Shown here: positions 1 through 64,000 of the stretch, piece by piece
Layout of the letters: each line of letters begins with the position of its first letter
How positions within the stretch are numbered: the first letter of the stretch is position 1
Origin: Neoarius graeffei
Lineage: Eukaryota; Chordata; Actinopteri; Siluriformes; Ariidae
Reading direction: 5' to 3'
NCBI RefSeq assembly: GCF_027579695.1
Contig: NC_083571.1
Coordinates: 73,078,279 to 73,142,278 of the forward strand
Length of the DNA: 64,000 nucleotides
Made by a program: the position numbers and the translations under genes
The notes under the pieces: model-generated
What the model saw: the letters and a program-made list of their open reading frames with translations, nothing else
What the model was told of the DNA's origin: nothing
The model's database searches: none

Positions 1-789
1 CACGAGAAACGTGGATTTTAAAGCTTTTTCTGAGTCATGAGAACCAACCTAACACTCAAGTATAATCAACTTTTCATGGCGATTTCAATCATATGCTCTT
101 CGCGACCGTTAGTTTTCACAGAGTACAGTATTGATATCTTCCCATTCATGTTCAGAGGGTCTGGTCTCACTAATCCGAAAAAGATGCCTGAAAGTGGCCG
201 GCGAGTGACCGCACTTGGCCTGATAGGAGCCCGTCACAGCTTCTTCTTCTTCTTTGTTTTTTTTCCCCCTCAAAAAAAAAACATAAACTAAAGTCAAAGT
301 TTTTCAGTATAACAATAATAAAGAAAAATGTGCTCAATTTAAAATGTATTGAAACTATTCGAAATCGGCTGATCGGTTCATTCATTATTATCCGTGAGTA
401 CAGAAACACTAGTAATAATTTCTGGATCATTGCTATAAACGCGGACTAATTTTTCTTAGGAACCAATGGAATGAACCAACCGACCAATCGCATTTTTTCT
501 TCAAATGGTATCTGGGTAAATGAGCAGCTGTCTCAGCCAATCACATTTTATTGCTGGACGGGATCATATCACAACATCTTCCGGTCGATACCCGAAATCA
601 GCTTTGTGCGTTGTGAGGCCAGCGGAGCAAAAAAAAAAAACTTTTAATATGCTGAGCAATGTTTGATACATTTTGGAAAGTTGTTTTGGTTGCTTTATAG
701 GTTTCTTAGAATATTTAACTCGTCACGTCTGTGCTGCTCTCCTGGGTTGCTAGAAACAGTTGTGTTGCCCTGGCTTGGCGTATAAAATG

Positions 790-793
<4 letters not shown>

Positions 794-824
<31 letters not shown>
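794..824. repeat. Poly(C) run of about 31 bases
   Basis: An uninterrupted C homopolymer. It gives artefactual proline-rich frames in all three phases. The exact length is likely to be variable or mis-assembled. Confidence 0.9.
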
Positions 825-826
<2 letters not shown>

Positions 827-883
827 GCAATTCAAGGCCCGTCCGTCAGTCCGTGTCTGGCGCCGGGTCTGTACGTACGTACT

Positions 884-926
884 TATGTATGTATGTATGT
901 ATGTATGTATGTATGTATGTATGTGT
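884..926. repeat. (ATGT)n microsatellite
   Basis: About ten tandem ATGT tetranucleotides, followed by a short GT run. Confidence 0.9.
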
Positions 927-1266
927 GTGTCTCTTGAATTTAAATTATTTTATCATCTTAATCCGACATTGAAATTTTGCCATGCAAAAAAAAAAAAGGA
1001 CAAGGACACTTTTATTTTTATTTCGACCAACATCATCAAAAATATGTTGAAAAAAATCCATGAACCTAAAGATAAAAAATGGGTGGCCTTACATTGTCGA
1101 GGAAGAAGTATTGTGTGTGAAACACTAAGCAGAGGAGCATGGTTTATACTTGATGCATGGTTTGCATCTGTGTTCCGAAGCAGCAGGAACGTGAGCAGTA
1201 TTGTACAAAAACGTCTGTCAGGTTTCCAGTTCGAACTGTAAAACGCTTGGTGATTTTATACGCAGT

Positions 1267-1341
1267 GATGTTAAACACAGTGCCATTAAACAAAGTGGCG
1301 TTAAACACAGTGACGTTAAATACAGTGACATTAAACACATT
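1267..1341. repeat. 15-bp minisatellite, five units
   Basis: Five tandem 15-bp units with the pattern GACGTTAAACACAGT, each differing by one to three bases. No function is suggested. Confidence 0.85.
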
Positions 1342-1499
1342 GATGAGCTCTGTGTCTCTCTTAGAACTTTTCTGTCTTTGTGAATGTTGTCATGAGCATT
1401 GTCTCAAATAGGAAAAAAAATCTTGACTGACATTCAAAAGTATTCACTAATTTTGTAATATCTACATGTTTACACAGAATGGTGAGAAAAACAAAAAAC

Positions 1500-1790
1500 A
1501 TCCGGGAAGAGACAGTTGTGCAGAACCACCTCTGTGATGAGAGAAGGTCAGAGGAGAAAGGACAGACTACACGGAGCTGACAGGAAGTCTACTGTAACTC
1601 AGATAACTACTCTTTATAACCTTGGTGAGCAGAAAAGCATCTCAACATGTCAAACCTTGGGGCAGATGTGCTACTCAGCAGAAGACCACATCAGGCTCCA
1701 ATTCTGTCTGTCAGGAACAGGAATCTGAAGCTACAGTGTACACAAACTCACTCAAACCGGACAGATAAAGATCAGGAGATGTTTTTATAA
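1500..1790 (+). pseudogene. Tc1-like transposase fragment
   Basis: The + strand frame from 1516 reads REGQRRKDRLHGADRKSTVT, then a stretch ending in LGEQKSISTCQTLGQM. This matches the region between the paired DNA-binding domain and the catalytic domain of fish Tc1 transposases, as I recall them. It is degraded: frames shift, the catalytic DDE core is absent, and no flanking inverted repeats were recognised. A fossil, not a gene. Confidence 0.6.
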
Positions 1791-2231
1791 TCTTCTATTG
1801 TCCAGTTTCTACAGCTTATCCTGGTCGTCCTGGTCATGTTCTTCAGCAATGGAATATAATAAATGTGATCAATTTTTTTTCATCCCATTGCTGCTTCATG
1901 TTATTTCCTGTCACGTGATTTGACTTTTTAAGGCCAGTAAATTCACAGAAAACCATCTGTGCAGCTTTTTACCCAACTCCTGGCAACGTTCTCTGTGTTT
2001 TTAATTTTTTTATAGAAACATCCTGTAAACAGTCAGTGAACTTCCAAAGCATGTCCTCATCAGATCACACAAAGTTCATCGGCTGTGTGTGGGCCACAGT
2101 GTGTCATAACAGCATTAATAACGTTAACATTAACAACATTAATAACATTTTTATACATGAATCCAATATGTAATAAAACCAGTCACAAAATATTCACATA
2201 CATGCTCAAGATTTATTGATTGATTTTCCTA

Positions 2232-2324
<93 letters not shown>
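2232..2324. repeat. (CTAT)n microsatellite
   Basis: About 23 uninterrupted CTAT units. Confidence 0.97.
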
Positions 2325-2649
2325 CCCCACTTCCTTCTGTAACATTTGTCTACAGCCCTGTCTGTGAGTTAAACAGTTTCATTCCTGCTTTCAACCTCAT
2401 CTGGAGTTTCCATTCTCCTCCACACTGCACACACTAACACACTGAAAGAAAAACAATCTACAGAGAAACTGGCGCCATCCAGCGGTCAAAAGACTCACAA
2501 CATAAAACACCTGTTTACAAGGTTACGTTTTTATATTTTAATAAAATATTTGTCAGTTCTATGTAACAATAAATGTTGTATATCAGTGAGTCCATCATTA
2601 TACATATCGATAAAAAATGTACGAGAATGAACAGGATCAGTTAAAGTAA

Positions 2650-3490
2650 AGTCCATAATTATTGGCACCCCTCAAGGAAACGGGCAAATTGATTAAACAT
2701 CTCATTTCATTATCTGTAGCCGCTTTATCCTGTTCTACAGGGTCGTAGGCAAGCTGGAGCCTATCGCAGCTGACTATGGGCGAAAGGTGGGGTACACCCT
2801 GGACAAGTCGCCAGGTCATCACAGGGCTGATACATAGACACAGACAACCATTCACACTCACAGTCAATTTAGAGTCACCAGTTAACCTAACCTGCATGTC
2901 TTTGGACTGTGGGGGAAACCAGAGCACCCGGAGGAAACCCACGCAGACACGGGGAGAACATGCAAACTCCACACAGAAAGGCCCTTGCCGGTCACGGGGC
3001 TCGAACCCGGACCTTCTTGCTGTGAGGCGACAGTGCTAACCACTACACCACCATGCCGCCCTTGAATTAAACATAAAAATATAAAATATTTTACACAAAC
3101 TACTCAAACAACTGCAAAAACTACTGAAGAAATTTAAAATTTATTTTTACTATTACTCTTTTCTTTCAAAAAAATACGGCAAAATTATTAGCACCCTACA
3201 CAATTTAAATGCAAATAAATAGTTTTCAATATTATTTCATTATAAATCCATTGTTTCTCTTTGTGAAGCATCATGGTGGTTTTCTTCTCCAGAGTGCTTC
3301 ATTAATTAAGATTTTATACTCAGTATGCAAAACTGCAGTACCTAAGGAGGAAAAAACAGGTTAAAACTATACAGAGTCCTCACATAATTTACACACTGAG
3401 TGATTTATTTATTCATTCATTCATTCATTATTTTTTATTTAGCGCTATTAATGTTCATGAAGGGTGCCAAGAATTATTGCGGTCTGAGGG
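2650..3490. mobile_element. Possible Tc1-type non-autonomous element with SINE inside
   Basis: The left boundary has CATAATTATTGGCACCCCT. Near 3460-3482 the reverse complement of the right side has GCAATAATTCTTGGCACCCT. Such ATTATTGGCACCC ends are typical of some fish Tc1-type elements. No coding remnant is seen, exact ends and TA duplication were not resolved, and a SINE lies inside. Confidence 0.4.
2701..3060 (-). mobile_element. tRNA-derived SINE, copy 1
   Basis: Family description: the head (right end here) carries the pol III B box GGTTCGAGCCC and an A-box-like GTAGTGGTTAGC. The conserved body includes CCAAAGACATGCAGGTTAGG and CCAGGGTGTACCCCGCCTTT, and the tail is GATAATGAGATGAGAT. Full length is about 365 bp. 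This copy is on the - strand and is flanked by near-identical direct repeats (TTGATTAAACAT at 2689-2700, TTGAATTAAACAT at 3061-3073). Confidence 0.95.
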
Positions 3491-3881
3491 TATTAAAGTC
3501 TTCAACCCATGTGTAGTGCACTAGAAAGCACTGAGCTCTGTATGAAATCTGGAGAGCTCACAGCCTTAGAGCCGGCCCGTGGCATAGGCAATATAGGCAA
3601 ATGCTAAGGGCGCTGCGTCCATCCAGGGGCGCAGAAACGGGGGGAGAAAAATTATGACTTCCACTATTCTGAAAACGAGTCAGCATTATAATGTCTTAGC
3701 CTAATTTAATTGTACAGCAAAGCATGTAGTCAGGGTGCGATTTGTCAAAAAAAGCGGGGTGTGGTGGTGGTTGTTAATCATGAAACAATAACCGCTCAAC
3801 AGTGGTTCGCCCTGTCAATTGAGGTATTTCACCTGACGTCACAGGGTCACGTGACGCCCCGGTGTCCACCATTTTGGACGG

Positions 3882-4685
3882 CAAGCTAGCTAATGTCAAC
3901 AACAGTAGCTAGTATGTTACTGTAGCAATATTTACGTTCAGTCATTTGGATGACTGTTAAAACCTTTCAGTCTCAAGTTTTTCCTTTACTGGATTTACTA
4001 GTTTACTGAGCTAGCGCGCGATGGCTCCCGGCTCGGCCGGCGAGCGCGCGATGGCTCCCGGCTCGGCCGGCGAGCGCGCGATGGCTCCCGGCTCGGCCGG
4101 AGAGCGCGCCATGGCTCCCGGCTCGGCCGGAGAGCGCGCGATGGCTCCCGGCTCGGCCGGAGAGCGCGCCATGGCTCCCGGCTCGGCCGGAGAGCGCGCG
4201 ATGGCTCCCGGCTCGGCCGGAGAGCGCGCGATGGCTCCCGGCTCGGCCGGAGAGCGCGCGATGGCTCCCGGCTCGGCCGGAGAGCGCGCGATGGCTCCCG
4301 GCTCGGCCGGAGAGCGCGCGATGGCTCCCGGCTCGGCCGGAGAGCGCGCGATGGCTCCCGGCTCGGCCGGAGAGCGCGCGATGGCTCCCGGCTCGGCCGG
4401 AGAGCGCGCGATGGCTCCCGGCTCGGTCGGAGAGCGCGCGATGGCTCCCGGCCTGGCCGGAGAGCGCGCGATGGCTCCCGGCCTGGCCGGAGAGCGCGCG
4501 ATGGCTCCCGGCCTGGCCGGAGAGCGCGCGATGGCTCCCGGTTTGGCCGAGCGCGCTAGCTCAGTAAACTAGTAAATCCAGTAAAGGAAAAACTTGAGAC
4601 TGAAAGGTTTTAACAGTCATCCAAATGACTGAACGTAAATATTGCTACAGTAACATACCAGCTACGATGTTGTTGACATTAGCTA
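3882..4685. repeat. 136-bp inverted repeat enclosing a minisatellite
   Basis: The left arm 3882-4020 and right arm about 4549-4685 are near-perfect reverse complements. Both contain the blocks TAAAACCTTTCAGTCTCAAG and TTTACTAGTTTACTGAGCTA. The arms meet the tandem array directly, so the locus could form a long stem with the array as its loop. Confidence 0.92.
4021..4551 (+). repeat. 30-bp GC-rich minisatellite, 18 units
   Basis: Seventeen full 30-bp units and one shorter terminal unit, each beginning ATGGCTCCCGGC. Because 30 is divisible by three and no unit has a stop, the + strand reads as repeated MAPGSAGERA, ending at 4572. Variants are ordered: the first two units have GGCGAG where later ones have GGAGAG, and the last units have GGCCTG instead of GCTCGG. 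That gradient suggests growth by slippage or unequal exchange. No evidence that it is translated. Confidence 0.95.
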
Positions 4686-4877
4686 GTGCTAACAGCTAGC
4701 TGCTAGTACACTGCTACAACACAGACACCGACCCTAATAATACAGTTCTTGGTCATTGCCTGGTAACAGCAAATTTATAACGGGCCATGTCTCAACAGAC
4801 TAAGAAGTTATTTCAATGACATTTAATAACATTTTGTTTATCCTGAGGACCGAAAGTAAATGAAAATGTGAACAAAC

Positions 4878-5225
4878 CTTAGCTGTAATCAGATGGCGAC
4901 CACCGGCTCCAGGGACGACCCACTGATGTAGGCATGTTACCCAGCCTGACACAAAATATTTGTAGGCATCCAAACTCTTATATGCTTTCAGATCAATACC
5001 TGTGTATAGCGATGGGTTTTTAACGACATAGGTATACAGATCCTGTGGGCCGAAGTCAGGTAAAGACGAGGGCTTCGTGTACTTCCGTACGTCAGTGAAC
5101 AATCCTGGTGGAAGCAGGTAAACATCGTTCTCTAAGCCTGCTAACCTCAATTTTTGCAAATACCTCTCCCTCTGCTCGCCCTGTAAATGCCCTACATTGC
5201 TGTATAGTGAAGGTATTTTCTGCAT
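4878..5225 (-). pseudogene. First-exon remnant of an ISL2EU YqaJ-associated protein
   Basis: The - strand frame from the internal ATG at 5225 contains DVYLLPPGLFTDVRKYTK and LKAYKSLDAYKYFVSGWV, and ends at a plausible splice donor (AAG then GTTTGT) at 4878. In fish, these motifs head proteins that continue with a SWIM zinc finger and a YqaJ/lambda-exonuclease domain in ISL2EU transposons (family knowledge). The open frame extends upstream to 5375, outside the transposon's end, so that extension is not native. No downstream exon was found. The 20426-20755 remnant is a diverged relative. Confidence 0.6.
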
Positions 5226-5916
5226 CTCGCTCCTTTTTCTTTTATGTTTTTCGTTTGTCGCCTTCCTCGCATTCAAACTGATTCGAGCCGTGCCGTCCAA
5301 AATGGCAGCATCACATGACTTGGTCACGTGAGTGAAATACCTCAATAGTGTGTCTTCGGGCGCGCAAGTGCGCATCCGCGGCTATTCTCTGTTTTGGCCA
5401 TGTGATAGCCTAAGTGTTGTTGGCTAAAGAGTGTTTTTGCATAACGTAGATAACTGACATAGATCTGTTGCTTGTTTTGAATATGGCTGCACTTGGAGCA
5501 GTCTGTCAGTGTCGTTGAGCAGTCTGGGCTGAAGTAAAGGTCTTTTATGCACCGAACACGTTTCGCAGCGAGATATTCCAATGGTGCCTGGCACGTTTTT
5601 TTTTTTTTAATAAAACAAAGTTGCTTTGTTGATCTGTGTTCTCATTAAAATGACAGTTTAGCAGCTCATTCAAGCAACCATGTTGCGAAGAGCTTCCTAG
5701 AGGAAAATATAATAAACACGTTGAAAACAAGAAACAATCTCAGTGCGTCAAGACTGCAGGGAAACGAAACAAGCACTCAGATGTGTTCTCTTTACCAGCG
5801 CCAGCGATTGCCTAGAGCGCAAAGTGTGCCCGGGGCGCCAAGGGCGACCAAAACCCCACCAAAAAGGAGGGATGGAGTTATTGAATGGAGATGTTATCAA
5901 GTGCATCAGTGGTGTA

Positions 5917-6136
5917 CAGTGTTTTCAACCACTGTGCTGCCGAACTCTAGTACCGTGGAACACTAGTGTGCCGTGAGAGATCACCAAGTGTACCGTGGAA
6001 AATTATAGAATGACTGTATATTGTAAATATTGGCAACAGCGTTTTAGTTTCAGTCAACGTTTTCTATTGGTGATGTGCCTTGAGATTTTTTCATTGAAAA
6101 AAGTGCGCCCTGGCTCATGAAAGGTTGAAAACCTTT
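5917..6136. mobile_element. Possible small hAT-type MITE
   Basis: The left end reads CAGTGTTTTCAACC and the right side has GGTTGAAAACC. The interior has CCGTGGAACACTAGTGTGCC, a theme shared with the 18604-20974 hAT ends. The right terminus is not cleanly resolved. Confidence 0.45.
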
Positions 6137-6205
6137 TTTACAACACCTCTGATGCGGCTGGGGATGTAGAAATACGCGCTCCTTACCTCTGCTGTTACAC
6201 TACCT

Positions 6206-6400
6206 GTGACAGTAGCTTCTGCTGAAAGAAGCTTTTCAAAATTAAAACTGCTGAAGACATACTTAAGGTCAACAATGATTCAAGAACGTCTGAATGGGCT
6301 TGCTCTGATGAGCATCAACCAAGAGATCTCAAGAGAAATATCATTTGATGATATTATCAAGGAATTTGCCATTAGGAAGACCAGACGAGTCCCATTGTAA
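6206..6400 (+). pseudogene. hAT transposase C-terminal dimerisation domain
   Basis: The 64-codon open frame includes VASAERSFSKLKLLKTYLRS followed by RLNGLALMSINQE, the conserved C-terminal hAT dimerisation motif (TTF-type / ZMYM-like transposases in fish). It ends with a stop at 6400. Upstream transposase sequence is not recognisable, so this is the coding remnant of the hAT bounded at 3567 and 7291. Confidence 0.8.
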
Positions 6401-6810
6401 TGTTACTTCAATAACAAAGTACCCATAATAGCACTTTTGTTTGAAAATACAGCCCATTGATGTCCTAACAGGGTGCTTAAGTTTGCACAATTTAGAATTG
6501 TAGAATTTTTTATTCATTTAATTTGTTAATTCTTCAGAGATGACTTAACTTTTAATAGCAAAAAAGAAACTAAAAATAATTTCTTGTTTATTGTCCATGC
6601 ACTACACTTTGAACAGGGTGTGGAAGAGTTTTTGCCCATTATATGGAGATATGTATTGAATTTGTGTGGTCATTTTACTTTGTGACACTTTATGTGAATA
6701 ATGATAACAATAATAACAATAATGAAAAAGATAAAAATGACTTCTTGTTTATTGTCCATGCACCGTACATTGTTTAATAGTAATAGAATAGATTGATTAG
6801 ATTAAAGTGT

Positions 6811-7187
6811 GAGGCGGCACGGTGGTGTAGTGGTTAGCGCTGTCGCCTCACAGTAAGAAGGTCCGGGTTCGAGCCCCGTGGTCGGCGAGGGCCTTTCTGT
6901 GCGGAGTTTGCATATTCTCCCCGTGTCCGCGTGGGTTTCCTCCGGGTGCTCCGGTTTCCCCCACAGTCCAAAGACATGCAGGTTAGGTTAACTGGTGAAT
7001 CTAAATTGACCGTAGGTGTGAATGTGAATGGTTGTCTGTGTCTATGTGTCAGCCCTGTGATGACCTGGCGACTTGTCCAGGGTGTACCCCGCCTTTCGCC
7101 CGTAGTCAGCTGGGATAGGCTCCAGCTTGCCTGCGACCCTGTAGAACAGGATAAAGCGGCTACAGATAATGAGAGAGAGAGAGAGAG
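6811..7187 (+). mobile_element. tRNA-derived SINE, copy 2
   Basis: Full-length + strand copy. Its tail has drifted to (GA)n. Flanked by a direct repeat of about 11 bp, GATTAAAGTGT. Confidence 0.95.
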
Positions 7188-7655
7188 ATTAAAGTGTTAT
7201 TTAGATGTTATTAGAGGTTTTTTTTTCCTTGGGGGGCGGGCGCCAAAACTCAATCTCGCCTAGGGCAGCCAAAGACCTAGAGCCGGCCCTGCACAGCCTA
7301 TTTTCTACTGTAGAGATGAGTGAAGCCATCTGGCCGCCATCTTACCACTCCCATCGCGTGTATTTAGCCTATTATGTTAAACCGTCGTATCCAGTCAAAT
7401 TTGTCCCGAGAAAAATACCTCCTGACTTCCCCCCCCCCCTGAGTACCTCCTTTTATTTTCTCAACTTTACCCCCATTTCTTACATATCTTCATAGTGCTC
7501 CCCTTCACTGTTATTGTTTTTTCTTCCTTTTCCAGTTGTCTCTGATCATTTTTTTTGAATGGCTCTTTTACTACTATAATTATTTCAGTGAACATTATTT
7601 CAGTTTTTCTTTTATATAGTGTATCTTTCTCTTTTGTATATTTCTTCTTCCTTTC

Positions 7656-7657
<2 letters not shown>

Positions 7658-7707
<50 letters not shown>
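7658..7707. repeat. (TTA)n microsatellite
   Basis: About 16 TTA units in the left arm of the fold-back. The right arm lacks it at the equivalent position. Confidence 0.95.
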
Positions 7708-7709
<2 letters not shown>

Positions 7710-7945
7710 CAACACAAAGACTGTACGATACTCCCTTTCTATTTAGGACAGTTGTTGAGACAGGATTATTTTCTAATGTTATTTGCCATTTTCATTTCAT
7801 TCTCACAGTCATGTCTTAACAGTATTTATTTGTCATGTTGGTCGCAAGCTGCATGAATACTGTGACAGTGAATTATGTGACCAATAAATACTGTTAAGAC
7901 ATGACTGTGAGAATGAAGTGAAAATGGCAAATAACATGAGAAAAT

Positions 7946-8321
7946 GGGCGGCACGGGGGTGTAGTGGTTAGCGCTGTCGCCTCACAGCAAGAAGGTCCGG
8001 GTTCGAGCCCCATGGCTGGCAAGGGCCTTTCTGTGCGGAGTTTGCATGTTCTCCCCGTGTCTGCGTGGGTTTCCTCCGGGTGCTCCGGTTTCCCCCACAG
8101 TCCAAAGACATGCAGGTTAGGTTAACTGGTGACTCTAAATTGACCGTAGGTGTGAATGTGAGTGTGAATGGTTGTCTGTGTCTATGTGTCAGCCCTGTGA
8201 TGACCTGGCGACTTGTCCAGGGTGTACCCCGCCTTTCGCCCGTAGTCAGGTGGGATAGGCTCCAGCTTGCCTGCGATCCTGTAGAACAGGATAAAGTGGC
8301 TAGAGATAATGAGATGAGATG
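7946..8321 (+). mobile_element. tRNA-derived SINE, copy 3
   Basis: Full length, inserted in the right arm of the fold-back. The flanking repeat is imperfect: CATGAGAAAAT on the left, AACGAGAAAAT on the right. Confidence 0.95.
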
Positions 8322-8799
8322 AACGAGAAAATAATCCTGTTTCAACAACTGTCCTAAATAGAAAGGAAGTAGCCTTTGTGTTGGTATAACAGACAGACAG
8401 ACAGATAGATAAAAAGGTAGAAGAAATATAAGAAAGAGAAAGATACACTGTATAAGAGAAAAACTGGAATAATCTCCGCAGAAATAATTATCGTAGTAAA
8501 TGATCAGAGGCTGAACTGGAAAAGGAAAAAAAACAGTAACAGTGAAGGGGAGCACTATAAATATATGTAAGGAATGGAGGTAAAGTTGAGAAAATAAGAG
8601 GAGGTAACGAAAGGGAAAAAAAGTCAGGAGATACTTTTCTTGGGGCAAATTTGATCGGGTACCACGGTTTCACACACAAGCCAAATACACACGATGGGAG
8701 TGGTAAGATGGCGGCCAGACGGCTTCACTCTGATGAGCCTATGCGCTCTCCAGATTTAGAGCTCAGGGCTAGAAAGGCACTTGGAGATCGAGCCTTCGC

Positions 8800-9128
8800 C
8801 CTCTTCTGACGTCATCATCCAACTCAGTCAATAGGGAAAAGCTTTAAAGTACACCTGATCTAGGATCTGTTGTGACGTCATTAATCCGTCAGGGCGATAG
8901 AGTGGAAAGAAATCCCGGAAGTGAAGCAGGAAAGTTGAACGGCGGCAGGACGAGAGAAGTTTATTTTGTTTTGCTGTGTAGTTTTTCCTGCAGTTGAGGT
9001 GCAGATTATTACGGAGTTCACTTCCGGATTAGTGCAAATCTGGAGTTCCTGGACTTTGTTCCGTGTGAAATCTGTAGAAGACTCCTCCATGTCCTGAGTG
9101 GGTGTGGGTGAAAATAGTGAACTCTGCT
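8800..9128 (+). promoter_or_regulatory. slc44a1: Probable slc44a1 promoter and 5' leader
   Basis: Two consensus cAMP-response/ATF sites TGACGTCA lie at 8807-8814 and 8873-8880. ETS-type CCGGAAGTG is at 8916-8924 and ACTTCCGG at 9021-9028. No TATA box is evident. Placement just upstream of the start codon supports a promoter role, but the transcription start was not located. This is motif-based inference. Confidence 0.5.
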
Positions 9129-12100
9129 ATGGGATGCTGTGGGAGTACAGGGGTGAGCACAAAGCTGAGAAACACTTCTTTTACATTTTACAGCATTAAA
9201 TAAAGTGTGTAGATGATGATGATTGTGATGCACACCTGCAGCTCGGTATAGTGTGAACATTTGGAACATAAACCTGCCGTGTGATTTTATTATTCGTCAG
9301 AAAACTCAGGAGTGGAAGCCTTTAGAGGATCGAAAATGCACAGACATCCCCTGGCTCATCCTCTTCACCTTATTCAACATCGGAATGGTGAGCAACCTTT
9401 ATATTCATCCTTACATTAATGCAGTTTAGAGAAAGACTCTACTCTTATACAAACAGAGAAACTCATGATCAGATGATGCAGCATGGCTGAAGATTAACCA
9501 ATTTTCTCTTCATAAGATGTTTTAATCTTTTCTGTGTTTGTTTTTGACTCTCACTCCAATGTCACCATTTGTAAAACACTCAAAGAAACATCCAGAACCT
9601 CTGAGAAGCTTCAAAACTCTTACAGAACAATCTGCACTCCTACAGTGATCACCTACAGGCTTCTGATGCCTTCCTGTTTATCAGATTCATTATAAATACT
9701 GGGGCGGCACGGTGGTGTAGTGGTTAGCGCTGTAGCCTCACAGCAAGAAGGTCCTGGGTTCGAGCCCCGGGGCCGGCGAGGGCCTTTCTGTGTGGAGTTT
9801 GCATGTTCTCCCCGTGTCCGCGTGGGTTTCCTCCGGGTGCTCCGGTTTCCCCCACAGTCCAAAGACATGCAGGTTAGGTTAACTGGTGACTCTAAATTGA
9901 CCGTAGGTGTGAATGGTTGTCTGTGTCTATGTGTCAGCCCTGTGATGACCTGGCGACTTGTCCAGGGTGTACCCCGCCTTTCGCCCATAGTCAGCTGGGA
10001 TAGGCTCCAGCTTGCCTGCAACCCTGTAGAAGGATAAAGCGGCTAGAGATAATGAGATGAGATTATAAATACTGTACCAGTCCAGTGTCCACTTTTTAAA
10101 CCAGTGTTTGAAGAAGAACAAAAAACCTTTATTTGTCACATGCACACTTCAAGCACAGTGAAATTCATCCTCTGCATTTAACCCATCTGAAGCAGTGAAC
10201 ACACGCACACACTCAGAGCAGTGGGCAGCCACACCAGAGCGCCTGGGGAGCAGTCAGGGTTCAGGTACCTAGCCCAAGGCCGCCCCATGTTAACCTAACT
10301 GCATGTCTTTGGACTGTGTGGGAAACCGGAGCACCCGGAGGAAACCCACGCGGACACGGGGAGAACATGCAAACTCCACACAGAAAGGCCCTCGCCGGCC
10401 ACGGGGCTCGAACCCGGACCTTCTTGCTGTGAGGCGACGGTGCTAACCACTACACCACCGTGCCGCCTAATTTGTTTGTTTTCTTCGGGTTTCTGATATT
10501 TATTCTGTCATCATAATGGAAACAGGATCTTTCATGTTTCAGGATGTTTTAATACTTGACAGTGTATCCATCCATCCATCCATCCATCCATCCATCCATT
10601 ATCTGTAGCAGCTTATCCTGTGCAGGGTCGCGGGCAAGCTGGAGCCTATCCCAGCTGACTATGGGTGAGAGGCGGGGTACACCCTGGACAAGTCGCTAGG
10701 TTATCACAGGGCTGACACACGGAGACAAACAACCATTCACACTCACATTCACACCTACGGTCAATTTAGAGTCACCAGTTAACCTAACCTGCATGTCTTT
10801 GAACTGTGGGGGAAACCGGAGCACCCGGAGGAAACCCACGCGGACACGGGGAGAACATGCAAACGCCACACAGAAAGGCCCTTGCCGGCCACGGGGCTCG
10901 AACCCAGGACCTTCTTGCTGTGAGGTGACAGTGCTAACCACTCGATAGTCTCATCTCATCTCATTATCTCTAGCCGCTTTATCCTTCTACAGGGTCGCAG
11001 GCAAGCTGGAGCCTATCCCAGCTGACTACAGGCGAAAGGCGGGGTACACCCTGGACAAGTCGCCAGGTCATCACAGGGCTGACACACGGAGACAAACAAC
11101 CATTCACACTCACATTCACACCTACGGTCAATTTAGAGTCACCAGTTAACCTAACCTGCATGTCTTTGGACTGTGGGGGAAACCGGAGCACCCGGAGGAA
11201 ACCCACGCGGACACGGGGAGAACATGCAAACGCCACACAGAAAGGCCCTCGCCGGCCACGGGGCTCGAACCCAGGACCTTCTTGCTGTGAGGTGACAGTG
11301 CTAACCACTCGATAGTGTGTTATTTTAATTTTTAAATGCAACTCCTTTTCATTTTTGAATCACTTTACATTTTAATATTAATTTTTTTATTTTTTAAACC
11401 TGGATTTCTGACTGCTTTAGGAATTTTACAACTTTGAAATTTACACACATTTTCCTCCTAAGCTTTACAAAGTGATGCTCAGGTTCTGCTGACTCTGACT
11501 TCATTCCATAATTAAACAAACACAGAAACACGAGGTTGTTTTAAACTCTAACACACACCGTAGAAACTTAGGATCAAGAGAAACATGAAGCAGTTCATAA
11601 CTGATTTCTCAGCTTTACTCCATCCAGCTTCCCATCATGAACACCTGGACCCAGTGTTGTAGTCGAGTCACTAAACCTCGAGTCTGAGTCCAGTCTCGAG
11701 TCCCCAGTGTTCAAATCTGAGTCAAGTCCGAGTCATTAAAAAAATTTCGAGTCCACTATTGATCCGAGTCGAGTCCAACACAAGTGATACAGCTGTCTCA
11801 CACACACTCTCTCTAAAACACATTGATAGCTTTGAGTAGTGTGAAGATGTCCCGTACCATAGCCTACAGGTGAATTAAACATCAGAGGTGCTTTTGCTAC
11901 AAGCAGGAACTGCTTGGGCTGCTAGAATGATGTTGCTGAGGGATAACAAGAACTCTATACTGGTGTTCCCTAACGAGGATGGTCTGCGTTCCCAACACGT
12001 TGAGAACCCTTCTGCATCGTCAGCAGGTATCTCAGGTTCACTAGCGTTTTGCCCCTTAACCTATACGCTTCGCCTGAGTGGGGCAGCAAAGGGTGGTTAG

Positions 12101-15100
12101 CCTTCACCTCCAGAAGGGTTCCAACGGTGGGCTCTCCTTAACTACAGCCATCTTGAGCTGGTCTCAGCTACCTATCCTATTTCCTTAATGGCCTTCTTCA
12201 AGTGCTTTGGTTCCAGATCTAGCTTCTGTAAGAAGTAACGCACCGATGTTGCTGGGAAACCTCTGCATCCTACTTCCATGGGAAAAATGCTGGCGTGCCA
12301 TCCTTTGAGGACTGCCTCGTCGATCAAGTCCTGGTATTTTGCCGCTTTCTGTTGGTGTGAGATGGCAAGCCTATCTTCCCAAGGTACAGTGAGTTCCGCT
12401 ACTAATATGGTCCTGGTGCTCCTAGACATCAGTACCACATCAGGGCGGAGCAAGGTCACTGCTACCTCTTGTGGGAAGATTAACTTCCTTTTCAGACCGG
12501 CTCGCAACTCCCAGTCTGAGGCATGCTGCAGGATGGAACGAGGATGCTTGATGGCTGTCTTTGGCCTGGGAGCTTGCTCGCCTTGGAGGTGGAAATGAGT
12601 GACCACAGGGGTAGGTCCCTGGTTCTCATTGGCCCTAACTCTCTGGAACTCCACCCATTTGACAATTTCAGTTAGCACCTTGTTGTGCCTCCACCTGTAT
12701 CGGCCCTCTCCCAGTGCCTTTGGACAGCCTGAGAGGATGTGGTTTAGTGTGCAATGTTCTGCCCCACACTGAGCACACGATGAGTTTTCTTCCTTCCCCC
12801 AGATCTTTAAATTACTTGGGGTTGGCAAGAGATCAGCTACGGCACGAAGTAAAAAGGTCAGCTTGCCTTGGTAGGTACTCCACATCTCCTTCCAGGACAG
12901 CGATCGATCCAGCGCTTGGTCCCACTGCATCCACTGGCCCTGGGAGGCAAGCCCCACCGTTTTCACTTGTTGGTCTTCCTCTGCTGCCTCTCGCACTCTC
13001 TGCACCAGAAGCTTCCTTCTACCTTCCGCGCTGGCCTTGCTCCACTGCTTCGTGCTGTAATTTCCCAGGCCCAAGCGACCCTGGCAGACAATGCCTACAA
13101 TCTCCTGGTACTTCCAGTAGGCTTCTGCTTCGACCACAGCATCTTGTGGCTTCCACTTCCTGCCACATCTGATTGATTTGCTGGCATGATGGACTTTCCT
13201 GTCTTTAGAGAGAAGCAGCATGCTAACTGCTCTCGCCTTGGTGGCTTTGAATTCTTCAACCACAGATGAAACTGGTAGGCGGAGCTTTGAAGTTTTGCTG
13301 TACAAGTTCACAGAGCTAAAGGAAGGAGGAACGCCCAGCCATTTCCGCAGGAACTTGCTGCACAGCCTTTCTATTGCTTCCACTGCAGACATGGGGAAGT
13401 CGTATAGTAGGAATGGCCACTGCAGTCTGGGTATAATGCCATATTGAAAGCACCATACCTTAAACCGGCCCAGCAGTTGGCTGTTGTCAATTGCCCTGAG
13501 TCAAGTGTTCAATTGAGCTTTGGTGTCTCTGAGGTTGCCTATGTCCTTCAGACAGCTGTCATAGTTCTTGCCGAGACATCGGATCTCTTGATCTTGAATT
13601 GTGGGGATCTCTGGCCCTTGGATGCTAAAGGTTTTCCTTGTCAGCTTCCCTTTCAGGATGCAGAGGCTCCTAGATTTTTCAGGTTTAAACTGCATTCATG
13701 CCCATGTCGCCATCTTTTCCAATGTGCTCAGGATCCACTGTGTTCCCTGGATTGATGGAGTCATCACGGTGACATCATCCATGAATGCTCGACAGGCAAG
13801 GTGTCTTGTGCCGTCAACTGCTTTAGGACCTTTACACTGCATCCCTCCTGCTTCCAGTAATAGGTTCATTGCAGCCACGAACAGGACCACTGAAATAGTG
13901 CATCCTGCCATGATGCCCTTCTCAAGTCGTTGCCATTTGGTGGTAAAATTTCCCACTGTGAACCTCATACTTAGCCTATCCATGTGTGCCATTACGAGCT
14001 GCACCACCTCTGGTGGTACTAGATAGTGGTCCAGTGCCTTCTGGATAAGCTGGTGAGGTACACTTGGGTAGGCTTTGGCTAGATCCAGCCATACAACCGA
14101 CAGTGTGCTGTTTCCGCTCTTTGCCTCGTTGATGATCTGGCTGATCGCTGACGTATGCTCGAGGCATCCAGAGTACCCTGGGACTCCGCCTTTTTGGACA
14201 CTGGGGTTGATGTACTCGTTACTGAGCAAGTATGATGTCAGCCTCTTGGCAACAATGGACCAGAATATTTTCCCTTCTACATCCAGTAGTGAGATCTCCC
14301 GAAACTCGTCAAGTGCAGAAGAGTTCTGTCACAAAAAAGGATGTCTTCTGTCAGAAATATTTAGGAAAAGGCTGGTGGCACTAATGTTAAGCATTCATGT
14401 CAAAACATAACACTCTAATGTGCTTGAGTGTAACAAATCCAAGTCCTTGTCTCCAAATTACAAGTCTGAATGCAGTTAATGCACGAGTCCAAGTCTGAGT
14501 CATCAGTGCTGAAATCCAAGTCTCATCTCATTCATCTCATTATCTCTAGCCGCTTTATCCTGTTCTACAGAGTCGCAGGCAAGCTTGAGCCCATCCCACC
14601 TGACTATGGGCGAAAGGCGGGGTACACCCTGGACAAGTCACCAGGTCATCACAGGGCTGACACATAGACACAGACAACCATTCACACCTACGGTCAATTT
14701 AGAGTCGCCAGTTAACCTAACCTGCATGTCTTTGGACTGTGGGGGAAACCGGAGCACCCGGAGGAAACCCACGCGGACACGGGGAGAACATGCAAACTCC
14801 GCACAGAAAGGCCCTCGCCAGCCACGGGGCTCAAACCCGGAACTTCTTGCTGTGAGGCGACAGCGCTAACCACTACACCACCGTGCCGTCCAAGTCATTA
14901 AAAAAAATTTCAAGTCCACTATTTGATCCGTCATGAGTCAAGTCACATGAGTCCGAGTCCTGGACTCGAGTACTACAAGCCTGCCTGGACTGGAGTAAAA
15001 TTCTGTCGATTCTTTTAAATACTTTTTTGTTGTTTCTCCTTCAGCTCTTCATTTGCGGCTTTGCCATATCGACCGGCGCGGCCTCCAGACTCATCTCAGG

Positions 15101-18100
15101 ATACGACAGCTATGGCAACATCTGCGGCCAGAGGAACACCGAAATTCCCGGGATCGAACTCAGCGGCCGGGACCAAACATCAAATAAGTGTGTGACCTGA
15201 AAATCAGCTACCGTGTACATTGAGGAAGGACACAATCATCTGATCATTCTGAAAAAAGAGAAAATAAACATGCTTACTAACCAGTGTAAATGTCTGAGTA
15301 TTTTTAAGTTTGTTTCTTAGACAAGGATTTTAAGATCGTTACTGTCAGTTCTGAGGAAGGCGGAAGATTCACGCTGAAACTGTCAACAAGGTAACGATCT
15401 TAAAATCCTTGTCTAAGAAACGAACTTAAAAATACTTAAACAGTCAGACATAATGAACTTCCACTACGTAAATGTCTGAGGTTCATTAAACAGTAAATAT
15501 CAGTTTATTGGAAGCAGGTAAAGTATAATTACATTGTTTGACGCTGATGTAATTAATTTAGTCATCAGGTTCGGAGTATAACTCTCTGCTTCTGTGTTTT
15601 ATTTACTTTATAAAACATTTACCTGTTATTGTGTGAGTAAATATTAAACTTGGCTTTCTGCTCTGTATGATCTGGGTTTTAGGACATTTCTTTCATCCAC
15701 TTAATGATGAAAATTACACGTCTTTCCCATTTAAAGAAAAATCTGCTAGGCTCAAGAAATAAGTATCTAATTGGAGTTACATCCTGTCATTTAACCCTCT
15801 TGTTTCTGACCAATAGACTTCATAAAGAATTTCCTCTTTTCCTCTTTTTGTTACTTCACACGGGACCGTAGTGTTATTACACGATCAGATGTTTAGAATC
15901 TTCCTCATTTTATCTGCCTGATTTACCTCCGAGACGATCATCAGCTGGAGGTTTTCGGTGAAACGCACTAAAATGTGCTTGATGTTTGGAGTAACTTGAT
16001 TAAACTGGCCTCTTTTACTCTGTACAGTCATTTTTAGCTCCGTGCTGCATGGAGCTCTGAACTGACAGCAGCCTTACAGGTTTTTTTTTTTTGTGTTTTT
16101 TCTGTTTGTCTTGAAGGCATGCAAATAAGATATTCAACACAGGAAAGGACGGCCATTTCCTCCTTATCAGTTAAAAGAACAGAACACTAGATTCACAAGA
16201 AAATGGTTTATTTTCCATGAACATATATCTGTAGTGTTTGATTTTTTTTCTTAATCTCTGTATACGTCTCAGAGCTGATCTGATGATGTCTTTTCTTCTC
16301 TTCCGTCCTGCAGGTACGTGTTTTTTCTCGACCCCTGTAACCTTGACATCGTGGAGAGGAAAATCAGATCTGTTGCTCTGTGCGTCTCCAAATGTCCAGA
16401 AACACAACTCCAGACTTATGATGACCTCAAAAAGTTTTCAGAGACCAACAGTAAGCATTTAATCAGCTTTTTAATGTTTCCTTTAAACACAGATCTGTTT
16501 TATTCTTTCACATTTACACAAAGTCATATACGTGAGAAAATGCCAGGTTTGGAAAAGTAGACAAAAAGAAAAATATTTCCCAATTATAAGTGAAGGAACA
16601 GTCAAGGTCCAAGTTACAGATTCCATAAAAGCTGTTGTTTGTTCCTTCTAAAAGTAGACTGGGTGAGAGAGATGAGAGCTGTACTGAGTGGAGGATGTAT
16701 TTTTATTTTGTTTTCAGGATCTAATTTGTGTTCCTATGAGCTCAGTCCGGAGAGATACCCAGACGATCCGAACCGAGCCACGAAATGCCCCAAACTTCCG
16801 GTTCCTTCCAGGCAAAGACGTTATTCCATCTTTATCCAGTTCCAGATTAAACATTACTCTGCAGTAATAATCGTATTGAAAAAGATTCTTTAGTGTTGAT
16901 GAGTTGAGAGCAAATGTTTGTACACCCTTAAAGAAAATAATGGAATTTAAGGTGTAGAATTTTCAGTTTAGTGTAAGTTTGGCTTCACAGATGTCTAAAT
17001 TTCACGTACACAGTAAACTTAGTCCAGCTTTAGCCTGATGTTAGTAACACACGTGTATATTATAGATTTACAGTATAATTTGGCTGAATATTAAATACTG
17101 CTTTTTCTTTTTCCTTTTGCAGTAAGTCTTTCCCGATCTTCCACCGCTGTGCGCCGGCTGACATCTCCTGCTTCTCCAGGTTTGCCGAGGCTCTCATCAC
17201 GTTTGTCAGCGACAACAGCGTTCTCCACAGGGTCATCGCTGGGGTCATGACCTCCAAGGAGATAATTATGGGACTGTGTTTACTTTCTCTGGGTAACCAC
17301 TCTCTCACTGCCTCTAGTTAACATTTTTGAGCTTAAGGCTCAGTGTTCTTGAAACGCTGCTTGTGTTTTTGGTGTAATATCTGGTTGTTGGTGTAGATGT
17401 TGAAATTAACTGAGCGATATGTCGGGGGTCAGAGATTGCATTGTTGATTGTAATGCTAAAGATCTCAGCCTGTGTGGCTTGTTCTGAAATGATCTGTCAT
17501 GAAAAGTGTCCTGGACAACAGTTTACTGAAAATGAGTCGCGTTCATGAGCTGCTGCTTCTTATTATTATGTCTGTTTAATGTGTCCTAATGTTCTCTGGT
17601 TTTCATTGCAGTTCTGTCCATCATTCTGATGGGAGTGATCCGCTTCATCTCAGTAGTGCTCGTATGGCTTCTCACTGCCGTCGTGGTGCTCGGTTCCTTA
17701 GGTTGGTTATTAGGAAAAGCCCCAGGCAAAGGGCAGTTCTTTAAAAACTCACCATACAAATGCACACTCCTACAGCGTGATTATAAAGAGTCATCGTTTA
17801 AAAACTAGACGGCCTTTCAATTTCATAAAATCGGTGAGATTTAGTTCCCTCTGAAATTTGGTCATTGTGATATGTTTATTTCTGTAATATCTCAAAAAAA
17901 CCTGCAGGCCGTTCTGTGGCTGGGAAGTTATTTAATTTGAGGGGATTCCTGAGTAAATAACGTGCATGAAATCGCTCGCTTCACGCAGTCAAGCAGACAG
18001 AGGAAGTCCATGTGCGCTTGTGCACGTTTACCTCCTTCTTCTTCTTCTTCTTCTTCTTTTGGGTTTTACAGCAGCTGGCATCCACAGTGTTGCATTACTG

Positions 18101-21100
18101 CCATCTACAGGTTTACCTTGACCGTGCACTGACAGTTACATCATTCTGTCGCTAAACAAACAGCTGATCACACCGAGGTGCTCGCTGACTGCCGATATTT
18201 ATTAGTTTGGTCCTGCATTTCCTTTCCTTCGCAACATAACATCTTTTCTTCTTGCTTTCTGTTACTGTAGTCGGTCTTTCACGTTTCATTCACACACTTG
18301 CTTCCTCCATTTTTCTCCCGTTTCAAATTTGTATCCCACAATGCCTTGTGCGAACGGGGAAAGCCCATCACGTGATGCATGACGTAGTATCTTGTATTGC
18401 GTCATGCTGAAGCAGGAAAAAATAGCGGAGAATTTAGGGCTGCGTGGCCCTAAATTCATTAATTGTTCTATTTAAAAAAAAAAAACCTAATAAAATTGGA
18501 AGTCTGTGGTCCTAATTCAGTAGCTTTCGGTCCACTAAACAAAAATAAGTAGGTGACGTGAAACCTACACTTGAAAAATCTGAAAGGCAGTCTAGCTTTA
18601 AAGCAGTGTTTCCTAACCTTTCTTAAGCCACGGCACATATTTTACATTAGAAAAATCCCACGGCACACCACCAAACAAAAATGTCACAAAAAGTATATAT
18701 AATGAAATATAATGATCGTCTAGTCTCAATGTACTCACAATTTACTTACTCATTGTGAAACCTGGGCCTGTTTAGTTGAACACAAAGCTGATATACTTGC
18801 AGGAATTGAAGAAAGACATACACGAAAATCTTCCTCAACAGCTCTGAGTCTCTTTTTTTTTTTTTAAAGTTTTTATAGCAGTCATGCTTGAAAAGCCCAG
18901 CTCGCATAGATAGGTTGTGGAAAATGGGAGCAGAGCTGAAAGAGCTCTGCTTGCCAGAATAGGGAACTCCTTGGCAGCAGTCAGCCAAAAACTGTCCAAA
19001 GGTAGATCAGCAAAGCTCAGCTTAAAACCACGAGTTTGTCTCAGTACAGTTATTTCCTCCTGCTCCTGCACTGTTGGACAGCTTTTCCCCCACACACACC
19101 AAGCATAATGGAGTCGGCTTGGTTGGTTCCCCAGTAAAAGTAAATCCAAAGGAAAGATAACTTTCATTGTATTGTCTTGAGCTCACATTTTTTTGCTTTC
19201 TTCTGACCTCTACTCATACTAGGGCCTTCATCTGGGTCAGAATCTTCCCCAGGACCCAGTTTGGATTGTGCACTTTTTATTTTCAAATATTTATCCATGG
19301 GCGGCATGGTGGTGTAGTGGTTAGCGCTGTCGCCTCACAGCAAGAAGGTCCGGGTTCGAGCCCCGTGGCCGGCGAGGGCCTTTCTGTGCGGAGTTTGCAT
19401 GTTCTCCCCGTGTCCGCGTGGGTTTCCTCCGGGTGCTCCGGTTTCCCCCACAGTCCAAAGACATGCAGGTTAGGTTAACTGGTGACTCTAAATTGACCGT
19501 AGGTGTGAATGTGAGTGTGAATGGTTGTCTGTGTCTATGTGTCAGCCCTGTGATGACCTGGCGACTTGTCCAGGGTGTACCCCGCCTTTCGCCCGTAGTC
19601 AGCTGGGATAGGCTCCAGCTTGCCTGCGACCCTGTAGAAGGATAAAGCGGCTAGAGATAATGAGATGAGATATTTATCCATCGCTACCACCGCTGTCACA
19701 CCCGAAGCATTACTAATTCTATTGTTTGAATGGCAACAGGTAGATACACAGGTTAATTAGCTACCTGCTGCCTTCTAGTGGAAGAATATTTAATTGTTCT
19801 GCCTGTCACTATGGAGCACTTTCATGTGATGTCACAGCCGATCCAGATTGTGACAGACGCCATCTTGTCGGTCAAACGCCATATTTCCGCCTTCTACTTC
19901 TGCTTCTACCTTTTCTTCTGGAAAACCCTACTATATACAATTCTACTACAATGGCTGCGGCTACAAGCTCTCCCTACCTGTGCACGTTTATGTTTTTTGT
20001 GTGTATTTTTGCGTGTTGTTCATCTGTATCAGACTTCAATATCCACTACAACTGTATGGACTTACTGGACATTGGTTTCCAGCAGAAAATGACGGTTTGT
20101 AGCGATTTCCATCGCATGCACAACATTCCGGACGAGAAAAAAAAAAACATTCCGGACGAGATAGCGAGACCAGCGGGGTCTCCGTGGATTGTTATCGGAA
20201 GCAAAGCGAAGGAGGCGACGCCGGGAGCGGAAGCAAAAGCGAGGCTGCAGAGCCGGTCTGTTGACTAAGCTCAGAAAACAGCTACTCAAACCTCCACTGC
20301 TAAGCCTCTATCTCTCCAACGCCAGATCCATGGTAAACAACACGGACGATTTGGAATTACAGCTGGAATTACCTTATTCTATTCTATAATCGGCTGGTCA
20401 GTGCTATACTCAATACTTAAGTGACTTACCCGTCCAATGAGGATTCTTGTTTACAAGATGCCACATCTGAGTCGCTGACAAATCCTGAATTTCTGTAAAG
20501 ATAACTGTCCAGAGATTTATAAGCATGCAGTGCTTCACCACTGAACAGCGAGGGAAAGTTAATGAGGTAATTATACACGTCCGGGTATTCCGCTGGCAGT
20601 TCCATATCCACTGACACGGTCGTGAAAACTCCGTCCGGTAAGCCATAAGGGTCACTAATCTGTAAATCGTTTATTTTAGACATATATCTAGTTATCTGTT
20701 CATTAGAAAAATGAGCCATGTAGTCCGTCGGTTGAAATTGATCCATTCTGTACACGAGTGCAGCAGTATTCAGCTGTGTTTTTTACCGACAAGATGGCGT
20801 CTGTGTACTTTCCGGTCACGTGACTGCAAGATCTCTATAGGTCGCTGGCATAGACAAACTAAGACACATTATTTGCAGTAAATAAATAATAATTTTCAGA
20901 CCAATTAAGTGAAATTGGATAATTTCCCATGGTACACCTGATGATCTCTCACGCACAGTGGTTGGGAATCACTGCTTTAAAGAGTTGCAGAATCCAGAAC
21001 TGAACACGTTGGAGTATGATGTAGATTGTAGATGAAGAAGCTAGTTTTAGTAACATGATATTTTTTAATTTTTTTTATCATTGCGCACTCACTGACTCGA

Positions 21101-21335
21101 TTATTGAACACCTTCTCAGGATTATTTTTTGAGTAGTGTATATACTGCAGGTTTTTCTTCTCTCTCAGGTGGGACTGGAGTTCTCTGGTGGCTTTATGCG
21201 GACCACCGAAGGTCTACCAACACCACTCTACCTGCTAATGAGCTCGCCGTGGCTATGGATAACCAGAAAGCTCTGCTTATCTACGCTATAGCAGCCACAG
21301 TCTTAACGGTACTGAACTTAATGTTGTTGTTGTTA

Positions 21336-21367
<32 letters not shown>

Positions 21368-24300
21368 TTGTATTCGTATCAAATCCTTAAAATATAAAAT
21401 TCTTGTTTTTCTGTAAACAAAACTGACTGGACTCCTAAACTTCTGATTTTTGCTTCTGATTTGCATCATTGTGGTTTGAAAAAAGTATTATTATCCGTTA
21501 TAATCATGTGATCATCATTTCTGTTCCCACTGAACCCATGGAAATGCTGAGCTCGGGGGAAACTGTGTTCCAGAAGGAAGTTGTGTTATTACTTCCATCT
21601 CATTTTGTCCTTAAAATAAATCTTACTGTTGTAATGCAGATTTAGATTTAAATTATTTTGGTCCCCAGTGGTGTGCAGAACATTAGTGTGAATATTTTTC
21701 CTCCTGATTTTGTGTGTGTGTGTGTGTTTATCTGACAGGTGATCCTGCTGCTGCTGCTGTTCTTCATGAGGAAACGTGTTGCTCTGACCATCGCGCTGTT
21801 CCGTGTGGCCAGTAAAGTGTTCGCTTCTCTTCCTCTGCTGGTCCTGCAGCCGTTCTGGTCCTTCCTCACGCTCATGCTCTTCTGGGTTTACTGGATCACC
21901 GTGCTGCTTCTTCTTGGCACTGCAGGTCCGTGTCACGTTCAGTCCTACAACATAACGCACTTTTTTCTCAAAGTGTGGTCCGCGAGCCGATGTCGTAAAA
22001 TATAATATTTTATCAGCGTTTCTCAAATCGCCTATCTGACTCCAAAAGCAAAGTTCTGAGTAGCACAGATGAGTTCTTTTCTATATTGAATAAAGTTCTA
22101 TGTAAATTCAAATAGTAACCTTTTATTTGAATTTGTCTGACATTAAGCAAGCCAACAGTTTTGTGATACTGCCAATAGCTATGTCATTTTCGGTTACGCT
22201 TTCATATCAACATCATGTCTGAATGTGGAGAAACTATGAGTAACCAAATTAGACTTAGCATCAAACTGTCAAAAAGATAATGGATCGGTGGCTGAAGACC
22301 GGGTCAGTCAAAAGAAAAGCACAAGAAACATCCGACACGAGTGAGGACAAAGTGCAAAAACATGATTCTTTGTTTGAAGAAAATAAAGCAGTGCAACCGG
22401 ATCAATGTAACCCCCAGTAGGAGATTAAAACTGTCCAGTTTGGAGCCAGACATTGCTTCACTGACACATCAGAATAAGCAACACTATTCTTCCCATTAAG
22501 AGAAGGACAACAATGAGTGAGTTGGCGATACTATTTGCAAAACTATAATTTGTGTATAGTTTTGCAAATAGTGTAGTGTGGCGCTGTGGGAGACGGCTGC
22601 CTCTCCACTAGCTCTGTAGTTTTTAGCTCTTTTTAAACCTTTTTTTTTTCTTTCCACCTTTTTACTTTTCTGCTTTTCTTACGAAGACAGTGTGTTTTTA
22701 TTCATATCACATGGATATTTTTAACTTTAACACACAACCAGGAGCCAGTTTTCTCACTTATTCGAGAGAGGAGCTGCTGGCCCTGAAAAGAATGGGACGA
22801 GCCGGGATATGACACCCCATCCCGGCGGAGCTGAGGAGGAGACCCAGGGGCTGCAAAGCCGGGGCTAAGCTAAAGGCTAGGCTAGCGGATAACTGGCAGC
22901 GCTGAAAACCATCCATTCCCTCCGTTATTATGGGGAATGTGAACTCGCTGCCGAACAAGGTTGACGAGCTATCCGCACTGAACAACCAGTGGATTTACCG
23001 GGAGAGCAGCTTGTTTATCTTTATGGAGACATGGCTAAAAACACCTTGTACTGGATGCTAACGTGGACCTGTGGGGATTCACTGCTGTGAGAGCCGACAG
23101 AGACGCTAAAGCATGCGGGAAAGGCAAAGGTGGGGGACTCATCATCTACGTGAACAACCACTGGTGTAACCTGGGACATATCTCCATAAAGACAGTCTTA
23201 TGTTGCCTGGACTTGGAGCTGCTAGCCGTTAGCCTGCGGCCATATTATCTGCCGAGAGAGTTCAGTTGCGTGATCACCATCCGTGTTTACATCCCTCCGA
23301 GGGCAGACGCAGCCGCTGCATGTGAGAGGATTCACTCTGTCACAGCAAGGCTGCAGACACAGCACCCTGAGTCATTTATGATAATTTCTGGGGACTTTAA
23401 TCACGCTACTTTGGACTCTACTTTGGCTGCTTTTTACCAGGTTGTGGACTGTCCAACAAGGAACAACAGGACAATTGACTTGCTGTATGCTAATGTGAGG
23501 GATGCATACAGAGTCACACCTCTCCCCCAACTAGGGAAGTCTGACCACAACCTGGTTTGTCTACAGCCGAAGTACACCCCCCTGGTCCAAAGGCAGCCTG
23601 CAACAACTAGCTCCATCAGGAGGTGGTCCCCTGAAATGGAAGATGCCCTCAGAGACTGTTATGACACCACAGACTGGGATGTGCTGCTTAGCCCACACTG
23701 TGAGGACATAGAGGGGCTGACGCACTGTCTGATGGGTTACCTCAACTTCTGTGCAGACGTGGTCTCCCCCGCTAAGACTGTACAGTGTTACCCTAATAAC
23801 AAGCCATGGGTAACACAGGAAGTCAAAGCTGTCCTCAACAGGAAGAAGGCCGCCTTCAGGAGCAGGGAGGCGATGAAAGCAGCACAGCAGGAGGTGAAAC
23901 GCTGCGTGAGGGAAGCTAAGGACAGCTACAGGAGAAAGGTGGAGCAGAAGCTGAAGGAGAATAGCATGAGGGAGGTTTGGGAAGGTGTGAAAATCCTCAC
24001 AGGCCACAACACAAAGACCAGAGTCGTTGAGGAGCCAGTGGAGAGGGCGAACAAGCTGAATGACTTCTTCAACTGGTTCAACCAGCCCATGTCCCCCCCC
24101 ACCCTCCCCCTCACTGCAGCCATCTCTCCTTCCTCCCCCAACACACCTCCCCCCAGTCATCGCAGCAGCCCCTCCTCCCCCACCTCAACATAGACTCCTC
24201 CATGCATTAATGCAGACCAGGTCAGAGGTCAACTGAGGAAGCTTCACCCCAGGAAAGCAGCAGGCCCAGACAAGGTGTGTCCCCGACTACTGAAGACCTG

Positions 24301-27300
24301 CGCTGCTGAACTCTGTGAACCACCCCAATGCATCTTCAACCTCAGCCTGCAGCTGGGGAGAGTGCCCACCCTCTGGAAGACATCATGCATCATTCCAGTT
24401 CCCAAGAAGAACTGGCCCAGTGAGCTGAACGACTTCCGACCAGTGGCACTCACTTCGCATCTGATGAAGACATTGGAGCGGCTCTTCCTCAGCCTCCTCA
24501 GACCTCAGGTGCAACATGCCCAGGACTGTCTGCAGTTTGTGTACCGGGCAGGTGTTGGTGAGGAAGATGCCATCCTCTACCTGCTACACTCCTCCATGCA
24601 TTACTGCAGACCAGGTCAGAGGTCAACTTGAGGAAGCCCACTCGCATCTGGATAAGGAAAATGGCACAGTGAGGATCCTCTTCTTGGACTTCTTGAGTGC
24701 CTTCAACACCATCCAGCCCCTTATGCTTCAGGACAAACTGAACAGGATGCGAGTGGACCCCTGCCTGGTCACCTGGATCTCCAGCTACCTCACCGACAGG
24801 CTGCAGTACATCAGGCTGAAGAACATCACGTCTGACACTGTGATTAGCAGCACTGGAGCACCTCAGGGCATGGTGCTGGCCCCTCTTCTCTTCACCCTGT
24901 ACACCGCGGACTTCTGCTACAACTCGGAGCTGTGTCACATTCATTAGATTGCCGATGACACAGCCATCGTGGGGTGTATCAGGGATGACAGAGAGGAGGA
25001 ATATAGGAGCCTGGTGAGGGACTTTGCCGTCTGGTGCAACAGGAACCGTCTGCAGCTCAAGACCTTGAAGACCAAGGAGCTGGTCATTGACTTTGGGAGG
25101 TCCAGACCAAGGTCACAACCAGTTCTGATCGAGGGAGTCGAGGTGGAGGCTGTGGATTCCTACAAGTACCTCGGGCTGTGGCTGGACAGCAAGCTGAGCT
25201 GGACTGGACTTGCAACACCAACCACTTGTATCGGAAGGGACAGAGCAAGCTATACTTTCTGAGGAGGCTGCGGTCCTTTAACATCTGCAGGAAACTCCTG
25301 TGGATGTTCTATCAGTCCGTAGTCGCCAGTGTCCTGTTTTATACTGTGGTGTGCTGGGGAGCAGCAGATCCAAGAAGGACACATCCAAGCTGGACAAACT
25401 GATCAGGCAGGCTGGTTGTGTGGTCGGCATGAAGCTGGACTCTCTGGTGATGGTGGCAGAGAAGAGGACTATGGACAAAATACTGAACATCATGGATTAT
25501 GCCAGTCACCCTCTGCACACCGTCATCAGCAACCAGAGGAGCCTGTTCAGTGACAGAATACTCCTTCCCAAGTGCAGGACTAACAGACTTGAAAAACTCC
25601 TTTGTCCCTCACGCCATCAGACTGTACAACTCCTCTCTGGGGGGGAGGAAGGGTAACGAGGAGAGAGGACGGGAAGGAGCAGTAGCCTAGCCTATCTTAT
25701 CTTATTCTTTTTATATTTGTATATGTAAATACTTTTATTTAATTTATCTAGAAGTTTTCTCTATTTTCTATTCTCCGTTTATCCTGTAATGATGCTACTG
25801 GAATTTTAATTTCCCTGAGGGAACCCTCCCAAAGGGATCAATAAAGTTCTATCTAATCCAGCGTTTCTCAACCTTTTTTCAGTCATGGCACCCATCAGAA
25901 GTATGCAAATTCTCAAGGCACCCTCATATAAAATATACGCAGTCACGCTGACCATACGCAGACCCCGGCAGTGACGTTGTGACATGGGAAAGGGGGCCGT
26001 GAGACAAATTTTGATGATGCATGAGGCGGCGATGATCTGCATTAGTGTAACTATCGTTTTTTTGGAATTTTAAATTCATTTTATTTATTTCAATGTTAGA
26101 ATATATAATTTTTTGACGGCACCCCTAACGAAGCCAGATGGCACCCCAGGGTGCCGCGGCACCCCGGTTGAGAAAGGCTGATCTAATCTAATCTAATTTC
26201 ATTAGTGTGTAATTTGTAAAGTTGAAGTAGGCTCTTTTATTATTTTTTGTTTGTTTGTTTTGTTTTGTTTGGGATATTTAGAGGGTTAGGTGGTCAGTGA
26301 GAAAAAAAAATTTAATTATTTTTTTTTAATGGATAAAGTGGTCCTTGGTCTGAAAAATTTTGAGAAACATTGACACAAGGGGATGTTTTAATGCTTGTCA
26401 ACGTTGTTCTGTACATCTCAGTTAATCCTTTAGGGGGCGACAAACTGCTCATGGCACTGAAACATGGCAGTGATTTCTTATAATCCGATTTCACTCCTTG
26501 ATTTTCAATATTTGAAATAAATGGCTGACTGTCAAGCTTACGGTAAAAGAGTTTTCTGTTTCTTGTGGACTGTTGTGGTTCTGTAGAACACAGTGTTTTG
26601 GATCTGTGAATTCTTCATATCTCTAATGACAATATATTCATCTTACATGGGACTTTTTTTAATCCAAATTTGATTTAAATATGACTTAAATCAGACTTTG
26701 AATTAAATTAGACTTAAATTCAGCTTTGGTGTGAAATTAAAGGTTGATTTCTGGTCCATGTCCTCCAGCGTTGTTCTGAAGTCCCAGTCTTCTGAGGTTC
26801 TGCATATCTGTCATTAGTTCAGTGAATAATGAATTGAGCATGAAGTGGAGAGAAGATCCTGTAGATTAACTCAGAGGTCTTTGGTTTTATCCACACAGAG
26901 CTGGTGTGGCTGCATGTTTTCATTCCCTCTACATTGGAGACAAACTGATGAAACGAGTGAAGTCTGCTTGGCTGGAATGAACGCCTGCACCTCCAGTGGT
27001 CCTGTGTGGATTAGATTGAAGACCCCTGGATTAATGAGTATCGTGTGTCTCTATTCCACAGGAAGTCCAGTGAAGAATAATCAGACGGGGCTGGTGGAGT
27101 TCCAGATGCACGGGCCGTTACAGTACATGGTGTGGTACCATGCTGTTGGTCTTGTCTGGATCAGTGAGTTCATCCTGGCCTGCCAGCAAATGACGATAGC
27201 AGGGGCGGTCGTTACATATTACTTCACCAGGTAAGAGGTCAGAGGTCATGCCACACAAGTGTCTGTGGATTTCATTCACGCAGGTCGAGTTTAGTAGTGC

Positions 27301-29885
27301 GTCCCGAAGATGTTTCACTCCTCTGATATCTTCATCTGCAACGACACACAAGTGGTTTATTCCTCTCACACCACAGCAATTTACCAAGGACTTATTCAAT
27401 GACGTGTCATGCTTTTTATCCATTTAGAGTTACATTTAATGTTCAAGTTAGAGCTTGTTGTCAGGGACGGATCCAGGAAAATGGGAGGAGGTGCGTCAAC
27501 CCAGTAAGGCCAGGGGGCCAGGGGCCTCTGTTGGCCCCCGGAAGCTCTGCAGTTTTTAAATGCCAGGAGATGCATTTTGAGACATGTTGTAAATGAAATC
27601 TCTTAAACTTTCAAAACATACCCAGAGCAGTGGGCAGCTATGGTGTGTGTGTGTGTGTGTGCGCGCTCATTGCTCACTTGTGTGTCCATGTGCATGTTTA
27701 CTGCTTCAGATAGGTTAAATTTCATTGTGCGCTTAAGTCTGTGCTTGAGTGTACATGTGACAAGCAAAGGCTTCTTGGCTTCTATTGTCAGAGTTGCAGG
27801 TATATGTGCAGAACATAATTACAACTGATATATGGTCATATGACAATGCAACTTTCATAAATATAATGAATTACCACATGACACACTACAGTCTAGTACA
27901 CTGACCACAAAACATCTTGTATCAATAAATTATTACTATTTTAGCAACTGCAATCTGAGCTCCTGCTCAGGACATTCAGTGTACATATAAGACAGTGAAT
28001 ATACCCAGGTAAACTGAGGGAATGTAAGTGGCCACTTCAGACAGAACTTAATACCGAGATAACGATAAACAAAGACTGCAGGAGTTGCATGTCAATAATA
28101 CAAAGTCAGCAACTGCAATCTGAGCTCCTGAGTCTAATAGACTGAGATAACGATACAATGATTGCATGAGTTGCATGTGAACAAGTCCTATAATAAATCT
28201 TAGTTCCCAAGACTTGGGGGATTTCAAGCAGCTTTTCTTCAGAGCCGTTGCAAAAATCAACATCTCTCACAGACCGATCCAGCCTCTGTCGCAAAAATCA
28301 AAGTAAGGCTCACCCCCAAAACGGCACGTGTACCATGTACATACACAGGGTATAGTGAGTACAGGGATACCCTGTTAATGAATACGAGCTGTAGCCGGAC
28401 AGCCGACGTGTGTGCGTACGCAGTAAGCCTGCTGCAGCATCTTATCATTTTGGCTTGTGAACATGCGTGTTAACAATACCATAAACATAAAAGGATAGCA
28501 TACACCCTTTACATGTAGTCTACAGTGCAGTCCAGGAATACAGCATGTTATTATATTGATGCATGAAGTTCCCACGCCTTGTTAAAATCCAACAGGACTC
28601 ACCCAGCTTGCTTTTCACTGCATTTGTGTCACAAGCGAAAAAACCTAAGCTATAGGACCTACTATTAAATATAAATTTATACGATAACCTCTTCAGCTCA
28701 ATCCCACATAACTATTTTTGTTTATTTTTTTTAAACCTTATTAATTAAATAAAAAAAACCCAGCAGGCATATCTCAGTATCTGCAATACTAAAACTTATT
28801 TTTTAATTAATTTATTTTTTTTTAGATGGCATGTGCCAGGTGCCCCCCCCCCTTTAAATCCATGCCAGGTGCCCCCCCCCCCCCCCCCCCCCCCCCCTTA
28901 AATCCATGCCAGGTTGTCACTGATGTTATAGCAGCTACGGTATAAACAAACACCCGTTCCCTCACCAGTCTTTCTTTATTCTCTCTCAAAGTTACTAAGA
29001 CCAAAAAAAAAAAATCATAGTTTCCTGTGAAACTGTAAAGAAGTGTAAACTCGTCTGTCCTGAAGAAAACATCAGAAAACTTAAAGTTCCAGCTTCACCT
29101 CTAACTGTTCCACAGCGTTGACACTGGAGACTCCTTCCAGAGACGTTACATAAATTACAGAAAACTTCACATCATCGATTCCACACATTTTTACTGTTTA
29201 TCAGTGGAGCATCTGCTGGACACGCCCCTGTGAATGAGCCGTTACAATAGAAACCACAACCTATCAGAATGAGAGCGTTAATATGAACCTGCACTACTGT
29301 CAGAGCTGCTGTTATAGAGAATTAATCACCTTCTGACCAGTCACTGTGCAGAATGTAACAGCACTGTGGTGTTTATTTCATGTCCTCCTGCATGACAGAG
29401 ATAAGTCCCAGCTTCCTCTGACGCCCATCTTGTCTTCAGTGATGCGTCTGATGCGTTATCACCTCGGCACGGTGGCTAAAGGAGCCTTCATCATCACGCT
29501 GGTGGAGATCCCACGCCTCATCCTCACCTACATACACAGCCAGCTCAAAGGCAGCGTGAGTCGCACCTGAGTTCACTGATGTGGCGGAATATCTATGTTT
29601 TACTTGAAATAATAATAATACATTTTATTTATAAGCGCCTTTCAAGGTACCCAAGGACACTGAACAGTAAAAAAACAAACAATAAAAAGCAAAACAATAA
29701 AATAACAAAAATAATAAAATAATAAGAAATCAATAATAATAATAATAACAACAACTTGAGGTTTTTGTCATATAATATCACTGGAATGTGATTTCCTGTA
29801 GGAAAATGCCTGCGCTCGCTGTATGCTCAAAGCATGTGTGTGCTGCCTCTGGTGCCTTGAGAAGTGCCTCAGTTACCTGAATCAG

Positions 29886-29929
<44 letters not shown>

Positions 29930-32900
29930 TTTATATGGCCTTTATTTTGTCCTGACTGATGTAGGAGTGTGTACAATGGAGTCCAAACCCACGACTGCTT
30001 ATAAAAATCCATTTGGACTTAATTCATACTTAAGTGTTGCCAGGCAAAACAAACCTCGCCCGGCAGCACTTATTTTATACCTATATGTTGATAATGGTAA
30101 TATTTCTCAATCAGCAGCTGTCAGGTTATAGTCCTATGAAAATCCATGAGCTTGAGTTTGACATTTCAGAGTCCTTCAAGGTCAAAGGTCATGGTTCCAA
30201 ATGAAAGACCATATGGGGGTTCCTACCGGTATATGCTCATAATAGTAAACATTTGTCTGTCGGCAACCGTTTGAGTTATAATGGAAAATGTTATTTTGAC
30301 CGAAAGGTTGACCTTTCTGGTGACCTTCACCTTGACCTGATTACCCCCAAAATTTAATCAGGTAATCTACGGACCATTGCCCACCTACCCTGAAAATTTG
30401 AAGTCAATTGGTGCATCTGTCTAGATGCTAGATTGTTAACAAACAAGGTCAAAAGTCATGGTGCCAAATGAAAGCCCATATATGACTTCCTATATGTTGA
30501 TAATGATAAACATCTCTCTATCTCTAATTGCTTTCGAGTTATAATGGAAAATATGCAAATTTTAGCAATGACCTTGATCCCCTGACATTTGACCCCCAAC
30601 CGCAAAGAAAACTGAGAGATACCCCATCATGTAGCATATCAATGGAAGCTGAATTGAAAGATGAACGTTTTGGAATTGGTTTGAAGTAAATATGATGAAT
30701 ATGAAGGAAGATATCACAAAAAAAAGATTTTGACCTTTTTGGTGACCTTGACCGGATGACCCTCAAAATGTTGGAGGTTCTATTTGAGACCAATGCCCAT
30801 CTATCCTGAAAGTTTCATGAAGATTGGTCCAGCTATTTTCCCATAATGTTGCTAACAAAGAAAGAAACCCCACCGAAAACAATACCTCACCCCCTGGTGG
30901 ACTCTGTCCCGGGCGAGGTAAATATAAAATCTATAGCTGTGATAAAATCTATCTTTCTTTTTTTTTATCATTAACTCTTACATTCTGTACTGATTCATGA
31001 TTGTTATCATGGCATATCGTTTAAGGCTTTAATCCTTTTTAATGGTTGTATGTTAGAGATGGAAACCTGTGAATTATCAGACTGTAATTTATAATAAACA
31101 AAGTCTTTTTGTCCATTTGATATTAAATTTTGAGGTGCGTGTGTGTGTGTGTGTATAAAATTATTATTTTTTTTTTTTTTGTTCTTTTCCGGAGAACGCC
31201 TATATCGCAACGGCGATTAACAGCACCAGCTTCTGTACGTCTGCTCGAGACGCCTTCATCCTCCTGGCTGAGAACGTGCTGCGTGTGGCCACCATCAACT
31301 CTGTAGGAGACTTCGTCCTGTTTCTGGGAAAGGTACAAGTGTGAGCCCAGAATCGGCTCTTTAACGTCACACAGTCGTGTTCTTTTATTTTTCCTACAAC
31401 TAGAGACCAAGTCCGTTTTTATTAACACGGATCGCATGTGCAGTGCAGGATTCATCTGTCTGATCTTCACAATAACATGAAGGTTTAGTCATGAACTCGA
31501 CATGGTGAGTGGGAACTGCTGTGTGTTTGGATTTTCAGGTTCTGATCGTGTCGTGCACTGCGTTCGCGGGCGTACTGGCGCTGAATTACCAGCGGGACTA
31601 CACGGTATGGGTTCTGCCGCTAATCATCGTGTGTGTGTTCGCCTTCCTGGTGGCTCACTGCTTCCTGTCTGTGTTCGAGATGGTGGTGGACGTTCTCTTC
31701 CTCTGTTTCGCCATTGACACAAAGTACAATGACGGCAGCCCTGGAAGAGAATTCTACATGGACAAAGCACTCATGGTAACTCTCTTAAAAATGTTCAACA
31801 TTTACTGTTTTTAAAAATCTGTAATCTGGAACTAAATTGGATCGTTTTAATAAACGCTTTACTACGAGAACTTCATCTTGGGCTGATTTACATGAAGCAA
31901 ACGCCAGAAGTTCATGTCAACAGTAAACACTGTGTGTGTTGGTGGTGTGATGAAGCGGAGTAACCCATCCTTAAGTGTTTTATTCCTCTTATACCACAGC
32001 TATTTGATAATTACAAATTTTTCATTTATTAAATATTGTCAGATCGTACATTTTATCCATTTGTGTTTATTAAAATTGAGACAGCCTTTCAATTTCATAA
32101 AATCAGTGAAATTTTAGTTCCCTCTGAAATTTGGTCATTGTGATGTTTATTTTTGAAATATCTTTAAAAAAAAAAAAAAAACATCCCAGGCCATTCTGTG
32201 GCTGGGAAGTTGTTTTAATTTGAGGGGATACCTGAGCAAATAATGTGCATGAAATCGCTTGCTTTGTGCAGTCAAGCAGACAGAGGAAGTCCATGTGCGC
32301 ATGCGCAGGTTTACCTTAGTCGTCTTCATCTTTTGGGTTTTACGGCAGCTGGCATCCAGTGTTGCATTACTGCCATCTACAGGTTTACCTTTGACCCTGC
32401 ACTGACAGTTCCATCATTCTGTCCCTAAATGAACAGCTGATCACACCGAGGTGCTCGCTGACTGCCGATATTTATTAGTTTGGTCCTGCGTTTCCTTTCC
32501 TTCGCAACATAACGACTTTTCTTCTCGCTTTCTGTTACTGTAGTCAGTCTTTCATGTTTCATTCGCACACTCGCGTCCTCCATCTTCCTCTCCTGTTTCA
32601 AATTTGTATCCCACAATGCCTTGCACTAACGGGGAAAGCCCACCACACGATGCATGACGTAAACTGTGGTTGCTAAAGAAGGCAACTGGACTTGCTTGAA
32701 ATTCACGAAGACGTTTCACCTCTTCAGTTCTGTCTGAATAGTGGAGAGTTCTTTAGCAACCATGGTTTACTATGACCTGGATGACCGAGAACCTTCACAG
32801 ACACATTTGCACGCACTTCAGGATGAAAACCCTTCGACTGGTGCAGGAGTATATGAGGACTTCCAGGTGTTAGAGGATAAATACCTGGGACTCTCCACTA

Positions 32901-35384
32901 GTCCGACAGAACTGAAGAAGCCTTTTGGGTGAGAGGTAAAACATCATCTTTGAGAATTTCAAGCAAGTCCAGTTGCCTTCTTTAGCAACAACGGTTTACT
33001 ACGACCTGGATGACTGAGAACCTTCACAGACGATGCGTGATGCATCTTGAATTGGGTTATGTTGAAACAGGAAAAAATAGCAGAGAATTTAGAGCCACGT
33101 GGCCCTAAATTCATTAATTGTTCTATCAGGGAAAAAAAAAACTAACACAATTTGAAGTCTGTGATTCGAATTCAGTAGCTTTCAGTCCACTAAACCACTT
33201 GAGGAGTTGCACTGAAATTTTGTTGTACAACTGTGCAATGACAAAGGCATTCAATTCAATTTCATTGAAAAATCTGAAAGGCAGTATAGCTTTAATGTTG
33301 TGGAACCAGAGGTGGACAAAGTCCCCAACTTCATTACTTAAGTCAGAGTACAGATCCCACTGGTCAAATGTTACTCCGATACAAGTGAAAGTTGTCCAGT
33401 CAAATTTTTACTTAAAGTACTGAAGTACTTGCTTTTAAAAATACTTGCACTGCCATTCAAAAGTTTGGGGTCACCCAGACAATTTTGTGTTTTCCATGAA
33501 AAGTCGCACTTTTATTTACCACCATAAGTTGTAAAATGAATAGAAAATATAGTCAAGACATTTTTCTGGCCATTTTGAGCATTTAATCGACCCCACAAAT
33601 GTGATGCTCCAGAAACTCAATCTGCTCAAAGGAAGGTCAGTTTTATAGCTTCTCTAAAGAGCTAAACTGTTTTCAGCTGTGCTAACATGATTGTACAAGG
33701 GTTTTCTAATCATCCATTAGCCTTCTGAGGCAATGAGTAAACACATTGTACCATTAGAACACTGGAGTGATAGTTGCTGGAAATGGGCCTCTATACACCT
33801 ATGGAGATATTGCACCAAAAACCAGACATTTGCAGCTAGAATAGTCATTTACCACATTAGCAATGTATAGAGTGTATTTCTGATTAGTTTAAAGTGATCT
33901 TCATTGAAAAGAACAGTGCTTTTCTTTCAAAAATAAGGACATTTCAAAGTGACCCCAAACTTTTGAACGGTAGTGTAAGTATCAAAAGTACATTTTCTGT
34001 CAACACATTGTTGTATTATTGCCACAACGCTCACAAAACTTAATGCAGTTACCAAAGACAGAAATGTGAATTCACAAAATGAACGCATGCTGTGCATCAT
34101 GGTGGTTTAATGTTAAGCTAGCAAACTCTTTTCAAACTCAATCATATTGGGTAGCTCATGTTACTAGAAAAGAGAGATTTCTACATTCTGTTTATTTGGC
34201 AAGATTATGCTAAAACATATTTCTGAAAGGACTTCAGATAAGTTAATGTTCATGTTAGCGTAACTCCATTTTTACATGCTAACTAACAGTGTCCAAGTTA
34301 ACTAGCTATGTGTTATTGTTAGCCGCGGACAAGGCCACGGCAACTTGGTGGGCAAATCTATAGAAAGTCATTTGACTAACCAGACTATATAGCTATTGCA
34401 ACGTTATCGCTAGCTCTAAAAGCACAGACAACTTCACTGCAAACTTTCTCTTGGAATAAAACGTTTATATACCTCAATACGCTTCCGCAGGTTGGACAGC
34501 GAGTTTTTGTAGGCTGTGATGTGGTTCATTTTTGGCAAACAAAGCAAACATTTAAAATGAAACGAATCTTTAATCCTTTCAGAAAACTGAAACATGGGTT
34601 CTAGGTATGGCCATGAGTACATGCATTCTCCAGAAGAACCGCCTCGTTCCGTTCTGCCATCAACTGATCATGTTAAATAATACTACTGAGAAGTCACTGA
34701 ACTTGATTTTATACAGTCTATGGACATGACCCTAGTGATTACTGATAGACTGTCTCAGTGTCACCTGCGAAAAAACCAATCACGTTTTAGAAAAGAAAAA
34801 ACATCCACTTTCAAAGCTGCTTCATAGTAACGAGGACCTTGACAGAAATGTAGTGGAGTAAAAAGTACGATATTTGTCTTTCAAATGTAGTGAAGTTAGT
34901 CATAAGTTTCCAAAAAAAAATACTCAAGTAAATTACAGATACTCAGTGTACTTAAGTACAGTACTCAAGTAAATGTACTTCGTTACTGTCCACCTCTGTG
35001 TGGAACATCAGACAAGATAAAGAAAGTGTAATCTCTGTCCTGAAAACGTCAAACTTAATATTTCTGACAGAAAAGTTCCCTCTTCACCTCTGTTACAAAG
35101 TGTTGACACTGGAGACTCCTTCCAGAAGCATTAGAGAGAATGACCGTGTAAGTTCGTCTCTCAGTCCTTGAACAGACCTCGATGTCTCTCTGTGACTCTG
35201 TAGGAGTTTGTGGACAGCAGCAGGAAGGCCGAGGCTGCGGGGAGGAAAGCAGAAGGCGGAGACAGCAGGGAGATGAAACCCATGGTATATCTGTTCTTTA
35301 AAACTCCCTGTTTTAATATTTTAAACCAGGAAATTAATTGCTGTTCATGTTGTGTTTCAGACCACAGGAGGGACGTTGGCGTAA
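9129..35384 (+). CDS. slc44a1: Choline transporter-like protein 1 (SLC44A1), 16 coding exons
   Basis: Plasma-membrane and mitochondrial choline transporter of the CTL/SLC44 family, supplying choline for phosphatidylcholine synthesis (family knowledge). Exons, with phases checked: 9129-9152, 9301-9387, 15045-15187, 16314-16450, 16718-16811, 17123-17292, 17612-17701, 21169-21308, 21739-21925, 27062-27230, 29399-29555, 29802-29885, 31195-31332, 31539-31775, 35204-35284, 35361-35384. They sum to 1962 bases, 653 residues; human CTL1 has about 657. Diagnostic blocks: MGCC at the start, [104 protein letters not shown] and [20 protein letters not shown]. The hydrophobic exons match the roughly ten membrane segments of the family. 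All introns are GT-AG except intron 5, which has a GC donor. The introns are crowded with transposons, yet no exon is broken. The gene looks functional. Confidence 0.97.
9702..10061 (+). mobile_element. tRNA-derived SINE, copy 4
   Basis: Lies in slc44a1 intron 2, sense orientation. Perfect 13-bp flanking repeat ATTATAAATACTG. Confidence 0.96.
10128..10468 (-). mobile_element. Chimeric SINE: common head fused to a different tail
   Basis: From 10468 back to about 10289 this is the head half of the common SINE. From about 10288 to 10128 the body is replaced by an unrelated module with GTGAAATTCATCCTCTGCAT, CATTTAACCCATCTGAAGCA and GAGCAGTGGGCAGCCACACC. That module is a widespread fish SINE/LINE 3' tail, as I recall it. 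Clean flanking repeats were not seen. Confidence 0.75.
10566..10599. repeat. (CCAT)n microsatellite at a SINE tail
   Basis: About eight CCAT units directly abutting the 3' end of the next SINE, which is inserted on the - strand. Confidence 0.9.
10597..10949 (-). mobile_element. SINE copy 6, first member of a dimer
   Basis: A - strand copy whose head stops at GCTAACCACT and is followed by CGATAGT instead of the normal head. The next SINE follows immediately and has the same truncated head and the same junction. Confidence 0.85.
10950..11316 (-). mobile_element. SINE copy 7, second member of a dimer
   Basis: A - strand copy ending in the same unusual GCTAACCACT/CGATAGT junction as its neighbour. 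The two differ at their tails (TCTGTAGCAGC versus TCTCTAGCCGC), so this is not a simple recent tandem duplication. Confidence 0.85.
11900..14330 (-). mobile_element. RLE-type non-LTR retrotransposon (R2/NeSL/Hero group)
   Basis: A - strand LINE body, truncated at the 5' side near 14330, inside the hAT. Its 3' untranslated part runs from about 12171 down to 11900. The coding remnant is described separately. Exact ends and target duplications were not resolved. Confidence 0.7.
12172..14229 (-). pseudogene. LINE reverse transcriptase with restriction-like endonuclease, broken
   Basis: Three - strand pieces in order. 14229-13696 holds RT motifs ([45 protein letters not shown] with the FMDD active site). 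13695-13501 holds [15 protein letters not shown] and IRCLGK. 13392-12172 holds a CCHC-like knuckle ([18 protein letters not shown]) and a PD-(D/E)XK endonuclease ([20 protein letters not shown]). This order of RT, knuckle and RLE is characteristic of the R2/NeSL/Hero group. Frameshifts and stops between the pieces, and the missing N-terminus, show that it is dead. Hero-like is my best guess within the group. Confidence 0.75.
14523..14888 (-). mobile_element. tRNA-derived SINE, copy 8
   Basis: Inserted in the right half of the hAT. Flanked by the 8-bp direct repeat TCCAAGTC, which is also a motif of the host element. Confidence 0.93.
15299..15467. mobile_element. Short insertion with inverted end and target duplication
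   Basis: A 169-bp insert bounded by the exact 13-bp repeat GTAAATGTCTGAG (15286-15298 and 15468-15480). Its first part is the near-perfect reverse complement of its later part (TTAGACAAGGATTTTAAGAT against ATCTTAAAATCCTTGTCTAA). An inverted 5' segment next to a direct 3' segment, flanked by a duplication of this length, resembles a twin-primed retrotransposon tail. Confidence 0.65.
16718..16811 (+). CDS. slc44a1: slc44a1 exon 5, followed by a GC splice donor
   Basis: Encodes [20 protein letters not shown] and on to KLPVPS. The only donor consistent with the phase of exon 6 (which restores [12 protein letters not shown]) is CCAG followed by GCAAAG, so intron 5 is GC-AG. The frame also stays open through the donor to about 16893. 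Confidence 0.9.
17802..18597 (+). mobile_element. TTAA-flanked DNA transposon derivative, copy 1
   Basis: A 796-bp element flanked by TTAA on both sides. The ends are CTAGACGGCCTTTCA on the left and, reverse-complemented, CTAGACTGCCTTTCA on the right. TTAA duplication points to a Kolobok- or piggyBac-type element. No coding sequence is recognisable. A (TTC)n stretch lies at 18030-18058. Confidence 0.75.
18835..19167 (-). pseudogene. hAT transposase C-terminal fragment
   Basis: The - strand frame ends [20 protein letters not shown] followed by SMTAIKT, the hAT dimerisation signature seen in ZBED5/SCAND3-type transposases. It runs into a poly-lysine stretch coded by an A run. Upstream domains are absent. 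Confidence 0.75.
19299..19669 (+). mobile_element. tRNA-derived SINE, copy 9
   Basis: Full length within the hAT. Perfect 12-bp flanking repeat ATATTTATCCAT. Confidence 0.96.
20122..20160. repeat. Poly(A) tract between 15-bp direct repeats
   Basis: AACATTCCGGACGAG occurs at 20122-20136 and 20146-20160, with only an 11-base A run from 20137 to 20147 (overlapping the second repeat by two bases). It looks like a target duplication around a retrotransposon tail with no body. Confidence 0.7.
20190..20390 (+). pseudogene. LINE ORF2 N-terminal fragment
   Basis: The frame reads [20 protein letters not shown] then [20 protein letters not shown], resembling the start of the endonuclease domain in fish CR1/L2/jockey-type LINEs. 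It stops before any catalytic motif. Confidence 0.5.
20426..20755 (-). pseudogene. First-exon remnant of an ISL2EU YqaJ-associated protein, second type
   Basis: The - strand frame contains [20 protein letters not shown] and [20 protein letters not shown], and runs to a consensus donor (GACGG then GTAAGT) near 20431. The AYKSLDsY core aligns with the 4878-5225 remnant while the rest differs, so the two elements come from separate subfamilies. No further exons are present. Confidence 0.6.
21334..21367. repeat. (TTA)n microsatellite
   Basis: About ten TTA units just after slc44a1 exon 8, within 30 bases of the splice donor. Confidence 0.9.
22531..22571. other. 16-bp perfect hairpin
   Basis: CTATTTGCAAAACTAT (22531-22546) and its exact reverse complement (22556-22571) are separated by 9 bases. 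It lies just upstream of the LINE. Confidence 0.9.
22575..25858 (+). mobile_element. APE-type LINE of the L2/CR1 group
   Basis: A nearly full-length but broken element. It has a 5' leader from about 22575, a pol region to 25690, and a 3' end with CCTTTGGGAGGGTTCCCTCA-type sequence on the - strand, then AATAAAGTTCTATCTAATC. The terminal TCTAATC repeats continue at 26182-26200 beyond an inserted MITE. Confidence 0.75.
22785..25690 (+). pseudogene. LINE pol: endonuclease and reverse transcriptase, frameshifted
   Basis: APE endonuclease: [17 protein letters not shown] near 22930, [40 protein letters not shown] (the last three within 23063-24193). [22 protein letters not shown] (24275-24631), [35 protein letters not shown] (24516-24947), then IADDTAIVG in another frame near 24947. 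The C-terminal end has [19 protein letters not shown]. Frame changes occur near 23060, 24200, 24640, 24945 and 25230, so the protein cannot be made. The clade call rests on remembered fish relatives. Confidence 0.8.
25859..26181. mobile_element. hAT-type MITE in the LINE tail
   Basis: Starts CAGCGTTTCTCAACC and ends GGTTGAGAAAGGCTG, with ATCTAATC on both sides. The apparent 8-bp duplication is ambiguous because the target is itself a TCTAATC repeat. The interior repeats a GGCACCC theme. Confidence 0.75.
26182..27061. other. slc44a1 intron 9, right part
   Basis: The remaining LINE tail and hAT end, then AT-rich sequence. A segment at about 26870-27045 (CTGTGTGGATTAGATTGAAG and neighbours) looks like a dispersed repeat, but no boundaries could be set. 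Confidence 0.4.
27231..29398. other. slc44a1 intron 10, repetitive
   Basis: No coding sequence recognised. AGCAACTGCAATCTGAGCTC occurs at about 27945 and again at 28109, and GAGATAACGATA at 28056 and 28144, indicating degenerate local duplication. Two long C runs (28842-28851 and about 28871-28897) follow repeated ATCCATGCCAGGTGCC. The 27340-27420 stretch resembles 31975-32060 (TTATTCCTCTnnnACCACAG), so both belong to some dispersed repeat. Confidence 0.4.
29886..29928. repeat. (CA)n microsatellite at a splice donor
   Basis: About 20 CA units begin immediately after the donor of slc44a1 exon 12 (CAG followed by GTACAC), so the repeat forms part of the extended 5' splice site. Confidence 0.9.
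29940..30925. repeat. Old dispersed repeat, probably a LINE 3' region
   Basis: The sequence repeats themes such as AAGGTCATGGTTCCAAATGA and AAGTCATGGTGCCAAATGAA. It ends with GTTTCATGAAGATTGGTCCA and GTTGCTAACAAAGAAAG, then CCTGGTGGACTC. That closing pattern resembles 3' ends of RTE-type repeats in aquatic animals, from memory. No intact reading frame. Confidence 0.4.
32074..33291 (+). mobile_element. TTAA-flanked element, copy 2, with inserted fold-back
   Basis: Same family as 17802-18597 (shared CCTTTCAATTTCATAAAATC, TCTGTGGCTGGGAAGTTRTT and the CTGCCATCTACAGGTTTACC block). TTAA lies on both sides. It is longer because a fold-back element is inserted at about 32661. Confidence 0.75.
32661..33030. 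mobile_element. Fold-back MITE inside the TTAA element
   Basis: The arms carry GAAGGCAACTGGACTTGCTT on the left and AAGCAAGTCCAGTTGCCTTC on the right. Copy 1 of the host element lacks this segment. Imperfect direct repeats of about 14 bp (CGATGCATGACGTA and CGATGCGTGATGCA) flank it. Confidence 0.65.
33307..34998. mobile_element. hAT-type element in slc44a1 intron 14
   Basis: Starts CAGAGGTGGACAAAGT and ends CTGTCCACCTCTG, with a perfect 8-bp duplication TGTGGAAC at 33299-33306 and 34999-35006. The subterminal regions repeat TACTTAAGTACAG-like motifs. No transposase is visible. A Tc1-type MITE is nested near its left end. Confidence 0.9.
33448..33975. mobile_element. Tc1/mariner-type MITE nested in the hAT
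   Basis: The left end is CACTGCCATTCAAAAGTTTG and the right end, reverse-complemented, is CACTACCGTTCAAAAGTTTG. Both continue GGGTCAC. TA follows the right end; the left has TG, one change from TA. It has no coding sequence. Confidence 0.85.
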
Positions 35385-35442
35385 ACTTCTTCAGGTGACT
35401 TAATCAACACTCCAGGGATGTTTCCTCGTTATGTAGTTCGTT

Positions 35443-35733
35443 AATAAAGGCATAACTACATAATTAGGCACTGGTGCTATGTAGATGCATGGAGACTGGC
35501 GTTTTTGTAAAAATGGTTAGCAATAATACTTTGTCAGTTTATACGTTTTTTTTTTTACACTTGCGTTCTTTTTATAACTGTCAATTACACCGCATTTTAT
35601 TTTTACATTTTTGATCAGATTTGTCTGTATATGATAAGAGTTAAGTAGACAGATCTACAGTGACATTCCTCTGTATATCAGACTTATTGTGAAGGTGTGA
35701 AGAGAAGAATGATGGTAATAAACTCTGAATAAA
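35443..35733 (+). promoter_or_regulatory. slc44a1: slc44a1 poly(A) signals
   Basis: AATAAA at 35443-35448, 35717-35722 and 35728-35733, all downstream of the stop at 35382-35384 on the coding strand. The last pair, 330-350 bases past the stop, is the better candidate. Confidence 0.6.
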
Positions 35734-35812
35734 AGGTTCTTGAATGTTGTGCTTTTTCAGTTCAGGTTGGAACTTGAGGCTTTAATGGATTCTTTAATCC
35801 CTGTGGATAAAT

Positions 35813-36182
35813 CCGTCCATCCATCCATTATCTGTAGCCACTTTATCCTGTTCTACAGGGTCGCAGGCAAGCTGGAGCCTATCCCAGCTGACTACGGGCG
35901 AAAGGCGGGGTACACCCTAGACAAGTCGCCAGGTCATCACAGGGCTGTCACATAGACACAGACAACCATTCACACTCACATTCACACCTACGGTCAATTT
36001 AGAGTCACCAGTTAACCTAACCTGCATGTCTTTGGACTGTGGGGGAAACCGGAGCACCCGGAGGAAACCCACGCGGACACGGGGAGAACATGCAAACTCC
36101 ACACAGAAAGGCCCTCGCCAGCCATGGGGCTCGAACCCGGATTTTCTTGCTGTGAGGCGACAGTGCTGACCACTACACCACC
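35813..36182 (-). mobile_element. tRNA-derived SINE, copy 10
   Basis: Sits between the two convergent genes. Perfect 10-bp flanking repeat GTGGATAAAT. Confidence 0.96.
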
Positions 36183-36302
36183 GTGGATAAATACATCTTA
36201 TTCTGTCCAGACATGTGTAACGTCATCACGTTTTAGTTAAAACCAAATGTTTAGTTTTATAATTATGACTCAAACACGGAAGTTCTTTTATGAATGTGGC
36301 TT

Positions 36303-36308
36303 TTTATT
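36303..36308 (-). promoter_or_regulatory. aptx: Candidate aptx poly(A) signal
   Basis: AATAAA on the - strand, about 125 bases beyond the aptx stop codon. Confidence 0.5.
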
Positions 36309-36433
36309 TCAGCCTTCACAACCAGAGAACATTGAACACTGCTATAGAACTAAACCTGTAACTTCACTTGCATATAAACTGAACAATGTTTGCTGCAGTA
36401 TTTTGCTTTTTTTTTTTTTCCTTAAAGCTGATT

Positions 36434-42684
<6,251 letters not shown>

Positions 42685-42834
42685 TTCCCCTGAGGAGAAC
42701 ATCAGACCATCACAAACTGCACTCTCATGACCTTTATAACAGAAACATGATGAGAGAATTATACATTTACAGGACACTAACTATAATAAACCCATCATCA
42801 TAAGTCAGAAGGGTAGAGTCCTTTAAACACTACA

Positions 42835-43200
42835 TGTTGGCATACTTGCCAACCCTCACAATTTCGGTGGGAGGCTCCTGATTTTAGCCTTCGCCTCCCA
42901 ATTGTATTTGTTAAAAACTGGATAATCCCCCGGTTTGGGGAAATCCCTACCGCCAAGTTAAAAATACTCCCGATTATGTCCAATCAGAATAGTATGAGAA
43001 ACACTGCTGACGTCAACTGATTAACCAATCAACGAACAGAATGACAGTCACTTCCGTAATGTAGGATTCACCCAGGCTGTCCAACATTTTTTACAAGCAG
43101 TCATTCATCATGGCCACTAAACCAAATACTAAACAGCAAAAATATGAATGCAAACACTAGGTTGCATGGGAGAATGAATTTCCATGGATAAGCAAATGTT
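42835..43200 (+). mobile_element. Possible hAT/ZBED-type fragment
   Basis: Begins GGCATACTTGCCAACCCTCA, a familiar start of fish DNA-transposon ends. About 250 bp further a short frame reads MATKPNTKQQKYECKH, then a stop and VAWENEFPWISKCS, reminiscent of BED-type transposase N-termini. The right end was not found. Confidence 0.35.
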
Positions 43201-43741
43201 CGATCAGCCAGTTACACATGTTAAGGTAAAGATACCTTAAATCAGAATATAATGGGCATTTGAGTGTGAAATTAAACTAGTCTTCCATACCATTTCAGAA
43301 ACAAACTGTACAACTTCTAAAGTGTTTAGTGAAATTTTGCATTACAGAGAATTTGTTTGGTGAGTGTATTTGAAGTGTGGTAGTGTCCTAGTGCTATTTT
43401 GAATTTATGTTTGAAAGTTTTAAGTGAAAGTTTACAAGTGAATTATCTGGAAAGTGAAAGATTACTAGTGAGTGTATTTTGGTCAGACTAAAATTTTGCG
43501 TTCGAGTGAATTTCTTTGTGGAGTATATTTTAATAGTATGGTAGTATTTATAGTGCCATTTTAAAATTTTGTTTGAAAACTTTCAAAGTTTGCAAATGAG
43601 CAAATTCCTCTGACGCACTGCGATAGGATTTTGATAGTATTTCTAGTGCTTTTTAAGAATTCTGTTGGAAAGTGTTTAGTGAGAGAGATGCATTTTAGTA
43701 GTACTAAGACAGTGCAGTATTTATTTAATTGAGTTGTTACT

Positions 43742-44109
43742 CATCTCGTCTCATTATCTCTAGCCGCTTTATCCTGTTCTACAGGGTCGCAGGCAAGCTG
43801 GAGCCTATCCCAGCTGACTACGGGCGAAAGGCGGGGTACACCCTGGACAAGTCGCCAGGTCATCACAGGGCCGACACAGACACAGACAAACATTCACACT
43901 CACACCTACGGTCAATTTAGAGTCACCAGTTAACCTAACCTGCATGTCTTTGGACTGTGGGGGAAACCGGAGCACCCGGAGGAAACCCACGCGGACACGG
44001 GGAGAACATGCAAACTCCACACAGAAAGGCCCTCGCCGGCCACAGGGCTCGAACCCGGACCTTCTTGCTGTGAGGCGACAGCGCTAACCACTACACCACC
44101 ATGCCGCCC
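43742..44109 (-). mobile_element. tRNA-derived SINE, copy 13
   Basis: Upstream of the aptx start codon, perfect 12-bp flanking repeat TGAGTTGTTACT. Confidence 0.96.
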
Positions 44110-44894
44110 TGAGTTGTTACTATTTTGGTCAAATCTTATTAAAGTTTAATTTATATATTATAGTTCTCTGTATTTTTACATGAGCTTACAGAAGGAAAAC
44201 ACATTTGATACAATCCAATAATACTCTTCACTGTGACTATTTTAAGAAATTATAAACATTGTGTTATTTTCTGTGGGTCTCTGTATGTATACAATATTCA
44301 GGCATGAGATTTTTCAGCTCAAAATCTGATTTAAGACTTCCCTTTCATTATTATTATATTAAAATTCAAGACGAGTATTATTTCAGATTTTTCACTCTGA
44401 GCTCTCTCATGCCTGATACATGAATCCCATAACCTAGAGTAACTGATAGAACAATATCAACAATTCAAAAACTTTAATTGTATAAATTTCAAATGGTTTG
44501 CAATTAATTGGGATCCACTGTTTATCATTTCAACCGCGCATCATACCCTCATCCAATTGAAAATGTCGTTCACGCACTTTTCTCCCCATGAGAATTTTGA
44601 AAAGTTGATAAGTATGTGTTGGAATTTCTGTTTCCTTTTTTTTTTTTTAAATATAATATAGTATTTTTAATATAGCATTTTTGACAAAAGTGTCTCAATC
44701 ATTTTGACTGCTTATTTCACACTAACTGCAATATTTTATATCCAGCACACAGAGTTCGATCTGCTCACTGTGTTATTAGAAATACACAAAATACTGTGTG
44801 TCAAAATGTTGATTTGAAATGAAAAGTGATTCAGAATAATGATCTGATTCCCAAACTGCAGAAGTGGAGCTCAGATTAAAGCTGAATAAAGTCA

Positions 44895-45010
44895 CCTGAG
44901 TTGTGAAAATTCTGCTCTGAACATCACACAGGAATAAAACCCGACTTTTCTTCTGAGTTCATAAAAAGCTGAAACAAACTAAACGCTGTGAAGCAGGAAA
45001 CAACGGCCGG
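44895..45010 (-). promoter_or_regulatory. aptx: Candidate aptx non-coding first exon and promoter edge
   Basis: On the - strand, GC-rich CCCGGCCGTTGTTTCCTGCT is followed about 90 bases later by CACAACTCAG and then GTGACT, a usable splice donor. Its position 2.2 kb upstream of the start-codon exon fits the required 5' non-coding exon. Not supported by any transcript. The upstream part of this block belongs to the duplicated unit. Confidence 0.3.
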
Positions 45011-45133
45011 GTCCGACGACTTCTTCTGCTGCTTCAATGGCCAGCTTATATGGAGCATTACCGCCACCATCTGGACTGGAGTGTGAATCAGGCGTTTACA
45101 ACAACAACAAAAACCCTAAATTCTATTCATCAG

Positions 45134-45670
45134 TACGGAAGCCGAGAGAGGCCCGTCATATAATCCTTTTTTTATTCACCTTGTTATCCCGAGATAACGA
45201 CATAATTAATTCAGGATCTCGAGAAAAGAACACAACTAATTCGAGATCTCGAGAAAACAAAACCGTTATTTCATGATATCGAGTAAACAGCTGAGAAATG
45301 GTTCATTCAGGTGCGCCAAGAGACTTGTGATATGCTGACTTTGGGGCTATTTCTCATTCTGTATAGACGCAACTTTGGTCATTAGAATGTCTGGAATAAT
45401 CGATCACCTAATAAGGAAATATTTTGATCAGGGGTTGACACAGGGAGAGATTGCATTAAGTCTTTTAATAAGGGATAATTTCAAAATTTCTAAGTCTTCG
45501 TTGTCTGACCCACGGGGGGGCAGCTCTGCTAGAAATCTCAGCTGTTTTCTCGAGATCACGGAATAATTGTCTTGTTTTCTCGAGATCTCGAATTAATTAT
45601 GTCGTTATCTCGGGATAACAAGGTGAATAAAAAAAGATTATATGAAGGGCCTCTCTCGGCTTCCGTACTA
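45134..45670. mobile_element. MITE with long inverted repeats, private to copy A
   Basis: The arms include TACGGAAGCCGAGAGAGGCC and GGCCTCTCTCGGCTTCCGTA-like ends, plus the mirrored CACCTTGTTATCCCGAGATA. Copy B has the undisturbed target (ATTCATCAGTCCTG near 55297), which shows the insertion duplicated CATCAG or, if the TIR starts at CAG, CAT. The interior frame 45375-45566 begins MVIRMSGIIDHLIRKYFDQG and continues with a helix-turn-helix-like TQGEIALSLLIRDNFKIS, the likely N-terminus of the parent's transposase (IS3EU-like integrase is my guess). Confidence 0.8.
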
Positions 45671-45700
45671 CATCAGTCCTGTGTTTTTCAGGAAACTACA

Positions 45701-46939
45701 TCAGTGGTTGAAACAGACTTCTCCTGTGTTTAACTGTAGTATGCTCTGAAGACTGAGCTGGATTTGTTTTTCTTTTAGTTGGGCAATTAATCTTTGTCTC
45801 TCTAGGTGGTATTTAGGACACTGTATAAGTACATGCTCTATGGTCTCCTGGCTATCACTACACTCACAGGTCCCATCAACATGTTTCTTTATCATAAATA
45901 GTGTGCTGTATGACCAAAGCGCATCCTTGAAAATACATCCTCTTCTTGCTTGCTTCTGCCTGTATTCCTACCTCTTCCAACTTTGTTTTGGATATTATAA
46001 GAATGACGTCCAGTATGGGCGGCACGGTGATGTAGTGGTTAGCACTGTCGCCTCACAGCAAGAAGGTCCGGGTTCGAGCCCCGTGGCCGGCGAGGGCCTT
46101 TCTGTGTGGAGTTTGCATGTTCTCCCCGTGGGTTTCCTCCGGGTGCTCCGGTTTCCCCCACAGTCCAAAGACATGCAGATTAGGTTAACTGGTGGCTCTA
46201 AATTGACCGTAGGTGTAAATGTGAGTGTGAATGGTTGTCTGTGTCAGCCCTGGCGACTTGTCCAGGGTGTACCCCGCCTTTCGCCCGTAGTCAGCTGGGA
46301 TAGGCTCCAGCTTGCCTGCGACCCTATAGAACAGGATAAAGTGGCTACAGATAATGAGATGAGATGTCCAGTATGCCCAGTGTTCCAAAGGTGTTGCCAT
46401 TTGTCAGTGACTTTAGTTTTAACTATGCTTTTGATTTCTGCCTTGCTGTGTGTAATATAAATGTCTATAGTGGATTTCTTTGTTGCTTGCTGAGCAAATT
46501 TGTCTGCTATCTCATTTCCTCTTACACCTCTGTGAGTTGGCACCCATGGAAATGACAAATTGATTCCAGATCTGACCAGATTATTTCCCATTTGCATGAT
46601 TTCATATACAATGTCTTGCCTTGACTCAGACTGTCCATTTTTGAGGCTTGTTAGTGCTGAGCTTGAGTCAGATGCAATCACTACCTTGCTTGGTTTGTGA
46701 TCTTCCATCCAGTGTAATGCCAACCATATTGCTACTAGTTCTCCTGTATGTACTGCCAAATTGTTAGTTATTCTTTTTGCCACAGCAATTTTTTGTTCTG
46801 GAATGGCATACACCACTCCCACCTTTTGATCAGATCTTGATGCATCTGTGTACATCATAAGAGTGTCTTTATATTTTTCTCTTAAGTAACTAAATACTTT
46901 GATGTTGTCTAAGTCAGGATCACCCTGTTTCTCCTCCAA
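45701..46939 (-). pseudogene. LINE RNase H and C-terminal knuckle, copy A
   Basis: The RNase H domain shows the catalytic pattern: MMYTDASRSDQKVG (D), AVHTGELVAIWLAL (E), VVIASDSSSALTSL (D) and RGVRGNEIADKFAQ (D). It is followed by KVTDKWQHLWNTG, where a SINE interrupts. Past the SINE the frame resumes with MIKKHVDGTCECSDSQETIE, HVLIQCPKYHLERQR and ends at 45701. RNase H after RT is a feature of the I-group LINEs. RT is absent because of 5' truncation. Confidence 0.75.
46018..46365 (+). mobile_element. tRNA-derived SINE, copy 14 (in copy A)
   Basis: Perfect 10-bp flanking repeat GTCCAGTATG. A small deletion removes CCGTGTCCGCG in the body. It is inserted a few bases from the site used independently in copy B. 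Confidence 0.95.
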
Positions 46940-48088
46940 CAGTCCTAAATCAACGTTGAAGTCTATAATAAACCATGGAGGGATTACGGCCGGGCCCTAA
47001 ACACCGCCGTCTTCCTATAAATGCTCACTACACAGGGTGTCACTATGTAGTGAAGTGAGTGAAGAACATGATGGCATTCATAGACATATAAACAGACGCC
47101 GCATTGAGCTAGTGGCCCGTTGCTGGGATACGTCAGAGTGTCCGCCATATTGGATGTGGCAAATCTTCCCCGTAAACCAATGCAAGTAAATGGACAACTT
47201 CATAAAGCCCCTTTCTACAATAATATTTAACTCGATGCCTTTTATTCACCCATTAAGACACACACGTATATATTTGGGAAACAAACAGGCATCAAAACAA
47301 CATATATAATTTTTAATGTGATGGTTATAAATAGTGTGCCAAATACCCGTCAATATTCTGTGGGAGGTGTGACCTAAATTTCCTTAACATGCAGCAGGCC
47401 TATACCAGAATTAAGCTATCGGAAACTTGTTTTTTTTTTTTTTATTCCGCTGCTATCGTAGGCTACTAACGATATCTACACATCAAGGCATGTTTTGGAG
47501 CTCAGCGGGGATCGCGTAGAATAATGTGCTGTGCTTACACTGCTGAAGTCGTGCCGTCTCCGCATCACTTTCATTAAATGCCGTGCAGATAGGCTATAAA
47601 ATGTCCCCAAAAACAATTTTTGCAATATACAGTGCTATATGGAAAAAAATTCAATTAAACCATATTACAATGTATTTTCATTTTACCTGAGTATATGTCA
47701 AGCTGCTCTTTCAACTCTTCATTTATGATTTGTTTCTCCCCGAGATCCTCCAGAAGACCACTCGCAGTGTTCTTCGCCCTCCTTTCTCTGTCCTTTGCAT
47801 TCCTCCTCTCTTTTTCCAGACTCTCCACCCTATCCAAGGCTTCCCTGAGTCTGGCTCTCAGAACTTTATATGATAAAGGCAGAGCATAGGAGTGGTCCTA
47901 GTACAAACAAGGATGAAAACGTTATAAATCATGTTTATATTACATATATTACACCACTCAGTCACAGTCCGTAACATCTTTACTGGTACAACGTGCTGTC
48001 AAATGTCCCACATTCTTACACATTATTAGTCTATTAGTATTTAGTCCTGCTCCCAGTTAAATCCCTGAATGTGAGTGCTTTGGGTGAA

Positions 48089-48091
<3 letters not shown>

Positions 48092-48154
<63 letters not shown>
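48092..48154. repeat. (TG)n microsatellite
   Basis: About 31 TG units inside the P-like element, between exons 3 and 4. Confidence 0.95.
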
Positions 48155-48157
<3 letters not shown>

Positions 48158-49213
48158 ACATTTGTGTGTGAAGGATTCAGACTCAATACTGGCATGTTTC
48201 GATGTATACAGTGGCAGGGAGTGGGACAAGAGGACCAGACAAGAGGTTTAAATATAACCAGCTTACAGCTATTTGAGGCATGGCAAGCACTTAGTACTCA
48301 CAACACTGGGGACAGGGAGGGGTTCGGTCTCTTGAACAAGCTGGGAACAGTCCAGTGACAGGGTCTCCTGTGCCTTCTTTGAGGTCTGAGACGTCCTGGT
48401 AGCCACAGGCTAAAGTGAAGGATGAAATATACAAATTACCTCACAGTGTAAAACAAAGCCAGATCCAGATCTCAGTACATGGGCATCAATAGGCCTTATT
48501 TACTGGGGCAACTGGGCGAAATCATCTGTGCCCCAGTAAAAAATGTTTAGATTTTAGTAATAAATTAGTTTCTTTTCTGCCTAATTAAGATCAGCAGTAG
48601 GCTGTAGGAAAGATAGTATTTCTAACTTCTACCACCTCTACTTTCTAACTAATTTTCTGATTGGTCTGGGAGATTCTCACATTCTTACTGTAACTGTAAA
48701 TGTGTGTCCAGTTTAGTGCACGTGCACGATACTGGAGAGATGAGCTGTGGTAGCACGAAGTTTCTGCAACAAAAGTATACAACATTTTAACGAACCCATT
48801 ATCCTACATGGGCTAAAACAGTATGGAATGACTTCTCTAAATGGATATCAGGAAATTCTTCTCATGAAGCAGGGACAGGGAAACAAAGACAGAGGTAAGA
48901 TTATTGTTGTATATGCTAGTCGGCGATAACTATAACTACAGCCAGCTAATCAGGGTTCGTAATGTGTTAGAGTTGAGATGAGACATTTGAGCAAACAGAC
49001 TGGTCGCTCATATGTTCATACATGCAGCATCAGCATGCATTAAAACCCTAAATGCCAGCAATATTTTTTTGGGGGAAAGGGATGGTCTCTTCCTCTCGTT
49101 GACCTGTTCGTCCAGTAACCTCATTCACAGAAGAGTCCGCATTGCAATAATTAATATTGGCTAACGGTATCCAGACATCTATAAATGCCCAATACTCGTC
49201 ATAGTAGCCTATA

Positions 49214-50752
49214 CACTGTGTGCACAATTATTAGGCAAGTGAGTACTCTGACCCTACCATTATTTCTATGCATGTTTTCCAACCGCAAGCTAGATACACT
49301 TGAATGCTAATTGGATTTAAGCATTCTCAGGTGGTATTTATTTGTGTAATGAGGGAGGGTGTGACCTAAAGTCATTAATACCCTATATTAAGGTGTGCAT
49401 AATTATTAGGCAGCTTCTTTATCTCAGGCAAAATGGGCCAAAAAAGAGATATAACAGACACTGAAAAGACAAAAATTGTAAAATGCCTATCAGAGGGATG
49501 CAGCACTCTTGAAATAGCTAAGCTATAGAAATGTGAGCACAAAACAATCAAACGTTTTGTTGCAAATAGTCAACAGGGTCGCAAAAAATGTGTGGAGAAG
49601 AAAAGACACAAATTAACCGCAAAAGACTTGAGAAGGATTAAACATGAAGCTACCAGGAACCCATTATCCTCCAGTGCCACAATATTCTCGAACTGCAACC
49701 GACCTGGAGTGTCCAGAAGGACAAGGTGTTCGGTGCTCAGAGACATGGCCAAGGTAAGGAAGGCTGAAACACGACCACCACTAAACAAGACTCACAAGTT
49801 GAAATGTCAAGATTGGGCCAAGAAATATCTGAAGACAGATTTTCCAAAGGTTTTATGGACGGATGAAATGAGAGTGACTCTGGATAGACCAGATGGATGG
49901 GCCCGTAGCTGGATAACTAATGGACACAGGGCACTTTGACTCAGACACCAGCAAGGTGGTGGAGGGGTAATGGCATGGGCTGCTATTATTAAGGATGAGC
50001 TAGTTTGACCATTTCAGGTTGAAGATGGACTTAACATCAACTCCCAAACCTACTGCCAGTTTCTAAAAGATACATTCTTCAAGCAGTGGTATGGGAAGTC
50101 GTCTGCATCATTCAAGAAGGCCATGATTGTTATGCAGAACAATGCACCATCACATGCACCCAAGTACTCCACTGCTTGGCGAGCCCACAAAGGCCTTAAA
50201 GATGACAAAGTAATGACATGGCCCCCTTCCTCACCTGACTTAAACCCTATTGAGTACTTGTGGCCCCTTCTTAGATTTACAACGAGGGAAGACAATACAC
50301 CACTCTGAATAGCATTTGGGAGGCCATGGTTGCTCCTGCACAAAAAGTTGATCGTCAACAAATCAAAAAACTAACAGACTGGATGGAAGGCTCATGGCAG
50401 TTATTGAAAAGAAGGGTGGCTATATTGGTCACTGAATATTTTTGAAATGCTAGAAGTGTTTATTTGTTAATTCTGAGTTGTTTATTTGTTACACTGAAAA
50501 TTAAAATAAACAAGTGAGATGGGAAACTTTAAGCTTTTCATTTAGTTGCATAATAATTCTGCACACTAAATGTTGCCTAATAATTCTACACACTTGTATA
50601 TTCCCCTGAGAAGGCCTAAACTCCCCTTTCCTTTGTTAATCATTCTGGTTTTAGGTTTATTAACAATTTGGATTGACTGAGAGCACTGTATTTGTTCAAC
50701 GATAAAATTAATCATCAGGAATACAACTTGCCTAATAATTGTGCACACAGTG
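49214..50752 (+). mobile_element. Tc1-like transposon with IR/DR ends
   Basis: Ends are CACTGTGTGCACAATTATTA on both sides (inverted), with TA flanks at 49212-49213 and 50753-50754. A second related motif occurs about 190 bp inside each end (GTGTGCATAATTATTAGGCA at 49393 and TGCCTAATAATTCTACACAC reversed near 50573), the IR/DR arrangement of Sleeping Beauty-type elements. Confidence 0.9.
49434..50400 (+). pseudogene. Tc1-like transposase, decayed
   Basis: N-terminal helix-turn-helix MGQKRDITDTEKTKIVKCLS with a stop after EIAKL. The catalytic part includes FPKVLWTDEMRVTLDRPDGW (first Asp), MIVMQNNAPSHAPKYSTAW, and WPPSSPDLNPIEYLWPLL (third acidic residue, Glu). The second catalytic Asp, normally in QDNAPSH, is Asn here (QNNAPSH). 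Several in-frame stops (near 49527, 49938 and 50006) confirm loss of function. Confidence 0.85.
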
Positions 50753-50882
50753 TATTTATTTTCTATACAAACCTCGGAGCGAAGCAACAGTCATGCCAGT
50801 TTACGTTTATTACAGTCTTATGTATTTATTAATACAATCTTCTGACACCATGTATGTCCTTGGCTTAATGGGTACTTTTGTA

Positions 50883-50989
50883 TGGGGTGCCAAGTGTCAC
50901 CGGGCCCATTTCGTGATGGACGGAATGCATTTCGTGATGGACGGAATGCATTTCATCCACGAAATGGGCCAGTGACACTTGGCACCCCA
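50883..50989. mobile_element. 107-bp MULE-like fold-back MITE
   Basis: Ends TGGGGTGCCAAGTGTCAC and its reverse complement. Perfect 10-bp target duplication TACTTTTGTA at 50873-50882 and 50990-50999. The centre contains a tandem 21-bp duplication (CATTTCGTGATGGACGGAATG twice, counting overlap). The duplication length suits Mutator-like elements. Confidence 0.85.
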
Positions 50990-51199
50990 TACTTTTGTAG
51001 CCTTTGGTGGCGTTTTAAAGTCGCTTTCTAATTATGCTAGTCAGACTGACAAACACACCAGCGGCATCACTGTCAGCTGAAGCCCTATCAGCTGAAATGC
51101 CATTGGGGGCTTCACCCAGCCCCTGTACACTGCAAACTAGCGACAGATACGCGCTAGATAGCTCGGGTAAGCTAATCAGTCAGCATACCATAGCAAGCA

Positions 51200-52497
51200 C
51201 TGGCGCCATCTGCAGGGGGGGGGGGACCTTTTTGACCCCCCAAAGATAAAGTTGGAGGGGCAAAAACACCCCAATAATGAAACCTGAATTCATATTAACT
51301 GACGATTGAAACCAACCAAACAAATAATAGCCTAGCTTTGAATGCAAAATAAGTACGGTAATCTATAGAAACGTCACCTAAAATGTTATGATCGGACATG
51401 ACCCGCCCCCTTTTCCGCTTGCAATATTCCAATGGTTGGCAGTGAGTGATTGACAGGTTGCACTCCGCAAAATTTACACTGCGTAGCACTAGGCCTACGC
51501 GGCCCAGGCAAAAAATAAATAAATAAAAAATAAATAAATAAAATGGTTCGTTGCGTAGCAACCAAGGCAGCACTACTGAGGCGAAAAGTTCTGTGTGGCC
51601 TCCCGCAATCGTTTTCACTGAACAGTGAACATAGAAATGAAGCAAAATGGACAAGTGGATTATCCGAACCAATAGGCCGGCAGCCACCAGCAATGAAGGT
51701 GATCATGTTGTGCAGAATTTGGACACTGAAGTCTGTGTTAAAGCCGATGCGGATATATGAGTTTAACGCGCTTAAGCCTTTTTATGGAGTATGGTGCACG
51801 GTTTTTTTTTTGCACTATTCTTGTCAGTTGTCTGCCGAATTCATCTCATCTCATTATCTCTAGCCGCTTTATCCTGTTCTACAGGGTCGCAGGCAAGCTG
51901 GAGCCTATCCCAGCTGACTATGGGCGAAAGGCGGGGTACACCCTGGACAAGTCGCCAGGTCATCACAGGGCTGACACATAGACACAGACAACCATTCACA
52001 CTCACATTCACACCTACGGTCAATTTAGAGTCACCAGTTAACCTAACCTGCATGTCTTTGGACTGTGGGGGAAACCGGAGCACCCGGAGGAAACCCACGC
52101 GGACACGGGGAGAACATGCAAACTCCGCACAGAAAGGCCCTCGCCGGCCACGGGGCTTGAACCCGGACCTTCTTGCTGTGAGGCGACAGCGCTAACCACT
52201 ACACCACCGTGCCGCCTCTGCCGAATTCATCTCAAAGAAAATTGCATTAAACTAAATTTGTGTATTGAGTAAATTGTGTTTCATACAATGTTTAAAGTCG
52301 TGAGATTTTTTTTAATGCATCATAATAAGTTATCGTTAAAATGGGCGCTTCCCACTTGCAACGGTGAATAGTAATGAATGAAAATGACTTAGAACTGAGT
52401 CTTTGATATTCAACTACATACACTGCCGACGTCATGACGTCACGGTGCAAGAACATAATTCTGACCCCCCAATGTTGACATTAAGTTGGCGCCTATG
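51200..52497. mobile_element. Probable hAT-type element containing a SINE
   Basis: CTGGCGCCATCTGCAGGGGG at the left and, reverse-complemented, CATAGGCGCCAACTTAATGT at the right, each followed by a run of G/C next to TTTTTGACCCCC or CTGACCCCCC. Flanks AGCAAGCA and GGCAAGCT match at six of eight positions. Confidence 0.55.
51843..52216 (-). mobile_element. tRNA-derived SINE, copy 15
   Basis: Flanking repeat TCTGCCGAATTCATCTCA is 18 bp, though its last bases are also compatible with the SINE tail. Confidence 0.96.
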
Positions 52498-52721
52498 GGC
52501 AAGCTACCAAAACCTGAGGCCAAAATAACCAACCTACAAGACTGAATATGATAAATGATGGAAATAGTGGAAAAACTGGAAATAGTGAATGAAAATAAAA
52601 ATTTACTGTTTTATTTATTGAGTCACCACACAGACCTACTCTCGTTGAATAAAGTGAGCTGAATGACCGCCAAACTGAGTTCGGCCAGGTCCTAACGTCA
52701 TACCAAAACAAAATACATCAT

Positions 52722-54079
52722 AGGGTTGGGCGGTATCCAAATTTTGATACCTTTAAACCGTTTCTGTGTTTTCCCGGGGTATACGGTATTACCGAGAAAA
52801 AAATATTATTTTGTTTCGGCCTACTGTGTAACGTGCGCCTATACCGGCGGACCTTGTCCAGACCTGCGCCTATGCCTCAAATGTACTATTTAAAAGCAGC
52901 ATAGCGAATTATGTGCATTGTGGTATGGATTAAGCAGCAAAGCGAATTTTGTGCATTGATGAATGGATTAAGAGATATTTCAAAGCATCACGCAACTCTT
53001 CCTTCATCTTGAAAATAGCATTCAACTGTCGTTTACACATGTCTGCGTTGAAACGCCATTTGCAGCACTATTTCACCTACTCCATCAAAAAAAAGTACAC
53101 GATGAGCAGGATCATACCCTTTCAAGCATGGGAAATAAAAAAAAGAAAAGAAAAAGAATCAACCAACACCCAAGTCCGTTTAGACTGCGCGATAAACCAT
53201 ATTCTTCAGCGCAAATGAGGCGAACCTAATTCAAATGCGTGATAGCTGCACAAGGTAAAATCATATGGGCCCACGTCATGCCATGGCGGGGAAATTAATA
53301 ATCAAATGGCCTTACCTTGCTTAAAACGTTGTCTTGATCACATAACTCCTTACAATTATTCCACTTAAATCCATACGGTTTAACACACCCAACAAAGATA
53401 GCAAGTGCATTGCTAATTCCCACCAGAAACCTAACAGTTTACGCTACGATGTTTTCTTCCGTTTCTTCAGTAGATGACATTTCAAACGTTTATTACCCAC
53501 ATCTCAAATGTCATACGTTATATTATTTTACCTTGTTGTTACTCATGTAACCTACTCAAAACACAACTCATTGGAGAGATCTCGTGGAAGTGGAGTACCC
53601 CAGGCTATGGTGTGCCTTAGGGGACATATTAGATTTTTTTCGATTTTGCGCGGTCATTTACATTATTGCTGGCTCTTCCTTTTCGTTTGGTTTGAAACCA
53701 AAATACTGCCACACTGCCGATGTTGTATTTTTTTTTTGCCACTAACTCGTTATCTTGACTTGCCATCTTTCAACCGCGGTCTCAGTCTCTTGCGAAGCTT
53801 TCTGTCAGACTCCAAATGTCACGCAGGGTTGCCATGGTAACGACATAAACAACCCTGCACGCGATGAGAACTTCTTTAGGAAATTGATAGAATTAGTGAA
53901 AATACGATCACACAGTTATTCGGGATGATCTTCAATTTATTATTTTATATTATGACCTCATGTACTCCATATTTATTTAGATATTATATATTTTTTTTAA
54001 ATGACGGTAATGAGACCGATACCGTTGGTACTTTTGGATATCTCGGGATACCTTCTTACCGTAATACCGCCCAACCCTA
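52722..54079. mobile_element. hAT-type element in the P-like intron
   Basis: Ends TAGGGTTGGGCGGTAT and its reverse complement ATACCGCCCAACCCTA. A perfect 8-bp duplication ATACATCA lies at 52714-52721 and 54080-54087. The interior shows no transposase. Confidence 0.85.
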
Positions 54080-54832
54080 ATACATCACTGATTCCTTCAC
54101 ATTCAGAAAGGTTAAAAACATTCATCATACGTTCAAAAACGTTCATCATAGTGTGGCACTGTATTATCTAATTCTCCCTGCTTATAACTATAAACCTACC
54201 CGGTGGAGATGAGCTGGGAAACTGAAGACTGAAGGAACAGCTCCTTCTCTGATCCTGACTGTCTGACCTGTTCTGTCAAAATCCTCCGTTCTGAAGTGTT
54301 CACTGCAGAGCATGGATGACGGAGTAGCAGAAAACCCTTCCCGTCGCACAGCTGTCTCCCACTGCTTTTTCATGTCTTTATTTTTGGGAAACCTACATAG
54401 TATGTGAAAAGTTAGCAAAGCAACTAACAACAATCAGCGTAGTTACGAAGGAAATACTTCGTTGTTTGGAGACAGGTTTCACCGAGCAGCTATTATGCGC
54501 GAGACTTCATATTAGCTACAAAGTCAGAAAAATCTGTTCGTAAAATTACATTATAATGACCAAATACAATGAAAAGTATTTTTCCAGTCTCACCTGTGAA
54601 AGGTAATCCCATGTGATCTCGTTTGGACGGTAAACCTGTTGGTACAGTTAAACGCAGTACATGAATGAGGCATCTTTATTCTCCGCTACTGTCTACAGAG
54701 ACGGTTGAAGAATCTCCACTTTGCCACATCCAATATGGCGGCGAGGATGACGTATGATTCTACGCAGAAGGCGGCTATGTTTATGTCTATGAACTAAACG
54801 CTGTGAAGCAGGAAACAACGGCCGGGTCCGAC

Positions 54833-54937
54833 TTCTTCTTCTTCTGATTAATGGCATTTCACAATATTTAATTGTATATCGCCACCTACTGTATAGGAGT
54901 GTGTGAGTTGGTCAGGTCAAGTCTTCGGCATGATAGG

Positions 54938-54999
<62 letters not shown>

Positions 55000-55186
55000 G
55001 AATTAGGAAAGTGTAAGGAACTAAATTCTTCCCATTAGTCTAGTGTCTGTCAGATATGTCATAAGGGCTTTAATACTCTTTCCCTGCATTCCCTCCTCTT
55101 TCAGAATGTTATGAATGTCTCCTTCTTTACCTACTTGTTCTAACCATTTTTCCCTATGATAACTTGACATTCAAACAGCTGGGTCC
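54833..55186 (-). mobile_element. LINE 3' tail private to copy B
   Basis: Bounded by GGGTCCGACTTCTTCTTCT on both sides; copy A has the single, empty version. The sequence ATATCGCCACCTACTGTATA next to a CTTCTTCTTCTGATTAATGG end resembles I-group LINE tails. A (TA)n microsatellite occupies 54941-54997. Confidence 0.75.
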
Positions 55187-55636
55187 GACTTCTTCTTCTG
55201 CTTTAATGGCCAGCTTATATGGAGCATTACCGCCACCATCTGGACTGGAGTGTGAGTCAGGCGTTTGCAACAACAACAAAAACCCTAAATTATATTCATC
55301 AGTCCTGTGTTTTTCAGGAAACTACATCAGTGGTTGAAACAGACTTCTCCTGTGTTTAACTGTAGTATGCTCTGAAGACTGAGCTGGATTTGTTTTTCCT
55401 TTAGTTGGGCAATTAATCTTTGTCTCTCTAGGTGGTATTTAGGACACTGTATAAGTACATGCTCTATGGTCTCCTGGCTATCACTACACTCACAGGTCCC
55501 ATCAACATGTTTCTTTATCATAAATAGTGTGCTGTATGACCAAAGCACATCCTTGAAAATACATCCTCTTCTTGCTTGCTTCTGCCTGTATTCCTACCTC
55601 TTCCAACTTTGTTTTGGATATTATAAGAATGATGTC

Positions 55637-56004
55637 TGGGGCAGCATGGTGGTGTAGTGGTTAGCGCTGTCGCCTCACAGCAAGAAGGTCTGGGTTCGAG
55701 CCTGTGGCCGGCGAGGGCCTTTCTGTGCGGAGTTTGCATATTCTCCCTGTGTCCGCGTGGGTTTCCTCCGGGTGCTCCGGTTTCCCCCACAGTCCAAAGA
55801 CATGCAGGTTAGGTCAACTGGTGACTCTAAATTGACCGTAGGTGTGAATGGTTGTCTGTGTCTATGTGTCAGCCCTGTGATGACCTGGCGACTTGTCCAG
55901 GGTGTACCCCGCCTTTCGCCCGTAGTCAGCTGGGATAGGCTCCAGCTTGCCTGCGACCCTGTAGAACAGGATAAAGTGGCTAGAGATAATGAGATGAGAT
56001 GAAT
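55637..56004 (+). mobile_element. tRNA-derived SINE, copy 16 (in copy B)
   Basis: Flanked by AATGATGTC at 55628-55636 and 56005-56013. Different flanking repeat and different internal changes from the SINE at the near-equivalent site in copy A. Confidence 0.94.
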
Positions 56005-56253
56005 AATGATGTCCAGTATGCCCAGTGTTCCAAAGGTGTTGCCATTTGTCAGTGACTTTAGTTTTAACTATGCTTTTGATTTCTGCCTTGCTGTGTGTAA
56101 TATAAATGTCTATAGTGGATTTCTTTGTTGCTTGCTGAGCAAATTTGTCTGCTACCTCATTTCCTCTTAAACCTCTGTGAGCTGGCACCCATGGAAATGA
56201 CAAATTGATTCCAGATGTGACCAGATTATTTCCCATTTGCATGATTTCATATA

Positions 56254-56630
56254 GGGCGGCACGGTGGTGTAGTGGTTAGCGCTGTCGCCTCACAGCAAGA
56301 AGGTCCTGGGTTTGAGCCCCGGGGCCAGCGAGGGCCTTTCTGTGTGGAGTTTGCATGTTCTCCCCGTGTCCGCGTGGGTTTCCTCCGGGTGCTCCGGTTT
56401 CCCCCACAGTCCAAAGACATGCAGGTTAGGTTAACTGGTGACTCTAAATTGACCGTAGGTGTGAATGTGAGTGTGAATGGTTGTCTGTGTCTATGTGTCA
56501 GCCCTGTGATGACCTGGCGACTTGTCCAGGGTGTACCCCGCCTTTCGCCCATAGTCAGCTGGAATAGGCTCCAGCTTGCCTGCGACCCTGTAGAAGGATA
56601 AAGCGGCTAGAGATAATGAGATGAGATGAG
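56254..56630 (+). mobile_element. tRNA-derived SINE, copy 17 (in copy B)
   Basis: Perfect 13-bp flanking repeat ATGATTTCATATA. It interrupts the RNase H code; copy A is uninterrupted at this point. Confidence 0.96.
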
Positions 56631-58114
56631 ATGATTTCATATACAATGTCTTGCCTTGACTCAGACTGTCCATTTTTGAGGCTTGTTAGTGCTGAGCTTG
56701 AGTCAGATGCAATCACTACCTTGCTTGGTTTGTGATCTTCCACCCAGTGTAATGCCAACCATATTGCTACTAATTCTTCTGTATATACTGCCAAATTGTT
56801 AGTTATTATTTTTGCCACAGCAATTTTTTGTTCTGGAATGGCATACACCACTCCAACCTTTTGATCAGATCTTGATGCATCTGTGTACATCATAAGAGTG
56901 TCTTTATATTTTTCTCTTAAGTAAATAAATACTTTGATGTTGTCTAAGTCAGGGTCACCCTGTTTCTCCTCCAACAGTCCTAGATCAACGTTGAGGTCTA
57001 TAATAAACCATGGAGGGATTACAACAGGTGTTCTGATAAACTGTCCTACACGTCAATGCGTCCTACAAAGCCCCACTGCGCATGCGCAGAGCACAAAACG
57101 TCATTTCTTGGCATTTGAACAGATTTTTGTCCTACATCAGCTGTGCTATAAACGGTGCAGATTAACAGCGTGCATTCAATCTTTGCTACTTAATCTAACA
57201 TGCTGATTTCTAACCATTGTGTGAGTCTTGCAATACATCTGAAATATCTCCCTGAAATATCGCTGTGTGTGTGTGAGCCTGGTGCGCTGTGTGTGCCATT
57301 TGAGACATCCAAAATGTAATCAGTTTTTGTAATCAGTTTTGTAAGATTTGGTGTAAATCCGTAAACCTGTTCAAAACAAATAGTTGGCCATCTTGAAGTG
57401 TTCCAGTAAAATGAAATCATTCAAAATTAGTTGTGGAAGTTTGTTTTCTGTGTGCTGTTGTGTCGCCAGACAAGGAGAACGGCTGGATGAATAGGAGAAA
57501 GGTAAAACTCAGTTATTTAACTCGAGTGGAGGTGGAGAAAATGAGTTTAATTCCAGAAATGGTGGACTGACACTTTAAGTGGAATGTTATGCTTCTCTGG
57601 GTTGGATGTGTTAAATGAAAGTAAGCTTTTAAAAAAGTTATTGACTGAATGAAAACTGTATTGATGCTCCAATATATTGTTATGCCGTTTTATGTCTTGC
57701 AATAAAAATATCATAACATTTAATTACATTACATTGTGTAAGGGAGACATTAATTGTTCAAGTTGCTGATACTTACAAACTATAAGTAAGGTGTAGATTC
57801 TACAAGTAAACCTTACAATCAGGAATTAGGTACCCATTACACAGCTGAAAGTAAGAGAAACCCATTTAACACCAGTAAACACAACTTTGCTCCAAGTAAC
57901 CTTTACTAGCTGGTATGAAGTAAACATTACTAGTTGGTTTTAAGCAACCTCAACATTCAAGTTCCAAGTAAGGATAACAAATATTTTCAGTGGAGATTAC
58001 TTTTAAAAGTAAAGATAACTTGAAAGAGAACAAGTTATATTACTTCATTTATTTGAGGCAACGAGTTTCCACCCTTTTTTCAAGTAAACTTAACTTATTC
58101 TTTTTTACAGTGAG

Positions 58115-58830
58115 TATAGTATATTCTGGTGGGGTCATTCGAATTGTCAAAACTTCCTACATTCATATGTTAATATAAAGGCATATTCTGATGGTCATTG
58201 AGTTGTCAGAAAGTCCTGCATTCATATATTAAAGTAAAAGAATATTCTGACGAGGTTGTTTGAACTGTCAGAACATCCTACACTCCTATTTTAATGTAGA
58301 AGCATATGTCAGAACACCCTACATTCATATATTGTAAACACATATTCCGATGGTCATTTGAATAGTCAGAACGTCCTACTTACTGTAGAAGCATATTCTG
58401 ACGTGGTCATATGAGTTGTGAGAACGTCCTGCGGCGTCATTTGAATTGTAAGAACGTCCTACACTCATATTTTAATGTAGAAGCATATTCTGAAGGGGTC
58501 TTTTGAATTGTCAGAACATCCTACATTCATTTATTAATGTAGAAGCATATTCTGATGGGGTCATATGAGTTGTGAGAATGTCCTGTGGCGTCATTTGAAT
58601 AACGTCCTACACTCATTTTAATAGAGCAAATGGTACTTGTGAATAGTGACAAAAAAAAACCCTATTAATTCTACATATTCTGACAGGGTCAATTGAAGAG
58701 TCAGAGCGTCCTAGATTCATATGAATGTAAAAGCATATTCTGACGGAGCCGTTTGAATTTTCAGAATGTCCTACATTCATGTGAATTCTGACAGGGTTGG
58801 TGGACATTGTATCAATGTAGAAGCATGTTC
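58115..58830. repeat. Degenerate tandem array, period about 65-90 bp
   Basis: Eight to ten units combining GCATATTCTGACGGGGTCAT, TTTGAATTGTCAGAACGTCC and TACATTCATATnTTAATGTA, with variable length and local deletions. The phrase GTCAGAACnTCCTACA resembles the end of the surrounding element. Confidence 0.85.
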
Positions 58831-58862
58831 TTTGCAGAGGGAAAAACCGCGAACTATGACTG

Positions 58863-59785
58863 AGGCTACATCCACATGACAACGGCAACGAGATTTTTTT
58901 TTTTTAAATATCGCGTCCACATGGGCAACGGATCAGTAAAATATCAGGTTCATATGGCAACGCAACGCTTGCTGAAAACGATGCAATACACATGCCACAC
59001 CTCTACGTGCGCTGTAAGATGGTCCCATCGGAGACACCAGAACAATAGAAGTAGATGCATGCGCATAACTGCGCATGCGCACAGTGACTGTCACTGTCAC
59101 ACGCACACACTTTCTCACTCCCTATCCTATGGATATAGTCCCTTTAAATCACGTGCTCATTTTTTGAATGGAGACGCGGAAAGAGGAATGAATGGGGGTA
59201 GATGGAAGCCGGTACGCCAACATTCTGATATCCTCCAGAATTCTTTAATGGTCCGGAATAAATTGAATGCTACAAGTTGATGGATTACCTTGTTCTTCTA
59301 TGCCCTTTTGGAGGAATGTATTGTCGGACTTAAACCAACATCTGAAGAGGTGAGATCGCTCCTTTTTTTTCCCTATTTTCACTGGCGGGATTGACTCTGC
59401 CCTAAGGGCTATTCTCTCACTCTCTCTCTCTCTCTTTCTTTCTCTCACTTTGCACCATTACACAATAAATATTCACAGTGAAAATATTTTGTAAGCGCGT
59501 TTCATGAACCAAGTTATAGGATTTGTTGACAACTCGCATCGAGTTCGTTACACTTCTACCCGGCGTGAAGCACATGTGGTTGTGACGTCATCGTAAACAA
59601 ATCCGTTCTACTCATCCAGACGACTTCGCAACGGCTCCGTTGCCAGATTTTTTCACTCTGGAACCCGTTCTCAAAAGATTTCGTTTTGGGGCCCCCAAAA
59701 CGCCGGTGCCGTGTGGATGCCAGGCCGAAACGATAAACAATTTTATCAGATTCACCTGAATCCGTTGCCATGTGGACAGGGCCTA
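58863..59785. mobile_element. MITE-like element
   Basis: Left end GAGGCTACATCCACATGACA and right end (reverse complement) TAGGCCCTGTCCACATGGCA share TCCACATGNCAACGG. A TC microsatellite at 59416-59450 is inside. No gene is visible. Confidence 0.6.
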
Positions 59786-60976
59786 AAAGTTAAAGTTGAA
59801 TCACACTGTAGGATTTCCTGCAATGTAGGACTGCTCGACAGACATGTCTGACATCCCCTCCTACCGTAGGATGCTTCGCGGATGTAGGACCGTTTATCAG
59901 AACACCGGGCCCTAAACACCGCCCTCTTCCTATAAAAGCTCACTACACAGGGTGTCACTATGTAGTGAAGTGAGTGAAGAACATGATGGCATTTGGAAGT
60001 TAACCAATGTGAAGTAAAGGCATGTTTCACTTCCAGTTGAGTTAAGGGTCTAGATTTCAAAATACATGTTGAATTTACCTCAGTGAAATTAATTTACTAA
60101 AGAGCTTAGATCCAATTATTGATGAGACCCAGTCTGGATTTATGAGAAGGAGACATATCTCCAATAATATCTGGCTTGTTTTAGACGTAATCAGTTATTT
60201 ATTCTTGTGTCCTGATGACAGTCTCATCTTCTTCCTGAACTTCTATAAAGCCTTTGATACTATAGAACATAACTTTATATTTCACACAATTAAACATTTT
60301 GGATTTGGTGAATATTTTTGCAAAGCTGTTAAAACTATGTATTCCAAAGGTAACAGCTGCATCAGACTAAAAAATGGGACTTCTCTGAGATTTGAATTAC
60401 AGCGAGGTGTCCGGTAGGGCTGCCCTGCATATCCCTATTTATTCATTCTATGCACACAACTACTTTCCATCCATATTAAAAATAGCCCATTAAAAGGTAT
60501 CTTCATCGCAGATCGAGAAATTATAATTAGCCAGCTGGCAGACGATACTACATTATTCTTAAAAGATGCTACCCAAGTTCCCATTGCTATCCAAACAACA
60601 GATATATTCTCTGCAGCTTCTGGACTCTGCTTAAACCTGAAGAAATGTGAGCTATTTCCTCTTAAAGACTGTGACACTCCCCACATCTGCAACATACTGT
60701 ACCAATCAAAGACAAGCTCCGTTATGTCGGGATTACCATTGTGAGAAATCAGGTAGATAGATGCTCTGAAAACTTAAATTTAATTATTGATAAGACAAGG
60801 AAAAAAAACTTAACCAATGGCTTCAGAGAGATTTATCCTTGAAAGGACGAATATTACTGACAGAGGTAGAAGGATTATCCCGTCTTACATATACAGCTAC
60901 CCGCCTGTCTGTCAGCAAGCAGCTCTGTAATGCCATTGATAAGTTACTGCTTAATTTTATTTGGGAAAACAAGATA

Positions 60977-62502
60977 CAGTGGTACTTGAAAGTTTGTGAA
61001 CCCTTTAGAATTTTCTATACTTCTGCATAAATATGACCTACTTGGTCATTTATTTATTGAGGAAAATGATCCAATATTACTATCTGTGAGTGGCAAAAGT
61101 ATGTGACCCTCTAGGATTAGCAGTAAATTTGAGGGTGAAATTAGAGTCAGGTGTTTTCAATCAATGGGATGACAATCAGGTGTGAGTGGGCACCCTGTTT
61201 TATTTAAAGAACAGGGATATATCAAAGTCTGATCTTCACAACACATGTTTGTGGAAGTGTATCATGGCATGAACACAGGAGATTTCTGAGGACCTCAGAA
61301 AAAGCGTTGTTGATATTCATCAGGCTGGAAAAGGTTACAAAACCATCTCTAAAGAGTTTGGACTCCACCAATCCACAGTCAGACAGATTGTGTACAAATG
61401 GAGGAAATTCAAGACCATCGTTACCCTCCCCAGGAGTGGTCGACCAACAAAGATCACTCCAAGAGCAAAGCGTGGAATAGTCGGCAAGGTCACAAAGGAC
61501 CACAGGGTAACTTCTAAGCAACTGAAGGCCTCTCTCGCATTGGCTAATGTTCATGAGTCCACCATCAGGAGAACACTGAACAACAATGGTGTGCATGGCA
61601 GGGTTGCAAGGAGAAAGCCACTGCTCTCCAAAAAGAACATTGCTGCTCATCTGCAGTTTACTAAAGATCACGTGGACAAGCCAGAAGGCTATTGGAAAAA
61701 AAGTTTTGTGGACAGATGAGACCAAAATAGAACTTTTTGGTTTAAATGAGAAGCGTTATGTTTGGAGAAAGGAAAACACTGCATTCCAGCATAAGAACCT
61801 TATCCCATCTGTGAAACATGGTGGTGGTAGTATCATGGTTTGGGCCTGTTTTGCTGCATCTGGGCCAGGATGGCTTGCCATCATTGATGGAACAATGAAT
61901 TCTGAATTATACCAGCAAATTCTAAAGGAAAATGTCAGGACATCTGTCCATGAACTGAATCTCAAGAGAAGGTGGGTCATGCAGCAAGACAACAACCCTA
62001 AGCACACAAGTTGTTCTACCAAAGAATGGTTAAAGAAGAATAAAGTTAATGTTTTGGAATGGCCAAGTCAAAGTCCTGACCTTAATCCAATCGAAATGTT
62101 GTGGAAGGACCTGAAGCGAGCAGTTCATGTGAGGAAACCCACCAACATCCCAGAGTTGAAGCTGTTCTGTACGGAGGAATGGGCTAAAATTCCTCCAAGC
62201 CGGTGTACAGGACTGATCAACAGTTACTGGAAATGTTTAGTTGCAGTTATTGCTGCACAAGGGGGTCACACCAGATACTGAAAGCAAAGGTTCACATACT
62301 TTAGCCACTCACAGATATGTAATATTGGATCATTTTCCTCAATAAATAAATGACCAAGTATAACTTTTTTTTTGGTCTCATTTATTTAACTGGGTTCTCT
62401 TTATCTACTTTTAGGACTTGTGTGAAAATCTGATTTATTAGGTCATATTTATGCAGAAATATAGAAAATTCTAAAGGGTTCACAAACTTTCAAGCAGCAC
62501 TG
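60977..62502 (+). mobile_element. Tc1-like transposon, nearly intact
   Basis: Ends CAGTGGTACTTGAAAGTTTG and, reverse-complemented, CAGTGCTGCTTGAAAGTTTG, with TA at 60975-60976 and 62503-62504. The inner repeats (ATAAATGACCAAGTA and TAATATTGGATCATTTTCCT) extend the inverted ends to over 150 bp. Removing the element and one TA joins the L1 frame without a gap. Confidence 0.93.
61264..62281 (+). pseudogene. Tc1 transposase with two lesions
   Basis: About 339 codons. The paired-type DNA-binding half includes TQEISEDLRKSVVDIHQAGK and SRRTLNNN-like IRRTLNNNGVHGRVARRKPL. The catalytic DD34E residues all survive: VLWTDETKIELFG, VMQQDNNPKHTSC and SQSPDLNPIEMLWKDLK. Lesions: codon 3 is TGA (61270-61272), probably a CGA deaminated at a CpG, and a one-base shift at the A7 run 61696-61702 separates the two halves. 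No other stop is present, so the copy is young. Confidence 0.9.
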
Positions 62503-63799
62503 TACATTATGTGAAAAAGTCTGTTGTTATGAACACTTATGATTCTGGTGGTCTAAACTTTCTTGATTTCACTACCCTTAATAATACCTTTAAAATTAAT
62601 TGGATAAAACAGTTTCTACATAGTCCCACATCCACATGGAACTTTATACCCAGGTACATTTTCTCTACGATTGGAGGCCTTGATTATATGTGATTATAAA
62701 ATAGAGAAACTCCCCCTAATCCTGTCCAATTTCCACAAACAAATACTCTTGGCATGGTCATTAATTTATAAACTCAACTTCTCCCCATATAGATGCTTCA
62801 TCTGGAATAATCAGCACATTAAATATAAAAATAAATCCTTATTTTTTCAATCCTGGTTCAATAATAACATAATTCTAGTAACCCAGCTACTCAATGATGA
62901 TGGAAATCTGCTAAGTTATTCTGAGTTCCTTCAAACATTTGGTATTCCTGTTACCCCAAAAAGAGTTTGTCATTGTAATGGATGCCATTCCCTCTGGTGT
63001 CCTAACCCTTCCAAGAGGGGCTGAAAAACCAGTTTGCTTACCATCTCTGGACCCCATATTGACCTCAGTGGGTCATGTATGCTTCTCTGTCACATCCAAA
63101 AACAATAATCGCAATATTCACGCATTATTCCAGGCAGATACCACCACTATCCTCTCTGTGGTTCAGTACTAGACTGGTCTTGTTGGTGACCTGAATTCGA
63201 GCAGTGTGTGGAACCTCCCATCCAGATACTTCCTTACAAACAAAGTAAGGGAGGTGTCTTTCAAACTGATTCATAGATACTATCCTGCCAAACATTATAT
63301 ACTTAAGTTTAAGAGAGACATTTGTGTGGACTGTTCATTGTGTGAGACGGACCCGGAAACAATAATGCACCTGTTCTGGCAATGTCCCTTTACCATTACA
63401 TTCTGGACAGAAATAACCCGGTACATTACAGCCAAGCTTGGCTCTGATTTTTCTCTGTGTTGGAAATAGGTACTGTTTGGTTTCCATAACAACAAAAGCA
63501 AAAAACAGAGTTATATATAATACATTTGCTGATCATTTTAGGAAAATACCATATTCATAAAGCAAAGTTTAGTCATTCAAACCCTTCGTTTATAGCATTT
63601 GAAAAGGAAACTGAACAGTATATCAAAAATTATCTCTGATTCTAAAAACAAGAAAGCTGCTAAAACTTTTCATTTGTTCTCATTATTCAATGTTTTTATT
63701 TGAAAACTCCCCCGGCTCTTGGTTTGTTGTTTGTGTTTGTATTAATAACTGTATTTGTATTTTGTTGTTTTCAATAAAAAAAACCCTCAGTGAAATTAA

Positions 63800-64000
63800 A
63801 GACAGACTACCTTTCAGATTTTTCAAGTGTAGGTCATAAAAAGAATTTTCCCCGACACCCAATTATTTTTGTTTAGTGGACCGAAAGCCACTGAATTCGA
63901 GTCACAGACTTCCATTTATTTATTTATTTATAGAACAATTAATGAATTTAGGGCCACACAGCCCTAAATTCTCTGCTATTTTTTCCTGCTTCACCATGAC
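63800..64000 (-). mobile_element. TTAA-flanked element, copy 3 (runs off the window)
   Basis: Reverse-orientation end of the same family as 17802-18597: ACTACCTTTCAGATTTTTCA at the edge, then AGTGGACCGAAAGCCACTGA and the mirrored AATTTAGGGCCACAC. TTAA precedes it at 63796-63799. The remainder lies outside the window. Confidence 0.75.

Follow-up and report, generated by a model that had tools for sequence, protein, structure and literature searches.

Gray and Preston reportedly described hybrid element insertion by P elements of Drosophila in 1996. The outcome is a tandem duplication of flanking DNA in which a single P element occupies the seam and the target sites are exchanged; these Drosophila cases arose in the laboratory, in flies that carried an active source. 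Galileo, also from Drosophila, belongs to the P superfamily, and Sleeping Beauty, as used in mouse, is an engineered Tc1-type transposon. The Galileo study reports exchanged target duplications at inversion breakpoints, with 7-bp duplications and chimeric elements, and states for these inversions that aberrant transposition and ectopic recombination leave the same structure (PMC2775673). In maize, Ac/Ds and dhAT elements produce duplications by reversed-ends transposition (PMC3744419). Zebrafish Pdre elements are P-type, with terminal inverted repeats (TIRs) starting with CATA, 8-bp target duplications and many internally deleted copies (PMC10983969), and a paper that contains the term alternative transposition concerns Sleeping Beauty rearrangements from engineered concatemers in mouse (PMC1584263). 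Judged by titles and the beginnings of abstracts, no vertebrate P-element case appeared in the literature searched, a body of work that leaves most subscription papers outside its coverage.

The window analyzed here, a stretch of 64,000 nucleotides from Neoarius graeffei, contains, in this order, a copy A (44977-47078, plus strand), a P-type transposon (47079-54791) and a copy B (54792-59993, plus strand), with the two direct copies abutting the element flush at both ends. The ends of the element were set by those of its relatives. In a search with 46990-47200 as the query, 39 other matches were scored from 1233 first-look candidates; 29 of them start at query positions 89-90, corresponding to 47078-47079, and the starts of the remaining ones fall within 83-93; at the right end, 38 of 39 other scored matches (from 401 candidates) end at 54791-54792 and one at 54788. 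The element therefore spans 47079-54791, and its flanking 8-mers are ATGGCATT and AACTAAAC. The initial annotation had recognized this succession of copy, P-like element and copy, and the comparison of A and B at the breakpoints that it called for confirms that both copies are flush with the element, with their edges set by the family ends; only its exact ends were off by 1-2 bp. Likewise, it had correctly described the flanking 8-mers as unlike each other and as recurring at the outer end of the other copy, but read them as GATGGCAT and CTAAACGC, the same sites displaced by 1-2 bases. Its suggestion that the duplicated block may include the aptx upstream region sits poorly with the distances, as the aprataxin exon (37566-37949, minus strand) is located outside the duplication, ~7 kb from copy A.

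The 8-mers to the left (ATGGCATT, 47071-47078, plus strand) and right (AACTAAAC, 54792-54799, plus strand) of the element agree at 2 of 8 positions, and each recurs, in matching context, at the opposite copy's far edge. At the start of copy A (44977-44984, plus strand), AACTAAAC stands without a footprint and probably represents the pre-insertion target site; ATGGCATT, which would be the second target site, stands without a footprint at the far end of copy B (59986-59993, plus strand). It occurs once more, apparently by chance, at 54851-54858, within a fragment inserted in copy B. With this exception, the locus bears the signature of a hybrid insertion, that is, an element lying exactly between two directly repeated copies, and each 8-mer single at the opposite far edge. 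Inspection of the outer edges, 44977 and 59993, revealed no element, extra 8-mer or footprint, and for this reason the source chromosome of copy A carried no P element at its left edge under either of the two mechanisms considered below. A target motif derived from 19 distinct 8-mers of 25 family loci is low in information: AACTAAAC scores at the 89th and ATGGCATT at the 86th percentile, and several genuine target sites do not exceed the average score. Reversed-ends transposition was considered as well and rejected, given that there is no outer element with a matching target duplication at 44977.

The element at the seam (7713 bp, coding on the minus strand) is non-autonomous and harbors nested insertions. 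Its P-type identity, proposed from the outset, is supported by the 8-bp duplications of its family, by the transposase domains of a related copy, C4, and by its terminal and subterminal inverted repeats, both of which are present as in the P superfamily. The left (47079-47100, plus strand) and right (54770-54791, minus strand) terminal repeats, the latter shortened by small deletions compared to its relatives, lie within a 24-nt pair (47077-47100/54770-54793) that is 83% complementary, and the 36-nt subterminal repeat (47128-47163, plus strand) is 86% complementary to 54720-54755. The element has kept a THAP-domain exon (54188-54433, minus strand; PF05485, 2.8e-12) and, by eye, the remnant of a coiled-coil-like exon (47655-47897, minus strand; no Pfam match above cut-off), whose counterpart adjoins the P-type HTH in C4. 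The transposase core of C4 is absent at an internal deletion junction (47672-47673, unstranded), and unlike C4, the window copy encodes no P-type transposase domains. Nested within it are a Tc1-like element (49211-50755, plus strand) with 30-bp perfect inverted repeats and a DDE_3 match, a further stretch (51199-52498) that includes a SINE (51841-52216, minus strand) and is absent from loci L030, L035 and L040, and an element (52721-54079, unstranded) with 16-bp perfect inverted repeats and ATACATCA on both sides, which is absent from these three loci and from L044.

The family itself behaves as expected for the P superfamily. Its left end gave 1375 first-look candidates, and all 40 that were scored matched. 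At the other two-ended loci, the flanks agree at 6-8 of 8 positions in 20 of 21 cases and at 5 of 8 in one, in keeping with the 8-bp target duplication of the superfamily; the deviating value of the window copy is explained by the duplication. C4 (5.6 kb) encodes P-type transposase domains in three open frames (PF12017, 9.1e-13; PF21787, 2.7e-46; PF21788, 1.5e-23), and the domains typical of P-superfamily transposases (THAP, P-type HTH, RNase H-like and GTP-binding insertion) are found within the family. The flanks of C4 agree at 5 of 8 positions, which is no clear target duplication, and no flanking duplication is found within 748 bp to its left and 4.7 kb to its right; a poor flank match alone is therefore no proof of such an event. 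None of the other two-ended loci has flush direct flank copies within ~0.5-2 kb to the left and 0.5-8.5 kb to the right (L011 has no left flank), and at L012 and L023, the left flank matches distant DNA on the right (148 bp at 90-93%) that does not adjoin the element. In a segment-wise comparison within the one assembly, none of the family copies compared comes out throughout as the closest relative of just one half of the seam element.

The ancestral duplicated unit measures ~1.2 kb and consists mostly of an old LINE fragment (45701-46987 in copy A, minus strand), with an RNase H frame (46244-46996; PF00075, 1.1e-13) and a second frame (45701-45967) whose zf-RVT match is below cut-off. The LINE target duplication is seen as GGCCGGGTCC (45005-45014, plus strand) and GGCCGGGCCC (46988-46997), which match at 9 of 10 positions. 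As the fragment is found in both copies, its insertion must be older than the duplication. The copies are unequal in length (2.1 kb for A, 5.2 kb for B) because each took up insertions. Copy A has gained a 538-bp MITE with long inverted repeats (45132-45669, unstranded), which is absent from B, and a SINE (46017-46362, plus strand) bordered by GACGTCCAGTAT and GATGTCCAGTAT. Copy B carries a SINE at nearly the same place (55639-56004, plus strand) with different flanking repeats (AATGATGTC at 55628-55636 and 56005-56013), and it alone has a fragment that resembles a LINE tail by eye (54833-55180, minus strand; GGGTCCGAC at both sides), a second SINE (56254-56630, plus strand; ATGATTTCATATA on either side) and a 2.9-kb insert (57027-59906, unstranded) with inverted-repeat ends GGTGTTCTGATAAAC.

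Apart from these later insertions, A and B differ at 24 of 1209 aligned bases (2.0%, or ~1.0% per copy; the two aligned blocks overlap by 13 bases). This matches the 6 to 9 unshared substitutions in 633 end bases (0.9-1.4%) by which the element departs from the majority of its relatives, so that it need not be much older than the duplication. In genome searches, a 240-bp query from the left flank had two matches, its own position and the initial 41 bp of copy B. A 193-bp query from the right flank matched its own position and the final 89 bp of copy A; besides these, its first 30-49 bases, which form the end of another transposon, gave 17 short matches. The duplicated edges and the outer flanks have no other match in the 38 contigs, a uniqueness that is not absolute, since the searches omit very common words.

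Given the unlike and exchanged 8-mers, the normal duplications of the family, the edges unique to this place and the existence of a transposase-coding copy, the duplication was most likely made through the transposon's own ends. We consider hybrid element insertion of the P-type element the best explanation, with a probability of roughly 0.5. A non-autonomous P-type element would have inserted at AACTAAAC on one chromosome and, while this insertion was still recent and presumably polymorphic, a P-type transposase would have paired the left end of the element on one chromatid with the right end of the element on another. The hybrid ends would then have been joined at ATGGCATT, ~1.2 kb rightward, on a chromosome whose AACTAAAC site was free of P, and this single aberrant transposition would have resulted in the order unit, ATGGCATT, P, AACTAAAC, unit. 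That the two sites were joined by the transposase, and not by homologous recombination of one P insertion with another, is our inference. That a vertebrate P-type transposase thereby performed a germ-line event, and that the heritable tandem duplication is a natural fossil of the rearrangement known from Drosophila, is a claim to which we assign odds just short of even. It speaks for hybrid element insertion that just one P insertion is required and that P elements favor nearby targets (PMC7776569). The range given there for this preference, ~50-150 kb, is far wider than 1.2 kb and counts against it, as do the weakness of the target motif, the poor flank match of C4 and the identical junctions predicted by recombination between two P insertions. 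Of the initial interpretation, the P identity, the exchanged 8-mers and the duplication via the ends have held up; such a structure can result from two mechanisms, of which hybrid element insertion is one.

The other mechanism, non-allelic homologous recombination, is a serious contender that we nevertheless hold to be somewhat improbable. Here, a crossover inside P, between an element at ATGGCATT on one homolog and one of the same orientation at AACTAAAC on the other, would yield the duplication and a reciprocal deletion; a local P hop followed by unequal sister-chromatid exchange is a variant of this. The predicted outcome is this very structure, with its outer edges clean, and by our own reasoning, the same-structure argument would carry over from the Galileo inversions to duplications. 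The family looks abundant, judging from the 1375 candidates and the 40/40 scored matches, and both the preference of P for local targets (PMC7776569) and a Galileo inversion ascribed to ectopic recombination on the basis of chimeric elements (PMC2775673) have been described. However, two insertions are needed, in the same orientation, ~1.2 kb apart, polymorphic and on different homologs, and if all 1375 candidates are real, chance alone would be expected to place ~0.5 pair of equal orientation at so short a distance in 2.34 Gb. An assembly switch, in which two real haplotypes with P at a different site in each were fused inside P, would result in the same structure, but is improbable: a divergence of 2.0% plus six insertions (two in A, four in B) in a 1.2-kb unit is seemingly too much for ordinary alleles, and the 38 contigs hold no further copy of either flank. 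Even less credit is due to a tandem duplication of other origin with P later inserting exactly at its seam, for which the general abundance of P is the sole argument; an 8-bp duplication would be expected, whereas the flanks agree at 2/8 positions, compared to 6-8 in 20/21 relatives and 5 in the other, and a base-exact targeting of the seam is improbable. Finally, although a LINE fragment makes up most of the unit, the idea that A and B represent a dispersed repeat instead of a local duplication is rejected by the genome searches, and its probability is negligible, as neither the edges outside the LINE, 41 bp and 89 bp long, nor the outer flanks match elsewhere.

The mechanism is a known one, and the locus is a clean vertebrate example. 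A transposon that merely lies near a duplication is weak evidence for having caused it; at this locus, each target site can be read at base resolution, the edges are unique in the searches, and the genome itself provides the measured norm of the family. Should most of the 1375 left-end candidates be real, a systematic search for this signature becomes possible, and the relative contributions of aberrant transposition and ectopic recombination in a vertebrate could be counted.

As with Sleeping Beauty in mouse, the rearrangement would have been caused by a transposon in a vertebrate. The element resembles zebrafish Pdre in being P-type, in the CATA start of its TIR, in its 8-bp target duplications and in its many internally deleted copies; Pdre2 has 13-bp TIRs, CATACCTGTCAAC, whereas the relatives in this family start with CATAGACATATAAACATAGACG. 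The locus shares with maize Ac/Ds and dhAT direct duplications that are precisely bounded by the transposon and the 8-bp logic, but in the maize cases described, an outer element with its normal target duplication remains at the first repeat, and here the outer edge has none. Galileo offers a P-superfamily element and exchanged target duplications at breakpoints, in inversions with two elements rather than in a duplication with one. The Drosophila hybrid insertions differ in that the fish locus is a fossil, deduced from one assembly and with the reciprocal product unseen; in its tandem duplication, its single P element at the seam and its exchanged target sites, the locus is like them.

The window corresponds to C3:73078279–73142278, and its positions 44977–59993 contain a short stretch of DNA that is present twice in direct orientation, as copy A (44977–47078) and copy B (54792–59993), with a 7713-bp P-type transposon (47079–54791) in between. 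We base the bounds of this transposon on its relatives in the assembly searched (2.34 Gb, 38 contigs), whose left starts and right stops cluster at these positions. With 46990–47200 as the query and the best 40 of 1233 candidates scored, the window itself among them, 29 of the 39 non-window matches have their first base at query positions 89–90, the others at 83–93, i.e. at or beside 47079; the first bases of the relatives are CATAGACATA. At the other end, where 39 non-window matches were scored of 401 candidates, 38 end at 54791–54792, and the remaining one ends at 54788.

The transposon carries inverted repeats, both terminal and subterminal, as well as a THAP exon (PF05485, 2.8e-12). Its ends, together with the parts 47671–48441, 52659–52720 and 54079–54791, are common to a 5.6-kb copy on another contig (C4:112643348–112648906), which has three open frames and codes for a P-type HTH (PF12017), an RNase H-like domain (PF21787) and a GTP-binding insertion (PF21788). 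Among the best 40 of 288 candidates scored, this copy is also the only one besides the window to cover the internal stretch 48160–48444. The window copy lacks the transposase core (deletion junction 47672/47673) and is non-autonomous, its length being inflated by nested elements. In this genome, the P-type HTH domain has 17 matches, including long open frames at C2:127803205 and C18:26850143 (805 and 828 aa), which are possibly intact transposase or THAP9 genes.

The duplicated unit measures about 1.2 kb and consists of a LINE fragment set between edge DNA of 41 bp on the left and 89 bp on the right. In the LINE fragment, which is bordered by GGCCGGG(T/C)CC, there is an RNase H frame, and zf-RVT gives a weak match; the fragment is older than the duplication, since it is present in both copies. 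When aligned, the copies have common blocks at both outer edges and internally, interrupted by insertions private to A (a MITE and a SINE) or to B (a fragment resembling a LINE tail, two SINEs and a 2.9-kb element with inverted-repeat ends), which we read as postdating the duplication. The SINEs at 46017–46362 (A) and 55639–56004 (B) lie a few bases from the same site, with differing flanking repeats, and seem to be two independent insertions, though one old insertion that was later altered is conceivable. In genome searches that pass over very common words, so that absence is not absolute, 44780–45019 was found in two places, the query itself and the first 41 bp of copy B, and 59880–60072 matched itself, the last 89 bp of copy A and 17 short stretches limited to the query's first 30–49 bases, the end of B's 2.9-kb insert (all raised candidates scored, 2/2 and 19/19). 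The initial annotation had considered that the block may include the aptx upstream region, but the aprataxin exon (37566–37949) falls outside the duplication, and we claim no effect on this gene. About 1.4 kb from the exon lies a second THAP-domain reading frame (39329–39559, plus strand; PF05485, 1.5e-5), and 4013–4556 is taken up by a GC-rich tandem repeat of a 30-bp unit (18 copies, 97% matches).

A fresh insertion of such an element duplicates one 8-mer. Among the fetched family loci, which were chosen from the best-scoring matches, 20 distinct loci have both ends and both flanks, and their flanking 8-mers match at 8/8 positions in 11 cases, 7/8 in six and 6/8 in three; the C4 copy (L044, L045), additional to these, matches at only 5/8. 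Excluded from the count were L008 and L015 (right end out of reach), L031–L043 (right ends only) and L001 and L029 (the window itself). Nine of the 20 loci share one site within another inverted-repeat element (GGCTACATCCACAC ... GTGTGGACAGGGCC), eight by alignment (L012, L017, L018, L019, L020, L023, L024, L028) and L004 by its flanks, and the 20 therefore represent 12 independent insertions; the shared site seems to reflect a single P insertion multiplied by a different transposon. Likewise, the flank ACTTCACGGTTGGC in 11 of the 13 right-end loci L031–L043 (seven identical, four variants) suggests a second carrier repeat.

In the window, the 8-mers left (ATGGCATT) and right (AACTAAAC) of the element are identical at 2/8 positions. 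AACTAAAC recurs at the start of copy A (44977–44984) and ATGGCATT at the end of copy B (59986–59993); the initial annotation had the right sites, but its exact bases were shifted by 1–2. One further ATGGCATT in the region, at 54851–54858 within the fragment exclusive to copy B, is taken as a chance occurrence. Inspection of the outer edges of both copies revealed no element, no second 8-mer and no footprint.

This arrangement would arise if the P ends were joined to two sites 1.2 kb from each other, the left end to the first and the right end to the second: on a recipient chromosome without P at the first site, this would leave two different 8-mers, each of which recurs at the block's opposite edge. 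In hybrid element insertion, the ends on two chromatids are used jointly and one inserted element is enough, whereas ectopic recombination takes place between two insertions that lie on different homologs. We favor hybrid element insertion, at a probability of about 0.5, for two reasons: a single insertion suffices where the alternative takes two, and P elements have a preference for targets close by, over a range that one study puts at 50–150 kb (PMC7776569). Ectopic recombination could have produced the same structure and is a tenable, if less probable, origin, as it requires a pair of polymorphic insertions in the same orientation, carried by different homologs at sites separated by 1.2 kb. 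An assembler haplotype switch inside the transposon, in the one assembly used, would mimic the structure as well, but the 2% divergence of A and B and six insertion differences within the 1.2-kb unit speak against it.

Both mechanisms need a P insertion that is not clearly older than the duplication, because the copy-A chromosome was still without P. Between the copies, 1209 aligned bases, 13 of which enter the count twice, contain 24 differences, or about 1.0% per copy. Counted against the majority of relatives, themselves best-scoring matches, the element carries 5 substitutions in 320 bases of its left end region, none shared with 20 copies, 4 in 234 of its right end region, where some of 29 copies have three of the same changes, and, depending on the alignment, 0–3 in 79 of a third end-region stretch (32 copies). 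Set against the A/B divergence, this load indicates an insertion not clearly older than the duplication.

We also checked the element for chimerism by comparing ten segments with the fetched copies, which do not include the parental ones: the nearest copy mismatches by 0–3.5% per segment, and none of the fetched copies is consistently nearest on one side across the ten. A 2-bp gap in the window's left repeat is common to L022 only, whose right end is unlike the window's, which is too little to build on. For the inversions associated with Galileo, one study describes the outcomes of the two mechanisms as strikingly similar, with element chimerism telling them apart (PMC2775673); by our own reasoning, this argument should apply to duplications, too.
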